Below, piece after piece: positions 1-64,000 of a DNA stretch of 64,000 nt. Numbering within the stretch: position 1 is the first letter of the stretch; every line of letters begins with the position of its first letter. Both the position numbers and the translations under genes were made by a program. This DNA comes from Methylocystis sp. L43 (GTDB lineage Bacteria; Pseudomonadota; Alphaproteobacteria; Rhizobiales; Beijerinckiaceae): positions 1-64,000 of the forward strand of contig NZ_JADNRA010000025.1 of the NCBI RefSeq assembly GCF_015709525.1, read 5' to 3'. The notes under the pieces are model-generated. The model ran no database searches. It saw nothing but the letters and a program-made list of their open reading frames with translations, and had not been told where the DNA came from.

Positions 1-224
1 ATCAGCTCAAGCGGAATCTCGGTCCAAAGGATCGACATCCAATATGTCTGAAACTCCGGAGCGAACGAATCAAGGCCGGCGCGCCAGCCAAAAACCTGCT
101 CGTAAATCCGGACGACCAGATAGAACCCGTTCAGAACGGCCAAGCCGATCCACATGCCCTTCAGGTCTACTACAGCTTCCGTGCCAGCAGCAGCGCGGGC
201 TGCTGTGTCAGTCGTTGAGCTCAT
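1..224 (-). CDS. pmoC: Particulate methane monooxygenase subunit C, N-terminal part (cut by window edge)
   Basis: The minus strand encodes 74 residues from an ATG at 224 to the window edge. The N-terminus begins MSSTTDTAARAAAGTEAV and continues through a hydrophobic helix (about residues 24-40) to WMSILWTEIPLEL. This matches what I know of PmoC from Methylocystis/Methylosinus, an integral membrane subunit of the copper enzyme that oxidises methane to methanol. A good ribosome site (GGAGGAGAAGG) lies just upstream of the ATG. pmoA and pmoB would follow outside the window. AmoC of nitrifiers is a relative, but the N-terminus fits methanotroph PmoC better. Confidence 0.93.
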   Translation of the reverse strand, partial: MSSTTDTAARAAAGTEAVVDLKGMWIGLAVLNGFYLVVRIYEQVFGWRAGLDSFAPEFQTYWMSILWTEIPLEL

Positions 225-812
225 ACCCTTCTCCTCCAATGTGCTCCCAGGGAATTGCGCGTGACCGGTATCGCTCCGCCTCCCACAACGGAGCCGCTTC
301 GTCCTCGTTTCGTAAAGCAAAGCGAAAGCGCGTCTTCTTCTAAAAACACGCAAAACCGCCCTTGTTGCCGCAGCCTTCCCGAAAATCCCGGAAAATCCCC
401 CGCCTGCGCGAGCAATCCCCAAAACCCCAGAACCCGGCTGCTTGTTGTTATCGGACGAAAACCGACGTCGCCGCCTAAGCCAAAATCCCCAGTCCGCCCC
501 TTGAAAGAGCAGACCGCAGACCCAGCTCAGCGTGCCGCAACATTCCAATAACCCCCGATAATCACAATACCCATTAGTATAGAGCAAAACAATCTATCGA
601 ATAGCTAATGCAACCCTAGTGGGTAGTGTCACAACTGGCTATAAGGGCTGGGTAGGACTACGGAGGCGCTTGCACGGGTATAGAGTAAAGTTAATACTAT
701 CAGTTAGTTATGTTACGTGGTGCCATCGGCAGCAATTTTTTGGCGTAACCGTGGCTGTTTAGGCGGTCGCCTCGCCAGTTGGACAGAGCCTCTTGCAGAA
801 ATCGAGCGGAAC
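225..812 (-). promoter_or_regulatory. Long upstream region of pmoC with two TATAGAG-type boxes
   Basis: About 590 bases without a convincing gene separate pmoC from the phosphoesterase gene. Bases 545-720 are much richer in A and T than their surroundings. On the plus strand, GTATAGAGCAAA at 578-589 and GTATAGAGTAAA at 678-689 are near-identical and exactly 100 bases apart. On the pmoC strand these read TTTGCTCTATAC and TTTACTCTATAC, each containing a TATAC sequence usable as a -10 box. No clear -35 box with standard spacing was found. I infer a promoter region for the pmo operon with a leader of roughly 350 bases or more. Confidence 0.5.
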
Positions 813-2252
813 TCACGGCGCGACTAGGGCGTTGCGCAGATCCGTCGCCCGCGCGTCGCGCTCGGAAAGCGGCGCAACGCCGAAACGGAACTCGATTGTG
901 CGCAGCACCGAGAGCGTGTCGTATACCGTCTTGTCGACGAAGCCCTTCTTGGCGAAGGGAGAGATGATCAGCGTCGGCACGCGGACGCCGGGACCGTAGT
1001 CGTCTCTTTTGGGCGGCGCGACGTGATCCCAGAAGCCGCCGTTTTCATCCGCCGTGACGATGATCAGCATGTCGGCCCAATTCGGGCTCTTGCGCAGCCT
1101 TGCGACGACGTCCGCGACATGGGCGTCGCCGGCGGCGAGATCGGAATAGTCGGGGTGGCCGTTGAACACGCCGAGAGGCTTGTAAAAGCTCACCTGCGGC
1201 AGATCGCCTCCGTCAATCGCTTTGTAGAATTCATCGGCGTCCTTGAGGTTGTTGCGGCCGTTCTGGCCCGGCGCGTAATTGGCGAAATAGGCGAACGGCT
1301 GATGGTGAGTCTGAAAAAAGTCGGGCTTGCCTTCGCCATAAGGCTTGAGCCGACCCTCGACGACGTCGCGCCAGCCGCCCGCGTACCAGGCCCAAGTGAC
1401 GCCTTTCTCGGTCATGCGATCGCCGATCGTCGGCAAATGCGACGGCGGAAGCCGCTCCTGCGCTTCCGTCTTGTCATGCTTTGACACCGGATTTCCCGGC
1501 TGCAGCGTGCCGATCGCCTCCAGCTTCTTGGTCAGCGGCGCGAGGTTCATATGGCGCGGCGGGCCGTCAAGCACGCTTCGCGGCGAGTCGGGCTGTCGAG
1601 CGCGAATGACGAGCGCCGCCCCCTTGGCGTCCTTGATGGCGTCGAGCTTCGGATCAAATTTCTTTTTCGTTGATTCGACCGGATTGTCGAAGGCCGGCGC
1701 GCAACCGCAGATCAGGAAGAAATGGTTGAGCATCGAGCCGCCGAACGCCGCGTGGAAAAAATGGTCGGCGAGGGTGAATTCCTTGGCCAGGGCCCATTGC
1801 TTGAGCTCTGAACCGTCGTAATAGCCCATGACCAGCGCGCCGGCGTTTGACGCCTCGACGAAGCGGTCCATTTTTCCGCCGTCGATCTGCTCCTGCTCGA
1901 GATAGAAGTCATGCACCGGATCCATGGTGTGGCCGTCGATGCCGACATAAGGCTCGAGGCGAAACGGCGCGTTGGGCAAACGTCGCGGGAAGCGATCGTC
2001 CCATCGGGGACGCGGCAGCGCAGTCAGCGGCCGTCCGTCGAAATCCACTTGCGGCGGGTGCTGCGCCGAGTTGACGCCCTCCGCGCCCGGAAACAGCCCG
2101 AACACATGATCGAAGCTGCGATTCTCAGTGAAGATCACGACGACATGGCCGATACGGGCGAAAGGATTTTCTTGTTCCTGCGCCCCAGCGCGCGCGCAGG
2201 TCGCGGCCGCATAAAAAACGAGTGAAATTACGAGCCGTCCGACAGCTTTCAT
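813..2252 (-). CDS. Secreted phosphoesterase (acid phosphatase / phospholipase C family)
   Basis: A 479-residue protein with an N-terminal signal peptide (MKAVGRLVISLVFY, cleaved near AGAQ). It belongs to the phosphoesterase family PF04185, which includes AcpA-type acid phosphatases and bacterial phospholipases C. The first metal motif, ENRSFDH, is near residue 43 and the second, DENGGFWDH, near residue 402, so both halves of the active site are present. It probably hydrolyses phosphate esters in the periplasm or outside the cell; the substrate cannot be told. I chose the ATG at 2252 because the signal peptide starts there, although the frame stays open upstream to 2315. Confidence 0.85.
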   Translation of the reverse strand: MKAVGRLVISLVFYAAATCARAGAQEQENPFARIGHVVVIFTENRSFDHVFGLFPGAEGVNSAQHPPQVDFDGRPLTALPRPRWDDRFPRRLPNAPFRLEPYVGIDGHTMDPVHDFYLEQEQIDGGKMDRFVEASNAGALVMGYYDGSELKQWALAKEFTLADHFFHAAFGGSMLNHFFLICGCAPAFDNPVESTKKKFDPKLDAIKDAKGAALVIRARQPDSPRSVLDGPPRHMNLAPLTKKLEAIGTLQPGNPVSKHDKTEAQERLPPSHLPTIGDRMTEKGVTWAWYAGGWRDVVEGRLKPYGEGKPDFFQTHHQPFAYFANYAPGQNGRNNLKDADEFYKAIDGGDLPQVSFYKPLGVFNGHPDYSDLAAGDAHVADVVARLRKSPNWADMLIIVTADENGGFWDHVAPPKRDDYGPGVRVPTLIISPFAKKGFVDKTVYDTLSVLRTIEFRFGVAPLSERDARATDLRNALVAP

Positions 2253-2368
2253 TGACAGGCGCCCTCCGCGCGGCGCTGGGCCGCGCGGAGAATTTAATTG
2301 GCGACGCCGCACCAATTGTGACGGCGCCGTCTTCTTTTCATCTTAACAGGTCCTTCGCTCGAGCCCGC

Positions 2369-3406
2369 TTACTGGGGAAGCGGCGTGTCCTTGGTGCGTG
2401 GCGGCAGCACGGGATAGACCGCCTTCGGCTGGTCGCCATTCAGAGTCCCGAGGAATGCGACGATCGCCTTGATGTCCGGATCGGAGAGAGTTTCGCCGAG
2501 TTGGTCTTTGGCCATGAGATCGACCGCCTCTTCCAGGGTCCAGACAGAGCCGGTGTGGAAGTAAGGCGCGCGCAAAGCCACGTTGCGCAACGGCGCAGAG
2601 CGGAAGACGAAGTCGTCCGCCACGTCATTGGTGACCTTGGAGCGGCCCTTGTCGGCGACGGGCATGATCTCGACGCCCGGCTTTTGAGCGACGCCGAAGG
2701 GGAAATAGCCGTTGCCGCCGATGTTGACGCCGCCGTGACAAGCGGCGCAGCCCTTGTCGATGAAGAGACGCAGGCCTTTTTTCTCAACGTCATTGAGCGC
2801 GTTGACGTCGCCCTTCAGGAACTTGTCGAATGGCGCATTCGGCGTCGTCAGCGTCGCCTCAAAAGCCTCGATGGCCTTCGCCATGTTGTCGAAACTGACC
2901 GGTTTCGGGTCGGTCGGAAAGGCGGCCTTGAACTCCGCGACATAGGCCGGCATGCTATTCAGCATCTTTTCGACCTGCGCCGGCGTGTTGTTCATTTCGA
3001 CGTCGGCCTGGACCGGGCCTTTTGCTTGCGCCTTAAGGTCGACGGCGCGCCCATCCCAAAATTGCGCGACGTTGAACACGGCGTTGAGCACGGTCGGCGC
3101 GCGGCGCGGTCCCTTCGCCCAGCCATGGCCGATCGACGTCGGGCCGGCGTCGACGCCGCCGGTTCCGAGATTGTGACAGCTGTTGCAGCTGATGATCTGA
3201 CTCTTCGAAAGTCGCGGATCGAAAAAGAGCTTGTTGCCGAGGTCGATCTTGGCGGGCGTGATCTCGTTGTTCTTGACGACGCTCGCGACGCTCGCGGCGT
3301 CGATCGGCTTGAAGACCGCATTGGCGTCGGCGCGCAAATCGCCCGCGACGGCCATGGCCGGCGCCAGCAGAGTCGCTGCGAGCGCGGCGAACCTGGTCAA
3401 ATACAT
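2369..3406 (-). CDS. Di-heme cytochrome c peroxidase family protein (MauG/CcpA type)
   Basis: A 345-residue exported protein with a signal peptide of about 22 residues (ending AMAVAG). It has two c-type heme sites, CNSCH at residues 74-78 and CAACH at 220-224, plus the family signature QFWDGR near 115-120 and the PYFHTGS segment near 281. The family reduces hydrogen peroxide or performs related high-valent di-heme chemistry in the periplasm. A ribosome site (AGGAG) precedes the ATG. It is divergent from a second family member starting at 3799. Two CXXCH motifs and the length fit classical peroxidases, but a MauG-like role cannot be excluded. Confidence 0.88.
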   Translation of the reverse strand: MYLTRFAALAATLLAPAMAVAGDLRADANAVFKPIDAASVASVVKNNEITPAKIDLGNKLFFDPRLSKSQIISCNSCHNLGTGGVDAGPTSIGHGWAKGPRRAPTVLNAVFNVAQFWDGRAVDLKAQAKGPVQADVEMNNTPAQVEKMLNSMPAYVAEFKAAFPTDPKPVSFDNMAKAIEAFEATLTTPNAPFDKFLKGDVNALNDVEKKGLRLFIDKGCAACHGGVNIGGNGYFPFGVAQKPGVEIMPVADKGRSKVTNDVADDFVFRSAPLRNVALRAPYFHTGSVWTLEEAVDLMAKDQLGETLSDPDIKAIVAFLGTLNGDQPKAVYPVLPPRTKDTPLPQ

Positions 3407-3798
3407 CCCTTACTCCTGCAGTTGATTTGCGGAGGCGCTGTTTCGCGTTGCGACGAACGGCCTCTCTGCGGACGTCAGCTATCACAGCCAGGCTGGCGGC
3501 GGAAGGGCGCATGGGAGGGACACTGTTCAAAAACAGTCCAGTGTAGCATGAACACGACCTGAAGAGCGCAGCGCCACGACGAATTGCCAAGCACCGACCA
3601 AGCACCATATCGGGCGGTTTATTGCGCCACCCTAATGCAATGCACAATCATTACTCGCGATGATGGAATATTCGTTTGGCGAGTTCTTTGACGAGCGCGC
3701 CGAGCGTCACAGCCATGACTTGCCCTGCCGCTAAAAGCAGAGCAAACTTAACGTGAAAACAAAAGCCGGCGAGAAGCCGAGCGGTCGCGGAGGGGCTC
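3407..3798. promoter_or_regulatory. Shared control region of the divergent peroxidase genes
   Basis: This 392-base gap separates two divergently transcribed di-heme peroxidase-family genes and holds no credible gene. The clearest element is an inverted repeat at 3522-3537 (ACTGTT, four bases, AACAGT), nested inside CACTG (3521-3525) and CAGTG (3539-3543). It could be an operator serving both genes. I did not find a convincing -35/-10 pair. Confidence 0.35.
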
Positions 3799-4947
3799 AT
3801 GGCGCGCGTTGCTAATGTTTGGAAATCCGTTGAGACGACGCTTGTTGCGCTTCCGCTGGCGGCGCTACTCGCCGCCGGCGGTTGGGCGATGGCCGAGCCG
3901 CTCGGCCTGCCAAAACTCCCGGTCCCGGCGGACAATCCGCAGTCGCCGGAAAAGATCGCGCTCGGCGACAAGCTGTTCCATGACGCGCGCTTCTCGATCG
4001 ACGGCACGGTGAGTTGCTCAACCTGTCACAACGACAAAAAAGCTTTCACGGACAGTCCGCTGCGGGTTTCCGAGGGTCACCATAAGCTGACCGGCACGCG
4101 CAACGCCCCATCGGTCATCAACGCGGCCTACTACACCTCGCAGTTCTGGGACGGACGTTCGATCTCGCTGGAGGATCAGTCGCAGCACCCGATGGTCAAT
4201 CCGGTGGAGATGGGGCTGCCCGATCACGAGCCGGTGCTCAAGATCGTTCGCGAAGATCCCGCCTATGTCGAGGGCTTCAAGAAGGCGTTCGGCAAGAGTG
4301 GCCGAGACGTGACGATGGATGACGTCGAGAAGGCGATCGCGAGCTTCGAGCGCACGATCATCTCGGGCGATTCGCCCTTCGACAAGTGGTATTTCGGCGG
4401 CGACCGCAACGCCATCAGCGATCAAGCCAAGCGCGGCTTCGACCTTTACGTCGGTCAAGGACGCTGCGTGTCCTGCCACGCCATCGAACAGACGCAGGCG
4501 CTCTTCACCGACAACAGGTTCCACAACATCGGCGTTGGGATCAACCGCATTCAAGGCGACGTGCCGCGCCTCGCCGCCGAATTCCTCAAGGCGAAAGCGG
4601 CGGGCGCGTCCGTCGACAAGACGGTGCTCGCCGATCCGAAGGTTTCCGAACTCGGCCGGTTCGCGGTGACGAACTCCTTCGATGAAATCGGCGCCTTCAA
4701 GACCACGACGCTGCGCAATATCGCGGTGACCGCGCCTTACATGCACGACGGTTCGCTCAAGACGCTCAAAGACGTCATCAAGCATTACAACGAGGGCGGA
4801 AAGAGCCCCGGCGATCCGACGCCGGTCAATCCCTATCTCTCCGGCGGCATTCGGCCGCTGGATTTGAAGGATCAGCAGATCGACGATCTCGTCGCTTTCC
4901 TGGAGACGCTGACGAGTCCTGCTTATGTGACGGCGCAGACAAAATAG
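3799..4947 (+). CDS. Di-heme cytochrome c peroxidase family protein, second copy
   Basis: A 382-residue exported protein related to but clearly different from the protein encoded at 2369-3406. It has a signal segment (about residues 13-32, ending GWAMA), heme sites CSTCH (73-77) and CVSCH (223-227), the QFWDGR signature and a PYMHDGS segment near the second domain. It should be a periplasmic di-heme peroxidase. A GGAGGGG ribosome site lies just before the ATG. The next gene, a Tat-exported phosphoesterase, follows after 72 bases on the same strand and the cytochrome gene after that, so the three may form one transcript. Confidence 0.88.
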   Translation: MARVANVWKSVETTLVALPLAALLAAGGWAMAEPLGLPKLPVPADNPQSPEKIALGDKLFHDARFSIDGTVSCSTCHNDKKAFTDSPLRVSEGHHKLTGTRNAPSVINAAYYTSQFWDGRSISLEDQSQHPMVNPVEMGLPDHEPVLKIVREDPAYVEGFKKAFGKSGRDVTMDDVEKAIASFERTIISGDSPFDKWYFGGDRNAISDQAKRGFDLYVGQGRCVSCHAIEQTQALFTDNRFHNIGVGINRIQGDVPRLAAEFLKAKAAGASVDKTVLADPKVSELGRFAVTNSFDEIGAFKTTTLRNIAVTAPYMHDGSLKTLKDVIKHYNEGGKSPGDPTPVNPYLSGGIRPLDLKDQQIDDLVAFLETLTSPAYVTAQTK

Positions 4948-5019
4948 CCGCAAGACCAAAGCGCAGGAGAGAACAAGCGGCGTCGCCAAGAAAGCGCCAA
5001 GCCGCGAGGGAGGATAGAA

Positions 5020-6093
5020 ATGACCAGACTCATCACCCGACGCAGCGTCATCGCCGCCGGCGCCGCCGCCGGAACGCTCACGACCCTGCCGATCTCCATG
5101 GTGCGCCTCGCCTTCGGCGGAACGCGCGAGGATTTCAGCTTCACCTATATTTCCGATTCGCACATTCAGCAGATCAAAGGCGCGAGCTTCGTGCGCAACT
5201 GGGACATGGGCCTGAAGCGCGCCGTCGCCGAGGCCAATCTCATTACGCCGGAAGCCGATTTCGTGATGTTTGGCGGCGATCTCGCGCAACTCGGCAAGAA
5301 GGAGGAGCTCGACCACGGCGCCGAGATGCTTTCGCATGTGAAGGGCAAGCTCCACTGCGTCATGGGCGAGCATGACTATTATCTCGACCTTGGTGAATAT
5401 TGGTCGAAGCTCTACGGACCGCAGTGGTACAGCTTCGATCACAAAGGCGTCCATTTCGTCGTGCTGAACTCGATTCTCACGACCGACGATTGGACGTTTC
5501 ATCGTTGGCCGACGGCCGAGCAGCGCATGCTCGAAATGGCCGGACTCGATAATCCAAACGGCTCGCCGTTCATGGTCGGCGAAAAGCAGCGCGCCTGGCT
5601 CAAGGACGATCTCGACAAGGTGTCCAAGGACACGCCGCTCATCGTCTTCTCGCATTCGCCGCTACAGAAAATCTACAAAGGCTGGAATTTCTGGACCGAC
5701 GACGCCGAGCAGGTGCAGGCGTTGTTGCAGCCGTTCAAGTCCGTCAATGTGATCTACGGCCACGTGCACCAGATCCAGTACAATCAGATCGGCAACATCG
5801 CCTTCAACGCGGTGATGGCGACGGCCTGGCCCTGGCCCTATCCCGACACCTATGCGCAGGCCGGCGCGCATGTGCCGGTGCTCACGGTTCCGATGAACCG
5901 CGCCGATCCGTTCTTCGAACGCGACGCCACTGGTTGGCAGATGATCGACGTCAACTCCGGCCGCGTCACCGCGCGCTACCAGCTGTGGGACAACCAGGAG
6001 CGCGTCGTCGGCTACGATCCGAAGCTCGGAAAGCCTGTCGACAAAAAATATCAAGAGGCGATCGTCCGCAAGGCGCCGCAACTGCATTACTAG
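5020..6093 (+). CDS. Tat-exported metallophosphoesterase
   Basis: A 357-residue calcineurin-like phosphoesterase with a twin-arginine leader (TRRSVIAAGAAAG). The metal motifs are in order: DSH (46-48), GGD (85-87), GEHD (116-119), SHSP (211-214) and GHVH (247-250). The family normally has GNHD in the third motif; here the Asn is Glu, which may change the catalytic metal site. Tat export suggests folding with metal in the cytoplasm and work in the periplasm. The GGAGG ribosome site precedes the ATG. It lies between a peroxidase gene and a cytochrome c gene, so the context is periplasmic redox; its substrate is unknown. Confidence 0.85.
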   Translation: MTRLITRRSVIAAGAAAGTLTTLPISMVRLAFGGTREDFSFTYISDSHIQQIKGASFVRNWDMGLKRAVAEANLITPEADFVMFGGDLAQLGKKEELDHGAEMLSHVKGKLHCVMGEHDYYLDLGEYWSKLYGPQWYSFDHKGVHFVVLNSILTTDDWTFHRWPTAEQRMLEMAGLDNPNGSPFMVGEKQRAWLKDDLDKVSKDTPLIVFSHSPLQKIYKGWNFWTDDAEQVQALLQPFKSVNVIYGHVHQIQYNQIGNIAFNAVMATAWPWPYPDTYAQAGAHVPVLTVPMNRADPFFERDATGWQMIDVNSGRVTARYQLWDNQERVVGYDPKLGKPVDKKYQEAIVRKAPQLHY

Positions 6094-6108
6094 TCGAGGA
6101 GAATGACG

Positions 6109-6507
<399 letters not shown>

Positions 6508-6515
6508 CCAAATTC

Positions 6516-6545
6516 GCGGCCGGCTGGAACCATCTTGCCGGCCGC
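6516..6545 (+). terminator. Hairpin after the peroxidase-phosphoesterase-cytochrome genes
   Basis: A perfect nine-base stem (GCGGCCGGC, loop of 12, GCCGGCCGC) lies nine bases after the cytochrome stop codon. Only a weak T stretch follows. It is probably a transcription end or an mRNA-stabilising hairpin. Confidence 0.5.
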
Positions 6546-6613
6546 ACGTTTGCATACGGTTTATTTCAAAGCGCACGCGCCTTTAGCGCGACCGCCAACA
6601 AGAGATATTGAAG

Positions 6614-7708
6614 ATGGTTCAAGAACTCATCGATCGTATTTACGAATGCTCCTTCGCGCCCGACATGTGGCCCGACGTTCTCGACGAACTCTCACATCTT
6701 GCCGAGGCGCAGGGCGGCGTGCTCTTCGCGGCCCGAGAAAAAGTCTCCCACTGGACGGCGTCTCCGGCGATCTGCGAACATGTCGAGAACTTCATGCGCG
6801 GGGACTGGCTCAGCAACTGCACGCGGGGCGGCAGGCTGTTCAGTCGCCGCCATCCGGGATTCCTCACCGACGACGACGTCTATACGGCGGAGGAGCTTGA
6901 GCGCGATACGAACTATAGCGACTTCCTGCGGCCACGCGGATTGGGGTTCAGCGCGGCGACGGCGATCTCGCTGCCCACCGGCGACACCGGCATTATTTGC
7001 CTCGAACGGTCGCATAACCGCGGACCCGTCGAGCCGTCCGTCATCCGCAAGCTCGATGAATTGCGGCCGCACCTTGCGCGCGCCGCCTTCCTCGCCACGC
7101 GTCTGCAGCTCGAGCGCGCCCGCGTCGCCGGCGAAACCTTCGCGCTCATCGGCCTCCCGGCGCTCGTGCTCGACGAAGACGGGCGCGTCATTTCCGCCAA
7201 CGATCCGAGCAATGCGCTGACCAAATATGTCCGCTGGCGCGCCCACGACCGCGTGTCGCTCGTAGACGCCGCCGCCGACGGGCTGCTGCGTCAGGCCATG
7301 GACACGCTCGACGACGATCTTGTCGGCGCGCCGAAATCCTTCGCCGCCCGGGCTGGCGAAGACGAAAGTCCGATGATCGCCAATCTAGTGCCGATTCGCG
7401 GCCCGGCGCGCGACATTTTCGTGCGTTGCGCGGCGATTATGGTGATGACTCCGGTCGGCTCGCAGCAGGCGCCGGCGATCGAGCTGGTCCAGTCGCTCTA
7501 TGACCTTACGCCGGCCGAGGCGCGCGTCGCGCGCGGCCTCGTGGGGGGCAAAACGCTCGAGGAGATCGCCACCGAACAATCCGTGTCGCGCAACACTGTG
7601 CGCACGCACCTACGCGGCGTGATGGAAAAAACCGGATGCAACCGCCAGGCTGAAGTGGTCGCGCTCCTTGGCGGGCTCGCCCCACTCAACGCGCCGAGAG
7701 GCGGATAA
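6614..7708 (+). CDS. LuxR-type helix-turn-helix transcriptional regulator
   Basis: A 364-residue regulator with a C-terminal LuxR/FixJ DNA-binding domain at about residues 298-353 (LTPAEARVARGL, then SVSRNTVRTHLRGVMEKTG). The N-terminal 280 residues look like a sensory PAS/GAF-type region (for example VLDEDGRVISANDPS near 190), but I see no diagnostic ligand site. It lies 106 bases after the cytochrome gene on the same strand, separated by a hairpin, and may control the peroxidase cluster; this is inference. The frame also has a TTG two codons upstream (6608); the ATG is preferred. Confidence 0.82.
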   Translation: MVQELIDRIYECSFAPDMWPDVLDELSHLAEAQGGVLFAAREKVSHWTASPAICEHVENFMRGDWLSNCTRGGRLFSRRHPGFLTDDDVYTAEELERDTNYSDFLRPRGLGFSAATAISLPTGDTGIICLERSHNRGPVEPSVIRKLDELRPHLARAAFLATRLQLERARVAGETFALIGLPALVLDEDGRVISANDPSNALTKYVRWRAHDRVSLVDAAADGLLRQAMDTLDDDLVGAPKSFAARAGEDESPMIANLVPIRGPARDIFVRCAAIMVMTPVGSQQAPAIELVQSLYDLTPAEARVARGLVGGKTLEEIATEQSVSRNTVRTHLRGVMEKTGCNRQAEVVALLGGLAPLNAPRGG

Positions 7709-7735
7709 GCGTATACATTTGATTTCAAGGAATTG

Positions 7736-7778
7736 AGGGCTGGCCTCATCCGTTTGGATGATGCTGGCCCTTTTGTTT
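7736..7778 (+). terminator. Rho-independent terminator of the LuxR-type gene
   Basis: A GC-rich imperfect hairpin (GGGC...TCATCC, loop GTTT, GGATGA...GCCC) is followed by TTTTGTTT, 28 bases after the LuxR stop codon. Confidence 0.65.
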
Positions 7779-7961
7779 CGTCTTAACGTTTTCTCGAACG
7801 TCGGGGGGGCGGACGAAATTGCCGCGGACGCTTCAGTAACTCGGGGTTCGATACTACGCGCTCAATTTTCAGCCTGCCTTTTTGAGCCCAATTCTTTCAG
7901 CAGCCCTTTTGAGCTTAAATTTTGAGGGCCTTCGCGAGGCCCTCTGTTTCCCTACGTCAGC

Positions 7962-8039
7962 TCGAGGAAGCGCTCGGAAATCAAAGTATTGGAGCAGGTT
8001 CTCGTCGAAAAGGTCTGCCAACTTTTTTGGAACCTGCTC
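7962..8039 (-). repeat. Dispersed palindromic repeat, copy 1
   Basis: Bases 7992-8001 (GAGCAGGTTC) and 8030-8039 (GAACCTGCTC) form a perfect ten-base inverted repeat around a TCGTCGAAAAGG core. The flank 7962-8015, read on the minus strand, closely matches 36769-36825 on the plus strand. The shape (GAGCA...GAAAA...TGCTC) is that of the short intergenic palindromes common in Rhizobiales. Confidence 0.7.
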
Positions 8040-8258
8040 TCGGCGAATACTTGAGCCACGCTTCAAAAAAAACCCCGTCATCATCAATTCGAATGACGCG
8101 GAGGAGCGATTTTGGTCGTAGTTTTTTTTCATGAACAGTGAGGGGCGCAAGGAGTTAGACGAGCGCAAATGCTCTCATTGTTCGCTTATCTGGCGCTCAC
8201 TTCTCAGGTGATACTTTTACCAGGATGTTTCCTCCTCGACTTTTCTCCCATCTCTTAG

Positions 8259-8284
8259 GGGCCGTTGCGCGGCCCCCTTTTTTT
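8259..8284 (+). terminator. Strong orphan Rho-independent terminator
   Basis: A GGGCC stem with a GTTGCGC loop is followed by seven Ts on the plus strand. guaB ends just beyond on the opposite strand, where no T stretch is produced, so the terminator fits only plus-strand transcription from the apparently gene-free 7.8-8.25 kb stretch. Confidence 0.65.
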
Positions 8285-8294
8285 GCTCAGCGTA

Positions 8295-10108
<1,814 letters not shown>

Positions 10109-10861
10109 TCAGCGCCCAGGGGCGCCGCGCCTGCGCGCTTCTTCGCTGTCGTCGGTTTTCTCGACCTTTACCTCGTCGTGACGCACGGTATCATGCACAT
10201 TTACAACTCGTTCCTCGGCCTGCTTGCGCAGAGCGATCTCCTCAACGATGCGAGCCTTCTTGCTCACGACCGGCTCCTCGTGCCGCTCGGTCGCCTCGAT
10301 CGTCTTCTCGCTGAAAACGTCTTCGCCGGATTTTACAGGGCGATCGACCGGGCGGCGCTCGAGCGTCACTTTTTCGTCGCGCAACTGCACGCTCTCGTCG
10401 ACCGGCTCCTCGACGGTGTACCGGCGGAGCCGCGTCCGCCCACCCCCGACGTCGCGCTTGCCGACAGTAAGCTCCTCGCGGGCCAGCTTCATGCTATCGA
10501 CATTGTCGCCCGCACGCGCACCAGGCTTGGACGCCTCCGCTGTCGCGTCGCCGCGCTCATCGATGTCGATTGCGCCGTCGCGCTCGAGAATGGCCATAAC
10601 CGGCTTGGCGTTGCGCTCATGCACGTGAACCGCGACGATATCTCGGCCCGCCTCGATGCTGCGGTTGTAAACGTCGCGGTCGTTATTGGTGGTCTGGCCG
10701 CCAAAGAGACTGCTCCAGAAGCCGCCATCCTCGCGGCCGCGCGTCTGGCGGTTGTAGGTCTCGATCGCCTCGCGCGGCACGCCATTCGCGACCAGGTCGT
10801 TCACAGCCGCCTGTGCATGAGCGGTGCTGTCGAAAACACCAATGATTTTTTCATAGGCCAT
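10109..10861 (-). CDS. Stress protein with YflT-like N-terminus and DUF2382 (YsnF/AvaK) C-terminus
   Basis: A 250-residue soluble protein. Residues 1-90 resemble the general-stress YflT/17M domain (KIIGVFDSTAHAQAAVNDL). Residues about 120-230 form a DUF2382 (YsnF/AvaK) domain, with the typical opening LAREELTVGKRDVGGGRTRLR and many charged repeats of the VxxxxVxLRxExVxLERRPV type. Family members are stress-induced in several bacteria; the biochemical role is unknown. A second DUF2382 gene lies 60 bases upstream on the same strand, so the two are probably cotranscribed. Confidence 0.75.
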   Translation of the reverse strand: MAYEKIIGVFDSTAHAQAAVNDLVANGVPREAIETYNRQTRGREDGGFWSSLFGGQTTNNDRDVYNRSIEAGRDIVAVHVHERNAKPVMAILERDGAIDIDERGDATAEASKPGARAGDNVDSMKLAREELTVGKRDVGGGRTRLRRYTVEEPVDESVQLRDEKVTLERRPVDRPVKSGEDVFSEKTIEATERHEEPVVSKKARIVEEIALRKQAEERVVNVHDTVRHDEVKVEKTDDSEEARRRGAPGR

Positions 10862-10921
10862 GGTTTCTTCCTTTCCAGATGTTGATGTTCGTGACCCACT
10901 CCTCGCATCGAGGCTCGCTAC

Positions 10922-11332
10922 TCAGCGGTCCTCGTCCGAGGCAGGCGGTCGCTGGGTGACGACCGCCTGCTGCTCGCGAAGCGGCGCCGTTTCTCGATGA
11001 CGACGCTCCTCGACAACTCGCCAGATGCGCACTTCTTCCTTCAGCCGGAGGCGGCGCTCGATCACGATCTCCTCCTCGACGACGGGGATCACCGTCACGT
11101 CGCCGTCGCGTCGGACCTGGGGCGCAGTGGTCACGACCCGGTCCACAGGAACGCGTTGCACCTCGACCCGTTCGATGCGCACCGGCTCGTCAACGACGGC
11201 CGGGCGCTCATGCGTCACGACGTCCACGCGAGTCGTGGCGCCGCGCACTTCACGCTTCCCAACGATCAACTCCTCCCGCGCAAGCGGCGCGCTATTCACC
11301 TTCTTCCCTCGATCTTGCGGATCTCGTGTCAT
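10922..11332 (-). CDS. DUF2382 (YsnF/AvaK) stress protein, short form
   Basis: A 136-residue protein made almost only of the DUF2382 domain, beginning LAREELIVGKREVRGATTR at about residue 17, which is nearly identical to the opening of the domain in the next gene. Valine- and arginine-rich strands alternate (VEVQRVPVDRVV, EEEIVIERRLRLKEEVRIW). It lacks the YflT-like N-terminus. The pair probably arose by duplication. Function unknown; stress association comes from the family. Confidence 0.72.
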   Translation of the reverse strand: MTRDPQDRGKKVNSAPLAREELIVGKREVRGATTRVDVVTHERPAVVDEPVRIERVEVQRVPVDRVVTTAPQVRRDGDVTVIPVVEEEIVIERRLRLKEEVRIWRVVEERRHRETAPLREQQAVVTQRPPASDEDR

Positions 11333-11617
11333 CTTGTTCGCCTTAGCAGGCGGCTCAACGAGGCTTCACCGTCCGGCGGTGAAACTGCGAGGATGCGCCA
11401 GTCGCGACCTAACAGTTCACGGCGTCATCGGTTCCGATCCATCTAGTCGATTTTCGTCTTCCGGCGCGCCCGCGCTCCGCATCTGCCTGACGAATGAACA
11501 AAGGATAACGACGCGCGCGTGCTGCGAAACTGACAGGCGCACAGGGCTTCGCGCGCACAAAGCGCAGGAGAATTTGCTATGTTCTCCAAGAATTGACGAT
11601 TGGAGCGCGAGAAGATT

Positions 11618-13648
11618 ATGCGCCTTATTCAACTTAGCTTTGCTTCACGCCTGGTTGCGTTGGTCGCTGCGCTGAGCGTCGGCGCGACGCTGATGTCGTC
11701 GATGCTGCTCTCCTGGTCCAACTATCGCGCCATGCTCGCCGAAGCCGAAGTTGAAGGCGAAAGCGTCGCGCGGCTTCTGGCGCGGAGCGCAAGCCTCGCG
11801 CGTGAACTTCCGCTGGAAGTCGAGCAAATGCTCTCGCAGCACATGATCGTCTCGGCCGAGCTTCTGGCGCAGTTTATCGCCGCTGCGGAAAAGGCTGGCA
11901 TGTCGTCCGCCGAGATAAGGAGCCGGCTGAGCGCAATCACCAAGAAAACCGTTCTCGACGAGTTCTGGGTGACCAACGAAAAAGGCTACGCCTACATTCA
12001 CGGCAACAACAACGCGGACTTCCAATTCAGCGCATCCGCCGAGGAGCAGCCGCAGGCGCATGAATTTTGGAAACTGTTGAGCGGCAAGACGGACAAGGTC
12101 GTCCAGGACGCCAGGAAGCGCGAGATCGACAATGAGCGATTCAAATATGTCGGCGTGCGCGGCGTAGACAAGCCGCGGATCGTGCAGGTCGGCTACAATG
12201 CGCGCATTCTTGAGGACGTCGACGAACAGATCGGCCTTCCGCGCGCCATCGATAACCTTCTGGGCAGCGGCGAAATCGACGCGATCTTCGTCTTCAACAA
12301 GGATTCGAACCTGATCGCCAGCCCGAAGGCCGCACGTCTCAACAACGGCCGCGATCGGCTAACGGACGAGGAGCTGGCGCCCGTCCGCACCGTTATCGCA
12401 AGCGGGAAGCCAAAGTCGGTGAATGGCGTCGGCAAGCTCAGCGTCATCTCCCCGATTAGTGCCGATAACGGCGGCGGCGCCATCGGCGCCGCTCTGATCA
12501 GAATGCCGACGGCGCGACTGAACAGCGTGCTCGCCTCGCAGATCGAAACGGCGCTCGGGATCGCTTTGGCCGCAACCCTGCTCGGCGGCGGCATGGCGGT
12601 CTGGATCGCGCGAAAACAGACGGCCCCTGTCGTGGCGATCACCAAGGCCGCGCATAATGTCGAGCGCAGAGCGTTTACGCCCGGCGAATTGTCGGATGTC
12701 GAGGAGCGCACCGATGAAGTGGGACAATTGGCGCGCGTCTTCAAGAAAATGGCGCTCGACTTTCTCGATCGCGAACGGACGCTCGACGCACTCGTGACCC
12801 AACGAACCCAGGCGCTCCAGGAGCGAAATACGGAACTCGAACGACTGTCGGCGCGCCTCTCGAAATATCTTTCGCCCCAGCTCTACGGCACGCTTTTCAA
12901 GAACAAGACCGTCGCGTCCATTTCAGCGAAGCGCAAGAAGCTGACGATCTTTTTTTCCGATGTCGTCGGATTCAGCGAAATGGCCGAGCGGCTGGAATCC
13001 GAAGACATCACCCGCATGCTGAACGATTTTCTCAATGAAATGGCGAACCTCGCGCTAGCCTATGGCGCCACCATCGACAAATATATCGGCGACGCGGTCA
13101 TGATATTCTTCGGCGACCCGGAGACGCGCGGCGTCAAGGAAGACGCCGTGGCTTGCATTTTCATGGCGCTCGACATGCAGGCGATGACCCGACAATTGGA
13201 GCGCCGATGGCGCGAACACGGCTTGGATCAGAGATTCCAGATCCGCATCGGCGTCAACACGGGTTATTGCACCGTCGGCGATTTCGGCAGCCAGGAGCGG
13301 ATGGATTACACTATCGTCGGTCATCAGGTGAATGTGGCCGCTCGACTTGAGCAGTCGGCCGCGCCGGGCGCAGTTCTCATCTCTCATGAGACGATGACGC
13401 TCGTGAGCGACGCGATCGAAGTCGAAGAACAATCTCCGCTTCATGTGAAGGGCGTCAGCGGCCCGATCCGCACATATAAGGCAATTCGCAAAAAGGCGCC
13501 GTCCATGACGGAGGTCATTCACGAGGAGCGTGAGGGTCTAAGCGTCGACGTCGATCTCCTGAAAGCCGATAAGGACGAGGCGATCAGTCTGCTGAAAGCC
13601 ACGATCGAGCGCATCCGTTCAACCGGCGGCGACGTGTTAAACGGCTAA
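11618..13648 (+). CDS. Membrane-bound class III adenylate/guanylate cyclase with periplasmic sensor and HAMP
   Basis: A 676-residue signalling enzyme making cyclic AMP (or GMP) from the triphosphate. Order: membrane helix near residues 9-32, a periplasmic cache-like sensor up to about 310 (EFWVTNEKGYAYIH), a second helix (GIALAATLLGGGMAVWIA), HAMP linker, coiled coil, then the catalytic domain at about 440-620. The metal-binding FFSDVVGFS, the DKYIGDAVM loop and the NVAARLE transition-state motif are intact; Lys in DKYIGD and Thr in DYTIVG favour ATP. It stands alone, so the signal is unknown. The ATG at 11618 is chosen over an upstream TTG. Confidence 0.88.
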   Translation: MRLIQLSFASRLVALVAALSVGATLMSSMLLSWSNYRAMLAEAEVEGESVARLLARSASLARELPLEVEQMLSQHMIVSAELLAQFIAAAEKAGMSSAEIRSRLSAITKKTVLDEFWVTNEKGYAYIHGNNNADFQFSASAEEQPQAHEFWKLLSGKTDKVVQDARKREIDNERFKYVGVRGVDKPRIVQVGYNARILEDVDEQIGLPRAIDNLLGSGEIDAIFVFNKDSNLIASPKAARLNNGRDRLTDEELAPVRTVIASGKPKSVNGVGKLSVISPISADNGGGAIGAALIRMPTARLNSVLASQIETALGIALAATLLGGGMAVWIARKQTAPVVAITKAAHNVERRAFTPGELSDVEERTDEVGQLARVFKKMALDFLDRERTLDALVTQRTQALQERNTELERLSARLSKYLSPQLYGTLFKNKTVASISAKRKKLTIFFSDVVGFSEMAERLESEDITRMLNDFLNEMANLALAYGATIDKYIGDAVMIFFGDPETRGVKEDAVACIFMALDMQAMTRQLERRWREHGLDQRFQIRIGVNTGYCTVGDFGSQERMDYTIVGHQVNVAARLEQSAAPGAVLISHETMTLVSDAIEVEEQSPLHVKGVSGPIRTYKAIRKKAPSMTEVIHEEREGLSVDVDLLKADKDEAISLLKATIERIRSTGGDVLNG

Positions 13649-13688
13649 GCTATATCTTCTCGCCGATTGAAAGCGCGACTATCGCCGA

Positions 13689-14126
13689 TCAGGCCGGAGC
13701 GTTCGCTTGCGCGCCTTCAATCACAGCGGCGGTGTCGTAATATTCGAAGAACTCGACCGCCTTTCCCGCCGCGTTGAAACGCCAAACGTCCACCTTGGGC
13801 GTTTCAACGACCTTGCCGGTGAGCTTGAATCGCCATGCGCAACGGCCAATGGCGACGACGCGTTCACCTTCCGCCACGAGATGATCGACGGCGTAATAGA
13901 CCATCTCCCAGTCGCGCGTGAGTTCGCGCAGGTAGCACGCCACGCCATCACGCGAATGCCGGGTCTTGGTGAAGGACAGCGCATCCGGGCGCCCCTGCGC
14001 CAATGAGCCGAAATTGATTTCGTCGGCAAGGATGCTCAGCCAATGATCGACGCTGGCGCCCTTCGTTTCATCCCACGAACGATAGGCTTCCTTCAAAATC
14101 GCGGCGTTGCGCGCTTCTTGCGACAT
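13689..14126 (-). CDS. SnoaL-like / NTF2-fold protein
   Basis: A 145-residue protein with the layout of the SnoaL-like NTF2 superfamily: an N-terminal helix (ILKEAYRSWDETKGASVDHW), then strands with GVACYLRELTRDWEMVYYAVDHLVAEGERVVAIGRCAW and a C-terminal FFEYYDTAAVI. These cone-shaped dimers bind small molecules and are sometimes isomerases or hydrolases; the ligand is unknown. It lies between the cyclase and the ABC exporter on the opposite strand to the cyclase. Confidence 0.7.
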   Translation of the reverse strand: MSQEARNAAILKEAYRSWDETKGASVDHWLSILADEINFGSLAQGRPDALSFTKTRHSRDGVACYLRELTRDWEMVYYAVDHLVAEGERVVAIGRCAWRFKLTGKVVETPKVDVWRFNAAGKAVEFFEYYDTAAVIEGAQANAPA

Positions 14127-14191
14127 GACGAACGCTCCAGCTGAAATAAAACGCGAGGCTACGTCGTTTCAGCTGGGTCAACAAGCCGCCC

Positions 14192-16018
14192 TCAGGCGGC
14201 GGCGCCGGCGCGGTCGGTGTCGAACTGCAGTTTCGCCAGCCGCGCATAAAGGCCGCCGGCGGCGGTCAGACTCGCGTGCGTGCCCTGCTCGACGATGCGG
14301 CCTTCGTCGATCACGATGATTCGATCGGCTTCCAACACCGTCGCGAGACGATGGGCGATGACGAGGCTCGTGCGCCCCTGCATGACGTCATGCAGCGCCG
14401 CCTGCACCAAAGCCTCGTTCTCGGCGTCGAGCGCCGAGGTGGCTTCGTCCAGGAGCAGCACCGGCGCGTCGGCGAGGATTGCGCGCGCAATGGCGAGACG
14501 CTGGCGCTGCCCGCCGGAGAGCGTGACGCCGCGCTCGCCGAGCAGCGTGTCGTAGCCCATCGGCAGCGCCATGATGAAATCGTGCGCCTGGGCGCGCTTC
14601 GCCGCGGCGATGATTTCTCCGCTCGACGCGTCGTCGCGGCCGTAGGCGATGTTTTCAGCGACGGACAGTCCGAAGATCACCGGGTCCTGCGGAGCGAGCG
14701 CGATCGCCCGGCGCAGCGCCACGGGATCGAGATCGCGCAGATCGACGCCGTCCAGAGTAATGGAGCCGGAGTCGACGTCGTAGAAGCGAAGGAGCAGCGC
14801 AAAGGTCGTCGATTTGCCCGCACCGGACGGCCCGACCAGCGCGACGCGCTCGCCGGGCGCAACGACGAGGGAGAAATCCTGCAGCGCGGGTTTATCCGGC
14901 GCCGTCGCATAGGCGAAGCGCACATGATCGAAGGCGATGCGTCCCTGCCAGCGCGCCGGCGGTGGAGTCGGCCGCGCCGGGGCCACGATGCGCGGTTGAA
15001 TGGAAAGAATTTCGGCGATTCGGCCGGCGGCGCCGGCGGCGGCGGAGAGTTCGCTCCAGGTCTGAGTGAGCTCGCCGAGCGAGCTCGCGCCAAGCACCGC
15101 GTAGAGAACGAACTGGGACAGAACGCCCGACGTCATATGTCCGGCGAGCACGTCCTGGGCTCCCAACCAGAGCACGCCGACAACGCTCGTGAAAACGACC
15201 AGAATGGCTCCGGCGGTCACGATGGCGCGAAGCAGCGTCGCGGCCTGCGCCGCCTCATATGCGGCCACCACCGCGCGTGTGAACCGCGCCGTCGTCGACG
15301 CCTGCGCGCCGTTCGCCTGCATGGCGCGCACGGCCGAGAGATTTTCCCCGGCATAGGCGGAAGCCTGCGCCAGAGTGTCCTGAGCGGAGCGGGAGCGCTG
15401 ACGCACCGCCCGGCCTGACGCGATGAGCGGTAGAACGATGATCGGGATGGCCGCGAGCGTCATACCGGCAAGCTTGGGGCTCGTCGCCACCATCATGACG
15501 ATTGCGCCGAAGAACATGAAGAGATTGCGCAGCGCGACGGACGCCGACGAGCCAAAGGCGGATTTCAGCTGCGTCGTGTCGGCGGTCAGCCGGGAGAGTA
15601 GCTCGCCTGTCTTCGCCGTGTCGTAGAAGGCGGCGTCGAGAGCTGTGAGATGTTTGAAGAGATCGGCGCGCAGGTCGGCCACCACATGCTCGCCGAGCGT
15701 CATAACGAAATAGTAGCGGGTGCCAGATGCGATCGCGAGCGTCGCGGCGACCGCGATCATCGCGCCGAAATAGGCGTTCACCGCGCCAGCGCTGTCGGCC
15801 GAAAAGCCGTGGTCGATCATGCCGCGCACGGCCAGCGGCAAGGTGAGAGTCGCGCCCGCGGCCATGAGGAGCGCGACAAAAGCGAACACGATCGTTCGCT
15901 TGTAGCGCAGCGCATAGGGCAGCAAGGGCCGAAGCGGAGAGAGTGTGGCTTTCAAACCGCGATCCGGTTTGCGCGCCACGGGATCGACGGAATCGACGTC
16001 AGCGTTCTTTTTTGTCAT
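14192..16018 (-). CDS. ABC exporter, fused permease and ATPase (MsbA/ATM1-like)
   Basis: A 608-residue half-transporter. Residues about 35-330 form six membrane helices of the type 1 exporter fold; residues about 365-600 form the ATPase with Walker A GPSGAGKST, signature LSGGQRQR, Walker B VLLLDEATSALD and the switch histidine in LVIAHRLATV. It would act as a homodimer pumping a lipid, peptide or drug out of the cytoplasm. The neighbours do not reveal the cargo. I start at the ATG at 16018; the frame is open for another 51 codons upstream but those have the look of untranslated AT-rich leader. Confidence 0.88.
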   Translation of the reverse strand: MTKKNADVDSVDPVARKPDRGLKATLSPLRPLLPYALRYKRTIVFAFVALLMAAGATLTLPLAVRGMIDHGFSADSAGAVNAYFGAMIAVAATLAIASGTRYYFVMTLGEHVVADLRADLFKHLTALDAAFYDTAKTGELLSRLTADTTQLKSAFGSSASVALRNLFMFFGAIVMMVATSPKLAGMTLAAIPIIVLPLIASGRAVRQRSRSAQDTLAQASAYAGENLSAVRAMQANGAQASTTARFTRAVVAAYEAAQAATLLRAIVTAGAILVVFTSVVGVLWLGAQDVLAGHMTSGVLSQFVLYAVLGASSLGELTQTWSELSAAAGAAGRIAEILSIQPRIVAPARPTPPPARWQGRIAFDHVRFAYATAPDKPALQDFSLVVAPGERVALVGPSGAGKSTTFALLLRFYDVDSGSITLDGVDLRDLDPVALRRAIALAPQDPVIFGLSVAENIAYGRDDASSGEIIAAAKRAQAHDFIMALPMGYDTLLGERGVTLSGGQRQRLAIARAILADAPVLLLDEATSALDAENEALVQAALHDVMQGRTSLVIAHRLATVLEADRIIVIDEGRIVEQGTHASLTAAGGLYARLAKLQFDTDRAGAAA

Positions 16019-16328
16019 CGGCAGGGGGTATAACGTCCGTGTTCGACGAAAACGAATTGAAGCGAGCGCTCCGCGACCGAAACCGCCGCAGAAGCGCATT
16101 GAAATCGAAATTTCTTTTTCGCTACTGAACGGCGAAAATCGTATCAATCGCCGAATGTTTTTACTTATCATTTAGTTACATGCGCGACATCCTGTCGCAT
16201 GCGCAATTGACTCAGCGCCAACTTGTGCTAACCTCCGGCCTGCGTCGAAATGACGCGCCCATTGGGATGAGAATGCGCCGGCGGACAAGGCGCGACTCAG
16301 GGAACGAAAATAAGAGGAGTGAAGAACG
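16019..16328 (+). promoter_or_regulatory. Promoter and leader of the 55-residue membrane peptide gene
   Basis: A gene-free 310-base stretch between the ABC exporter and the small gene. TTGACT at 16207-16212 and TAACCT at 16229-16234, spaced 16, form a plausible sigma-70 promoter on the plus strand. The region also has an imperfect palindrome near 16180-16202 just upstream. A strong ribosome site (AGAGGAG) ends about ten bases before the ATG at 16329. The exporter's own promoter should lie on the other strand. Confidence 0.5.
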
Positions 16329-16496
16329 ATGGCTGAGAAAGAACTCGAAATCACCACGAACACCTACATCTTCGCTGGCATCGGCGCCGTGATCCTCGGC
16401 GGTCTCGCCTCCGTCGCGCTGGGCGGCATCCCCAACACGATCGCGGCGGCTGTCGTCGGCGGTCTGGCTGGCGGCTGCCTCGGACTCTTCTTCTAG
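16329..16496 (+). CDS. Small glycine-rich membrane peptide (55 residues)
   Basis: A monocistronic gene for a 55-residue peptide: a short charged head (MAEKELEITTN) then one long or two short Gly/Ala-rich hydrophobic helices to the C-terminal GCLGLFF. The gene has a plausible promoter, a strong ribosome site and a near-perfect terminator 52 bases after the stop, and its codon use is GC3-rich like a real gene. I do not recognise the family. It most likely sits in the inner membrane, with helix packing through GxxxG-type patterns. Strong expression is inferred from the control signals. Confidence 0.8.
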   Translation: MAEKELEITTNTYIFAGIGAVILGGLASVALGGIPNTIAAAVVGGLAGGCLGLFF

Positions 16497-16548
16497 ATTC
16501 AAGCGACATAGCGGGGCGCGGAAAGTTTCGGCCTTCCGCCCCCGACGC

Positions 16549-16589
16549 GAAGCCGGCAGTCGTCAAGACTGCTGGCTTCTCTCTTTTTT
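16549..16589 (+). terminator. Rho-independent terminator of the small membrane peptide gene
   Basis: A 13-base stem (GAAGCCGGCAGTC pairing with GACTGCTGGCTTC, one G-T pair) is followed by six Ts at 16584-16589. This is one of the best terminators in the window. Confidence 0.85.
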
Positions 16590-16607
16590 AAGGCCGTTCT
16601 TTTCCTC

Positions 16608-18266
16608 CTAAAGGGACGCCGCCGTGGCGCTCGCCGGCCAGATTTCACGAGCGCGTTCGCGCAGAACATATTTGCGAATCTTTCCTGTCGAGGTCTTCGG
16701 CAGCTCGCAAAAGACGACGTGGCGCGGGCACTTGAAATGCGCCAAATGCTGGCGGGTCCACTCGATCAGCTCCTGCGCCGTCGCCTGTTCGCCATCCTTC
16801 AGCTCGACAAAGGCGCAAGGCGTTTCGCCCCATTTGTCGTCAGGGGCGGCGACCACCGCGGCGGCGCGCACCTTGGGATGGCGAAACAGCGCGTCTTCGA
16901 CCTCGATCGAGGAAATATTTTCGCCGCCCGAAATGATGATGTCCTTCGAACGATCCTTCAGCTGGATGTATCCGTCGGGATGGCGCACGCCCAGATCGCC
17001 GGAATGAAACCAGCCGCCGTGGAAGGCTTTTTCCGAGGCGCTCTTATTCTTCAGATAGCCCTTCATGACGACGTTGCCGCGGAACATGACCTCGCCCATT
17101 GTCGCGCCGTCGCGCGGCACCGGCTGCATCGTGTCGGGGTCGATCACGTCGAGATTTTCGAGAACGAGATAGCGCACGCCTTGCCGCGCCTTCATCTGCG
17201 CCTGCGCGGCGCTGTCCAGCGAATCCCAGTCGTCGTGCCATTCATTGACGGCGGCGGGGCCATAGGTTTCAGTCAGTCCATAAAGATGCGTGACTTCGAA
17301 TCCGGCCGCCTTCATGCCGGCGAGCACCGCCTGCGGCGGCGGCGCGGCGGCGGTAAAGAAGCGCGCGGCCCGCGTCAGCGGCTTCTTTTCCGATACGGTC
17401 GCGTTGAGAAGCGTCGACATGACGATGGGCGCGCCGCACAGATGCGTGACGCCGTGCTCCGCCATCAGCTCATAGATGTGGCCGGCGCGCACCTGTCGCA
17501 GACAGACATGGGTTCCCGCGTTGACTGAAATCGACCAGGGGAAGCACCAGCCGTTGCAATGGAACATCGGCAGCGTCCACAGATAGACCGGGTGGCGGCC
17601 CATGTCGCCGGTGAGAACGTTGCCGAGCGCCGTGAGATAGGCGCCGCGATGATGATAGACGACGCCCTTCGGATCGCCCGTCGTTCCGGAGGTATAATTA
17701 AGCGAGATGGCGTCCCATTCGTCCCCAGGCGGCGACCATTGATAGTCGACGTCGCCCGAGCGCAGGAAGTCCTCATATTCGACACAGCCCAACCGCTCGC
17801 CGGGCCCGTCATATTCCGGATCGCTGTAGTCGATGATCACGGGCTTCGCCTTCGCGAGCGAAAGCGCGTTGCGAATGACGTCTGAGAACTCCCGATCGAC
17901 AATCAGCGCCTTCGTCTCGGCATGGTCGAGGGTGAAGGCGAGGATCGAAGCGTCAAGCCGCGTATTCAGCGTGTTGAGCACCGCGCCCATCATCGGGACG
18001 GCGTAGTGGCATTCAAGCATCGCCGGCGTATTCGCGAGCATGACGGAGACGGTGTCGCCGCGACCAAGCCCCGCCTTCTCAAGCGCACTCGCGAGCCGCA
18101 GGCTGCGGGCGTAAAAATCGCGATAATTGCGCCGCAGCTGGCCGTGCGCGATCGCGATGCGTTCAGGGAAGACGGCCGCGGCGCGCTCCAGAAAGGTGAT
18201 CGGAGTCAGCGGCTGGAAATTGGCCGGATTTCGTTCGAGGTCGCGATCATAAGGCGAGTCGGTCAT
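16608..18266 (-). CDS. Acyl-CoA synthetase (AMP-forming)
   Basis: A 552-residue enzyme of the ANL superfamily that activates a carboxylic acid with ATP and joins it to CoA. The AMP-binding P-loop YTSGTTGDPKGV is near residue 185, GLTETYGPA is near 305, and the C-terminal hinge and lysine motif (GGENISSIEVED and KTSTGKIRKY) are complete. Related proteins are annotated as medium/long-chain fatty acid ligases; the chain length preferred is not evident. The chosen ATG gives MTDSPYDRDL; the frame is open 13 codons further. It stands alone between the small peptide gene and trcR. Confidence 0.88.
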   Translation of the reverse strand: MTDSPYDRDLERNPANFQPLTPITFLERAAAVFPERIAIAHGQLRRNYRDFYARSLRLASALEKAGLGRGDTVSVMLANTPAMLECHYAVPMMGAVLNTLNTRLDASILAFTLDHAETKALIVDREFSDVIRNALSLAKAKPVIIDYSDPEYDGPGERLGCVEYEDFLRSGDVDYQWSPPGDEWDAISLNYTSGTTGDPKGVVYHHRGAYLTALGNVLTGDMGRHPVYLWTLPMFHCNGWCFPWSISVNAGTHVCLRQVRAGHIYELMAEHGVTHLCGAPIVMSTLLNATVSEKKPLTRAARFFTAAAPPPQAVLAGMKAAGFEVTHLYGLTETYGPAAVNEWHDDWDSLDSAAQAQMKARQGVRYLVLENLDVIDPDTMQPVPRDGATMGEVMFRGNVVMKGYLKNKSASEKAFHGGWFHSGDLGVRHPDGYIQLKDRSKDIIISGGENISSIEVEDALFRHPKVRAAAVVAAPDDKWGETPCAFVELKDGEQATAQELIEWTRQHLAHFKCPRHVVFCELPKTSTGKIRKYVLRERAREIWPASATAASL

Positions 18267-18420
18267 CCGGAGAGTCCAAAGGTTCGCCAGCGAGAATGTG
18301 AACACGGCGAAAGCAACGCTCGCCCGCGCGATGTGCGTCAGTCCGCGCGGCTAAGCTCTATATGCAAGATACGCGCGGGCTACCGGTTGATCAATCGGCG
18401 CTCGCGCGAGACTGCCGTCG

Positions 18421-19137
18421 TCACTCGCCGAAATCGATGTCCTTGAGCCGCCCGAATACGCGGTCGGCGTCGAAATGGTCTTCGTCGTCCTGCGGCGCCG
18501 CTGGCTTGGCCTTGCCGAAGACGTCCTCGGTCGTGGACGGCTCGGGTCGCGGACTGGTGGTGACGCTTGCAGGCACCAGCGTCTGGCCATGATCCTCCAC
18601 GGTAGCCGGCTTGTCCTTCGCCGCGCGATTGACCTCAAAGTCGAGATCAATCTGCGAGCAAAGTCCGAGCGTCACCGGGTCCATCGGCGTCAGCGCCGCG
18701 GAATTCCAGTGGGTGCGCTCGCGAATCGCCTTCAGCGTCGTCTTCGTGGTGCCAACGAGACGCATGATCTGGGCGTCCTTCAGCTCGGGATGATTGCGCA
18801 CGAGCCACAGAATCGCGTTCGGACGATCCTGGCGGCGCGAGAGGGGCGTATAGCGCGGACCGCGCGCCTTTTTGACCTCCGGCACGACGACCTTGGAGAC
18901 GGAGAGATGGAGGCGATGGCCCGAGTTTTTTTCGGCCTTTTCGATCTCCTCGCGCGTGAGCTGCCCCGAGGTGATCGGGTCATGGCCGCGAATGCCGGCC
19001 GCGACCTCGCCGTCGGCGATGCCCTTCACCTCGAGCGGATGCAGTTTGCAGAAATCGGCGATCTGATCGAACGTCAGCGATGTATTTTCGACGAGCCAAA
19101 CGGCCGTGGCCTTCGGCATCAGCGGGGCGTTGCCCAT
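18421..19137 (-). CDS. trcR: Cell-cycle transcriptional regulator TrcR (DUF1013)
   Basis: A 238-residue protein of the DUF1013 family conserved in Alphaproteobacteria. Its N-terminal half has two helix-turn-helix-like segments (ATAVWLVENTSLTFDQIADF and NAILWLVRNHPELKDAQIM), followed by the conserved block THWNSAALTPMDPVTLGLCS. The last 60 residues are low-complexity and acidic. The family is named TrcR in current annotation and linked to cell-cycle transcription. AAGGAG lies seven bases before the ATG at 19137, which decides the start over a TTG two codons upstream. Confidence 0.82.
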   Translation of the reverse strand: MGNAPLMPKATAVWLVENTSLTFDQIADFCKLHPLEVKGIADGEVAAGIRGHDPITSGQLTREEIEKAEKNSGHRLHLSVSKVVVPEVKKARGPRYTPLSRRQDRPNAILWLVRNHPELKDAQIMRLVGTTKTTLKAIRERTHWNSAALTPMDPVTLGLCSQIDLDFEVNRAAKDKPATVEDHGQTLVPASVTTSPRPEPSTTEDVFGKAKPAAPQDDEDHFDADRVFGRLKDIDFGE

Positions 19138-19307
19138 CTGCAAACTCCTTGATCAGGCATGGGGGCGACGTCTGGCGCCGCGCCGCCCGGCGCCAGCGAC
19201 CCACAGAACGACCGTCCATGTTGGGATTTCGCCTATATAATCCGCCGCCGCCTAAAGCGCAATCAATCCGGAAACTCCCGCTAAAACGCCGCGAACTCGG
19301 CCAGCGC

Positions 19308-20393
19308 TCATGCGGAGTCCTGCTCGCGGGCATGCGCCGGGCGCAATCCGCGCAAATGCGCCGGCAACAATTCGCCGATCGTTTCGCCGATGGCGGCGCC
19401 GTAGCGGTGAAACAAGAGGCCGAAGACGATGAGCAGAACGCCGATGCCCGACAGCGCGAAGGGGAAAAGGATCGAATCCTTGAAAACGCTGCCGGCGAGA
19501 TAGCCCAGATAGGTCGTGACGCCGACGGCGCCGAATACCGCATAGACACGGCGCATCAGGAAGAGCGACAGAACGATGAGTCCCACATTGACGGCGCAAT
19601 AGAGCGCCTTGCCCAATTCGTTGCCGCTGTGCTGGGCCGTCAGCCCGCCCCAAAAGGCCAGCAGCCCGAAGAGATGCAGCCAGAAAGCGAAATCGCCGTG
19701 CCGCCACCGCTTGAGATCGACGAGCCAGGCCACGGCGAGAACGGCGAGTCCAAAATACATGCTCACCGTCGCCCGCTGATCCCATGAAAATTCTTCGACG
19801 CCCATCAGCCAGGGCGTCAGATCCATCGACATGAACCAAAGCGCGAAGGCGATGATCATGACGAGGAACGGAAAGGGAAAGGCGAGCAGCGCGACGGAAG
19901 CCGCCGCGATCGTTCCAAGCTCCATAGGAAGCCAGCTCGACTGAATCCAAATGTAGAAGTCCCGGTACGGCCGCGCCTCCCCCGCCGGACTGGCGTCGTA
20001 CAACGACTGCAGCGCGAAGATCGCGAGCGGCGCCATCCCCACTGCGCAGGCGATGAGCAGCCCGCCCGGCGTGTGCAAGCCGCGCCTATGCCAGAGATAA
20101 GCGCCGGCCAAGGCGAACAGGGCGGCGTAAACGAGCGCGGTGACCAGCAGCGCCTTATCGCCCCAAAGGCCAAAGGCCGTCGTCGAAAACATGCCCATGG
20201 CGCCGAGCACGATCAGCGCGCCGGCGTACCAAAGCAAGTTGACGACGTCATAGCGCGGCGCTTGGGACGTCGCCTCCGCGAGGGCCGCGCGCCGCGACGC
20301 AAGAAACTGTGACAGCCGCTCGAAGGACGCGGCGTCAATCGCGCCGGCGTCGCGGGCGGCCGCGATATCGTCAATGGTGAACCGAAACTTCAT
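19308..20393 (-). CDS. Polytopic membrane protein, DUF2157-like
   Basis: A 361-residue protein with a soluble N-terminal 50 residues ([20 protein letters not shown]) followed by about ten hydrophobic helices and a short charged C-terminus. The N-terminal pattern and the helix layout resemble DUF2157 membrane proteins, which have no known function. It is divergent from purM, with 148 bases between the starts. No catalytic motif is visible. Confidence 0.68.
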
Positions 20394-20541
20394 GGCGCTG
20401 CTCCTTTGCGGCGACGTTCATATGCCGCGCTACGGAATAAACTTTGTGCAAACGCACAAGAGCGTAGCCGTTCCGAGCGGATTTGACAGCCGCCGCCGCT
20501 TGCGCCCATCTAACGCCGGCGCCCACGACGCGAAGGATGAA

Positions 20542-21603
20542 ATGCAACAGAGAAATTCGGGCCTTACCTACGCTGGCGCCGGCGTCGACATCGACGCAGG
20601 CAATCGGTTCGTCGACATGATCCGTCCCGCCGTGCGTTCGACGCGGCGCTCCGGCGCCGACGGCGAGATCGGCGGCTTTGGCGGCGTGTTCGATCTCAAG
20701 GCGGCCGGATTTTCCGATCCTGTCCTCGTCGCGGCGAACGACGGCGTCGGCACCAAGGTGAAGATCGCGATCGAATCCGGTCTGCATGACACGATCGGAA
20801 TCGATCTCGTCGCCATGTGCGTCAATGACCTGATCGTTCAGGGCGCCGAGCCGCTTTTCTTCCTGGATTATTACGCGGCGGCCAAACTCGACCCGAACGT
20901 CGCGACGTCGGTGGTGAAGGGCATCGCCGCCGGTTGCGTCGAGGCGGGGTGCGCCCTGCTTGGCGGCGAGACCGCCGAAATGCCCGGCCTCTATGCGCGT
21001 GGCGACTATGACCTCGCCGGCTTCGCGGTCGGCGCCGCGGAGCGCAATCGCCTTCTACCCCGCGACGTCCATGCCGGCGACGTCCTTTTTGGACTCCCTT
21101 CTTCCGGCGTCCATTCCAATGGCTATTCGCTCGTACGCAGCGTTGTGAAGCACGCCGGACTCGCGTGGAGCGCCACCGCGCCTTTCGCGCGAGACCTCAA
21201 TCTGGCCAAGGCGCTGTTGACGCCGACCCGCATCTACGTGAAGCCCCTGCTCGCGGCCATGAAGTCGACGCCGCATATCGTCGCCCTCGCCCATATCACC
21301 GGCGGCGGCTTCCCCGACAATCTTCCACGCGTGCTGCCAAGCGGGCTCGGCGTCGCGCTTGATCTGTCGACGTTCGCGCCTCCGCCGGTTTTCCGTTGGC
21401 TCGCCGAGACGGGAGGCATCGCGGAAAGCGAGATGCTGCGCACCTTCAACTGCGGAATCGGCATGGTGGTGGTGGCCTCCGAGCCCGCCGCCGGCGAGGT
21501 GGAGTCGGCCTTGCGCGCCGTCGGCGAGAAGCCCGTGCGCATCGGCGAAGTCATCGAGACGGACGCCGAGGGGGTCGTTACGCACGGGACTCTGACGTTG
21601 TGA
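20542..21603 (+). CDS. purM: Phosphoribosylformylglycinamidine cyclo-ligase (AIR synthetase)
   Basis: A 353-residue cytoplasmic enzyme that closes the imidazole ring (FGAM plus ATP to AIR) in purine synthesis. It has the typical N-terminus [14 protein letters not shown], the loop [40 protein letters not shown] and [16 protein letters not shown]. The ATG at 20542 follows a GAAGGA ribosome site; the frame is open upstream but that part does not look coding. The stop overlaps the GTG of purN, so the two are translationally coupled. Confidence 0.95.
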
Positions 21604-22271
21604 CGCGGCTGCGCACCGCGATTCTCATCTCGGGGCGCGGCTCAAACATGGACGCGCTGATCGCCGCCGCCAGGGACCCCAACTTCCCGGCTGAAATCGC
21701 CCTTGTGCTTTCCAATCGTCCCGATGCGCCGGGCCTCGCCAAAGCCAAGGCCGCCGGCGTCGCGACGGCCGCGGTCGACCACAAGATTTATGCGGGACGC
21801 GAGGAATTCGAGCGTTCGCTGCAATTGGTGCTGGAAACCTACCGCATACAATTCATTTGCCTCGCCGGTTTCCTGCGCATGTTTACGCCCTGGTTCGTCG
21901 GCCTCTGGCGCGGGCGCATGCTCAACATTCACCCTGCCCTGCTGCCCTCCTATCGCGGACTCGACACGCATGAGCGTGCGCTGGCCGACGGCGTAAAGAT
22001 TCACGGCGCCACCGTGCATTTCGTCGTGCCGGAAATGGACGAAGGTCCGATCGTCGCGCAGGCCGCCGTGCCCGTGCTCGACGACGACACGCCGGACACC
22101 CTCGCCGCCCGCGTGCTCGCGCAGGAGCATGTCATCTATCCGATGGCGCTGCGGCTGGTCGCGTCGGGCGCCGTGCGGATCGAAGGCAATCGCGTGCTCT
22201 CGGCGCCGGCGCCCCGCGAGGCGGTGCTTATCGTTCCCGACGCAACCGCGCCCAGCAAGGGAATTTCATGA
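21600..22271 (+). CDS. purN: Phosphoribosylglycinamide formyltransferase
   Basis: A 223-residue folate-dependent enzyme transferring a formyl group to GAR in purine synthesis. It shows [11 protein letters not shown] near the start, the active-site block [16 protein letters not shown] and [16 protein letters not shown] with the catalytic Asn, His and Asp. It starts at a GTG whose TG is shared with the purM stop codon, and it overlaps the next gene by four bases. purM-purN is a common bacterial pair. Confidence 0.94.
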
Positions 22272-22981
22272 CGATTACGCTTTACTGCTTCCGCCCCGTC
22301 GCCGGATTGCCGGACGCATCGCCTTTCGTGACGAAAGCGATGGTGCTTTTGAAGATGGCCGGCCTCGACTATGTCGAAGACCGCAGCGGCTTTTCGAAAG
22401 CGCCGAAAGGCAAGCAGCCCTACATCAATGACGACGGCGAAGTCATCGCGGATTCGACCTTCGTTCGCTTCCATATCGAAAAGAAATACGGCGTGGACTT
22501 CGACGCACATTTGAGCGACGCGCAAAAGGCGATCGGCTGGTGCGTCGAGAAGATGTGCGAAGAACATCTCTATTGGATCATCGTCCATACCCGCTGGATG
22601 GACGAGGCTAATTTCGAACGCGGTCCGGCGCGTTTTTTCTCAAGCGTGCCCGCCCTCGCGCGCCCGCTGGCGAAATGGTTCATTCGCCGCAAGATCGCCA
22701 AATCGCTTTGGGCGCAAGGCATGGGCCGTCACAGCCCGTCGGAAATCGATGCGCTCGGCGTGCGCGACATTGAAGCGCTCGCGACGCTGATCGGCGACAA
22801 GCCCTATCTCTTCGGCGATGCGCCCTGCGGCGCCGACGCTACGGTCTTCGCCTTTGTGGCGTCGGTCTTATCGCCGATGTCGGAGAGCGCCGTTCGCGAC
22901 GCGGCGCTGGCGAGCGCCAACCTCGTCGCCTATAGCGACAGGATCATGCAGGCGTATTTTCCTGAGAACGCGCCGGCATAG
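22268..22981 (+). CDS. Glutathione S-transferase-like protein (FAXC/metaxin type)
   Basis: A 237-residue protein with an N-terminal thioredoxin-like domain (ITLYCFRPVAGLPDASPFVTK), a PYINDDGEVIADSTFV stretch equivalent to the glutathione-binding region, and a helical C-terminal domain with ADATVFAFVAS. This is the pattern of the failed-axon-connections/metaxin branch of GST-like proteins. Its start overlaps purN by four bases (ATGA), so it belongs to the purMN operon. No role in purine synthesis is known for this family; detoxification or thiol chemistry is a guess. Confidence 0.72.
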   Translation: MTITLYCFRPVAGLPDASPFVTKAMVLLKMAGLDYVEDRSGFSKAPKGKQPYINDDGEVIADSTFVRFHIEKKYGVDFDAHLSDAQKAIGWCVEKMCEEHLYWIIVHTRWMDEANFERGPARFFSSVPALARPLAKWFIRRKIAKSLWAQGMGRHSPSEIDALGVRDIEALATLIGDKPYLFGDAPCGADATVFAFVASVLSPMSESAVRDAALASANLVAYSDRIMQAYFPENAPA

Positions 22982-23045
22982 TCAGGAGCCGCTCAGCAAG
23001 AGCATGGCCAGGCTTGGCCCGGCCATTCACTCAGTGACGCGCAGA

Positions 23046-23468
23046 TTAGCCGACGATCTCATTGCCGGAAAAGAACTGCGCGATTTCCACCGCCGCGGTT
23101 TCCGGCGCGTCGGAGCCATGCACCGAATTCTCGCCGACGCTCAGCGCATGTTCCTTGCGAATCGTCCCCGGCGCGGCGTTCGCGGGATTGGTCGCGCCCA
23201 TGACTTCGCGGTAGCGCGCGATGGCGTTCTCGCCTTCGAGCACCTGCACGACGACGGGCTCGGAAATCATGAAGTCGACGAGCTCGCCGAAAAACGGCCG
23301 CTCCTTGTGCACAGCATAAAATGTTTCCGCCTGATCGCGCGTCATGCGGATACGCTTCTGAGCGACGATGCGCAGGCCCGCATCTTCGATCAGCGCGTTG
23401 ATCTTGCCTGTGAGATTGCGCTTCGTCGCGTCGGGCTTGAGGATGGAAAAAGTGCGTTCGATCGCCAT
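23046..23468 (-). CDS. ndk: Nucleoside diphosphate kinase
   Basis: A 140-residue enzyme that moves the terminal phosphate between nucleoside triphosphates and diphosphates. It begins [15 protein letters not shown] and has the catalytic histidine at residue 117 in the motif NSVHGSD. Length and sequence are standard for bacterial Ndk. It is convergent with the GST-like gene and 75 bases from the next minus-strand gene upstream. Confidence 0.97.
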
Positions 23469-23543
23469 AGGAGCGCGTCGCCTCGTCGTTGGAGCATGGT
23501 GTAGGCGTCGCGCTTATATCGGTCGCTCGCCGAAGCGGCAAGC

Positions 23544-24629
23544 CTACACCGCCTCGGTCTTTTCCACTTCGCCGCCCGCTGGCGAGGGCCGGAACCTGGT
23601 CGCCGGATCGTTGCGATCGATGCGCCAATTCGGATGGTGGAAATGCAGCACGCGATCGCCGTTGTAGGAGACGACGGCGTTGTCGAACGTCATCGCGCCG
23701 ATCCGCCGCCAATTGCGGAACGTTCCTTCCTTGAATCCGGTGCGGCCGGTCACTTCGCCATCCTCGGTGACCTCGATGGTGAAAACGATCTCACGCCTCG
23801 GCGTCGGATCGCCCTTGTCGAACATCATCGCGAGCAATTCGTCGCGTGAATCGAGTTCCTCTCCTTCAATGCGCGGATGACCCGGCGCAAGCTTTAAGCG
23901 CATGAAGCGGGGGGCGCGGGTGGGAAGGTCGCGAGGCTTGCCGAGCTCGGCGACTTCATGAAGCTGGCGCTCAGTCGGATCCTTATCGGTGATCGCGAAC
24001 ACGACGCCCGCCGTCATGACGATGGGCGAGGTCGCCCAATCGTTTGAGAGCGTGACGTTCGGCGCATTGACGAAATCGACATCGTTGATGTAGCGCGTCG
24101 ACGCGCCGACGATATCGTCGATCGTGAAGAAATTCGCCGTCTGCAACGGCTCTTTATGGTCCGGGTCGGTCGTCGGGAAGAGCTTGCCGGCGATGCCCTG
24201 CCCGCGCGGTTTGCCGCGCTTCACCGCCCCGCCGTTGGAATAGCGCGCGACGACAAGCGCCTTGCTGCCCTTTTGGAAATAGCCGGTGTAGCCGCTGTCC
24301 TCGGTGATTTCCCAGAAACCCGTCAGAACGACGCCCCAGGGATGCACGATGCGTCTGAAGCCTTTTTTATCAGGCCCCCACCTCAGATCACTGCGCGCAT
24401 CGACCGATCGCTCGGCGGCTTGCGTTAAAAAGTGCCTGCCCCGCCAAAGCGCGCGCAACATGTCGAAAAAGGTCGGCATCACGAAGGGGAGCGGCGGCGC
24501 GCCGGGCGCGCCCCAGACCTTTTGATAGGGATTGGCGAACACCGCGTCCCGCACTTCGCTGAATCGCGAGCCGGGATAGAGGCGGTCTTCATCGACCATT
24601 TCGATGACGCCGAAATCATTCTGGCTCAT
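23544..24629 (-). CDS. Catalase-like superfamily protein, function unknown
   Basis: A 361-residue protein that I place tentatively in the heme-dependent catalase-like group. A central stretch (about residues 120-180) has the order seen in catalase cores: GYTGYFQKGSKALVVARYSN, then KRGKPRGQGIAGKLFP and TANFFTIDDI. The normal catalase heme-ligand and distal His motifs are not evident to me, so catalase activity should not be assumed. The C-terminal 100 residues hold a strand-rich segment (REIVFTIEVTEDGEVTG). It has no signal peptide. It lies between ndk and tpiA on the same strand. Confidence 0.5.
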   Translation of the reverse strand: MSQNDFGVIEMVDEDRLYPGSRFSEVRDAVFANPYQKVWGAPGAPPLPFVMPTFFDMLRALWRGRHFLTQAAERSVDARSDLRWGPDKKGFRRIVHPWGVVLTGFWEITEDSGYTGYFQKGSKALVVARYSNGGAVKRGKPRGQGIAGKLFPTTDPDHKEPLQTANFFTIDDIVGASTRYINDVDFVNAPNVTLSNDWATSPIVMTAGVVFAITDKDPTERQLHEVAELGKPRDLPTRAPRFMRLKLAPGHPRIEGEELDSRDELLAMMFDKGDPTPRREIVFTIEVTEDGEVTGRTGFKEGTFRNWRRIGAMTFDNAVVSYNGDRVLHFHHPNWRIDRNDPATRFRPSPAGGEVEKTEAV

Positions 24630-24715
24630 GACGCGGCCCTTTCAATCAATTGCTGAAAAAAAACCACTGAATAGACGACTTTATTCGAGCCCAACCGATT
24701 GTCCAGCTTCGCCCG

Positions 24716-25468
24716 TCAGCGATAGGCGCTCGCCACGCCGATAAAATCCTTGGCCGTCAAACTCGCGCCGCCAACAAGCGCGCCGTCGACATTGGCGACA
24801 TGCATCAACTCGCGGGCGTTCGACGGCTTGACCGAGCCGCCATAGAGAATGCGAATGTCGGCGCTCTTGCCCCCGCCCAGCCGCGCTTCGATCCGCTCGC
24901 GTGCGAAGGCGTGCATTTCGGCGACGTCCTCGGTCGTCGGCGTCAGCCCCGTGCCGATCGCCCACACCGGCTCATAGGCGACGACGATGTAAGCAGGCGC
25001 ATCCGCGGGGAGCGAGCCCTCGATCTGGGCGCCGACGACGCTCAACGCATCGCCTGCCTCTCGCTCGGCGCGCGTTTCGCCGACGCAAATGATCGGCGTG
25101 AGCCCGGCGCGCAGGGCGGCGGCGGCTTTCGCCTGCACGTCGGCGTCGGTCTCGCCATGGTCCGAACGACGTTCACTGTGACCGACGATCACGTAGGACG
25201 CGCCGGCGTCCTTGAGCATCTCGGCGGAAATATCGCCCGTGTGAGCGCCGCTGGCAGCGGCATGGCAATCCTGCCCGCCAAGGCCCAAGCCTCCGCGCGC
25301 CGCGCTCTCGCGCGCAACCGCAATCAAGGTGGCCGGCGGGCAGACGATGAGTTCGGCGCGCGCGCGCAGCGCATCGTCGTAGGCGGCGCCCATCGCCTCG
25401 ATCTCGGTAAGCGAGGCGCGCAACCCGTTCATTTTCCAATTTCCGGCGACGAGCGGGCGACGGGTCAT
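24716..25468 (-). CDS. tpiA: Triose-phosphate isomerase
   Basis: A 250-residue glycolytic enzyme interconverting dihydroxyacetone phosphate and glyceraldehyde 3-phosphate. It has GNWKMN with the active Lys at residue 12, VIVGHSERR with the catalytic His, [11 protein letters not shown] with the catalytic Glu and the C-terminal phosphate-binding GGSVKPSN and [14 protein letters not shown] eight bases before the ATG at 25468 fixes the start over an in-frame codon six residues upstream. Confidence 0.96.
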
Positions 25469-25556
25469 GCGAAATGCTCCTGACAATACGCCTGGGTAAC
25501 AGAGCTAAAGGCACGCAACAATGTGGCGCGCCCTACAGAAATGTCATTGCGCCGTC

Positions 25557-25572
25557 ATATATTTCGATATAT
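25557..25572. promoter_or_regulatory. Possible ArsR operator upstream of arsR
   Basis: ATATAT, TTCG, ATATAT forms a short AT-rich inverted repeat ending eight bases before the arsR ATG. Operators of ArsR proteins are often AT-rich palindromes in this position; binding here is inferred. Confidence 0.4.
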
Positions 25573-25580
25573 CTGGATTA

Positions 25581-25919
25581 ATGGAAATAGAAGCGGCTCT
25601 CGCCTGTCTTTCCGCGCTTTCGCAGCCGACGCGGCTCGAGGCCTTCCGCTTGCTCGTCCGGCACGAGCCCGAGGGTCTGCCGGCCGGCGACGTCGCCCGC
25701 GCGCTCTGCGTTCCACAAAACACGCTGTCCGCCCATTTCAACGTCCTTTCTCAGGCGAAGCTCGTCATCAGCGCCCGCACCGGCCGCAGCATCGTCTATC
25801 GGGCGGACCTTTCGCGGCTGAATGCGCTGGCGCGCTTCCTTGCCGAAGACTGTTGCGGCGGCGCGCCTTGCGCGCCCGCCGACTCTCTTGCACGCATCAA
25901 ATGTGAGTCTCGCCAATGA
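25581..25919 (+). CDS. arsR: ArsR-family metalloregulator of the arsenic operon
   Basis: A 112-residue winged-helix repressor. The helix-turn-helix is around residues 30-65 (DVARALCVPQNTLSAHFNVLSQ) and the wing around RTGRSIVYRADL. A CC pair in EDCCGGAPC near residues 92-97 could be the arsenite-binding site, a C-terminal placement found in some ArsR types. The ATG at 25581 is the first residue of the homologous region. It overlaps arsC by four bases, and the operon continues to the arsenite pump. Confidence 0.88.
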   Translation: MEIEAALACLSALSQPTRLEAFRLLVRHEPEGLPAGDVARALCVPQNTLSAHFNVLSQAKLVISARTGRSIVYRADLSRLNALARFLAEDCCGGAPCAPADSLARIKCESRQ

Positions 25920-26443
25920 CCGACAGGATCTACAACGTGCTGTTCCTCTGCACCGGCAACAGTGCGCGTTCAATCTTGGCCGAAGCGCTGCTGCGCGAGC
26001 GCGGCGCCGGCCGGTTCAACGTTTTTTCCGCCGGCAGCCATCCTAAGGGCGAGGTGAACCCCTACGCGCTCTATACGCTGGAGACGATGGGCCTTCCTTC
26101 CGAAGGCTATCGGTCCAAAAGCTGGGACGAGTTCGCCCGCCCTGACGCGCCCCGCATGGATTTCGTCTTCACCGTCTGTGACAGCGCAGCGGGTGAAGCT
26201 TGTCCGGCATGGCCCGGTCAACCAATGACGGCGCATTGGGGCATCGAAGACCCTGCGGCGGTGGAAGGAAGCGACATAGAAAAGCAGCGCGCCTTCGCTA
26301 CGGCCTTTCGCTATCTGCGCAACCGCGTCGATCAGTTCTGCGCGATTCCGCTGCATCGCCTCGACAAACTCGCGCTCAGCCAGCGCCTGCGCGAGATCGG
26401 CGAGATGGAAGGCGCAACGTCGCCGAACGCGGTCGCGGAGTAA
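25916..26443 (+). CDS. arsC: Arsenate reductase, low-molecular-weight phosphatase type
   Basis: A 175-residue cytoplasmic enzyme reducing arsenate to arsenite for export. The phosphatase loop FLCTGNSARS carries Cys12 and Arg18, and the later VCDSAAGEACPAWPGQP contains the partner cysteines typical of thioredoxin-coupled ArsC. It overlaps arsR (ATGA) and lies three bases before the pump gene. The product feeds the Acr3 pump encoded next. Confidence 0.92.
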   Translation: MTDRIYNVLFLCTGNSARSILAEALLRERGAGRFNVFSAGSHPKGEVNPYALYTLETMGLPSEGYRSKSWDEFARPDAPRMDFVFTVCDSAAGEACPAWPGQPMTAHWGIEDPAAVEGSDIEKQRAFATAFRYLRNRVDQFCAIPLHRLDKLALSQRLREIGEMEGATSPNAVAE

Positions 26444-26446
26444 GCC

Positions 26447-27514
26447 ATGACTATTTTCGAACGATATCTCTCGCTCTGGGTGGCGCTCTGCATCGTCGCC
26501 GGCGTCGCGCTGGGCCATTTCCTGCCGGGCGTGTTTCATGCAATTGGCGCGATGGAGGTCGCAAAGGTCAATTTGCCCGTCGCAGCGCTCATCTGGCTGA
26601 TGATCACGCCGATGCTGATGAAGATCGACTTCGCGGCGCTTGCGGAAGTGGGGCGTCACTGGCGCGGGATTGGCGTCACGCTCGCCGTCAACTGGGCGGT
26701 GAAACCCTTTTCCATGGCGCTGCTCGGATGGATTTTCATCGGCTATCTGTTTCGACCCTATCTGCCGGCGGACCAGATCGACTCCTATATCGCCGGCCTC
26801 ATCCTGCTCGCAGCCGCGCCTTGCACCGCCATGGTGTTCGTGTGGTCGAATCTCACTAAGGGCGAGCCGCATTTCACGCTGAGCCAGGTCGCGCTCAACG
26901 ACGCAATCATGATCGTCGCTTTCGCGCCCATCGTGGGGTTGCTGCTTGGATTGTCCTCGATCGTCGTACCCTGGGACACGCTGTTTCTCTCGGTTGTCCT
27001 CTACATCCTCGTTCCGGTGATCATCGCCCAGGTCGCCCGCAAACGGCTGCTCGCGTCAAGCGGCGAAAAGGGTCTCGCCAGGACGCTCGCGCATATCGGC
27101 CCCGCGTCGCTGATCGCGCTGCTCGCGACGCTCGTTCTGCTCTTTGGCTTTCAGGGGGAACAGATCATCCGGCAACCCGCGATCATCGCCATGCTCGCGG
27201 CGCCCATACTGATCCAGGTCTATTTCAACGCCGGACTGGCCTATCTGCTCAATCGCGCGGCGGGAGAAGCGCATTGCGTCGCCGGCCCTTCGGCGCTGAT
27301 CGGGGCGAGCAATTTCTTCGAACTGGCGGTCGCGGCGGCCATCAGCCTCTTTGGCTTTGACTCGGGCGCTGCGCTCGCCACCGTTGTTGGCGTCCTCATC
27401 GAAGTTCCAGTGATGCTGAGCGTTGTCTGGATCGTCAATCGGAGCAAGGGTTGGTATGAGCGCGGGGCGCTGCGATCTCCCGATCAAGTCTCCGCGCACA
27501 TCGATCTACCCTAA
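26447..27514 (+). CDS. arsB: ACR3-family arsenite efflux pump
   Basis: A 355-residue inner-membrane protein with ten hydrophobic helices of the BART superfamily. The family marker APCTAMVFVWS around residue 124 contains the conserved Cys needed for arsenite transport, and FNAGLAYLLNR and GASNFFELAVA are also typical. It exports arsenite made by ArsC. It is the last gene of arsR-arsC-acr3 and converges with the next gene one base later. The symbol arsB is used for both pump types; by sequence this is the Acr3 type. Confidence 0.92.
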   Translation: MTIFERYLSLWVALCIVAGVALGHFLPGVFHAIGAMEVAKVNLPVAALIWLMITPMLMKIDFAALAEVGRHWRGIGVTLAVNWAVKPFSMALLGWIFIGYLFRPYLPADQIDSYIAGLILLAAAPCTAMVFVWSNLTKGEPHFTLSQVALNDAIMIVAFAPIVGLLLGLSSIVVPWDTLFLSVVLYILVPVIIAQVARKRLLASSGEKGLARTLAHIGPASLIALLATLVLLFGFQGEQIIRQPAIIAMLAAPILIQVYFNAGLAYLLNRAAGEAHCVAGPSALIGASNFFELAVAAAISLFGFDSGAALATVVGVLIEVPVMLSVVWIVNRSKGWYERGALRSPDQVSAHIDLP

Positions 27515-27515
27515 T

Positions 27516-27953
27516 TCAGCAGAGGCGATAGCCATACGCCGCGAGCTGGCGACCGGTGATGCGCAGCATCGGGCCGGGGGCCTGATGCGCGTGGCGTCGC
27601 ACGTGAGCCATGAAGGCCTGACGCAGCCCGGGCTTATAATGTGCGGCGAAGACCGCGGTCATGCGCGGATCGACGACGCCCCCCTCGGGCCCGCCAAACC
27701 AAGGCGCATGGAAGCCCAAAACCGCGCCCTCGGAAACACAGGACTGGGGATTCGCCAGATAGAGCGTGCATGAGGAATCGCATTCAGTCGGGCCGATACG
27801 GATCGGCTCGCCCCGAGCCCGCGCCCTCGCAAGCCTGGCTTCATATTGCTCCACGCGTCCGCCGTAGTCAGGCGCCATGACGTCGAAAGCCTGGGCGGGC
27901 GCCGTCAAAAGTACAGCCGTCATCATTCCTGCAAGACCAAGAGATCGCAGCAT
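27516..27953 (-). CDS. Secreted protein, ClpP/COG3904-like
   Basis: A 145-residue exported protein with a signal peptide ending TAPAQA. The block PIRIGPTECDSSCTLYLANPQ followed by LGFHAPWFGG resembles the COG3904 group of periplasmic proteins with a ClpP-like fold, where the Ser in a CxSxC setting and the following GFH histidine would be catalytic. Proteolysis has not been shown for this group as far as I know. An AAGGAAATCCT site precedes the ATG. It closes the arsenic operon side of the accessory block. Confidence 0.62.
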   Translation of the reverse strand: MLRSLGLAGMMTAVLLTAPAQAFDVMAPDYGGRVEQYEARLARARARGEPIRIGPTECDSSCTLYLANPQSCVSEGAVLGFHAPWFGGPEGGVVDPRMTAVFAAHYKPGLRQAFMAHVRRHAHQAPGPMLRITGRQLAAYGYRLC

Positions 27954-28312
27954 AGGATTTCCTTTTGGGGCGCTCGTAAGGGGCGGCCGCGCCGCCCACA
28001 GCTGTCAGGGCTCAGTCGACCGAGCGCGTGTCTCGGGCCCCTCGGGAAGGGGAAGGGCTACAACTCACGCCTCTTCCAGCTTCAGCGTTCCTTTTTTAAA
28101 CAAGCGATATCTGCAGTGCAAGCAGGGCCTTAACTTTATGGTGAATTTTTTTTGAAGATGGCGCTTGTCGGGACGGCCGTGCGCCCTACCGCCTTCAGCC
28201 CAACGATACGTCGAGCTCCCGGGGCCCGCGGAACGTTAGGCGCGAACAGCCACAGCGGATTGATCTCCAGAGCTGCTAAATTCATTTTCCCGCATTTGCT
28301 AAGGAGCAAAAG
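27954..28312. other. Intergenic region between divergent genes
   Basis: 359 bases holding the divergent start regions of the secreted protein and the thioredoxin-CcdA gene. Several short in-frame stretches exist, but none has a ribosome site or plausible codon use. I see no clear promoter, repeat or RNA. Confidence 0.5.
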
Positions 28313-29443
28313 TTGAAACTCCCTCACTTTCGCGTCGCGCTCGCCGTTCTTCTTGGACTCGCTTTCGCGTGGCTGCAGTTTGCAGAGCCGGCCAGCCCGC
28401 CGCCCGCGCAGATCGACTGGCGCGAGGATGGCCAGCTGCATGTATTTTTCTCGCCCGACTGTCCGCATTGCCATGAAGCCATCGAGTTTCTCAAACAGCG
28501 GCGCAAGACCGCTTACGTGCTACATGACATTTCAAAGTCGTCGAGCGAGGCGCTCTTTCGAAGAGTGGTGAAGCACTACGGCATAGAAGACCCAGCCGTT
28601 CCCCTCTTCGTGCGCGGCTCGCGCTATGTCATTGGCTTTGACACAGCGCAAACCACTGGGCGCGAAATTCTCGCGCTGCTTTCCGGCCAGGAAACCGTTG
28701 CGCGACGCGCCGCCGAATCGAAAATTACTATTCCGCTCATCGGCGAAGTTGATCCGACGCACCATTCCCTTCTCGCGCTGACAGCGCTCATGGGTTTGTC
28801 GGACGGGTTCAATCCATGCGCGATGTGGGTGCTGATCTACCTGATCTCTCTCATCGTAAACATTCAGGATCGACAAAAAATCTGGTGGCTGGTCGGCACG
28901 TTCGTGCTCGCTTCAGGAGTCCTGTACTTCCTGTTCATGACCGCGTGGCTCAACACTTTTCTTTTCATTGGATATATACGTCCGCTCACGCAACTCATCG
29001 CGCTGACGGCCATCGGTTTCGGCCTCGACCATCTCATCGGCGTCGCCGCAGCCCGCGGAGAGGTCGTCTGCGAAGTGGGCGACATGGAGCAGCGCCAGCG
29101 CACGATGCAGTGGGGGCGCAAGATCGTCGCCGCGCCCGTAGGGATCGCCAGCCTCGTCATGGTGATTGCGCTCGCCTTCGCGGTGAACGCGATCGAATTC
29201 ATCTGCTCTGCAGCACTGCCGGCGATCTACACGCACTTGCTTGCGTTGACCGATCTGCCGATCGCTCTGCACTATGCCTACATCGGGCTCTATGTCGCCT
29301 TTTTCATGCTGGACGATCTCATCATCTTCGGATTGGCGGCCTTCGCCGTGCAGAAAATTGTCAATACCCGCTACGCCGCCATCAGCCGCCTGATCGGCGG
29401 AGTCGTTCTCATTGGCCTCGGCGGTTGGATGCTGGCGCGTTGA
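28313..29443 (+). CDS. Thioredoxin-like domain fused to a CcdA/DsbD-type membrane domain
   Basis: A 376-residue inner-membrane protein. After a membrane helix (about residues 8-24), a small thioredoxin/glutaredoxin-like domain (about 40-125) carries the redox motif CPHC at 50-53. The rest has about six helices of the DsbD/CcdA type, with GFNPCAMWVL (Cys169) and EFICSAALP (Cys298) supplying the buried cysteine pair. It should pass electrons from the cytoplasm to a periplasmic thiol partner. It starts at a TTG with AAGGAG eight bases upstream. Its partner protein is not identifiable here. Confidence 0.8.
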   Translation: MKLPHFRVALAVLLGLAFAWLQFAEPASPPPAQIDWREDGQLHVFFSPDCPHCHEAIEFLKQRRKTAYVLHDISKSSSEALFRRVVKHYGIEDPAVPLFVRGSRYVIGFDTAQTTGREILALLSGQETVARRAAESKITIPLIGEVDPTHHSLLALTALMGLSDGFNPCAMWVLIYLISLIVNIQDRQKIWWLVGTFVLASGVLYFLFMTAWLNTFLFIGYIRPLTQLIALTAIGFGLDHLIGVAAARGEVVCEVGDMEQRQRTMQWGRKIVAAPVGIASLVMVIALAFAVNAIEFICSAALPAIYTHLLALTDLPIALHYAYIGLYVAFFMLDDLIIFGLAAFAVQKIVNTRYAAISRLIGGVVLIGLGGWMLAR

Positions 29444-29543
29444 GCGAAGGACCGCTGTCTCTCTCAACGATCATGTTCAATCCAGGCTGGGCCGTGACGA
29501 TAGCGGCAAAGACCCCGCGCAACGGCAATACAAGGAAGAGCGC

Positions 29544-29957
29544 TCATACACCGGATCGACGCTCCGCACAGCGACGGAACGCCGGGAGGTGGCGCTGTTG
29601 CGAAGCCTGTTGAAGCCGCGTCAAGACGTCGCGAACATTCGCGTCGCTGACTTGCGCCAAAAGCCGCGCATACATCGCGGCGTTCTCGATCTCCGCCTCG
29701 ACTCCCGCTTTGCACGCTTCGGCAAGACTCGAGGGCGCCGGGACCTGGCCCGCCCATCTGTCCTTCGGCGGCTCAATGCCGAAGCGTTCAAAAAGACGGA
29801 GAAGCGCGTTCGCGTGGCGCTCTTCGGCTTCGATGATATTCACAAAAGGTCTGACCGGCCCGAATCTGTCAATCACGCCTTGATAGGTCGCGCGAGCCTT
29901 GTACTCGTCGTCGAGCGCCTCACGCAGCGCTCCAATCGTCTTTTCGTCAACGGACAT
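29544..29957 (-). CDS. Ferritin-like (DUF2202/rubrerythrin-type) four-helix protein
   Basis: A 137-residue protein with the ferritin-like carboxylate pattern: DEYKARATY near residue 17, EAEERHANAL near 43 and EAEIENAAMY near 87, each supplying Glu/His metal ligands. The fold would bind a di-iron centre and could act as a peroxidase or oxidase. It has no C-terminal rubredoxin domain. It lies in the accessory block between the thioredoxin-CcdA gene and the stress gene. Confidence 0.75.
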   Translation of the reverse strand: MSVDEKTIGALREALDDEYKARATYQGVIDRFGPVRPFVNIIEAEERHANALLRLFERFGIEPPKDRWAGQVPAPSSLAEACKAGVEAEIENAAMYARLLAQVSDANVRDVLTRLQQASQQRHLPAFRRCAERRSGV

Positions 29958-30191
29958 GCTGCCTTCTCCAACTTAGTGGCTTCAATTCAAATGGCGACTA
30001 TGAGCTCAAGACCAAGAAGGCGTGACAACAAGTAGCGACGACCGCCCCAACAGCGGGGCGTCGATTCGCCACGGCGGCGTTCGCCGCAATTGGCCAGCCG
30101 CGCGCTTGAAGTTCCGCGAGCCCACCCCTTATCCAAAAGATACGGCGCGGTTTGCGCTCGCCGGACAGCCCTTTTTCAAGGAGACGCGTTA

Positions 30192-30752
30192 ATGACAATC
30201 GAAGAAGAACAGAGCCAGACGCGCGAGGTCGTTGGCGTGTTCAACGACGCTGGCGCGCTCCAAGAGGCCATCGACGATCTGATGTCGTCGGGCTTCGATC
30301 GCGCTGAGATCAGTCTGCTCGCAAGCGAGGAGGCCGTCGACGAAAAGCTCGGTCATAAATACAAGAAGGTCACCGAGCTTGAAGACGAGGAGGCCGCGCC
30401 GCGGACGCATTACGTGTCGGTGGAATCGATCGGCGATGCGCAAGGCGGCGTGATCGGCGGGCTGGTGTATGTCGGCGCCGGCGCGGCGATCAGCGCCATA
30501 TTCGCGTCAGGCGGCGCCCTGGCGACGGTGATCGCGGGCGCGCTGCTCGCGGGAGGAAGCGCAGGCGTGCTCGGCGCGGCTTTGGCCAAGCTGATCGGCG
30601 ATCATCACGCGAAACACCTTGAAGAACAACTTCGCCATGGCGGACTGCTTCTCTGGGTGCGGACGCGGGATTCTCAGCGCGAACGCAAGGCGCAGGAGAT
30701 TTTGGCGCGGCACTCCGGGCGCGATGTCCACGCCCATACCGTAAAGCTCTAG
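30192..30752 (+). CDS. Stress-type membrane-associated protein with YflT-like N-terminus
   Basis: A 186-residue protein. Residues 10-50 (EVVGVFNDAGALQEAIDDL) match the YflT-type stress motif also seen in the protein at 10109-10861. A glycine/alanine-rich hydrophobic stretch at about 75-140 could form two membrane helices, and the C-terminus (GGLLLWVRTRDSQRERKAQEIL) is amphipathic. Family members are known as general stress proteins without a defined activity. AAGGAG lies before the ATG at 30192. Its end overlaps the end of ppk2 by four bases. Confidence 0.68.
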   Translation: MTIEEEQSQTREVVGVFNDAGALQEAIDDLMSSGFDRAEISLLASEEAVDEKLGHKYKKVTELEDEEAAPRTHYVSVESIGDAQGGVIGGLVYVGAGAAISAIFASGGALATVIAGALLAGGSAGVLGAALAKLIGDHHAKHLEEQLRHGGLLLWVRTRDSQRERKAQEILARHSGRDVHAHTVKL

Positions 30753-31756
30753 CGGGAACGCTTGCGCTTCTTCTCGGCGTCCATCGCTAGCGACTTGCCC
30801 AGTATGTGCTCGTCGCGGCCGATGACGTGTGCGCTGGCGCCGACGATGAGCGGATCGGGTCCGTGTACGACGCTATGATCTTTATTCGGATAGTCGAGGC
30901 TCGATAAAAAGTGCTGCATGCAATTAAGGCGCGCGCGCTTTTTGTCGTCCGATTTGATGACGATCCAGGGCGCGTCGGCCGTGTCTGAGAAGAAGAACAT
31001 CGCCTCCTTCGCCTCGGTGTAATCGTCCCATTTGTCCATTGACGCGCGGTCGATCGGCGAGAGTTTCCACTGCTTCAAGGGATCGTTCATTCGCGAGCGG
31101 AAGCGGCGCTGCTGCTCCTCGCGCGTCACCGAGAACCAATATTTGTAGAGGCGAACGCCGGAATTGACGAACATGCGCTCAAGATCGGGACATTGGCGCA
31201 TGAAGTCGAGATATTCGTTCGGGGTGCAGAAATTCATCACCCGCTCGACGCCGGCGCGATTGTACCAGGAGCGGTCGAAGAAAACGATCTCGCCCGCCGC
31301 CGGCAGGTGCTGGATGTAACGCTGGAAATACCACTGGCTGCGCTCGCGCTCGGATGGCTTCTCCAGCGCGACGACGCGCGCGCCGCGCGGGTTAAGATGT
31401 TCCATAAAACGCTTGATGGTGCCGCCCTTGCCGGCGGCGTCGCGCCCCTCGAACAGCAAGACGATGCGTTGACCGGTCTCCTTCACCCAGTTTTGCGCTT
31501 TGAGGAGCTCCACCTGGAGCAGCTCCATATGCCTCAGGTAGATCTTCTCGCTCAGGCGCGTCTTGTACGGAAATTCTCCTGATTCAAACGCCTTCCGCAC
31601 CGCTTCGGCATCAGCCCGCAGGCGACGCACGTCTGGATGCGGCGCGTGGGGATGCGCCGCGCGCCCTGCCCCTTGAACGTCCCCGGGCTCTGCCTCGACT
31701 TTGGGACCTGGAGCCTCCACGCCGGTCTCAGCGACCGCGTTGACGGTTTCATCCAT
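30749..31756 (-). CDS. ppk2: Polyphosphate kinase 2
   Basis: A 335-residue PPK2-family enzyme that transfers phosphate between polyphosphate and a nucleotide. Walker A is GRDAAGKGG near residue 105, and the Walker B region is FFDRSWYNRAG near 160, followed by the lid motif YWFSVTREEQQRRF and KWDDYTEAKEAMFF. It resembles the single-domain class I form. The first 65 residues are low-complexity and Pro/Ala-rich. It is the last gene of the accessory block before ppiD. Confidence 0.92.
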   Translation of the reverse strand: MDETVNAVAETGVEAPGPKVEAEPGDVQGAGRAAHPHAPHPDVRRLRADAEAVRKAFESGEFPYKTRLSEKIYLRHMELLQVELLKAQNWVKETGQRIVLLFEGRDAAGKGGTIKRFMEHLNPRGARVVALEKPSERERSQWYFQRYIQHLPAAGEIVFFDRSWYNRAGVERVMNFCTPNEYLDFMRQCPDLERMFVNSGVRLYKYWFSVTREEQQRRFRSRMNDPLKQWKLSPIDRASMDKWDDYTEAKEAMFFFSDTADAPWIVIKSDDKKRARLNCMQHFLSSLDYPNKDHSVVHGPDPLIVGASAHVIGRDEHILGKSLAMDAEKKRKRSR

Positions 31757-31967
31757 TATCGGGTCTCATTTTCGGCGCGCGGATTGGAACTGCTCAGGCG
31801 CGGTTTCTGGCCGGGAGGAGACTGCAAGCATTCGAAACGCAGGGCAATAGCGCATTTCGACGCGTGCGCGGTTCTGAGCGGAGCGCATTGCCACGCGCCC
31901 GCCCCCTCCCTATAGTCCGCCGCAAAACCGGGAAGCCGGATTCAACGTACCCAAGGATGCAATACTC

Positions 31968-33875
31968 ATGCTAGAAGGCCTGCGCGTCGCCTCGCAGAAC
32001 TGGATCGGCCGCTCCATCATGGCGCTGGTCATGGGCGTCATCGTCATCAGCTTCTCGATCTGGGGCGTCGGAGACGTGTTTCGCGGCATGACGGCCCAGC
32101 GGCTCGCCCGAGTCGGCAGCGGCGAAGTCACGGTCGAGACCTACCGCAGCGCCTACCAAAACGAGCTCCGCCGCATTCAGCAGCGGATGCGGCGCGCGAT
32201 CACCAATGAGGAAGCCCATCAGTCAGGACTGGATCTGCAGATCCTGGAGCGCCTGGTCACCGAAGTCGCGCTCGACCAAAAGGCGCGGCAGCTCGGATTG
32301 GCCGCAAGCGATGAGACCACCCAGCGTCTGCTCGCGTCCGAAAAGGTGTTTCAGGGCGCCGACGGCAAATTCGACGCCATGCGCTTCAAGCAGATCGCCA
32401 ATGACTCCGGCTTCACTGAGCGCGGCTTCGTCGCGGATCAGAAGAACGCCTACCTGCGCAAGATGATCACCGACGTCGTCGTCGCCGGAGCCGAGCCGCC
32501 CAAGTTGATGGTCGAGGCGATCTATCGTTTCCGCAATGAATCGCGAACGATCGACTACGTCATTCTGCCGCCGTCGCTGGCCGGCGCCGCGGCGACGCCA
32601 TCCGACGAAGAGCTGAAAAAATACTTCGACGAACGTGAGCAGAGCTTCCGCGCCAAGGAATACCGCAAGCTGACGGCGCTGGTCGTCAGCCCTTCCACGG
32701 TCGGTAAGCCGGAGAGCGTGCCTGCCGAGCAGGTGCGCAAGCTTTATGACGAGGTCAAATCGAAGCGCTACGGAATGCCGGAAAAGCGTGACGTGCGGCA
32801 GATCGTGTTCAAGACCGACACGGAAGCCGAAGCCGCGCTCGCCAAACTCAAAGCGGGCGCGGACATCGAGGCGATGGCGGCCGAGCTCAAACTCAATCCC
32901 AAGGACGTCAACCTCGGCCTCGTCGAGCAGCGCGACTTTGGCGATCCCAAGGTCGGCGCGGCCGTATTTGCGCTTGCCGAGCCGGGGCTCACAGAGCCGG
33001 TTCACACCGCCTTCGGCGCCGTCGTGTCCCAGGTCAAGAGCATCGCCCCGGCGGTCTACAACAAGACTTTCGAGCAGGCCGAGCCGGAACTGCGCGCGGA
33101 AATCGCCGCGCAGGGCGCCATGCCTGAAGTGCGCCGGCTCCATGAGGCCATCGAGGACCAACGCGCCTCTGGCAAAACTCTCGCCGAATCCGCAAAGGCC
33201 GTGGGGCTGGAGACGCAGGTCTATGATGGCGTCGACGATGCAGGCAATGACCGCAGCGGCAAGCCGATCGCCGGCCTTCCTTCCGGTCCCGACCTCGTGA
33301 AGGCCGCCTTCGCATCGGACATCGGCGTCGATAACGATACCGTCGCGACGCGTGACGGCGGCTATGTCTGGTACGAGGTCAACGGCATCGAGCCCGCCCG
33401 GCAGAAGACATTCGAAGAGGTGAAGGCGGCCGTCGTCGACGCCATGCGCAGCGATGCAGCGCAAAAGGCGCTCGCCGCCAAGGCCGATGAAATCGTCGCG
33501 AAGCTGAACGCGGGCCGGTCAATCGAAGACGTCGCCAAGGAAGTGGGCGTTCAGACCCAACGCGCCAATGACGTGAAGCGCGAAGCGCGGCCCGACTTCA
33601 ACACCAACGTCATCGTTCGATTCTTCGATGTCGCGCCGCGCACCGCCGGCTCCGCCGTCGTCGACAATGGGCGGCTGGTGTTTTTCGTGCGCGACTCGGC
33701 GACTCCCGTGTTCGACCCGAGTTCGATCGAAGCGAAGACGATCGCCCAGCAACTGAAGCCTGCCATTCACAACGACCTGCTGGAACAATATGTCGGCGGC
33801 CTCGAGAAGGCGCTCGGCGTCGACATCAACCAGAAGGCCTTGGAAGCCGCCACCGGAGCGGAACGCGACAAGTGA
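31968..33875 (+). CDS. ppiD: PpiD-type periplasmic folding factor (SurA N-terminal domain, parvulin domain)
   Basis: A 635-residue membrane-anchored chaperone. A single N-terminal helix (ALVMGVIVISFSIWG) anchors it; a SurA-like chaperone domain follows (QNELRRIQQRMRRAI), then a parvulin-like rotamase region around residues 240-350 and a C-terminal chaperone region. It would help outer-membrane and secreted proteins fold. Its stop codon overlaps the trpE start, an arrangement also seen in other Rhizobiales as I recall. Confidence 0.88.
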   Translation: MLEGLRVASQNWIGRSIMALVMGVIVISFSIWGVGDVFRGMTAQRLARVGSGEVTVETYRSAYQNELRRIQQRMRRAITNEEAHQSGLDLQILERLVTEVALDQKARQLGLAASDETTQRLLASEKVFQGADGKFDAMRFKQIANDSGFTERGFVADQKNAYLRKMITDVVVAGAEPPKLMVEAIYRFRNESRTIDYVILPPSLAGAAATPSDEELKKYFDEREQSFRAKEYRKLTALVVSPSTVGKPESVPAEQVRKLYDEVKSKRYGMPEKRDVRQIVFKTDTEAEAALAKLKAGADIEAMAAELKLNPKDVNLGLVEQRDFGDPKVGAAVFALAEPGLTEPVHTAFGAVVSQVKSIAPAVYNKTFEQAEPELRAEIAAQGAMPEVRRLHEAIEDQRASGKTLAESAKAVGLETQVYDGVDDAGNDRSGKPIAGLPSGPDLVKAAFASDIGVDNDTVATRDGGYVWYEVNGIEPARQKTFEEVKAAVVDAMRSDAAQKALAAKADEIVAKLNAGRSIEDVAKEVGVQTQRANDVKREARPDFNTNVIVRFFDVAPRTAGSAVVDNGRLVFFVRDSATPVFDPSSIEAKTIAQQLKPAIHNDLLEQYVGGLEKALGVDINQKALEAATGAERDK

Positions 33876-35401
33876 GCGGCGCGCTGTTCGAGCCTGACTT
33901 CGACGCCTTCGGCGCCGAATACGACGCAGATCGGCCGCAACTGGTCGTCACTCGGTTGGTCGCCGATCTCGAAACGCCGGTCTCCGCCTATCTCAAGCTC
34001 ACGCACAATCGGCGCGGCGCTGCTTTTCTGCTCGAATCCGTCGAAGGCGGCGCCGCCCGCGGCCGCTATTCGATGATCGGCCTCGACCCGGACGTGATTT
34101 TTCGCGTCCTCGGCGACAGAGCGGAAATTAATCGCGCCGCACTCGACGACGCGAGCGTCTTCACGCCCTGCGAGGGGGCGCCGCTCGTCGCCTTACGTCA
34201 GCTCATCGCCGAATCCGCCGTGCCGCAGGCCGTGCGGCTGCCGCCGATGGCGGCGGGAGTCTTCGGCTACCTTGGCTATGACATGGTGCGCCAGATGGAG
34301 CGCCTCGGACCGGCCAAGCAAGACAGAATCGGCGCGCCTGACGCGCTTTTCATGCGTCCGACGGTCATGATCGTCTTTGACACGGTTCGCGACGAAATTT
34401 CCATTGTCACGCCCGCTCGACCAAAAGCCGGCGTCGCGGCGAAGGCGGCCTATGAAGCGGCGCTCGCGCGCCTCGACAAAGTCGTTGCAACGCTGGAGGC
34501 GCCGCTGGAGCATCGCGATGGCGGGGCCGACGTGCAGCTTCTCGCTCAGGAGCCGGTTTCGAATACGCCGCAATCGCGTTTTCTCGAGATGGTCGAGCGC
34601 GCCAAGGAATACATTCGCGCCGGCGACATCTTCCAGGTCGTGCTGTCGCAGCGGTTCACCGCGCCATTCGCTTTGCCCGCCTTTTCGCTCTATCGCGCGT
34701 TGCGCCGCGTGAATCCGGCGCCTTTTTTATGCTTTCTCGATTTCGGCGCGTTTCAGATCGTCTGTTCGAGTCCCGAGATCCTCGTGCGCGTCGCCGACGC
34801 CAAGGTGACGATTCGCCCGATCGCCGGCACGCGCTGGCGCAGCGAGGAGAAAGCGGAGGACGAGCGTCTGGCGGCGGATCTCCTCGCCGATGAAAAGGAG
34901 CGCGCCGAACATCTCATGCTGCTCGACCTCGGCCGCAACGACGTCGGCCGCGTCGCAAGGACGGGCACGGTGCGCGTCACTGACAGTTTCACCATCGAGC
35001 GCTACAGTCACGTGATGCACATCGTCTCCAATGTTGAAGGCGAGCTCGATGCGCGCCATGATTGCATCGACGCGCTCGCCGCGGGGTTTCCCGCCGGCAC
35101 CGTCTCCGGCGCGCCGAAAGTGCGCGCTATGGAGATCATTGACGAGCTTGAGACCGACAAGCGCGGCATCTATGGCGGCTGCATCGGCTATTTCGGCGCC
35201 GGCGGCCAAATGGACACCTGCATCGTGCTGCGCACGGCGATCGTGAAGGACGGCAAGATGCATGTGCAGGCAGGAGCCGGCGTCGTCTACGACAGCGAAC
35301 CGGAATATGAACACCGCGAATGCGTCAACAAGGCGAAAGCGCTTTTCCGCGCCGCCGAGGAAGCGGTTCGCTTCGCAACGCGCGCGCGGCGGGGGCAGTA
35401 G
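33872..35401 (+). CDS. trpE: Anthranilate synthase component I
   Basis: A 509-residue enzyme that converts chorismate to anthranilate with TrpG in tryptophan synthesis. The N-terminal feedback site is recognisable by LLESVEGG near residue 50. The catalytic half has QVVLSQRF, PIAGTRWRSEEK, LLDLGRNDVGRV, GTVSGAPKVRAM and the C-terminal GAGVVYDSEPEYE. It starts at GTG inside the ppiD stop (GTGA), so it is coupled to ppiD. trpG lies 2.7 kb downstream, separated by three genes. Confidence 0.95.
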   Translation: MSGALFEPDFDAFGAEYDADRPQLVVTRLVADLETPVSAYLKLTHNRRGAAFLLESVEGGAARGRYSMIGLDPDVIFRVLGDRAEINRAALDDASVFTPCEGAPLVALRQLIAESAVPQAVRLPPMAAGVFGYLGYDMVRQMERLGPAKQDRIGAPDALFMRPTVMIVFDTVRDEISIVTPARPKAGVAAKAAYEAALARLDKVVATLEAPLEHRDGGADVQLLAQEPVSNTPQSRFLEMVERAKEYIRAGDIFQVVLSQRFTAPFALPAFSLYRALRRVNPAPFLCFLDFGAFQIVCSSPEILVRVADAKVTIRPIAGTRWRSEEKAEDERLAADLLADEKERAEHLMLLDLGRNDVGRVARTGTVRVTDSFTIERYSHVMHIVSNVEGELDARHDCIDALAAGFPAGTVSGAPKVRAMEIIDELETDKRGIYGGCIGYFGAGGQMDTCIVLRTAIVKDGKMHVQAGAGVVYDSEPEYEHRECVNKAKALFRAAEEAVRFATRARRGQ

Positions 35402-35450
35402 CCATTTCCGCCAAAGCGCATGGACAGCGAGACAGGCGGCGGCGCATCTG

Positions 35451-35957
35451 ATGGACGGCCCGACGATCTACGACGACGGCGACGATCCCTACCGCGCAAT
35501 TCGCGTCGGCGAACCGAATGGCGGCGACGCCGCAAAATGGGGCGTGCTGCTTTCGCGCTTCATGCGCATCGTCGCGTTATTTTGGCTCGTGCAAGGTTTG
35601 ATGCAGTGGCGGATCATTCTCGCTGCGGAACGCTCGATTTTTGAGACCATGCCGCAGAGCGCAGCCTCCGCCGTTATTTTCTTCGCCGTGCTCGATCTCA
35701 TCGCCGGCGTCGGCTTGTGGCTGGCGACGCCCTGGGGCGGCGTGTTGTGGCTGCTCGTCGCGAGCGCGCAGATTTTTCTTACGCTCAGCATGCCGGGATT
35801 CTTCACCGGCGGTTATTGGCTGATCGGCGTCAACGCCGTGCTGATCGCCATGTATTTCGGGCTGACCTTCGAGGCCGGACGCGATATCGAGGCGCAGCAC
35901 ATGCGCGAACGCCGCCGTCGCCGCAAATTCGACAGGAAACCGCCAAAGGCTTCCTAA
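35451..35957 (+). CDS. DUF6163-like four-helix membrane protein
   Basis: A 168-residue protein with a charged N-terminus and about four membrane helices (IVALFWLVQGLMQW; AVIFFAVLDLIAGVGLW; VLWLLVASAQIFLTL; WLIGVNAVLIAMYFGL), ending in a basic tail (RERRRRRKF). In other Rhizobiales I recall a DUF6163-type membrane gene next to ldtR, as here. No catalytic residues are evident. I start at the ATG at 35451, 50 bases after trpE. Confidence 0.65.
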   Translation: MDGPTIYDDGDDPYRAIRVGEPNGGDAAKWGVLLSRFMRIVALFWLVQGLMQWRIILAAERSIFETMPQSAASAVIFFAVLDLIAGVGLWLATPWGGVLWLLVASAQIFLTLSMPGFFTGGYWLIGVNAVLIAMYFGLTFEAGRDIEAQHMRERRRRRKFDRKPPKAS

Positions 35958-36156
35958 CGCGCAAGGTTTGTTAGAGGAATCATTAGCGTAAATCGACGTT
36001 TAAGTTCATCTCTCATTCACCGCAAACAGCCCCTATCGGGGTAAACGCGCGATTCAGGCTGTTGTTTAAACCGCCTTTCACCTGCGCCGATCTAATTTGA
36101 TCTCATCGAACGCCGATCAAGAGATGCGCGATGCATCCGCCCTGATGGAGAAGACG

Positions 36157-36663
36157 ATGAGCGCCATGACCAAGACAGCCCCTGCCCGCGAGGATCGCGC
36201 CAGCGAGATCCGACCGGTTTATCTCGAAGCGCTCACGCTCGTCGAACGCCTTCACCGCCGTCTGCTCGACGTCATCAAGGACGAATTCGACCGCCGGGAT
36301 CTTGGCGACGTCAATTCCGTGCAGGCGCTGCTGCTTTACAACATCGGCGACAAGGAGTTGACCGCGAGCGAATTGCGCACGCGCGGCTATTATCTCGGGT
36401 CCAATGTTTCATACAACGTCAAGAAGCTCGTCGACATGGGCTATATGCATCATGCGCGCTCGCGCCTTGATCGGCGTTCGGTGCGCATCAGCCTGACCCC
36501 GAAGGGCAAGCAAATTCACGACATCGTTGCGCAGCTTTATGAGAAGCACGCGCTGACGGTCGAGCAGATCGGCGGCGTCTCCTGCGACGAGTTTCGCACC
36601 CTCAATACGTCGCTTTCACGGCTGGAGCGCTTCTGGACCGATCAGGTCCGCTATCGCCTCTGA
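36157..36663 (+). CDS. ldtR: LdtR, MarR-family transcriptional regulator
   Basis: A 168-residue winged-helix protein. The recognition region is RGYYLGSNVSYNVKKLVDMG near residue 75 and the wing is SRLDRRSVRISLTPKG. It closely follows the LdtR type described in Rhizobiales, which controls L,D-transpeptidase genes of the cell wall. GGAGAAG sits six bases before the ATG at 36157; in-frame earlier starts at 36145 and 36124 lack such a site. A strong terminator follows. Confidence 0.85.
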   Translation: MSAMTKTAPAREDRASEIRPVYLEALTLVERLHRRLLDVIKDEFDRRDLGDVNSVQALLLYNIGDKELTASELRTRGYYLGSNVSYNVKKLVDMGYMHHARSRLDRRSVRISLTPKGKQIHDIVAQLYEKHALTVEQIGGVSCDEFRTLNTSLSRLERFWTDQVRYRL

Positions 36664-36707
36664 GGCGATTTCGCTTTCTTCTCGTCTCTCAACCGTAGTC
36701 TCTCTAT

Positions 36708-36747
36708 CGCCGGCAAGCGCCCCAGAGCCGCTTCGCCGGCGTTTTTT
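36708..36747 (+). terminator. Rho-independent terminator after ldtR
   Basis: The stem CGCCGGC-AAGCG pairs with CGCTTCGCCGGCG (one bulged base) and is followed by six Ts, 45 bases after the ldtR stop. Confidence 0.8.
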
Positions 36748-36768
36748 GTGCGCATCCCCGAGCCGGTT

Positions 36769-36825
36769 TGACAGACTTTTTCGATGAGAAGCTGCTCCAA
36801 CGCTTTGATTTTGAGCGCTTCCTTA
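36769..36825 (+). repeat. Dispersed repeat, copy 2
   Basis: This stretch reads CAGACTTTTTCGATGAGA, then CTGCTCCAA, CTTTGATTTT and GAGCGCTTCC. It matches the minus strand of 7962-8015 with about eight differences. Only one arm of the palindrome of copy 1 is kept. It sits between the ldtR terminator and the M50 protease gene. Confidence 0.68.
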
Positions 36826-36920
36826 TCGATCACATGATCCGTGTGAGCAGGAAGCGCTCTAGCGCAAACCGCCGCTCAGTCCTATCTTACCGGCTGTTAA
36901 CCACAACCGAAGGAGCTCAA

Positions 36921-38033
36921 ATGCGTTGGTCCCTCACGATCGGCTCCTTCATGGGAACCGCCGTGCGCATTCACGTCACGTTCCTGCTGCTTTTGGGCTG
37001 GATCGGCTTTGCGGCCTACCAGCGCGGCGGCGCCGTCGCAGCGCGCGACAGCATCCTGTTCATCGTCGCGATCTTTATCTGCGTCGTGTTGCACGAGTTC
37101 GGACACATCTTGACCGCGCGGCGCTATGGCATCGTCTCGCCGGTGATCACGCTGCTGCCGATCGGCGGCGTGGCCGACATGGAAAAGATGCCTGAAAAGC
37201 CCCGCCAGGAGCTGCTGATCGCGCTGGCGGGTCCGGCGGTCAATCTCGTCATTGCAGCTTTGTTGATCCTGTTTCTTGGCGCCGTCGACGTGTCCGACGG
37301 AATCCAGATCAGCGACCCATCCGTCAATCTTCTGAAGCGTCTGGCGGCCGTGAATATCTTTCTCGCGGCGTTCAACTTGATCCCGGCCTTTCCGATGGAC
37401 GGCGGCCGCGTGCTGCGGGCGGCTCTATCGATCTGGATTGGCAAGGGCCGTGCGACGCGCATCGCCGCGCAGATCGGTCAGGGCTTCGCTTTTCTGCTCG
37501 GTTTTCTCGGGCTGTTCGGAAATCCGCTGCTGCTGTTCATCGCGATTTTCGTCTATATCGCGGCGGCTGGCGAAGCGCAGATGACGTCGATGTCCGAGGC
37601 GGCGCGCGGCCTGCAAGCCGCCGACGCCATGGAGACGCGCATCGCCGTGATCGAACGCAGCGCAAGCGTGCGCGAAGCGGTGGATATCCTTCTGGCCACG
37701 TCTCAGGACGAATTCCCGGTCGTGGACGCCTCGCGCCGGCTCGGCGGCTTTCTGTCCCGCGCCAACATCATCGAAGCCTTGCGGGCTGCCGAACCCGGCG
37801 CGCCGATCGCGCCTTTCGTTCGCCAGGAGCCCGCGACGATTGACGGTCGCGAGAGCATCGACGCCGCCCTGCCCAGGCTCACGGGCGGAGAGGCGGTCGG
37901 CGTGGTCGACGAGGAGGGGCGGTTCTTGGGTCTCCTGACCCGTCAGTCGCTGGCTGAGATCATGATGATCAAAGACGTTCGGCCGGACTGGCGCTTCTCG
38001 CCGCGAGACGATCGCCGTCCGACGGTTGCTTAA
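36921..38033 (+). CDS. Site-2-type M50 intramembrane metalloprotease with CBS domains
   Basis: A 370-residue membrane protease. The zinc motif HEFGH is at residues 58-62 inside a helix, and the second motif FPMDGGRVLRA near 152 supplies the third ligand. The C-terminal part (about residues 230-345) has a pair of CBS-like repeats (RIAVIERSASVREAVDIL, EFPVVDASRRLGG, GVVDEEGRFLGLL) that may sense adenine nucleotides. It probably cleaves a membrane-bound regulator, not identified here. AAGGAG lies just before the ATG at 36921. It sits between ldtR and trpG. Confidence 0.88.
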   Translation: MRWSLTIGSFMGTAVRIHVTFLLLLGWIGFAAYQRGGAVAARDSILFIVAIFICVVLHEFGHILTARRYGIVSPVITLLPIGGVADMEKMPEKPRQELLIALAGPAVNLVIAALLILFLGAVDVSDGIQISDPSVNLLKRLAAVNIFLAAFNLIPAFPMDGGRVLRAALSIWIGKGRATRIAAQIGQGFAFLLGFLGLFGNPLLLFIAIFVYIAAAGEAQMTSMSEAARGLQAADAMETRIAVIERSASVREAVDILLATSQDEFPVVDASRRLGGFLSRANIIEALRAAEPGAPIAPFVRQEPATIDGRESIDAALPRLTGGEAVGVVDEEGRFLGLLTRQSLAEIMMIKDVRPDWRFSPRDDRRPTVA

Positions 38034-38092
38034 GCCCGCCACCCGGCCTATTGCACTGTCAAACCCGCGCCAGGAGGCTGGACAGCAGCCCA

Positions 38093-38707
38093 ATGTCCAA
38101 CGTCACGCTTATCGACAACTACGACAGCTTCACTTTCAACCTGGTTCACTATTTCGGCCAGCTGGGCGCGAACGTCACGGTGCACCGCAACGACGCCGTT
38201 TCGGTCGCCGAAGTGCTGGCCGGGGGACCCGACGCGATCGTGCTGTCGCCCGGCCCCTGCACGCCGCATGAGGCGGGCATCTGCATGGAGCTGATCTCAG
38301 CCGCCGCCGAGACCGTGCCGATTTTCGGCGTCTGCCTCGGCCATCAGTCGATCGGCGAGGTGTTTGGCGGCGACGTCATTCGGGCGCCGCTGCCGATCCA
38401 CGGCAAGATGGCCACCATTCTCCATCACGGCGACGCCGTGTTTCGCGGCATCGAGGGGCCGTTCCAGGCGACGCGCTATCATTCGCTGATCGTCAGCCGC
38501 GACACCCTTCCCGACTGCCTGCGGGTGACCGCCGAGACGCCTGACGGCCTCATCATGGCGCTGTCGCATAAGACGCTGCCGACGCATGGCGTGCAGTTCC
38601 ATCCCGAGAGCATCACCTCGCAGCACGGCCACAAAATTTTACAAAATTTCCTCGATCTCGCGCGGGAGTGGAACGAGGGCCCTCGCCGGCGTGAGAAGGC
38701 GGCGTGA
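38093..38707 (+). CDS. trpG: Anthranilate synthase component II (glutamine amidotransferase)
   Basis: A 204-residue class I glutaminase that feeds ammonia to TrpE. It has DNYDSFTFNLV at the start, LSPGPCTPHEAGIC, the nucleophile in GVCLGHQ (Cys81) and the His-Glu pair in GVQFHPES near residue 175. It begins a trpG-trpD-trpC run. The closest start with a matching N-terminus is the ATG at 38093. Confidence 0.95.
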   Translation: MSNVTLIDNYDSFTFNLVHYFGQLGANVTVHRNDAVSVAEVLAGGPDAIVLSPGPCTPHEAGICMELISAAAETVPIFGVCLGHQSIGEVFGGDVIRAPLPIHGKMATILHHGDAVFRGIEGPFQATRYHSLIVSRDTLPDCLRVTAETPDGLIMALSHKTLPTHGVQFHPESITSQHGHKILQNFLDLAREWNEGPRRREKAA

Positions 38708-38777
38708 GGGCCGCTTCGAAGGTCGCCTGCGGCGGTCGGCCGGCGGCCCTGCCCTTGCGCAACGGCGCTGAACGACA

Positions 38778-39800
38778 GTGAGCGAGGATTTCAAATCCTA
38801 CATCGCCGCGCTCGTCTCCGGCGCGCCCCTCGCCCGCGACGAGGCGAAAGCGGCCTTTTCCCTGATTTTCCGTGGCGACGCCACGCCGGCGCAGCTTGGG
38901 GCCTTTCTCATGGGTCTGCGGCTGCGCGGCGAGACGACTGACGAGATCATCGGGGCCGCGGAGGCCATGCGCGCCGCGATGACGCCGGTCGAAGCGCCGG
39001 CCGGCGCAATCGACATTGTCGGGACCGGCGGCGACGGCGCCGGCACTTACAATATTTCCACTCTTGCCGCGATCATCGCCGCAGCCGCCGGCGCGATCGT
39101 CGCCAAACATGGCGGCAAGGCCGCTTCGTCTCTGTCGGGTTCCTCCGACGTGCTCGGCGAACTCGGCGTCAAGGTCGGCGTTTCGCCAGCCGCCGCCGCC
39201 GCATCTCTTCAAGATGCCGGAATCTGCTTCATGGCCGCGACGACGCACCACCCGGCCATGCGCCACGCCGCGCCGGTGAGAAGCGAGCTGGGCGTGCGCA
39301 CGATCTTCAATTTGCTTGGCCCTTTGTGTAACCCCGCGCGGGTCGAGCGGCAGATGATCGGAGTCTTCTCCCGCGACTGGCTTGAACCTCTGGCCCGCGC
39401 GCTTCGCGAGCTCGGCGCAAAGCGCGTCTGGCTGCTGCATGGCGACGACGGACTGGATGAGGCGACGACGACGGGCGTGACCCATGTGGTTGCGCTCGAA
39501 GACGGCGAGATCGGCAGCTTTGACCTCTCGCCGGAGGAGGCGGGATTGCCCCGCGCGACGATTCAGGCGCTTGTCGGCGGCGACGCGGCGCATAACGCCA
39601 GAGCCCTGCGCGCGGTTCTGGAGGGCGCGAGGAACGCCTACCGCGACGTCGCGGTCCTCAACGCCGGCGTGGCGCTGGTCGTCGCCGGGCGCGCCGCAAA
39701 TGTGCGCGAAGGCGCGGCGCTCGCTGAGGCGGCGATCGATTCCGGCGCGGCTCGGAATAAGCTCGAAGCGCTGATCCGCTGCTCCAATCGAAACGCCTGA
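38778..39800 (+). CDS. trpD: Anthranilate phosphoribosyltransferase
   Basis: A 340-residue enzyme joining anthranilate to phosphoribosyl pyrophosphate. The signature IVGTGGDGAGTYNIST (near residue 78) and AKHGGKAASSLSGSSDVLG bind the substrates; ATTHHPAMRHAAPVR and GVRTIFNLLGPLCNPA follow as expected. It starts at GTG (38778), 70 bases after trpG. Length is normal. Confidence 0.95.
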   Translation: MSEDFKSYIAALVSGAPLARDEAKAAFSLIFRGDATPAQLGAFLMGLRLRGETTDEIIGAAEAMRAAMTPVEAPAGAIDIVGTGGDGAGTYNISTLAAIIAAAAGAIVAKHGGKAASSLSGSSDVLGELGVKVGVSPAAAAASLQDAGICFMAATTHHPAMRHAAPVRSELGVRTIFNLLGPLCNPARVERQMIGVFSRDWLEPLARALRELGAKRVWLLHGDDGLDEATTTGVTHVVALEDGEIGSFDLSPEEAGLPRATIQALVGGDAAHNARALRAVLEGARNAYRDVAVLNAGVALVVAGRAANVREGAALAEAAIDSGAARNKLEALIRCSNRNA

Positions 39801-39925
39801 TCGGCCTTCGCGCTGCGATCGGGATAGGATTGCGCCCATTTATCGGCTATTCATGAGCAGCCGGCAGTCGGCGGAACGAATTCGAGCGAAGATGGTCGCG
39901 GCCCGTCTTCGCCGCAGGCGAGAAG

Positions 39926-40765
39926 ATGACCGACATCCTAAGAAAGATCGAAGCTTATAAGCGCACCGAGATTTCCGAGGCCAAGGTGCGCATGCCGTTC
40001 GCGACGCTCGAGCGCAACGTGCGCGATCATGATCCGCCGCGCGGCTTTGTCCATGCGATCGAGCAGAAACTGAACGAGCGTCGTATCGCGCTCATCGCCG
40101 AGATCAAGAAGGCAAGCCCGTCCAAGGGAATCATTCGCCCAGACTTCGATCCGCCGAAACTGGCGCGCGCCTATGAAGCCGGCGGCGCGGCCTGTCTTTC
40201 GGTGCTGACCGACACGCCCTCGTTCAAAGGCAGGCTCGAAGACCTTGAGGTCGCGCGAAAGGCGACGCATTTGCCGGCGCTCCGCAAGGATTTCATGTTC
40301 GATCCCTATCAGGTCTATGAAGCGCGGGCTTACGGTGCCGATTGCATTCTCATCATCATGGCCGCTGTCGACGACGACGAAGCGAAGGCGCTGAACACGG
40401 CCGCGCATGATCTGCGCATGGACGTGCTCGTCGAAGTGCATGACGAGCAGGAGCTCGATCGCGCGCTTGCGCTGGAGACGCGCCTGATCGGCGTGAACAA
40501 TCGCGATCTGCGCGACTTCAAAGTGTCGCTCGAAGTCAGCGAGAGGCTCGCCGAGAAGATTCCGCGCGACAAGATTATCGTCGCCGAAAGCGGAATCACG
40601 ACGCATGACGACTGCGTGCGCCTGGAAAAATCGCACATCTTCACCTTTCTCGTCGGCGAAAGCCTGATGCGCAAGCACGACGTCGAAGCGGCTACGCGCG
40701 AACTCCTGCAAGGCTCGGCAGGAAATCCCAAATCTGACCCAGCAAGGTCAACGGCAGGGGCGTAA
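39926..40765 (+). CDS. trpC: Indole-3-glycerol phosphate synthase
   Basis: A 279-residue TIM-barrel enzyme closing the indole ring. It has [12 protein letters not shown] with the active Lys near residue 60, the phosphate-binding [24 protein letters not shown] and [12 protein letters not shown], and the C-terminal [10 protein letters not shown] and FLVGESLM. It is 125 bases after trpD. In many Rhizobiales moaC follows directly; here a hicAB pair intervenes. Confidence 0.95.
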
Positions 40766-40799
40766 GGTCCGCGCGCCGCCAGGGGAGTGGTGAATTTAG

Positions 40800-41198
40800 T
40801 TACCTCCCCGCCTCAATCTTTTCCCGCGCTGCGCTCGCAAGGAAGGCCGAGCGCGTGAGGCCACGATTCTTCGCCGCCGCATCGATCGATTCAAGTAGCC
40901 CCGCGTCGAAGGTCAGATTGGCGCGCACGACGCGGCCAGAGTCGAGCAGCAGTGGAATGAGCACAGTCGTCTCTCCCGGCGCGACTTCGCCGGATGCAAG
41001 AATTTGCGTAAGCGTTCGCGCTTTATTGATCTTGAACCCGCCGCCCCGCTTGTAGCTCATCACTTCGCGCAACGCCTCCGTCGCGCTGGCGATTGCCTCT
41101 TCCGGCGTCGCGCCGACGCCGACGCAACCGTCCACGTCCGGAAAACGCACGCCCCAATTCTTCCCGGCGCCGTCGATCACCCCAACGAAATGCGTCAT
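40800..41198 (-). CDS. hicB: HicB-family antitoxin
   Basis: A 132-residue antitoxin. The N-terminal half is the partial RNase H-like HicB fold (FVGVIDGAGKNWGVRFPDVDGCVGVGATPEEA). The C-terminal half (residues about 95-130) is a ribbon-helix-helix type DNA-binding segment (VRANLTFDAGLLESIDAAAKNRGLTRSAF). It neutralises the adjacent HicA RNase and should repress the operon. An alternative ATG at 41216 overlaps hicA by 16 bases. Confidence 0.88.
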   Translation of the reverse strand: MTHFVGVIDGAGKNWGVRFPDVDGCVGVGATPEEAIASATEALREVMSYKRGGGFKINKARTLTQILASGEVAPGETTVLIPLLLDSGRVVRANLTFDAGLLESIDAAAKNRGLTRSAFLASAAREKIEAGR

Positions 41199-41200
41199 TT

Positions 41201-41401
41201 CTATTGTTCCATCCATCCGGCGGCCTTGGCGATGGACCGCGCGGTTCCGGGCGTCAATTGCCGATGGCGCGGCACAGTGATCATGACGCCGGGCCGCTTT
41301 TCGTTGACGAAACGGTCATGGCTTCCGCCACCGATGCTTATCCAGCCGTCCTTTTCCAGTCGCGCGACGATTTTACGGGCATTGGTTTCGACCTTTGCCA
41401 T
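41201..41401 (-). CDS. hicA: HicA-family mRNA interferase toxin
   Basis: A 66-residue double-stranded RNA-binding-fold toxin. The catalytic histidine is in GGGSHDRF (His28) and the following strand is GVMITVPRHRQLTPGTARSI. It cleaves mRNA until bound by HicB. It is upstream of hicB on the same strand with two bases between stop and start. The pair sits between trpC and moaC, so it is an insertion into housekeeping DNA. Confidence 0.88.
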   Translation of the reverse strand: MAKVETNARKIVARLEKDGWISIGGGSHDRFVNEKRPGVMITVPRHRQLTPGTARSIAKAAGWMEQ

Positions 41402-41499
41402 AAATCACCCTGTAATGCGCACTATTATACACACGATTGATCGATTATCAATGTGATCCGACCTTGCCTCGAACCCGCCAAAAGCGCAAAACGCGAGCG

Positions 41500-41979
41500 A
41501 TGACCAAACTCACCCACCTCTCCGCCGCTGGAGAAGCGCATATGGTCGACGTGTCGGCGAAGGCCGAGACGACTCGCGTGGCGCGCGCGCGCGGCCAGGT
41601 GGTGATGGCGCGTGAAACTCTATGCCTCGCCCTCGAAGGTCAGGCCAAGAAAGGCGATGTGTTCGGCGTCGCCCGCGTTGCGGGGATCATGGCGGCCAAG
41701 AAGACGAGCGAGCTCATCCCGCTGTGCCATCCTATTCCTTTGTCGAGCATCTCGGTCGAGATCACGCCCGATGACGCGCTGCCCGGCCTGCGTGTCCTGG
41801 CCGAAGCCTCTGTCACCGGCAAGACCGGCGTCGAGATGGAGGCGCTGACGGCCGTCTCAGTCGCCTGTCTGACGATCTATGACATGCTGAAGGCCGCCGA
41901 TCGCGGCATGCGCATCGAAGGCGTTGAACTCGTCGAAAAGCGCGGCGGCAAGTCCGGCGACTGGCGACGTGGCGAATAG
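41500..41979 (+). CDS. moaC: Cyclic pyranopterin monophosphate synthase
   Basis: A 159-residue enzyme of molybdenum cofactor synthesis, converting the MoaA product into cyclic pyranopterin monophosphate. It shows [37 protein letters not shown] with the active-site residues, and [24 protein letters not shown]. Length is typical. moeA lies 1.2 kb downstream in the same direction, with two envelope genes between. Confidence 0.95.
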
Positions 41980-42001
41980 TTCGACTGCGGCGGCAAGGCT
42001 C

Positions 42002-42022
42002 TATATCGTAACGATCGATATA
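42002..42022. promoter_or_regulatory. Palindromic operator-like site upstream of the secreted protein gene
   Basis: TATATCG at 42002-42008 and CGATATA at 42016-42022 form a perfect seven-base inverted repeat. A second perfect palindrome, ATCGT-A-ACGAT, is nested at 42005-42015. It lies 27 bases before the ATG at 42049. A dimeric repressor site is likely by shape; the regulator is unknown. Confidence 0.5.
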
Positions 42023-42048
42023 TTTGATGATTGGTGGAGGCGCCTGTC

Positions 42049-42978
42049 ATGCGGCCTTTCGTTTTCGCCGTTGCGCTGCTGTTATTGAGCGCGCCAGCGC
42101 TCGCCGATCGGGCGAACGAATGTCGGCGCCAGTGCGGCGAGGACGCGGCCTGCTACCGGCGCTGCATGGGCTATTCCTATCGACCCCACTCCGGCTGGGG
42201 TGGACACTTTAGGCCGCGCGCCTATCGGCGCGCCCCATCGTCTACCGATGCGCCAAGAGCTGAAGGACCTTCAGAGCCGAGCGGCGGCGCCGGCGCTGTC
42301 GCAAAGCCGAGCATTTTGGGCACGGCCTATGACTATCTTTATTCCCCTGGCGCGGAGACGGCAGGCTACGGCCTCTATTCCTATGTGATCCTGCCCCGGC
42401 CCAACGACCGCGCCGTCGCCTTTCTGAGCGAGATCGTAGGGCGCTTTCCCGCGGCGTCGGATGTCGTGGCGCCAAAGGAGCGGATCAACATTCTTTACCT
42501 ACCGACTAAGGCGCGCTCGCGTGGCCAAGCCGCGTTCCCTGCCGATGTCGAAAAATCCGTGGTCAAAACTTTCCTGACCAAAAACTATGATTTCGCCATG
42601 GCGCAACGCCTGCTGTTTCATTTGTGCGACAAGCCGGCGCCGGCGGTTGCGCAGCTTTGCGAGAACGATCTTTCCGGCGGCCCCTATCTTCTCACCTACG
42701 CGACAAAGATCAGCGATCTTTCACCTCTGCCGCCGCCTTTCCTCTTCGTCGATCTCACGAATGTGCGTCCGCGCGCCTTTCCGCTGTTCGTCGCGGCCTA
42801 CGCCGCTCAGGTGAAACGCCCCGACTTCTCGGACGGCGCGCGACTCGCCGATTTCAATCTGCAGGTCGCAAATATTCTTTTGACCGCGGCGGACTGGGTT
42901 CAGCCTGTGAGCGCGGCGGTCGCTGACATTACGCACTTCGCCGAGGCCAAGAAGAGCGACGGGGAAGCGCCCAAATGA
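42049..42978 (+). CDS. Secreted Cys-rich N-terminal protein of unknown function
   Basis: A 309-residue exported protein. After a signal peptide (ending SAPALA) comes a short cysteine cluster ECRRQCGEDAACYRRCMGY (residues about 24-42), then a Pro/Ser/Gly-rich linker and a soluble domain of about 210 residues starting LGTAYDYLYSPGAET. I do not recognise the domain. The Cys pattern CxxxC-x5-CxxxC suggests disulfides or metal binding in the periplasm. GGAGG precedes the ATG. Its stop overlaps the next gene, a small membrane protein. Confidence 0.7.
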   Translation: MRPFVFAVALLLLSAPALADRANECRRQCGEDAACYRRCMGYSYRPHSGWGGHFRPRAYRRAPSSTDAPRAEGPSEPSGGAGAVAKPSILGTAYDYLYSPGAETAGYGLYSYVILPRPNDRAVAFLSEIVGRFPAASDVVAPKERINILYLPTKARSRGQAAFPADVEKSVVKTFLTKNYDFAMAQRLLFHLCDKPAPAVAQLCENDLSGGPYLLTYATKISDLSPLPPPFLFVDLTNVRPRAFPLFVAAYAAQVKRPDFSDGARLADFNLQVANILLTAADWVQPVSAAVADITHFAEAKKSDGEAPK

Positions 42979-43160
42979 AATTATCACTCCCTCGGATCGT
43001 CGCCGTTTTTTTGCTGGCCATCGCTCTTGGCGTAACCTTCTCCTTCGCTTATCCCGGCGTCGATATTGACGCGGCCCTCGCGACAGTCATCCTGCTCGTC
43101 GCACTTGCGGCCGAAAGCCTCTGCGCTTTCATTTACCGCCGCGTCGCGAACCGGGGATAG
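42975..43160 (+). CDS. Small two-helix membrane protein
   Basis: A 61-residue protein with two hydrophobic helices (VAVFLLAIALGVTFSFAY and ALATVILLVALAAESLCAF) and a basic end (YRRVANRG). It overlaps the preceding secreted-protein gene by four bases (ATGA) and is followed by moeA after eight bases, so it is in the same transcript. Function unknown. Confidence 0.68.
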   Translation: MKLSLPRIVAVFLLAIALGVTFSFAYPGVDIDAALATVILLVALAAESLCAFIYRRVANRG

Positions 43161-43168
43161 ATTTTCGC

Positions 43169-44371
43169 GTGGATAAGCTTCTTTCCGTTTCGGACGCGCT
43201 TGCGCGGGTGCTCGCTGGGGCTTCACGGCTTGGCGAAGAATTGACGCCGCTGGCGCGGGCGCGCGGCCGCACGCTGGCCGCCGACCTTGTCGCCCGCCGC
43301 AGCCAGCCGCCCGTCGCCGTCTCGGCCATGGACGGCTTTGCGCTGCGCGCCGCTGACCTCGCCGCCGGGCCGCTGCGCGTCATCGGGGAAAGCGCCGCTG
43401 GCCGCGGCTATGGCGCGGCGCTGCAGCCGGGCGAAGCCGTGCGCATCTTTACCGGCGCGCCGGTCCCGGAGGGCGCCGACGCCATATTGCTTCAAGAAGA
43501 CGCTGTCGTCGCCGACGGCGCGTTGACGGCAGGCGCGCCGCCCGGCCCACATATTCGCGGCGCTGGCCTCGACTTTCGCGAAGGCGCAGTCGCGCTCTTC
43601 GCGGGCGTGCGCCTCGGTCCCGCCGAACTCGCGCTCGCCGCGGCGATGAACCACGCTGCAATTCCTGTCGCGCGGCGCCCGCGCGTGGCGATCATCGCAT
43701 CGGGCGACGAACTTGTCCCGCCGGGCGCCGAGCCCGGCCCCTCCCAGATCATCTCCTGCAACAATCTGGCGGTCGCCGCCATCGCCGAAGACGCCGGCGC
43801 CGAAGTCGTCGACCTCGGCATCTTCCGCGACGATCTCGCGGAACTCGAACGCGGCGTCGGCCTCGCCCGCGAGGCGCGCGCCGACGTTCTGGTGACGCTT
43901 GGCGGCGCCTCGGTCGGTGACCGCGATCTGCTGCGTCCGGCGCTGGCGCGCCAAGGGATGTCGCTCGACTTCTGGAAAATCGCGATGCGGCCGGGCAAGC
44001 CCCTGATCCATGGCGCGCTGGGCGACGCGCGCATCCTCGGCCTGCCCGGCAATCCGGTCGCCTCGTACGTCTGCGCGCTGGTATTTCTCGCGCCGCTGCT
44101 GCGCGCATTGCAGGGCGATCCCGACGCCGGCGCAGATCGAACCGAACTGGCGATCGCAGGAAGCGCCCTTTCCGCCAACAAGGGGCGGCGCGACTATATG
44201 CGCGCGCGGCTCGCCTTGGACGAAAATAGCCGGCTCGTCGCAACGCCGCAGCCGCTGCAAGACTCGTCGCTGCTCACCGAGCTGGCGCAATCGCAAGCGC
44301 TGCTGATCCGCGAGCCAGGCGCGCCAGCCCTGGCGAAGGGCGACCCCTGCCGCATCCTTCGGCTGCCATGA
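43169..44371 (+). CDS. moeA: Molybdopterin molybdenumtransferase
   Basis: A 400-residue enzyme that inserts molybdenum into molybdopterin. The N-terminal signature PPVAVSAMDGFALRA, GEAVRIFTGAPVPEGAD, the MPT-binding region VTLGGASVGDRD, MRPGKPLIHG and LPGNPVASYV are present. It starts at GTG after the two-helix gene. The C-terminal domain is intact. Confidence 0.94.
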   Translation: MDKLLSVSDALARVLAGASRLGEELTPLARARGRTLAADLVARRSQPPVAVSAMDGFALRAADLAAGPLRVIGESAAGRGYGAALQPGEAVRIFTGAPVPEGADAILLQEDAVVADGALTAGAPPGPHIRGAGLDFREGAVALFAGVRLGPAELALAAAMNHAAIPVARRPRVAIIASGDELVPPGAEPGPSQIISCNNLAVAAIAEDAGAEVVDLGIFRDDLAELERGVGLAREARADVLVTLGGASVGDRDLLRPALARQGMSLDFWKIAMRPGKPLIHGALGDARILGLPGNPVASYVCALVFLAPLLRALQGDPDAGADRTELAIAGSALSANKGRRDYMRARLALDENSRLVATPQPLQDSSLLTELAQSQALLIREPGAPALAKGDPCRILRLP

Positions 44372-44456
44372 TGACGCCGCGCATCCGTGACTTTGGCGCC
44401 GCAACATGGCAAAGGAAACGCGCGCGCTGATTAGCCCGCCACGAAAGCAGGCCCGC

Positions 44457-45155
44457 ATGTCGATCATCGATTCCATCCGTAAGTCGCTCGTTCCGATCCA
44501 TCCGGAAGGCTACGTCTTCATCGCTGGTTTCGCCGCCGTCTCCTTCCTGCTCGACTGGCTGTCGCCGACGCTCGGCTGGATAGGCTTCATCGCCACCGCC
44601 TGGTGCGCTTATTTCTTCCGCAATCCGCCGCGGGTGACGCCGCTGCGCGAAGGGCTCGTCATCTCGCCCGCGGATGGCGTCGTCAGCGCGGTCGGCTTTT
44701 TTCTGCCGCCGGCCGAACTCGGCCTGGGAGCCGAGCCGATGCAGCGCATCTCCGTGTTCATGAGCGTCTTTGACGTGCATGTGAACCGTGCGCCGATCAC
44801 CGGCCGCATCTCGAGAATCGCTTATAAGCCGGGGCTGTTCCTCAACGCCGACCTCGACAAGGCCAGCGAAGACAATGAACGCAGCGGCATGGTCATCGAG
44901 GCGCCGTCGGGGCGCTTTGGGGTGGTGCAGATCGCAGGTCTCGTCGCGCGGCGCATCGTCGGATTCGTCAAGGAAGGCGAGCAGATCGGCGTCGGCGACC
45001 GTTTTGGCCTCATTCGTTTTGGTTCGCGCGTCGACGTCTATATGCCGTCATCGGCCCGGCCCATGGTGGCTATCGGGTCCCGGGCCATCGCCGGCGAGAC
45101 GATCCTCGCCGACATGACCGCCGGCGCCCCTGCGCTGTCATTCAAGGCGGGTTGA
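44457..45155 (+). CDS. psd: Phosphatidylserine decarboxylase proenzyme
   Basis: A 232-residue proenzyme of the short form found in Rhizobiales. It cleaves itself between Gly189 and Ser190 in the motif [10 protein letters not shown] to make the pyruvoyl cofactor, then forms phosphatidylethanolamine. The [10 protein letters not shown] and [14 protein letters not shown] blocks are typical, and a membrane helix lies at about 20-38. It is followed after seven bases by pssA, which supplies its substrate. The ATG at 44457 is preferred over one 17 codons upstream. Confidence 0.93.
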
Positions 45156-45162
45156 ACGATCC

Positions 45163-46005
45163 ATGGCCGATCCCTTCTTCTCCGGGCGCGATTCGCAAGA
45201 GGGCGTGCTGACGCCTTCCGAACAGCGTCGGCTGCGATTCCGCAACATTCCGTTGCGCATCGTTCTTCCCAATCTCGTGACGCTGCTCGCCCTGTGTATG
45301 GGGCTGACGGCGATCCGCTATGGAATCGAAGGACGATTTGAAACGGCAGTGACGGCGGTGATGGCCGCGGCGGTGCTCGACGGACTGGACGGCCGCCTGG
45401 CGCGCGCCATCAAGGGCACGTCGCGCTTCGGGGCGGAGCTCGACTCGCTTTCGGATTTCGTCGATTTCGGCGTCGCGCCCGGCCTGCTGCTGTATCTGTG
45501 GACGCTGCACGAGATCAAAGGCCTCGGCTGGTTCGCCGTGCTCGTCTTCGCCATCGCCGGCGCACTACGGCTCGCCCGCTTCAATGTGACGATGGACGAT
45601 CCGACGAAGCCCGCCTGGCACGCCGAATTCTTTGTCGGCATGCCGGCGCCCGCCGGCGCCGTGACGGTGTTGCTGCCGCTCTATCTACATTTTTCCGTTT
45701 TGGAGCTGCCGGCATCCAAGGCGATGACGCCGTTTTACATCGTCTACGTGCTCGGCATCGCCTTCCTGATGGCGAGCCGCATTCCGCATTTCTCCGGCAA
45801 GCGCATCGGGCGCATACCGCGTGATCTCGTGATCCCGGTGCTTTTCGGCGTGGGCGTAACGGCGCTGCTGCTGGCGATCTATCCGATGGAGCTGCTCGCC
45901 GTGCTGAGCGTCGCGTTTCTGGCTGCCATTCCGCTCAGCGTGAGGCGCTATAACAAGCTCGCGAAAGCGGAGGCGGAAAAAGCGGCGCCGCCGAAAGAGG
46001 CGTAA
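45163..46005 (+). CDS. pssA: CDP-diacylglycerol-serine O-phosphatidyltransferase
   Basis: A 280-residue inner-membrane enzyme making phosphatidylserine. The CDP-alcohol transferase motif runs DGLDGRLAR, eight residues, FGAELDSLSD at about residues 70-93, with all the acidic residues present. About eight membrane helices follow. It works with the upstream psd to make phosphatidylethanolamine, an order common in Rhizobiales. Confidence 0.94.
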   Translation: MADPFFSGRDSQEGVLTPSEQRRLRFRNIPLRIVLPNLVTLLALCMGLTAIRYGIEGRFETAVTAVMAAAVLDGLDGRLARAIKGTSRFGAELDSLSDFVDFGVAPGLLLYLWTLHEIKGLGWFAVLVFAIAGALRLARFNVTMDDPTKPAWHAEFFVGMPAPAGAVTVLLPLYLHFSVLELPASKAMTPFYIVYVLGIAFLMASRIPHFSGKRIGRIPRDLVIPVLFGVGVTALLLAIYPMELLAVLSVAFLAAIPLSVRRYNKLAKAEAEKAAPPKEA

Positions 46006-46020
46006 CGGGTTTGGTGGCGG

Positions 46021-46404
46021 CTATGATTTGCTTTTCGCGACATAGAGGACGCGCTGCAAGGTTTTGAAGTGCGCGTCGCATGTCAGAACGTCTGCGCCAT
46101 GTTCCAGCGCTGTGGCGTAGACGATGGCGTCAGCGGTGGCCAGATGGTGTTTGGCGCATAGCTCCGCAGCCGTCAGAGCGATTTTAGTGTCGAGCGCCGC
46201 CACTACACAAAGTTGGGTGAAAGCAATCACCTCGTCCGCCCGATCTTCACTTACTTCGCGGCTCATCCATTTGAAGAGTTCAAGCTGCACGATTGTCGGA
46301 ACAAGCCAGTCATCACGGGAGGGAATGGCAGGTGACAACGCCTTTCCCGTGGGTGACCCGATCAGCCATTCAATCCACGCAGAAGTATCGACGAGACGCA
46401 TCAA
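46021..46404 (-). CDS. PIN-domain (VapC-type) toxin
   Basis: A 127-residue PIN-fold RNase. The acidic metal ligands fit: VDTSAWIEW near residue 6, a Glu in VQLELFKW near 43 and the ATADAIVYATALEHGADVLTCDAHF block near 92-113. It would cleave RNA until bound by its antitoxin, encoded directly upstream with a four-base overlap. The gene lies between pssA and the lipoprotein hydrolase. Confidence 0.88.
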   Translation of the reverse strand: MMRLVDTSAWIEWLIGSPTGKALSPAIPSRDDWLVPTIVQLELFKWMSREVSEDRADEVIAFTQLCVVAALDTKIALTAAELCAKHHLATADAIVYATALEHGADVLTCDAHFKTLQRVLYVAKSKS

Positions 46405-46613
46405 AAGCGGTCTGTGCGGTCGCGGTAGTTTTCTGGTTTTGCGCCCTTCGCGATCCCGGCCAGTTGATCGCGCTCAGGCACGGGAACGAGCAGCACGCCA
46501 GATCCTTTGGGGATGAACGCAAACTCCTGGCCGGCCTTCCATTTGCGCGCTTCGCGAACGGCCTTTGGGATCGAGATCTGAAATTTTGCGGAAAGTGTAG
46601 CGGTGTCTGACAT
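46401..46613 (-). CDS. AbrB/SpoVT-type antitoxin
   Basis: A 70-residue protein with an N-terminal swapped-hairpin AbrB DNA-binding domain (ATLSAKFQISIPKAVREARKWKAGQEFAFI) and a C-terminal tail that should wrap the toxin. Overlap by four bases with the PIN-domain gene shows a toxin-antitoxin pair. It should also repress its own promoter. Confidence 0.85.
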   Translation of the reverse strand: MSDTATLSAKFQISIPKAVREARKWKAGQEFAFIPKGSGVLLVPVPERDQLAGIAKGAKPENYRDRTDRF

Positions 46614-46682
46614 TTTTCATACGCTGAGCAGATCGATTATCGACTCGTAAGAAAGTAGTCATAAGACCGGAAAATGGCAAGC

Positions 46683-47849
46683 TCACCGAGCGGCGGCGAG
46701 CGGCGCCAGGGGCTGGCTCTCGACCTTCTGATTGACGGGCGCTGAGGCGCGTTCCGGCTCCGCCTCGCTTCCACGCGCGTCAATGACCGCTTGCGTCTCT
46801 GCCTCGCCAGGGCGCGGGGCTGTCAGCTGCGCGCCGATCTTTCGCACCACGTCGGGCGCTTCGGCGAATGCGCCATGGCCGACGAAGTCCGTCGAGAAGG
46901 ACGAGATGTCGTGTACGGCGACGCCCAATCGATCGAGCTCCGACTTGTCTTCAGGATTGGTGGGATTCATCGCGCCGAGGCGCGGCCGGTCGCCGGCGAT
47001 GCGCGACGCGAGCGACAGCGCGCGATCATTGTTGGCGACGAAGATCGACACATGCCGAGGATCGACGCGCGCGACCTGTTGGCGGAAAACATTGAGATCA
47101 ATGTCGGGCGCGGCCAGCATGACTTCGCCAAGTTTGCCGTCGAGATCCGGATGGCCGGACTGCGCGACGCCGCGCAGCGTCTCCATCGTCAGCCACGCGC
47201 CCATCGAATGGGCGAGCACATGAATCCGTCCGACGCCAGGCGTGCGCGACAGTTCGACGACAAACTTCTCAAGCGCGTCCCGTGAGACTGTCGCCGCCTC
47301 CTTGTCGGACTCATAATTGAACAGCCCGCCTCGGGAATTCCACGTAAAGAGCGCGGGAACGCCGGAGAAGCGCCCGTCGGCGACAATCTGCGCCAGACGA
47401 AAGCGCGCCTCCTCGACTCCGGTGTTGAAGCCGTGCACGTAAAGCAGCACGTCGCGCGAATTGCCGATGCGACCCGAGACGTGCGAGGCGACTTCGCCGT
47501 AGAATTCGTGCTCATCCATATTGCGCTTCGACAGCACTGTGAAATGCCGCCGCCGATCGGCGCCGCCAAAGCTTGGACGCTCGAGGCTTCCAGCACGATG
47601 GTTGAGCGGGACGCCAATCGATGTTAGCGAAAAATGCGCGCGGCCGTCGTCCGTCGCGCCTTCGGAACGCCGCGTCGAAGCGACGAAAATGGCGACATTC
47701 GACGGCTCCCCCTGGGCTCCAGAGACGAGAGAAACGGCGTTGCCGACGTGGCCGTCGACCATCCGCATGCCGTCCGACACGCAGCCGCCAAGCGCCGCCG
47801 CGATCAAGAGCGCGCTTAAGCGCGTCAGCGTTTTTCTGTGAGTGCGCAA
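46683..47849 (-). CDS. Alpha/beta hydrolase lipoprotein (DUF900)
   Basis: A 388-residue predicted lipoprotein with a signal and lipobox LIAAALGGC near residue 23. The hydrolase domain (about 95-325) has the DUF900 pattern: VLLYVHGFNTGVEEARFR (oxyanion region), ALFTWNSRGGLFNYESDK, and the nucleophile elbow VLAHSMGAWL. A possible catalytic Asp and His follow (for example VGHGAFAE). The C-terminal 50 residues are low-complexity. I start at TTG 47849 because the lipoprotein signal begins there; TTG 47957 would add 36 residues. Confidence 0.75.
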   Translation of the reverse strand: MRTHRKTLTRLSALLIAAALGGCVSDGMRMVDGHVGNAVSLVSGAQGEPSNVAIFVASTRRSEGATDDGRAHFSLTSIGVPLNHRAGSLERPSFGGADRRRHFTVLSKRNMDEHEFYGEVASHVSGRIGNSRDVLLYVHGFNTGVEEARFRLAQIVADGRFSGVPALFTWNSRGGLFNYESDKEAATVSRDALEKFVVELSRTPGVGRIHVLAHSMGAWLTMETLRGVAQSGHPDLDGKLGEVMLAAPDIDLNVFRQQVARVDPRHVSIFVANNDRALSLASRIAGDRPRLGAMNPTNPEDKSELDRLGVAVHDISSFSTDFVGHGAFAEAPDVVRKIGAQLTAPRPGEAETQAVIDARGSEAEPERASAPVNQKVESQPLAPLAAAR

Positions 47850-48122
47850 ATTGTTTGGCTCGATCCAGCGCCTGCTCGGAACTGAATCCTGAGCGGCGCG
47901 CTTCGACTGAGGCGCTTCGCCTCTCCACAGCCGCTTCTGACGAATGAAAGCGTCCAAAGCGGGGCGAGACGCCCGCCACTGCAGGGAAAAATTCTCGATA
48001 TTTCATGAAGCCCGCGCAAATCGGTCGCACTTGCGCGAATGTGGGTCGCCTGCGCATAGTGCCAAGAAAATAACATTCAGGGAGATCCGACGTGGCGGCG
48101 CGCCCGCTGTGTCGAAAAGCCA

Positions 48123-49052
48123 ATGCGGATCAGAATCTTGGGGTCGGGAGCCGGCGGCGGCTTCCCGCAATGGAATTGCAACTGCGCGAATTGCCGGGCT
48201 GTCCGCGCCGGAGCGCCTGGCTTTTTGCCGCGCACACAGTCCTCATTGGCGGTGAGCGCCAATGGCGCCGATTGGCTGCTGCTCAACGCCTCGCCTGATC
48301 TGCGCGAGCAAATCGCCGCCGCGCCCGAGCTTGCTCCCGCCCCCGATGACGGTCTGCGCGCGAGCCCGATCAAGGCGGTGGCGCTGACAAATGGCGACGT
48401 GGACCATGTCGCGGGTCTTCTCAACATGCGTGAAGCGCAGCCGTTCAGCCTCTACGCCGCGGGACGGGTTCTCGATGCGCTCGGCGCCAATCCGATTTTC
48501 ACGATCCTGCAGACGCAGCTCGTGCCCCGCATTGAGCTGCGCATAGACGAAGCCGTGCCTGTCACCGGAGCGGGCATCGATCTAGGTCTCGCGATCCGCG
48601 CCTTCCCCGTTCCGGGCAAGATCGCGCTCTACCTCGAAAACGCCAATGCGCCGAATTTCGGCACGAGCGCCGGCGACACGTTGGGGCTTGAAATAATCGA
48701 AGCCGGAACTGGCGACTCGTTCTTTTACATTCCGGGATGCGCCAAGGTTGACGCGGATCTCGCCGAGCGGCTTCGGGGCGCCAAGCTTGTCTTCTTCGAT
48801 GGCACGCTTTTCCACGAAAATGAGATGATCGAGCAAGGTCTGCTCGGCAAGACCGGCTCGCGCATGGGCCATATCAATGTCAGCGGCGCCGACGGCTCCA
48901 TCGCCGCGTTCGCGCCGCTCGACGTGAACCGCAAAATTTATGTGCACATCAACAATTCCAATCCTCTGCTCAACGAATTCTCGGACGCATATGCGACCGC
49001 TCAAGCGGCCGGCTGGGAAATCGGCGAGGATGGCATGGAGGTCGACCTGTGA
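48123..49052 (+). CDS. pqqB: PQQ biosynthesis protein B
   Basis: A 309-residue metallo-beta-lactamase-fold protein. It begins MRIRILGSGAGGGFPQWNCN with the Cys pair of the family (NCNCANCRAV), has TNGDVDHVAGLL in the metal region and MGHINVSGADGS near residue 250. PqqB acts as a tyrosine hydroxylase-like step on the PqqA-derived intermediate. It leads pqqB-pqqC-pqqDE with overlapping genes. PQQ serves methanol dehydrogenase in methanotrophs. Confidence 0.95.
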   Translation: MRIRILGSGAGGGFPQWNCNCANCRAVRAGAPGFLPRTQSSLAVSANGADWLLLNASPDLREQIAAAPELAPAPDDGLRASPIKAVALTNGDVDHVAGLLNMREAQPFSLYAAGRVLDALGANPIFTILQTQLVPRIELRIDEAVPVTGAGIDLGLAIRAFPVPGKIALYLENANAPNFGTSAGDTLGLEIIEAGTGDSFFYIPGCAKVDADLAERLRGAKLVFFDGTLFHENEMIEQGLLGKTGSRMGHINVSGADGSIAAFAPLDVNRKIYVHINNSNPLLNEFSDAYATAQAAGWEIGEDGMEVDL

Positions 49053-49819
49053 ACGAGATCGTAGCCATTGATTGGCGCGGCGTCGCGCCCCTCCCCCGCG
49101 ACGAATTCGAAGCTGCGATCCGTGCGATTGGCGCCGAGCGCTATCACGACAAGCACGAGTTTCATAAGCTGCTGCACGGCGGCAAGCTCAACAAGGATCA
49201 GGTCGCCGCCTGGGCGCTGAACCGCTACTGCTATCAGGAGGCGGTGCCGCGCAAGGACGCCGCTTTCATGAGCCGCGTCCATGATCGCGAGCTGCGCCGC
49301 GAATGGATACATCGCATCCATGATCATGATGGTCTGGGCGAAGAAGGCGGCGGCATCGAGCGCTGGCTCGTGCTGACGGACGCGCTCGGCTTCTCGCGCG
49401 ACTACGTGACCTCTCGGCGCGGCGCCCTGCCCGCGACGAAATTCGCCGTCGAAGCCTATGTGCGCTTTGTCGTCGAGCAGCCGCTCGTCGTTGCGGTCGC
49501 GTCTTCGCTGACCGAACTCTTCGCGCCGTCGATCCATCGCGAACGCATCGTCGGAATGCTGGAAAATTACGATTTCGTCGACGACCAGGTGATGGCCTAT
49601 TTCAAACGCCGGCTGACCCAGGCGCCGCGCGATTCCGAATTTGCGCTCGGCTATGTGCTCGATAACGCCAAAACCCGCGCTGAACAGGAAGCCTGCGTCG
49701 GCGCCGTGCGGTTCAAATGCGACGTCTTGTGGGCGCAGCTTGACGCATTACATCACGCCTACGTCACGCCCGGGCCGATCCCGCCCGGCGCATGGCGGCC
49801 AGGAGAAGCAAATGTCTGA
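49049..49819 (+). CDS. pqqC: PQQ synthase
   Basis: A 256-residue cofactor-free oxidase doing the last ring closure and oxidation to PQQ. It has YHDKHEFHKLLHGGKLN, WALNRYCYQEAVPRKDAA, HDHDGLGEEGGGIERW and the C-terminal ALHHAYVTPGPIPPGAW. It starts at GTG overlapping pqqB by four bases and overlaps pqqDE by eight. Here PqqC stands alone, unlike the PqqC-PqqD fusion of Methylobacterium. Confidence 0.95.
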   Translation: MNEIVAIDWRGVAPLPRDEFEAAIRAIGAERYHDKHEFHKLLHGGKLNKDQVAAWALNRYCYQEAVPRKDAAFMSRVHDRELRREWIHRIHDHDGLGEEGGGIERWLVLTDALGFSRDYVTSRRGALPATKFAVEAYVRFVVEQPLVVAVASSLTELFAPSIHRERIVGMLENYDFVDDQVMAYFKRRLTQAPRDSEFALGYVLDNAKTRAEQEACVGAVRFKCDVLWAQLDALHHAYVTPGPIPPGAWRPGEANV

Positions 49820-51284
49820 GGCGCATGCCGCGCGGTTCGTGATCGGGCCGGATTCGCGTTCGGCCTTCACGCGCTACGCGCGGCTGCACGAAGACCGCGC
49901 GCGCGCTCGAACGGTTATTCTCGCGCCCGAGCGCGCCTATGAACTCGATCCGATTGGGCTCATCGTGCTGCGCGCGATTGATGGCGCAACACGCCTCGCC
50001 GATCTGTGCGCGCGCCTCGCGCAGCAATATTCCGCGCCCCTCGACGTTATCACGCGCGACGTCACGGCGCTGCTGCAAGGCCTCGCCGACAAGCGGCTGC
50101 TGTGCGACGGAACCGACGAATTTGCGGCGCCGCCGCCTTCCGCCTTCGCCGCGTCGATCGCGCCATTCGCGGGCGGACCCGCGGGGCTGCTCGCCGAGCT
50201 TACGCATCGCTGCCCGCTGCAATGTCCGTACTGCTCCAATCCGCTTGAGCTCGAGCGCTCGAATACCGAACTCACCGCCGATGAATGGGGCGAGACCTTC
50301 CGTCAGGCGGCGTCGATCGGCGCGCTGCAGCTGCATCTTTCCGGCGGCGAACCCACCGTGCGACGCGATCTTGAAGAGATACTCGCACAGGCGGTCGACG
50401 CGGGGCTCTACACCAATCTCGTCACCTCCGCCGTTCTGCTGACGCGCGAGCGGTTGCAGCGTCTCGCCGAGATCGGCCTCGATCATGTGCAGGTCTCCAT
50501 CCAGGATGTCGTTCCTGAGAGCGCCGACCGAATCTCGGGCTATCAGGGCGGCGTCGGCAAGAAGCGCGACGTCGCGCGATGGACGCGCGAATTCGGCATG
50601 GGATTGACGATCAATGCGCCGATGCACCGGCAGAACATTGCGCATCTGCCGCAGATTATCGATTTCGCCGTCGAGGTCGATGCGCAGCGCATCGAGATCG
50701 CGCATATTCAATATTACGCCTGGGCGCAGATGAACCGGGCCGCGCTCATCCCGACACGCGACGCCTTCATGGAAACAGTCGGCATCGTCGACGAGGCGAA
50801 GAAGCGTCTCGCCGGCGTTCTCAATTTCGATTTCGTCATCCACGATCATTACGCGACGCGGCCAAAGGCCTGCACCGGCGGCTGGGGCCGTTCGATCATG
50901 GCGGTGACGCCGTCCGGCAAGGTTCTGCCCTGCCACGCCGCGCAGACCTTGCCGGGACTGACATTCGACAATGTGCGCGAGAGACCGCTCGCCGACATTT
51001 GGCGGAACGGCGCAGCCTTCAACGCCTTCCGCGGCACGGATTGGATGAAGGAGCCCTGTCGTTCCTGCGAGCGCCGCGAAATCGATTTCGGCGGTTGCCG
51101 CTGTCAGGCGTTCGCCATCGCCGGCGACGCCGCGGCGACAGACCCCGCCTGCCACCTCTCGCCGGACCATGCGCGCTTTGCCGCTTACGCGGAAGTCGAA
51201 TCGCACATCACGGCGCCGGACTTTATCTATCGCCGCTATGGCGGCGCCGCGGCGTCAACGGCGCGCGCCAAGGAGCCGGCGTGA
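49812..51284 (+). CDS. pqqDE: PqqD-PqqE fusion: peptide chaperone and radical SAM enzyme
   Basis: A 490-residue fusion. Residues 11-98 are a PqqD domain (YARLHEDRARARTVILAPER, then VLRAIDGATRLADL) that binds PqqA. Residues 120-490 are PqqE, with the radical SAM motif CPLQCPYC (Cys134, 138, 141), LHLSGGEPTVRRDL and a C-terminal SPASM region with CTGGWGRS, PCHAAQ and PCRSCERR. It cross-links Glu and Tyr in PqqA. It has an AGGAG site and overlaps pqqC by eight bases. No pqqA is seen upstream. Confidence 0.95.
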   Translation: MSEAHAARFVIGPDSRSAFTRYARLHEDRARARTVILAPERAYELDPIGLIVLRAIDGATRLADLCARLAQQYSAPLDVITRDVTALLQGLADKRLLCDGTDEFAAPPPSAFAASIAPFAGGPAGLLAELTHRCPLQCPYCSNPLELERSNTELTADEWGETFRQAASIGALQLHLSGGEPTVRRDLEEILAQAVDAGLYTNLVTSAVLLTRERLQRLAEIGLDHVQVSIQDVVPESADRISGYQGGVGKKRDVARWTREFGMGLTINAPMHRQNIAHLPQIIDFAVEVDAQRIEIAHIQYYAWAQMNRAALIPTRDAFMETVGIVDEAKKRLAGVLNFDFVIHDHYATRPKACTGGWGRSIMAVTPSGKVLPCHAAQTLPGLTFDNVRERPLADIWRNGAAFNAFRGTDWMKEPCRSCERREIDFGGCRCQAFAIAGDAAATDPACHLSPDHARFAAYAEVESHITAPDFIYRRYGGAAASTARAKEPA

Positions 51285-51285
51285 T

Positions 51286-51759
51286 CTACCGCTGAGCTGC
51301 GCGAGGATCGTCGCGCGGATCAAGATAGGTGATGTTCCACGGGCCGACGCCGGTCACTTGCACCACTGTATCGTCTTCGAAGGTGACCCAATGGCCCGCT
51401 TCCGCGGGCGTCGCCGCAAAACCGCCGGCGGCAAGCGTCTTCTCGGCGTTTGGATCGAGCTTGGCTCCTTCGCCGTAACGAACGGCTCCCGACAGCACCG
51501 TCATCGTCTCCATCCCGCTGTGCTTGTGCAGCCCGATTTTATATCCTTTGGGCGCACGCATTCTCAGAATGTAGGGTCCGCCCTGCGTCGGATCGCCGAA
51601 GAGCATCGCGACTTCCGCGCCCCTCGGCAGTTCTGACGGACCCGCTTTCCATTCGAGTTTATCTTGCGAAAAAGCGGAGCCTGGAGCTTCCGCCATTACG
51701 GCGATGGGAGCTGCGAGGCTTATGGCCGCGCCCGCAAGAATTGCAGCAAGATTTCGCAT
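51286..51759 (-). CDS. Secreted cupin-domain protein
   Basis: A 157-residue exported protein with a signal peptide ending APIAVMA. The cupin barrel carries KIGLHKHSGMETMTVLSG (first motif with metal His/His/Glu) and GHWVTFEDDTVVQVTG (second motif). It may bind a metal and small molecule in the periplasm; its substrate is unknown. GGAGG precedes the ATG at 51759. It converges with pqqDE two bases away. Confidence 0.72.
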   Translation of the reverse strand: MRNLAAILAGAAISLAAPIAVMAEAPGSAFSQDKLEWKAGPSELPRGAEVAMLFGDPTQGGPYILRMRAPKGYKIGLHKHSGMETMTVLSGAVRYGEGAKLDPNAEKTLAAGGFAATPAEAGHWVTFEDDTVVQVTGVGPWNITYLDPRDDPRAAQR

Positions 51760-51936
51760 AGCTTGGGCCTCCAAAGCGCGCCCCTGGCTTGAGATAGTGC
51801 GCCGAAGACACACAGCGACGAAGAATTCAAAAATTCGATTTCGGTAACAAACGAGCAACTTCCCCAGGGCATATTGAGCCTTGTCTCGCGGAGTTAAGGA
51901 TTTGTTTCGCATAAGTTGCGTAATGGAGCTTGTCGC

Positions 51937-52341
51937 ATGAAGTCGCGGGATACGCTTGTCCGTCTCAAACGGTTCCAGGCCGAGGAAAAACGCCGGCGCG
52001 TCGTCCAATTGAATGCAATGATCGCCGAATTCACGCGCATGGCCAATGAGCTCGACCGTGAAATCGGTCAGGAAGAGCGGCGCGCCAACATCGACGATCC
52101 CAATCATTTCGCCTATCCGACTTATGCGCGGGCGGCGCGCACGCGACGCGACAACATCCTTGCGTCGATCGCGGAACTGCGCGGCCAACTCGAAGAAGCG
52201 GAAGCGCAGTTCAAGGAAGCCAGCGAAGACTTCGCCAAGGCGCAGAGTCAGGAGGCGCGAGACCGCGGCGCCGAGCGCATGGTTGATGTCGTCGCCGAGC
52301 GGCGCCACGCAGAAATGCCGGAAGTTTTGCGCAGGGTTTAA
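51937..52341 (+). CDS. FliJ-like coiled-coil protein
   Basis: A 134-residue, almost wholly helical and charged protein, starting MKSRDTLVRLKRFQAEEKRRR and running as a long coiled coil through EEAEAQFKEASEDFAKAQSQ. It resembles the Rhizobiales FliJ-type flagellar export chaperone, which escorts substrates to the export ATPase. No other flagellar gene is in this window. It overlaps the end of the MNIO cassette by four bases, convergently. Confidence 0.65.
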   Translation: MKSRDTLVRLKRFQAEEKRRRVVQLNAMIAEFTRMANELDREIGQEERRANIDDPNHFAYPTYARAARTRRDNILASIAELRGQLEEAEAQFKEASEDFAKAQSQEARDRGAERMVDVVAERRHAEMPEVLRRV

Positions 52342-52916
52342 GGCTGAAATAGCCGCCAGCGCAGCCTGCCTCCGGGCGCGCGCGCCCAAACGCCAAACGT
52401 TTTTCGGCGAACGGCGCTGAACTCTTCGCCTTTGGCGAGAGCCTGGGCGACCGATGCGACATTGAAATCAAACGCCCGGAAAAAAAGCGTCGCGCCGGAA
52501 CGCCCGGCGTCGATGAAGGCCAATTCGAAACGCGCGAGGTCGGCGACCCAGCGCGGCTCCAATTCGCTTTTTGCGACACGCGTATCGATAAATGCGATCA
52601 GCGCCGCAGCGTCCGAGCGATTTGTCGCCTCTCGCGCAGCGCCGTGGATCGCCTGCCGGAAAAGCGCATCGAATCGATCGCCCAATGCGCGCGCTGTGAG
52701 CGGCAGCGCCCTGCGCACATAAAGCGCGCGTTTGCCGATCAGGCTCTGCGCAAAGACTTCCGTTTCGCGCCTGTCGATTCCGGCGAGGCGCTCCGTGTCA
52801 TACATGCTCAAGCCGAAACGCATCGCCACGGCGATCGGCGCTTCGAAGAATTCCCGCCGCAGATCATCGTCGGTGAACAGGCGCGCGAGCAGCGCCTGCG
52901 TCTGCGCTAACGCCAT
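52338..52916 (-). CDS. MNIO partner protein candidate (third gene of the cassette)
   Basis: A 192-residue soluble protein. Its N-terminus has the order LLARLFTDDDLRREFFEAP, then RFGLSMYDTERLAGID. This F-x-D-x-x-x-R-x-x-F...G-L-...-L-x-x-I pattern is like the short helical domain found in several RiPP-associated leader or recognition proteins; that likeness is by eye only. The remaining 150 residues are Ala/Arg-rich and helical, with FELAFIDAGRSGATLFF near the end. It overlaps the MNIO gene by ten bases, so it is cotranslated. In methanobactin and bufferin clusters the MNIO enzyme also needs a partner protein, and this is the likely equivalent here. Confidence 0.6.
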   Translation of the reverse strand: MALAQTQALLARLFTDDDLRREFFEAPIAVAMRFGLSMYDTERLAGIDRRETEVFAQSLIGKRALYVRRALPLTARALGDRFDALFRQAIHGAAREATNRSDAAALIAFIDTRVAKSELEPRWVADLARFELAFIDAGRSGATLFFRAFDFNVASVAQALAKGEEFSAVRRKTFGVWARAPGGRLRWRLFQP

Positions 52917-53749
52917 CGCCCGTTCTCCACGAGCGTCCGTCGCGCGCGCGCCACTTCATCGATGAGTTCGCCGAACGGCGGCATTTTCTCGTCGCGCTCG
53001 AGAATGACGGCCTTGACCGGCGCGCGGGCGATGACGCGATCATAGAGCCGCCAAACCGCATCGCTCGTCGCGGCGTCATGGCTGTCGATCAACAGACCGT
53101 CTCGCTCTCGTCCGCCGGCGTAGTGGATTTGCACGAGTCTGTCCCATGGCCAGCGCGCGAAGTCGCTTTCGAGATTGGCGCCGAAATTCGTCGCATTCAC
53201 ATGCATGTTGGCGACGTCGCACAGCCAACCGCATCCGGTCGCTTCCAGCGTGCGCCACAAAAATTCAGCTTCGTCCATTTCGCCGCCTGGAATGCGCACC
53301 ACGCAAGTGATGTTTTCCAAAATCAGCGGCGTCTTGATGCGCCTGCGCACTATTTCGACATTGCGCGCGACGACGTCGATGGCTTCCTGCGTATAGGGCA
53401 GCGACGCAAGATGCCCAATGCTGATTCCGCCCGCGCGCGTGAAGCAAAGATGTTCGCTCCACCAGGGCGGATCGATGCGTTCGATCAGCGCGGCAATTTT
53501 ATCGAGATAGCATGAGTCGACGCCGTCCGCGCTTCCGATCGAGAGATCGAGACCATGCGCGACGAGCGGAAAATGCGCTCTTAGAAGCTCAAGTTCAGCG
53601 AGCTTTTCTTTTGATGCGTCGAGATAATGATCAGCGATGATCTCGATAAAATCGACATCGTCCCGTCGGGCGAAGAGATCGGCGCGAAACTGCGGACGAT
53701 AGCCAAGTCCGGACCCGAGGGCCGGCGCGTCAATCGCGGACGCCACCAT
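52907..53749 (-). CDS. DUF692/MNIO multinuclear non-heme iron oxygenase
   Basis: A 280-residue TIM-barrel enzyme of the family that includes MbnB (methanobactin), TglH and BufB. These enzymes use two or three irons and oxygen to rebuild cysteine side chains in peptides. The expected metal-ligand positions are filled: His65 (VAHGLD), Glu99-His100 (SEHLCF), Glu145-Asn146 (LENITC), Asp178, Asn181 and His183 (CDVANMHVN), His209 (QIHYAGG), Asp222 and His224 (IDSHD), Glu251 (ILERD). I start at ATG 53749, preceded by GGAG; it overlaps the membrane-protein gene by 20 bases. The frame is open to 53878. Confidence 0.9.
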   Translation of the reverse strand: MVASAIDAPALGSGLGYRPQFRADLFARRDDVDFIEIIADHYLDASKEKLAELELLRAHFPLVAHGLDLSIGSADGVDSCYLDKIAALIERIDPPWWSEHLCFTRAGGISIGHLASLPYTQEAIDVVARNVEIVRRRIKTPLILENITCVVRIPGGEMDEAEFLWRTLEATGCGWLCDVANMHVNATNFGANLESDFARWPWDRLVQIHYAGGRERDGLLIDSHDAATSDAVWRLYDRVIARAPVKAVILERDEKMPPFGELIDEVARARRTLVENGRWR

Positions 53750-54653
53750 CGCTCGCTCCGCCGTCGCCGCAACTGCCGCCGCAGCTTGTTCCGCAATCGG
53801 AGCCATCGCTTCCGGAGCCGCGACTGAAGGCTTCGGCGAACATCGCCTCCGTCGTGCCCTTGAGCGGCGCGAATCCATATAGGCCGATGAGAAACAACGC
53901 GGCGCCGTGGAAGGCGCGCGCTTCGGGTCCGGGCGATCCGATGTGACCGACGGCCGCCTTCAGACGCCCGCCATAGGCCAGCCGCATCGCGTCGAGATAG
54001 GCGTGGCCGCGACGGCTGGCATGGGTTCTGGTCAGCACATAGGCAAGCGCAAAAAGCGACGCGACCGACGCAGCTGCGAGAAAGACCAGATAGGCGACAT
54101 TCTCGGCGCCCGCTGTCCATTCCACATAGATCTTGGCAAGCGCCAGGCCGACGATGATCAGCGTTCCGCCGATCTGCGCGCGCCGGCGCCAAATCTTCAC
54201 CGACTTGGGCTTGATCAGCTCCTCCGCGGCGAGCTTGGCGCGCAGCGGCGCGAGCTGTTCCAGCAGCCAGCGCCGCAAGCCGCGATCTTCGAACAGCGCA
54301 TGCGCCTTCGGCTTCGCCTGCACGGCTTCGAGCAGGCGCGTCTCCATGGCGTTGAGTTCGCCCGGCTCCGGCTGCTTGTCTGTCGGAATCACGTGATCCT
54401 CCGCGGCGAGGACGACGAAGCCGCGCTGCGCAAGATCATAGATCAGCGTTCGGATAACCTGATTGACGCCGCCCTGCAGGAAGGCGACCTCCATCGCGTC
54501 GGGGTTCTGCGGCACGGGCGGCGGCGCGCGGCGACCGGTGCGGTCCGCGAGCCGAATGCAAAGGTAAGTGGCCGCCAGCACGAGGATGACGACGAGGCCG
54601 AAGACATTGAGAAATTCAGGCCCGGGAAGATTAAGGATCGCAATGTTCTGCAC
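53730..54653 (-). CDS. TIGR04222-type membrane protein with C-terminal Gly/Cys tail
   Basis: A 307-residue protein. Order: membrane helix at 16-33, a cytoplasmic domain of about 130 residues (FLQGGVNQVIRTLIYDLAQRG), two further helices at 163-178 and 186-206, another soluble stretch, then a low-complexity tail from about 278 with Cys287, Cys291 and Cys295 (CGTSCGGSC) among Gly, Ser and Asp. TIGR04222 describes such membrane proteins ending in a Gly/Cys-rich tail, often next to DUF692 genes. I infer that the tail is the substrate of the MNIO enzyme encoded next. It lies ten bases after ctaA. Confidence 0.82.
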   Translation of the reverse strand: MQNIAILNLPGPEFLNVFGLVVILVLAATYLCIRLADRTGRRAPPPVPQNPDAMEVAFLQGGVNQVIRTLIYDLAQRGFVVLAAEDHVIPTDKQPEPGELNAMETRLLEAVQAKPKAHALFEDRGLRRWLLEQLAPLRAKLAAEELIKPKSVKIWRRRAQIGGTLIIVGLALAKIYVEWTAGAENVAYLVFLAAASVASLFALAYVLTRTHASRRGHAYLDAMRLAYGGRLKAAVGHIGSPGPEARAFHGAALFLIGLYGFAPLKGTTEAMFAEAFSRGSGSDGSDCGTSCGGSCGDGGASDGGVRD

Positions 54654-54663
54654 GCCAGCCGCC

Positions 54664-55776
54664 TCAGTTCGTGATCACGTCTTGCACAAGCCGTCGCGCC
54701 TGCAGCGTCGCGACGCCCAACACCGCCATCCCGATCGCCTGATGCGCGAGCGCCAGCGCCAGATGCGGGTCGCCGGCGAAGGGCGGCTGGACCAGCACCA
54801 ATGTCGCAACGCCAAGCGCGATCTGCATGAGCACATGGCCGAACAGGATCACGGCGCCGCGGCGCGCGCGTCCTTCCGCGTTCATCCACGCATCCAGAAG
54901 ATGCCCGAGCGCCAGAGCGAAGATCAGATAGGCGATCATGCGGTGGAAGAATTGGACGGTGACCGGATTGTCGACGAGATTGGTCCAGACCGGCTCCAAT
55001 CGCCACAAGACGTCGGCCGGAGGAACGAAGACGCCATCCATCAACGGCCAAGTGTTATTGACGAGGCCCGCCCGCAGTCCGGCGACAAGGCCGCCGACGA
55101 AAATCTGCAGAAACACAAAAGCCAGGATCGTCAGCGCGACCGCCTTCAGGCGACCTGCGCCCCCATGCACGAGAGAGACGGCGCGCGGCCCAAGGCCGCC
55201 GGCCACCCATAAACAGGCGGAAAAGATCAGCGCGGCGAGCAGCAAATGGATCGCGAGGCGCTCCTGCGCCACCTCGATGCGATTGACGAGGCCGGATGCG
55301 ACCATCCACCAGCCGACGCCGCCCTGGAGCGCCCCGAGCGCAAGAATGCCGACGAGCTTCGGCTTCGCCGAACGCGGCAGGCGGCCGCTCGCCCAAAACC
55401 ATATGAGCGGAACGGCGAAAACGACGCCGATCACCCGTCCCAGAAGACGATGCGCCCATTCCCAGGCGTAGATGTATTTAAACCCGGCGACATCCATGTC
55501 GGGGAACAATTCCCTGTATTGCGGAATCTGCTTGTAGGCTTCGAACGCCTCCTGCCACTCCTGCTGGGACAGCGGCGGCAGCACGCCAGTGACGGGCTTC
55601 CATTGGACGATGGAGAGGCCCGATTCGGTCAACCGGGTCGCGCCGCCAACGATGACCATCAGAAAGACCAGCCCCGCGACCAGCCACAGCCAGTCGCGCA
55701 CCGCCCGGGCGTTCGCCTCGGTCGCATGGTGCCTGATCGCCGGGATAGGTTGGGGAAAATGCAGCCAATCTTCCAT
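54664..55776 (-). CDS. ctaA: Heme A synthase
   Basis: A 370-residue inner-membrane enzyme that oxidises heme O to heme A for cytochrome oxidase. It has about eight helices and the conserved blocks VGGATRLTESGLSIVQWKP, EWAHRLLGRVIG with a heme-ligand His, LAIHLLLAALIFS, NNTWPLMDG and VQFFHRMIAYLIF. This is the COX15-like type of Alphaproteobacteria. It is transcribed just upstream of the MNIO cassette with only ten bases between, so they may share an mRNA. Confidence 0.93.
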   Translation of the reverse strand: MEDWLHFPQPIPAIRHHATEANARAVRDWLWLVAGLVFLMVIVGGATRLTESGLSIVQWKPVTGVLPPLSQQEWQEAFEAYKQIPQYRELFPDMDVAGFKYIYAWEWAHRLLGRVIGVVFAVPLIWFWASGRLPRSAKPKLVGILALGALQGGVGWWMVASGLVNRIEVAQERLAIHLLLAALIFSACLWVAGGLGPRAVSLVHGGAGRLKAVALTILAFVFLQIFVGGLVAGLRAGLVNNTWPLMDGVFVPPADVLWRLEPVWTNLVDNPVTVQFFHRMIAYLIFALALGHLLDAWMNAEGRARRGAVILFGHVLMQIALGVATLVLVQPPFAGDPHLALALAHQAIGMAVLGVATLQARRLVQDVITN

Positions 55777-55935
55777 GAGACGCCGAGGGTTGGGAGGCGG
55801 ATGACGGCGGCCAGTTAAGGGATGCGGCCCTCGCTTGTCCACACCCCGCGGCCGTCTCCGGCAAGTCGGGTCAATTTGGCTGAAAACTGCGCCGCTGCGG
55901 ATGTTAGACTAGCGCGGCTTGAGTCGAGGGATCAG

Positions 55936-56529
55936 GTGTCGGGCAAGAGCAATGAAGCGATGCGCACGATCGGCGAGGTCGCGGCGAGCCTCGACCTTCC
56001 CGCGCATGTGCTGCGCTTCTGGGAAACCCGTTTCAAGCAGATCAATCCTCTTAAGCGCGCAGGCGGGCGTCGCTTTTACCGGGAGCGCGACATCGAACTC
56101 GTGATTGCGATCCGCCGCCTGCTCTATGACGAAGGCTATACGATCAAGGGCGTGCAGCGCATCCTCAAGGAGGCTGGCGTCGAGGCGGTCCTTGCCGGCG
56201 CCGGACGCCGCCAAGCAGACCTGCCCGGGACTCCCTCCCCTTTCCGTCCAAGCGCGGGCGAGGGACGAATCGGGTCAGCGCGAGACGAAGACGAGACGGA
56301 CGCCGCCCTCTCCGCCGACGACCGCGCCATTCTGCGCGCGCAAAATCCAGTTTTTGCAGGGCTCGAAGCTCAGGACGCGGCGCCGCCCGTCGAACATAGC
56401 GAGCCTGTTGCGGCGCCTTCGGCCCGCGGCGAACCACGCCCGCTCGCGGCGCGGGAGGCGCAAATTCTGCGCGAGGCTCTGGCCGAGATCGAGGAATGCA
56501 AACGCCTGCTCAGATTGACCAGGCGATAG
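55936..56529 (+). CDS. MerR-family transcriptional regulator
   Basis: A 197-residue regulator. Residues 10-75 form a MerR DNA-binding domain: [22 protein letters not shown], then [19 protein letters not shown], and [19 protein letters not shown]. The rest is a low-complexity spacer and a short C-terminal helix ([14 protein letters not shown]). This type is common in Rhizobiales next to ihfA; here ihfA is not seen. I start at GTG 55936; an ATG at 55963 is possible. Confidence 0.83.
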
Positions 56530-56578
56530 CGAACCGGGCGTTGCCAGCGCTGCGCGGCCTCACTATAACGGCGCGAGT

Positions 56579-56656
56579 CGGAGTGTAGCGCAGCCCGGTT
56601 AGCGCACTTGTCTGGGGGACAAGGGGTCGTGGGTTCGAATCCCGCCACTCCGACCA
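56579..56656 (+). tRNA. tRNA-Pro (anticodon GGG)
   Basis: A complete cloverleaf with acceptor stem CGGAGTG/CACTCCG, anticodon stem CTTGT/ACAAG around loop CTGGGGG (anticodon GGG, reading proline codons CCC and CCU), T arm GTGGGTTCGAATCCCGC and an encoded CCA. It is 78 bases long including CCA. Confidence 0.96.
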
Positions 56657-56780
56657 TTTTCCGAAGATAAATCCGATAGGAACAACTGCACGGCAAGGGC
56701 TCGGACTCTACACAGCTGGGGATCACGAGGGATTTAAGCCGCTGTAGCACCCCTTCTCCGTTCCTGCCCCTCGGGCATGA

Positions 56781-56810
56781 CAAAGCCCGGACGTCGCCGG
56801 CCGGGCTTTG
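56781..56810. terminator. Strong hairpin between the tRNA and the outer-membrane protein gene
   Basis: A perfect ten-base stem (CAAAGCCCGG, ten-base loop, CCGGGCTTTG) lies 29 bases after the outer-membrane protein gene, which is on the minus strand. The T-rich ends of the stem on both strands suggest a bidirectional terminator. Confidence 0.7.
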
Positions 56811-56838
56811 ATTCGCTTTTGAAGGTGAACTTAGCGGT

Positions 56839-57798
56839 TCAGTATTTGGCGACGACCGGAGGGGCGCCCCAGTTGAAATGATAATTAACGCCGGCGCGAA
56901 CGAGATTGCCATTGTAATTGGCGCGCGCTTGCGTGGCGTTCAGCCATTTCAAGCCTGCGGGAGGTCCGCCGAGACTGCCGTCATAAAACTGAGCGGTCAC
57001 GCCCGCGGCCATCTGGACCGAACCAAGATCGTAATAGAGATACTCAACTTTGGCGCTCCAATTCGGCATGAACATCCATTCTAGGCCGCCGCCCGCCGTC
57101 CATCCGACCCGCGTATCCGAATATGCGCCGCCTCCAAAACCACTCGACGGCCAGGACGCACGAACGGGAAGCACTGCCTGCCAGCCGCTGACGTTAAAAT
57201 TGACGCCGCCGTAGGCCAAACCGCCCGTTCCGTAAACAAGCAGCGTTGGGGTGATCAAATAGCCGAGACGTCCGCGCACGGTGCCCAAGTAATCCAGGTT
57301 CTTACGGATGGATACGGCCGTCAGAACCGAATCGTTCAGGACATTGGCTCCCGTTGCAGGAATATTGGTCCAGGAACTATTGTTGCCGCCGCCGTTTGCA
57401 ATTCCTTGGATGTCAGCCTCGACGCCGAATACGAAAGAATACCCTCCGAAGCCAGCCTGCCAATTGTAGCCAATTTGGCCGCCTCCGATGAAACCGCTGG
57501 AAGCGCCCGACGAGACGACGCCTGACCCGCCAAGCGCGGCAGTCAAAGAGTAATCGGCGGGAGCGGAAGGATTCGGACCCGGATTATCGCCCGACACCCA
57601 GAGCGGAGACGAGCCAAGCCGAGTGCTGTTGCTGCTTGACCATGTGCCGCCGGCGTTCAGGCCGACATAAAAACCCGTCCACAGCGGCGGCGGCGGCAGC
57701 GGCGCTGGCGGCGGCGCCTTGTAGGACGGAAGGTCGGCGGCTATGGCCGATCCGGCCGTCAGCGCCAAGGCCAAAATGGTGACTGCTGCCTTGTTCAT
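56839..57798 (-). CDS. Outer-membrane beta-barrel protein (Omp25/31 type)
   Basis: A 319-residue exported protein with signal peptide MNKAAVTILALALTAGSAIA, a proline-rich PPPAPLPPPPLWTGFYVG start typical of rhizobial Omp25/31 porin-like proteins, then alternating strands (GGQIGYNWQ, FVFGVEADIQG, TVRGRLGYL, GGGLEWMFMPNWSAKVEYLYYD) and an aromatic C-terminal strand with final VVAKY. It should form an eight-stranded barrel in the outer membrane. It is a single gene with its own terminator. Confidence 0.88.
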   Translation of the reverse strand: MNKAAVTILALALTAGSAIAADLPSYKAPPPAPLPPPPLWTGFYVGLNAGGTWSSSNSTRLGSSPLWVSGDNPGPNPSAPADYSLTAALGGSGVVSSGASSGFIGGGQIGYNWQAGFGGYSFVFGVEADIQGIANGGGNNSSWTNIPATGANVLNDSVLTAVSIRKNLDYLGTVRGRLGYLITPTLLVYGTGGLAYGGVNFNVSGWQAVLPVRASWPSSGFGGGAYSDTRVGWTAGGGLEWMFMPNWSAKVEYLYYDLGSVQMAAGVTAQFYDGSLGGPPAGLKWLNATQARANYNGNLVRAGVNYHFNWGAPPVVAKY

Positions 57799-58084
57799 TT
57801 GGCTTTTCCGAATCAGGATTGGTCATCTCTCGAACCAGCGGCGATGAAAATCCGCGAGTGCTTGGGCAGTCAACCGAATGACGGCTATTCAGCCCACCAC
57901 CCTTCACTTCCGGCGCTACTGTGGCAGAGGCGCCACGCAACGGAGCGTTAAATTCACGGTTCGGGCCTGGCTGCGTTCAATCGACGATCTTCGCTCTGAG
58001 GGCGTCGCTGACGTGTGGAATTGGCGCATCGCGGATGGCGGGACCAGCGACGGCGTGAACGTGGCTTGGCCTTCTCGCAGTGCG

Positions 58085-59527
58085 CTAAGCTTCCCGCAAT
58101 GACGGCTGGGCCCGAACGGCCTCGAAGGCTGCGAGCGCCCGCTCCCGCGCCTCGCCATGGTCAACGATCGGATGCGGATAGGTGACGCCAAGCACGACGC
58201 CGGCCGCGCGCAAGACGTCGTCCGGCGCCGCCCACGGACGATGGATGTAGCGGACGTCGAGCGCCGCGAGCTCCGGCACGTAACGGCGCACATAAGCGCC
58301 GTCCGGATCGAATTTTTCACCCTGAAGCGCGGGATTGAAGATGCGGAAGTAAGGCGCGGCGTCGGCCCCGCAGCCCGCCACCCACTGCCAGTTGGCGCTG
58401 TTGTTAGCGAGATCGGCGTCGACCAGCGTGTCCCAGAACCAGCGCTCTCCCTTCCGCCAGTCAATGAGCAGGTGCTTGATCAGGAAGCTCGCCGAAACCA
58501 GACGCGCGCGATTGTGCATCCAGCCCGTGATCCACAATTCGCGCATCGCCGCGTCGACGAGCGGATAGCCGGTCTGACCGTTCCGCCAGGCGTCGAGCGA
58601 CGTCTCGTCGTCGCGATAGGGAAAACGCTCGAAGGTCCTGTCCAAAGGGCGATCCGGCAGGTCCCAGTGAGAGATCAGCAGGTGATGGCAGAACTCCCGC
58701 CAGCCGAGTTCCCTCAGATAGGCTTCGCCGCCGATGCTCCCGGGGTCGCTGATCGCGTGCCAGACTTCGCGCGGCGACAATTCGCCAAAGTGCAGATGCG
58801 GGGAAAGCCTGGAAACGCCGACGCGGCCCATGAAGTCGCGTTCAACCTTGTAGTCGACGACATGGTGGCGCGCGAAATCTGCGAGTTCGGCGCGCGCGGC
58901 CGTCTCGCCGACGAGCCAGACCTTGCGCATGCCGATCGCCCAATCGGGGTTTTGGGGCAGCAGCCGCCACGCGTCGAGATCGTCGCTGTCGGGCGGAAGC
59001 GGCGCGGCGTGCAGGATTTCGGGCGCCGGAAGGGGTCGCTCAGGCGCCGACGCGGCGAGGCAGGCCCGCCAAAAAGGCGTGAACATGCGGAAGCTCTCGC
59101 CCTGTTTGGTGCGAAGCGTCTCCGGTTCAAAAAGCAGCGACTCATGGAAACAATGGGCTTCTACTGCATCGTCGGCCAGCTGCGCCTCGAGTTCGGCGTC
59201 TCGCCGGATCGCCCAAGGCTCGTAAAGCTTGTTCCAGAAGACGGCGCCGGCGCCGGTTTCGGCGATGATCTGCTCAAAAACGTAGGGAGCGCGCCCGCGG
59301 CGCAGGGTCAGCGTCAGGCCCCTGCCGGCGAGGCTCTGGGACAGCGCTCTGAGAGAATGGTGCAGCCACCACCGCGCCGCGGCGCCGGTGCGCCATTCTC
59401 CAGGACTTTCATCGTCGAGGATGTACAGAGCGACGAGCGGCGCTCCCGATCGTGCAGCCGCCAGAAGCGCCGGATTGTCAGTGATGCGCAGATCATTGCG
59501 AAACCAGACGATCGCCGGCGCATTCAT
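58085..59527 (-). CDS. phrB: Deoxyribodipyrimidine photolyase
   Basis: A 480-residue light-driven DNA repair enzyme binding FAD and an antenna pigment. It opens IVWFRNDLRITDNPAL, and the FAD-binding half has RLSPHLHFGELSPREVW, LRELGWREFCHHLL, GYPLVDAAMRELWITGWMHNR and the tryptophan-rich WQWVAGCGADAAPYFRIFNP. All match the class I CPD photolyases. The ATG at 59527 begins the homologous region. The neighbouring minus-strand gene is an unrelated permease. Confidence 0.94.
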   Translation of the reverse strand: MNAPAIVWFRNDLRITDNPALLAAARSGAPLVALYILDDESPGEWRTGAAARWWLHHSLRALSQSLAGRGLTLTLRRGRAPYVFEQIIAETGAGAVFWNKLYEPWAIRRDAELEAQLADDAVEAHCFHESLLFEPETLRTKQGESFRMFTPFWRACLAASAPERPLPAPEILHAAPLPPDSDDLDAWRLLPQNPDWAIGMRKVWLVGETAARAELADFARHHVVDYKVERDFMGRVGVSRLSPHLHFGELSPREVWHAISDPGSIGGEAYLRELGWREFCHHLLISHWDLPDRPLDRTFERFPYRDDETSLDAWRNGQTGYPLVDAAMRELWITGWMHNRARLVSASFLIKHLLIDWRKGERWFWDTLVDADLANNSANWQWVAGCGADAAPYFRIFNPALQGEKFDPDGAYVRRYVPELAALDVRYIHRPWAAPDDVLRAAGVVLGVTYPHPIVDHGEARERALAAFEAVRAQPSLREA

Positions 59528-59661
59528 ATCGCGAGAACCCCGTTTGACGTTCCGAAAGGTCACGCCCGATCGCTCCGCTCGGGACTAAGTCGTAACCTCG
59601 CCGGCCGCCAAGGGTTCCCCCGTCCGCGCTTTCAGGAGATCAATCTCGTCGCGCCAGGCGG

Positions 59662-61125
59662 CTAGTGGAGGCGTTTGGCGTGCTTGATGCCATAAAAAAG
59701 GTAAATGGCGACCCCGATGACGGTCCAGATCAACAGCCGCAGCCAAGTGTCGAGCGGCAGCGCGACCATCAAAGCGAAACAGGACAAAATGCCGGCGACC
59801 GGCAACCATGGGGTCCCGGGCGCGCGGAACGGGCGGCGGAGATCCGGGTGCATTCGACGCAGGCGCAGCAAAGACAAACAAACGAGCGCGAAAGCCGCCA
59901 GCGTCCCGATGCTCACCATTTCGCCGAGAATATCGAGCGGCAACAGACCCGCCGCGAGCGCCACGACCACGCCGACGAGGATCTGGCTGACGGCGGGCGT
60001 GCGCCATGACGGGTGAAGCTTCGCGAAGATCGGGGGCAGCAGACCGTCATGCGCCATGGCGAAAAAGATGCGCGTCTGCCCGTAGAGCAGCACCAGAATC
60101 GCGGTCGTCAGTCCGGCCAGCGCGCCGAGCTTCACCGCCCAGGCGAGCCAGGAGACGCCGGTGCGATCCATGACCAGCGCCATAGGGTCCGGAACGCCCA
60201 GCTCCTTGTAGTTGACGACGCCGGTCGCCACCGCCGCCACGGCCACGTAGAGTATCGTGCAGATGATGAGCGAGCCGATAATGCCGATCGGCACGTCCCG
60301 CTGTGGATTATGCGCCTCCTGCGCCGCGGTCGAGACGGAGTCGAATCCGATATAGGCGAAGAACACCACCGAAGCGCCGCGCACGACGCCGCTCCAGCCG
60401 TAAGCGCCGAACTCGCCCGTGTTTTCGGGAATGAGCGGCGACCAGTTGGCGTGATCAATATGCGCGGCGCCAAACACGATCACCATCAGCACGACAGTGA
60501 CCTTGATGGCGACGATGACGTTATTGAACAGCGTCGACTCGGAGGTGCCGCGCACGAGCAATGCGGTGAGCAGCAGGACGATCCCGGCGGCGGGAACATT
60601 AAACAACCCGTGCACAGCGCCGGGCGGCGCCCCGTGCGCGGTCGGATCGGCAAAAAAGGCCGTCGTCAATTCGGGCGGCACATGTATGCCGAGCCCTTGC
60701 ATGACGCGGTTAAAATAGCCGCCCCAGCCGACGGCGACCGTCGCCGCGCCGGCGGCATATTCGAGCACCAGATTCCAGCCGATGATCCAGGCGAAAATCT
60801 CGCCGAGAGTCACATAGGTGTAAGTATAGGTGCTCCCGGAAACGGGAATGAGCGACGCAAGCTCCGCGTAGCAGAGCGCGACAAAGGCGCAGGCGAGTCC
60901 CGACAGCACGAAGGAGATCATGACGCCTGGTCCGGCGTAATTCGCCGCCGCCGTGCCGGTCAGCACGAAAATGCCGGCGCCGATGATTCCGCCGACGCCA
61001 AGCGACATCAGCGACGCCCAGCCCATCGCGCGCTTGAGGCCGTCTCCCTCGGCGGCGTCGTGATCGGCGATGATCTTGTGGACGGACTTGCGGCTGAGAT
61101 AGCTCTTGCTGGCGGCTTGGAACAA
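59662..61125 (-). CDS. APC-family amino acid permease (CAT type)
   Basis: A 487-residue transporter with about twelve membrane helices. Helix 1 has GVGGIIGAGIFVLTGTAA, the unwound substrate-binding segment of APC carriers, and later FFAYIGFDSVSTAAQEAHNP and the C-terminal HPDLRRPFRAPGTPWLP. It resembles the cationic amino acid/YfnA branch. The start appears to be a TTG (61125). The true amino acid is unknown. Confidence 0.88.
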   Translation of the reverse strand: MFQAASKSYLSRKSVHKIIADHDAAEGDGLKRAMGWASLMSLGVGGIIGAGIFVLTGTAAANYAGPGVMISFVLSGLACAFVALCYAELASLIPVSGSTYTYTYVTLGEIFAWIIGWNLVLEYAAGAATVAVGWGGYFNRVMQGLGIHVPPELTTAFFADPTAHGAPPGAVHGLFNVPAAGIVLLLTALLVRGTSESTLFNNVIVAIKVTVVLMVIVFGAAHIDHANWSPLIPENTGEFGAYGWSGVVRGASVVFFAYIGFDSVSTAAQEAHNPQRDVPIGIIGSLIICTILYVAVAAVATGVVNYKELGVPDPMALVMDRTGVSWLAWAVKLGALAGLTTAILVLLYGQTRIFFAMAHDGLLPPIFAKLHPSWRTPAVSQILVGVVVALAAGLLPLDILGEMVSIGTLAAFALVCLSLLRLRRMHPDLRRPFRAPGTPWLPVAGILSCFALMVALPLDTWLRLLIWTVIGVAIYLFYGIKHAKRLH

Positions 61126-61397
61126 GCGTCACCCTTTCGAATTCGCGACGTGGCGAGCGCGCCGCGCCTTCGGCGGCGCCGATTATCATTGCGGCGCAAA
61201 AACATACAAGCGGAAAGACGCGGCGAGGCGAAGCGCGATCGCGACGCGCCTTAATTAGCCTTCGAGATCCGTGACTTCGCGCGCGTCTGCGCGTCGCGGC
61301 CCGGTCCGCCTGACTTGCCTTGCAGCAGCCTTTGCTATAGCACGACTCGAGCGCGGCGTCGGCCGCCTGTTAAGGGGTTGAGCTCGAGAATGACGGC

Positions 61398-61631
61398 ATG
61401 AGCCAGAAGCCCATCAATTATCTGCGCCTGTCGACGCTCGTCGCCGTGGCGATCTTGGTTGGCACCGAGCTGGTCGGCGCATCCTGGGCCGCGGGCTGGG
61501 CGCTGGGTGGGCTTTTTCAGCTTGATCCCCTCATCAGCCGCGCGCTCGAAATCATCTTCTCCCTCGCCGGCCTGATCGGACTCTATTTCTTCATGCGGAC
61601 CGCCATCCGCAATGAGCCGATTCGCGGCTAA
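61398..61631 (+). CDS. Small two-helix membrane protein upstream of opgD
   Basis: A 77-residue protein with two hydrophobic helices (about residues 12-32 and 50-67) and a short basic end (TAIRNEPIRG). The start ATG is at 61398. It lies 99 bases before the chosen opgD start and looks cotranscribed. Similar short proteins are common in Rhizobiales; function unknown. Confidence 0.68.
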   Translation: MSQKPINYLRLSTLVAVAILVGTELVGASWAAGWALGGLFQLDPLISRALEIIFSLAGLIGLYFFMRTAIRNEPIRG

Positions 61632-61730
61632 TTAAGGTCCCGCGCCGCAATGTCTCGCGCCCCCCGAAAGGCTCGCGGCGGCGGCGGACCCAGGCGCGCA
61701 TCTCCCAAACTTCGCAACAAGGACGCCGAG

Positions 61731-63314
61731 ATGGTCGAGAAGCAGGATCGTCGCTCGTTTATCAAAGCGGCGGCGGCGACGAGCGCCCTCGGCGCGGTCG
61801 GCGCGCCTCGCAGCGAGGCGGCGACGAGCGTCTCCAATCTCCGGCTCGGCGAACCGCGGCCATTCTCCTTCGAGACGCTCAAGCAGACGGCGCAGCGCCT
61901 CGTCAAAGAGCCTTACCGCAAGCCGAATATTCCCGCGCCCGAGATCACCTCGCAGATCGACTACGAGAAGTGGGGACAGATCACCTACAACACCGATCAC
62001 GCGCTTTTCGCCGACACCAAGGACCGCTTCCCCGTAGAGTTCTTCCACCTGGGGATGTTCTTCAAGAAGGCCGTGCGCATGAATGTCGTTGAAAACGGCG
62101 AGGCGCGCGAAGTTCTTTACGATACAAGCTACTTCAATATGCCGGCCGATTCGATCGCGCGGCACCTGCCGCCTGGGGCCGGCTTCGCGGGATTTCGCAT
62201 TCAGGAGGCCAAGGACGGCGCGCTCGACTGGAAGAAAAACGACTGGGTCGCGTTTCTGGGCGCGTCATATTTCCGAGCGATCGGCGAATTGCGCCAGTAC
62301 GGCATGTCGGCGCGCGGTGTCGCGCTCGACACCTGGCAGGCGGGATCGAACGAAGAATTCCCTGATTTCACTGAAATTTACATCGGCCCGGAGACCGCCG
62401 ACGGCGTCGTCCTGCATGCCCTGCTTGAAGGCCCCTCGATCGTTGGCGCCTATCGCTTCCTGATGACGCGCGGCAAGGGCGTGATTATGGACATCGACTG
62501 CTCGCTGCATTTGCGCGGCGCCTTCACGCGTTTTGGCGTCGCGCCGCTCACCTCGATGTTCTGGTTCTCGGAGACCATAAAGCCTACGGCGATTGATTGG
62601 CGGCCGGAAGTGCATGATTCGGACGGGTTGAGCATGTGGACCGGCGCAGGCGAGCGCTTGTGGCGGCCGTTGAACAATCCGAACCGGGTCATGGCGTCGG
62701 CGTTCGGCGACAATAACCCGAAGGGCTTCGGCCTGATGCAGCGCGACCGCAATTACGATCATTATCTCGACAACGTCTTCTACGATCGCCGTCCGAGCGT
62801 GTGGATCGAACCCAAGGGCGACTGGGGCAAAGGGGCGATTCAACTCATCGAAATCCCGACGGACGACGAGATCCACGACAATATCGTCGTCATCTGGGCG
62901 CCCGAGAAGCCCGCCGTTCCCGGCGCCTCCTTCGAATATTCCTATCGGCTGCATTGGCTTGCGGACGAGCCCTATCCGACCAAGCTCGCACGCTGCGTCG
63001 CGACCAGGCTCGGCAACGGCGGCCAGCCCGGCAAGCCGCGGCCCAAGGGCGTCCGAAAGTTCATGGTGGAGTTTCTGGGCGAGCCGCTCGCCAAGCTCCC
63101 CTTCGGGGTGAAGCCCGAACCCGTGTTATGGGCTTCGCGCGGAACGTTCTCATACGTGTTCACCGAAGCGGTTTTTGACAATGTGCCGGGCCATTGGCGG
63201 GCGCAATTCGACCTGACCGTCGAAGGCGCTGAGCCGGTGGAGATGCGCCTGTTCCTCAAGAACGGCGATGAGGTTCTTTCGGAAAATTGGCTATATCAGT
63301 ATCACCCGCTCTAA
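61731..63314 (+). CDS. opgD: Glucan biosynthesis protein D (OpgD/MdoD type)
   Basis: A 527-residue periplasmic protein of osmoregulated glucan synthesis. The twin-arginine signal is DRRSFIKAAAATSALGA. Conserved blocks include FFHLGMFFKKAVRMNVV, DSDGLSMWTGAGERLWRPL, GFGLMQRDRNYDHYLDN and WIEPKGDWGKGAIQLIEIP, matching OpgD/OpgG proteins, and the length is close to E. coli OpgD. It shapes the glucan backbone made by OpgH, which is not in the window. I start at ATG 61731, where the Tat signal begins; an ATG at 61650 would add 27 residues. Confidence 0.9.
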   Translation: MVEKQDRRSFIKAAAATSALGAVGAPRSEAATSVSNLRLGEPRPFSFETLKQTAQRLVKEPYRKPNIPAPEITSQIDYEKWGQITYNTDHALFADTKDRFPVEFFHLGMFFKKAVRMNVVENGEAREVLYDTSYFNMPADSIARHLPPGAGFAGFRIQEAKDGALDWKKNDWVAFLGASYFRAIGELRQYGMSARGVALDTWQAGSNEEFPDFTEIYIGPETADGVVLHALLEGPSIVGAYRFLMTRGKGVIMDIDCSLHLRGAFTRFGVAPLTSMFWFSETIKPTAIDWRPEVHDSDGLSMWTGAGERLWRPLNNPNRVMASAFGDNNPKGFGLMQRDRNYDHYLDNVFYDRRPSVWIEPKGDWGKGAIQLIEIPTDDEIHDNIVVIWAPEKPAVPGASFEYSYRLHWLADEPYPTKLARCVATRLGNGGQPGKPRPKGVRKFMVEFLGEPLAKLPFGVKPEPVLWASRGTFSYVFTEAVFDNVPGHWRAQFDLTVEGAEPVEMRLFLKNGDEVLSENWLYQYHPL

Positions 63315-63459
63315 CGCGGGCGATTGACACTCTCGCCGTCTTCGGGCCAAGACTTCCGTGAGTTGCAAAGAGACCATACACGGAAGAGCTTCCTCGCCTC
63401 GTTGGCAGCGCCTCTAAGGCTGCGGACGTTCATTCGCGAATGCGCCAGGAAATTAGACA

Positions 63460-64000
63460 ATGACGAAGAGAATTACCAAGTGTCGCGTTAGCGGCTCAAC
63501 CAATCTCGTCTCGGTTCTGACGCTCGGCGACCAGGCGCTCACGGGCGTTTTTCCGAGCTCTCGCGAGACGCCTGTCACGGTCGGACCTCTGGAGCTCGTC
63601 TGGTGCCCAGATTCAGGCCTGCTGCAGCTCGCGCACAGCTATGAGGCGAGCGAGATGTATGGCGAGAACTACGGTTATCGCTCGGGCCTCAATCAGTCGA
63701 TGGTGCGACACCTGACCCAGAAGATCGCCCATCTCGAGCGCTTCGCCGATCTCAAGCCCGGCGACGCCGTGCTCGACATCGGCTCAAACGACGCGACGTC
63801 TCTCAAGGCCTACACGACGTCGGGCTTGACGCGCATCGGGATCGATCCCACCGGCGCCAAGTTCCGACAATATTATCCAGACGATATCAAGCTCGCGCCG
63901 GAGTTCTTCTCTTCGCAGGCGTTTGAAAAGCTCTCGCCGAAGCGGGCGAAGATCGTCACGTCGATCGCGATGTTCTACGACCTCGACGACCCCGTCTGGT
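63460..64000 (+). CDS. SAM-dependent C-methyltransferase of the TDP-sugar type (cut by window edge)
   Basis: The first 180 residues of a methyltransferase beginning MTKRITKCRVSGSTNL. The N-terminal region has the zinc-binding type opening (Cys8, and WCPDSG near 49), the block ELVWCPDSGLLQLAHSY and YGENYGYRSGLNQSMVRHL, followed by the SAM-binding VLDIGSNDATSL. These are marks of C-methyltransferases that act on nucleotide sugars. AGGA lies before the ATG at 63460. The rest is outside the window. Confidence 0.85.
   Translation, partial: MTKRITKCRVSGSTNLVSVLTLGDQALTGVFPSSRETPVTVGPLELVWCPDSGLLQLAHSYEASEMYGENYGYRSGLNQSMVRHLTQKIAHLERFADLKPGDAVLDIGSNDATSLKAYTTSGLTRIGIDPTGAKFRQYYPDDIKLAPEFFSSQAFEKLSPKRAKIVTSIAMFYDLDDPVW

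What the first reader, a model, noticed from the sequence alone, without database searches (positions are those of the whole stretch)
52338..54653. MNIO cassette: cysteine-tailed membrane protein, DUF692 oxygenase and a third protein in one overlapping operon
Seen: three minus-strand genes overlapping by 20 and 10 bases. The middle one has the full DUF692 metal-ligand set (His65, Glu99, Asn146, Asp178, His183, His209, Asp222, His224, Glu251). Known: DUF692/MNIO enzymes (MbnB, TglH, BufB) oxidise cysteine in peptides with a partner protein, and TIGR04222 membrane proteins with Gly/Cys tails occur near DUF692 genes. Inferred: this is a dedicated modification system whose substrate is the C-terminal tail of a membrane protein instead of a free leader peptide. 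The product, and whether it binds a metal such as copper, are unknown. In a pMMO organism a copper role is attractive but unproven.
Basis: partly seen in the sequence, partly recalled or inferred. Interest (0 to 1): 0.88.

Follow-up and report, generated by a model that had tools for sequence, protein, structure and literature searches.

The report
MNIO enzyme with cysteine-tailed membrane protein
Three overlapping genes in a methane-eating bacterium encode a membrane protein with a cysteine-rich tail, an iron enzyme of a family that chemically alters cysteines, and that enzyme's likely docking partner; the kind was predicted in print in 2025, and comparison of relatives here supports, without proving, that the tail is what the enzyme modifies.

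Summary
The cassette is real. Minus-strand genes 53730-54653 (TIGR04222 membrane protein, tail Cys287/291/295), 52907-53749 (MNIO/DUF692 enzyme) and 52338-52916 overlap by 20 and 10 bases. The third protein is a TglI-like MNIO partner by predicted fold ("PME-type 2").

The kind is not new: TIGR04222 + MNIO + PME-type 2 clusters were described in 2025 (PMC12452194) as possible protein substrates of MNIOs.

New here: among 39 genomes of the genus (Methylocystis) the MNIO orthologue occurs in 27, always beside TIGR04222 and the partner gene; 26 of 27 keep the Cx3Cx3C tail (the exception has a frameshifting deletion). Five genomes keep TIGR04222 in place but lack enzyme, partner and tail. On the tree this is one event, so suggestive only. 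The cassette occurs in about nine phyla.

Against: Cys-tailed TIGR04222 proteins also occur in genomes with no MNIO at all. Copper is untested, and the cassette is not confined to methanotrophs. Tail topology is unsettled.

The parts
53730..54653 (-). TIGR04222 membrane protein, 307 aa (GTG start): predicted helix 11-36, a soluble part about 50-145, long helices 150-181 and 186-208, disordered tail from about 279 with Cys287, Cys291, Cys295; putative substrate
   Evidence: TIGR04222 80.7 bits; AlphaFold pLDDT 80.1, residues 279-307 under 50; three tail Cys invariant in 26 of 26 genus cassettes with the tail in frame
53748..53795 (-). DNA coding for residues 287-302, which hold the three tail cysteines; the MNIO start codon (53747-53749) lies at its downstream edge
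   Evidence: read
52907..53749 (-). MNIO (DUF692) multinuclear non-haem iron enzyme, 280 aa; ligands His65, His100, Glu145, Asp178, Asn181, His209, Asp222, His224, Glu251
   Evidence: PF05114 276.7 bits; NCBIfam BufB 238.7 bits, under its cut-off 310; ligand mapping and conservation
52338..52916 (-). Likely MNIO partner protein, PME-type 2 (TglI-like), 192 aa: helical N-terminal domain and a short three-strand C-terminal part
   Evidence: AlphaFold pLDDT 92.1; Foldseek 8hi7_A of the TglHI holoenzyme, E 9.9e-5, probability 1.00, TM 0.66 by query and 0.50 by target, rmsd 5.9; weak sequence matches of single homologues to the HvfC model, 2 of 27, best E 0.019
54664..55842 (-). ctaA / COX15 haem A synthase gene, ending 10 bases before the cassette; syntenic neighbour, not shown to be part of the system
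   Evidence: PF02628 329.5 bits; beside TIGR04222 also in genus relatives
51916..52341 (+). fliJ-like gene, convergent, end overlapping the partner gene by 4 bases; syntenic neighbour only
   Evidence: TIGR02473 30.5 bits, under its cut-off 50.45; beside the locus also in relatives

Best explanation
A dedicated protein-modification cassette. The partner (52338-52916) binds the MNIO enzyme (52907-53749) and presents to it the disordered C-terminal tail of the TIGR04222 membrane protein (53730-54653). The enzyme's iron centre then oxidises one or more of Cys287, Cys291 and Cys295, most likely to thiooxazole- or oxazolone-type groups as in bufferins and methanobactin, leaving a membrane-anchored modified tail that could bind a metal. 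Shown: gene order, families, complete iron-ligand set, predicted partner fold, invariance of the three cysteines, linked absence of enzyme, partner and tail. Inferred: that the tail is the substrate (about 0.7), the heterocycle chemistry (about 0.45), metal binding, copper in particular (about 0.35), and that the tail lies on the cytoplasmic side (about 0.6).
For: All nine TglH-type ligands are present and invariant in 38 of 38 MNIOs. The third protein is predicted to fold like the partner in the TglHI holoenzyme. There is no room for another precursor in the cassette: 10 bases to ctaA upstream, a 4-base overlap with the fliJ-like gene downstream, overlapping genes inside. In 39 genomes of the genus an MNIO orthologue (74-100% identity; the next MNIOs are at most 39%) is in 27, each beside TIGR04222 and the partner gene; 26 of 27 have at least three tail Cys, and the Cx3Cx3C cysteines are invariant in those 26 (19 distinct tails). 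Five of the six TIGR04222 genomes without it have tails with 0 or 1 Cys and no tblastn trace of enzyme or partner in the fetched region; the sixth reads N there. The five group inside the MNIO-linked branch, so a loss is the simplest account (quick tree). Outside the genus 17 of 20 related MNIO loci, from about nine phyla, have a neighbouring TIGR04222 protein with at least three tail Cys, and 19 of 20 have the partner.
Against: The co-absence is one event on the tree. Of 19 TIGR04222 loci without an MNIO within 5 kb (or to the contig end), 11 lie in genomes with no MNIO at all, and 9 of those 11 have at least 2 tail Cys, so Cys tails exist without this enzyme. G450 keeps the MNIO while its tail is out of frame through a 34-base deletion (metagenome-assembled, may be an artefact). 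L157 has a related MNIO without TIGR04222 or partner, and L152 has MNIO and partner without TIGR04222. In L156 the TIGR04222 copy next to the MNIO has no tail Cys; the copy before it has six. Sequence similarity of the partner to DUF2063 proteins is negligible (0 of 27 Pfam hits; hhalign probability 2.8). No chemistry or complex was tested.
Confidence: 0.68

Rival explanations
1. The MNIO and partner modify something else (a peptide coded elsewhere, or a non-cysteine residue of the membrane protein), while the TIGR04222 protein is an anchor, sensor or export helper and its Cys-rich tail a general feature of the family.
For: Cys tails in 9 of 11 TIGR04222 genomes that have no MNIO; MNIO loci without TIGR04222 at L152 and L157; published analysis finds that over a quarter of TIGR04222 proteins lack C-proximal Cys and 490 of 1372 genomes with TIGR04222 lack MNIO (PMC12452194, passages).
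Against: Tail, enzyme and partner are absent together in five genomes of the genus; Cx3Cx3C is in 13 of 13 genus and 4 of 17 other linked tails but in 0 of 17 unlinked tails; no free precursor fits in the cassette.
Confidence: 0.22
2. The tail is modified but the role is not metal chemistry: the modified cysteines attach a lipid or another group, or act as a redox or stress sensor at the membrane.
For: The cassette occurs in many phyla, and clustering of neighbouring frames in 22 loci showed no other family that recurs widely (neighbours were clustered, not annotated); a nucleotidyltransferase-like gene is next to it in 4 of 22.
Against: The best-scoring MNIO model is the bufferin maturase, and bufferins chelate copper (PMC12452194, abstract and passages).
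Confidence: 0.3
3. The tail is carried to the periplasm after modification, as proposed in print, instead of staying on the cytoplasmic side (compatible with the tail being the substrate).
For: Published AlphaFold-based topology of two other TIGR04222 proteins (PMC12452194, passages); a moderately hydrophobic helix 243-259 could be a fourth membrane segment; the stretch after helix 1 is not net positive across the family (mean K+R 2.1, D+E 3.1).
Against: Positive charge lies before helix 2 and after helix 3 (mean 3.6 and 3.5 K+R) but not in the 2-3 loop (0.7); the fourth helix reaches membrane-like hydropathy in only 9 of 30 proteins and not in the window protein.
Confidence: 0.4

Closest known systems
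TIGR04222-MNIO-PME-type 2 gene clusters (Antoine et al. 2025, PMC12452194; abstract, passages and section 18 seen)
   Same: Same three kinds of protein, Ser/Gly-rich Cys tail, TIGR04222 gene often before the MNIO gene, no DUF2063 gene
   Different: Nothing in kind; added here are a within-genus absence of enzyme, partner and tail together and a fold test of this partner; charge distribution leans to a cytoplasmic tail whereas the paper argues for a periplasmic one
Bufferins (BufA/BufB/BufC)
   Same: Best-scoring MNIO model is BufB; Cys-containing substrate; partner protein
   Different: MNIO under the BufB cut-off (238.7 against 310); candidate substrate is a 307-aa protein with membrane helices; partner has no DUF2063 signature
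TglHI (3-thiaglutamate)
   Same: Iron-ligand set; partner fold matches 8hi7_A
Methanobactin MbnABC (an MbnB gene is also in this genome, L004)
   Same: MNIO plus partner acting on cysteines
   Different: TIGR04159 score 50 against a cut-off of 325; no MbnC model among the partner's hits; no small MbnA-like gene in the cassette

Membership tests
MNIO (DUF692, PF05114) | PF05114 over its cut-off | tested here: met
   276.7 bits against 25
MNIO (DUF692, PF05114) | Nine iron ligands as in TglH | tested here: met
   All nine present, invariant in 38 of 38
MNIO (DUF692, PF05114) | Iron-dependent oxidation of a peptide or protein | not testable with these tools
   Needs an enzyme assay
Bufferin maturase BufB (NF050167) | Score over the curated cut-off 310 | tested here: not met
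   238.7; cassette MNIOs L144, L149, L162 score 221.6, 249.6, 204; this genome's other two BufB-like enzymes score 377.1 and 368.1
Methanobactin MbnB (TIGR04159) | Score over the curated cut-off 325 | tested here: not met
   50; this genome's MbnB (L004) scores 456.2
TIGR04222 membrane protein | Score over the curated cut-off 43 | tested here: met
   80.7
TIGR04222 membrane protein | C-terminal Cys residues in a Gly/Ser-rich tail (MNIO-linked subset) | tested here: met
   Cys287, 291, 295
PME-type 1 partner (DUF2063) | PF09836 signature | tested here: not met
   0 of 27 sequences up to E 1; this genome's two MNIO-linked DUF2063 proteins match it
PME-type 2 partner (TglI-like) | Fold like TglI or NGO1945 without DUF2063 signature, gene following an MNIO gene | tested here: met
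   Predicted fold: Foldseek 8hi7_A E 9.9e-5, TM 0.66; NGO1945 (3dee) is not among the 50 matches shown; no DUF2063 hit
PME-type 2 partner (TglI-like) | Forms a complex with its MNIO | not testable with these tools
   No complex prediction or assay on hand
Classical MNIO precursor with Sec signal peptide | Small precursor peptide with Sec signal | tested here: not met
   307 aa with three predicted membrane helices, no charge in residues 1-12; no signal-peptide predictor was run

The most novel reading that the evidence does not exclude
The MNIO with its partner modifies a full-length, resident inner-membrane protein on its tail at the cytoplasmic face, with no leader removal and no export: a membrane-tethered metal-binding tail instead of a released RiPP, with the protein's own soluble domain serving as the recognition part.
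Probability: 0.3. Interest if true: 0.75.

Novelty: new member of a known kind. Interest (0 to 1): 0.5.

Why it matters
MNIO enzymes are best known for acting on precursor peptides; a proven case on a membrane protein would widen the class to protein modification. Methylocystis offers an unusually clean natural comparison: species of one genus with the same gene at the same place, with and without enzyme, partner and tail. This genome also carries an MbnB gene and bufferin-type systems, so the roles of different MNIO systems could be told apart in one organism.

Tried and rejected

The idea that a Cys tail by itself marks an MNIO substrate was rejected: 9 of 11 MNIO-free genomes with TIGR04222 have such tails.

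Treating the five tail-less genomes as five independent cases was rejected: they are one clade.

The single 570-aa TIGR04222-MNIO frame in G450/L089/L132 was considered as a linking fusion and rejected: a 34-base deletion shifts the frame; it may be an assembly fault.

Shared neighbours as a clue to function: in 22 loci (some cut short by contig ends) only the three cassette genes recur widely; a nucleotidyltransferase-like gene in 4 of 22 reaches no Pfam cut-off (best 20.9 bits against 21). Other clusters were not checked; the larger ones look like other-frame readings of the cassette.

Foldseek for the TIGR04222 model gave no match at E 0.001 or better. The partner profile against PDB sequences gave nothing better than E 0.2.

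Literature: TIGR04222 occurs in 2 of the papers held; a six-term search found none; papers and 73 other than the two below were seen as listings and abstract starts only. PMC12452194 was seen as abstract, passages and section 18, PMC10880893 as passages. Supplementary files were not read, so these loci may be listed there.
Full report
What is there. The window lies in a genome of 4.06 Mb in 35 contigs; its genus-mates are Methylocystis, judged by named records whose contigs have the same lengths. On the minus strand, 10 bases after ctaA (COX15-CtaA), begin three overlapping genes: a TIGR04222 membrane protein (53730-54653), an MNIO enzyme (52907-53749) and a 192-aa protein (52338-52916) whose end overlaps a convergent fliJ-like gene by 4 bases. 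There is no space for an additional precursor gene within the cassette.

The enzyme. It scores 276.7 bits to PF05114. Its best NCBIfam model is the bufferin maturase BufB, but under that model's cut-off (238.7 against 310); three cassette enzymes from other organisms behave alike (221.6, 249.6, 204), while two other MNIOs of this genome pass (377.1, 368.1) and a further one passes the MbnB model (456.2; all). So this looks like an MNIO subfamily of its own next to BufB; no tree of MNIOs was built. Mapping the TglH iron ligands (passages of PMC10880893) through the PDB alignment gives His65, His100, Glu145, Asp178, Asn181, His209, Asp222, His224, Glu251, all invariant in 38 of 38 proteins.

The third protein. 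It has no Pfam family. An AlphaFold model built with an alignment of 27 sequences is confident (pLDDT 92.1), and its only PDB match at E 0.001 or better is chain A of the TglHI holoenzyme (8hi7_A, E 9.9e-5, probability 1.00, TM 0.66 by query and 0.50 by target, rmsd 5.9). TglH is the 304-aa chain of those entries, so chain A, of 269 residues, is TglI, by exclusion. Single homologues touch the HvfC (2 of 27, best E 0.019) and ApyI (1 of 27, E 0.093) models. DUF2063 is matched by none of 27, and profile comparison with this genome's two DUF2063 proteins is negligible (probability 2.8). This fits the published description of a PME-type 2 partner (PMC12452194, section 18). A curious point: the N-terminus matches the Os1348-type NHLP leader model in 23 of 27 sequences at E up to 1 (best 6.8e-10); the window protein's own match, residues 7-59, is under the cut-off (24 against 40).

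The membrane protein. The model (pLDDT 80.1) has helix 11-36, a soluble part, helices 150-181 and 186-208, and a disordered tail from residue 279. DUF2207_C is matched by 13 of 30 family members at E up to 0.1 (best 6.4e-10), though not by the window protein itself. No PDB fold matches. Positive charges lie before helix 2 (mean 3.6 K+R) and after helix 3 (3.5) and not in the loop between (0.7); after helix 1 the picture is mixed (K+R 2.1, D+E 3.1). The segment around 243-259 is membrane-like in 9 of 30 proteins but not in the window protein. This favours a cytoplasmic tail, where the enzyme is. The published view, from models of two other members, is a periplasmic tail. This is a crude test and the point is open.

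Comparison in the genus. TIGR04222 is over cut-off in 33 of 39 genomes. An MNIO 74-100% identical to the window's is in 27 of 39; the next MNIOs are at most 39% identical. In all 27 it lies beside TIGR04222 and a homologue of the third gene (one homologue cut by a contig end). In 26 of the 27 the tail carries 3-5 Cys, and the three Cys of the Cx3Cx3C motif are invariant in all 26 (19 distinct tails), while most of the other tail columns vary. The exception, G450, has a 34-base deletion that shifts the tail out of frame. Of the six TIGR04222 genomes without this MNIO, five (G238, G451, G465, G463, G346) have tails with 0, 0, 0, 1 and 1 Cys and the fliJ-like gene directly downstream, with no trace of enzyme or partner by tblastn; ctaA is upstream in the four whose contig reaches that far. 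The sixth (G453) reads N over the tail and cannot be judged. The six genomes without TIGR04222 have no such MNIO either (best 37%).

How strong is that? The five form one clade (96/87), and three of them put into a wider quick tree fall inside the MNIO-linked branch; two MNIO-bearing loci from other genera, one with the fliJ-like gene beside it, are the outgroup. So the simplest account is one coordinated loss of three things. It fits a substrate-enzyme relation, but it is a single event.

Comparison beyond the genus. A scan of one genome per species with the cassette MNIO alignment returned 37 loci. TIGR04222 is a neighbour of the MNIO in 34 of 37 (one more is cut by a contig end; L152 and L157 lack it) and the partner is present in 36 of 37. 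Leaving out the 17 from the genus, a TIGR04222 protein with at least three tail Cys is in 17 of 20 and the partner in 19 of 20. One of the 17 (L154) is a weak, short match (19.9 bits); in another (L156) the copy next to the MNIO has no tail Cys and the copy before it has six. Record titles and lineages cover Pseudomonadota, Verrucomicrobiota, Acidobacteriota, Cyanobacteriota, Planctomycetota, Armatimonadota, Actinomycetota, Myxococcota and Bacteroidota; many are metagenome bins. So the cassette is not a methanotroph or pMMO feature.

Results against. In the family sample, 12 of 149 genomes have TIGR04222 over cut-off, and 5 of those 12 have the MNIO beside it; in the phylum sample 14 of 398 have it, and only in the window's own genome is it linked (within 5 kb or to the contig end). 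I tested 21 genomes outside the genus for MNIO anywhere: 2 have the cassette, 19 have no MNIO beside TIGR04222, and 11 of those 19 have no MNIO at all; of the 11, 9 still have at least two tail Cys, one has none and one is cut by a contig end. Seventeen of the 19 were put in the tree and form another branch (two cut by contig ends were left out). Their tails have no Cx3Cx3C (0 of 17), against 13 of 13 linked genus and 4 of 17 other linked tails. A Cys tail therefore does not by itself imply this enzyme.

Mechanism. Best reading: the partner docks on the MNIO as TglI does on TglH, holds the membrane protein and feeds its flexible tail to the iron centre, which oxidises cysteines. What product forms, and whether it binds copper, is inferred from relatives only. 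The same genome has an MbnB gene in a methanobactin-like operon and a bufferin-type operon, so copper uptake and copper buffering seem to have their own MNIO systems; this one may serve something else.

Novelty. The cluster type, with the suggestion that MNIOs modify the tails of these membrane proteins and use PME-type 2 partners, is in PMC12452194 (2025). Methylocystis has no occurrence in that paper's searched text. I found no experimental work on TIGR04222 in the papers held (two papers). I file it as a new member of a known, still unproven kind. The added value is the natural with/without comparison, the invariant cysteine triplet, the corrected ligands, the fold-based partner assignment, and doubt about the periplasmic topology.

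Noticed in passing
L004 (G000:C33 around 89535-90266): Methanobactin-like operon in the same genome: MbnB (456.2 bits, cut-off 325), preceded by a short gene for a peptide with two Cys near its end and followed by genes that look like mbnC and a MATE exporter (mbnA, mbnC and MATE named by recall).
   Followed up: partly
L002 (G000:C15 around 21876-22673) and L001 (G000:C30 around 51012-51791): Bufferin-type operon (DUF2282 precursor, MNIO, DUF2063 partner, a DoxX-like gene by recall) and a second MNIO-DUF2063 pair: with L004 and the cassette, four MNIO loci in one genome.
   Followed up: partly
window 48123-51284, + strand: PQQ cofactor genes: pqqB- and pqqC-like (by recall) and a fused PqqD-PqqE (PqqE 521.7 bits, cut-off 381.35), another peptide-modification system about 1 kb from the cassette.
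   Followed up: partly
L146 about 3947-4705, L158:787-1557, L162:4292-5050, L163:4285-5028: A nucleotidyltransferase-like gene (best Pfam 20.9 bits against 21) lies upstream of TIGR04222 in four cassettes from three phyla; it may be a fourth component.
   Followed up: partly
L106, L107, L109, L110, L116, L124, L125: TIGR04222 proteins of about 470-540 aa with an extra N-terminal part and a Gly-Cys tail, no MNIO within 5 kb; in those read in full (L106, L107, L124, L125) the N-terminal part has a W-H-x-H stretch. No Pfam match for L106, L109, L124.
   Followed up: no
L154:35-643: A TIGR04222-like protein that seems to lack the soluble domain and keeps membrane helices and the Cys tail, beside an MNIO and partner: possibly a minimal substrate (near a contig end, so it may be incomplete).
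   Followed up: no
L152:125-592: In a Verrucomicrobia genome the cassette MNIO and partner lack TIGR04222, but a small protein with a B-box-like Cys cluster (14.4 bits, under its cut-off 27) and Gly-Cys stretches lies upstream; possible alternative substrate.
   Followed up: no
window 52338-52916, residues 7-59 of the partner: N-terminus of the partner resembles NHLP/Os1348 RiPP leaders and, weakly (E about 0.25), the LigA-like borosin precursor domain (SonA); meaning unknown.
   Followed up: partly
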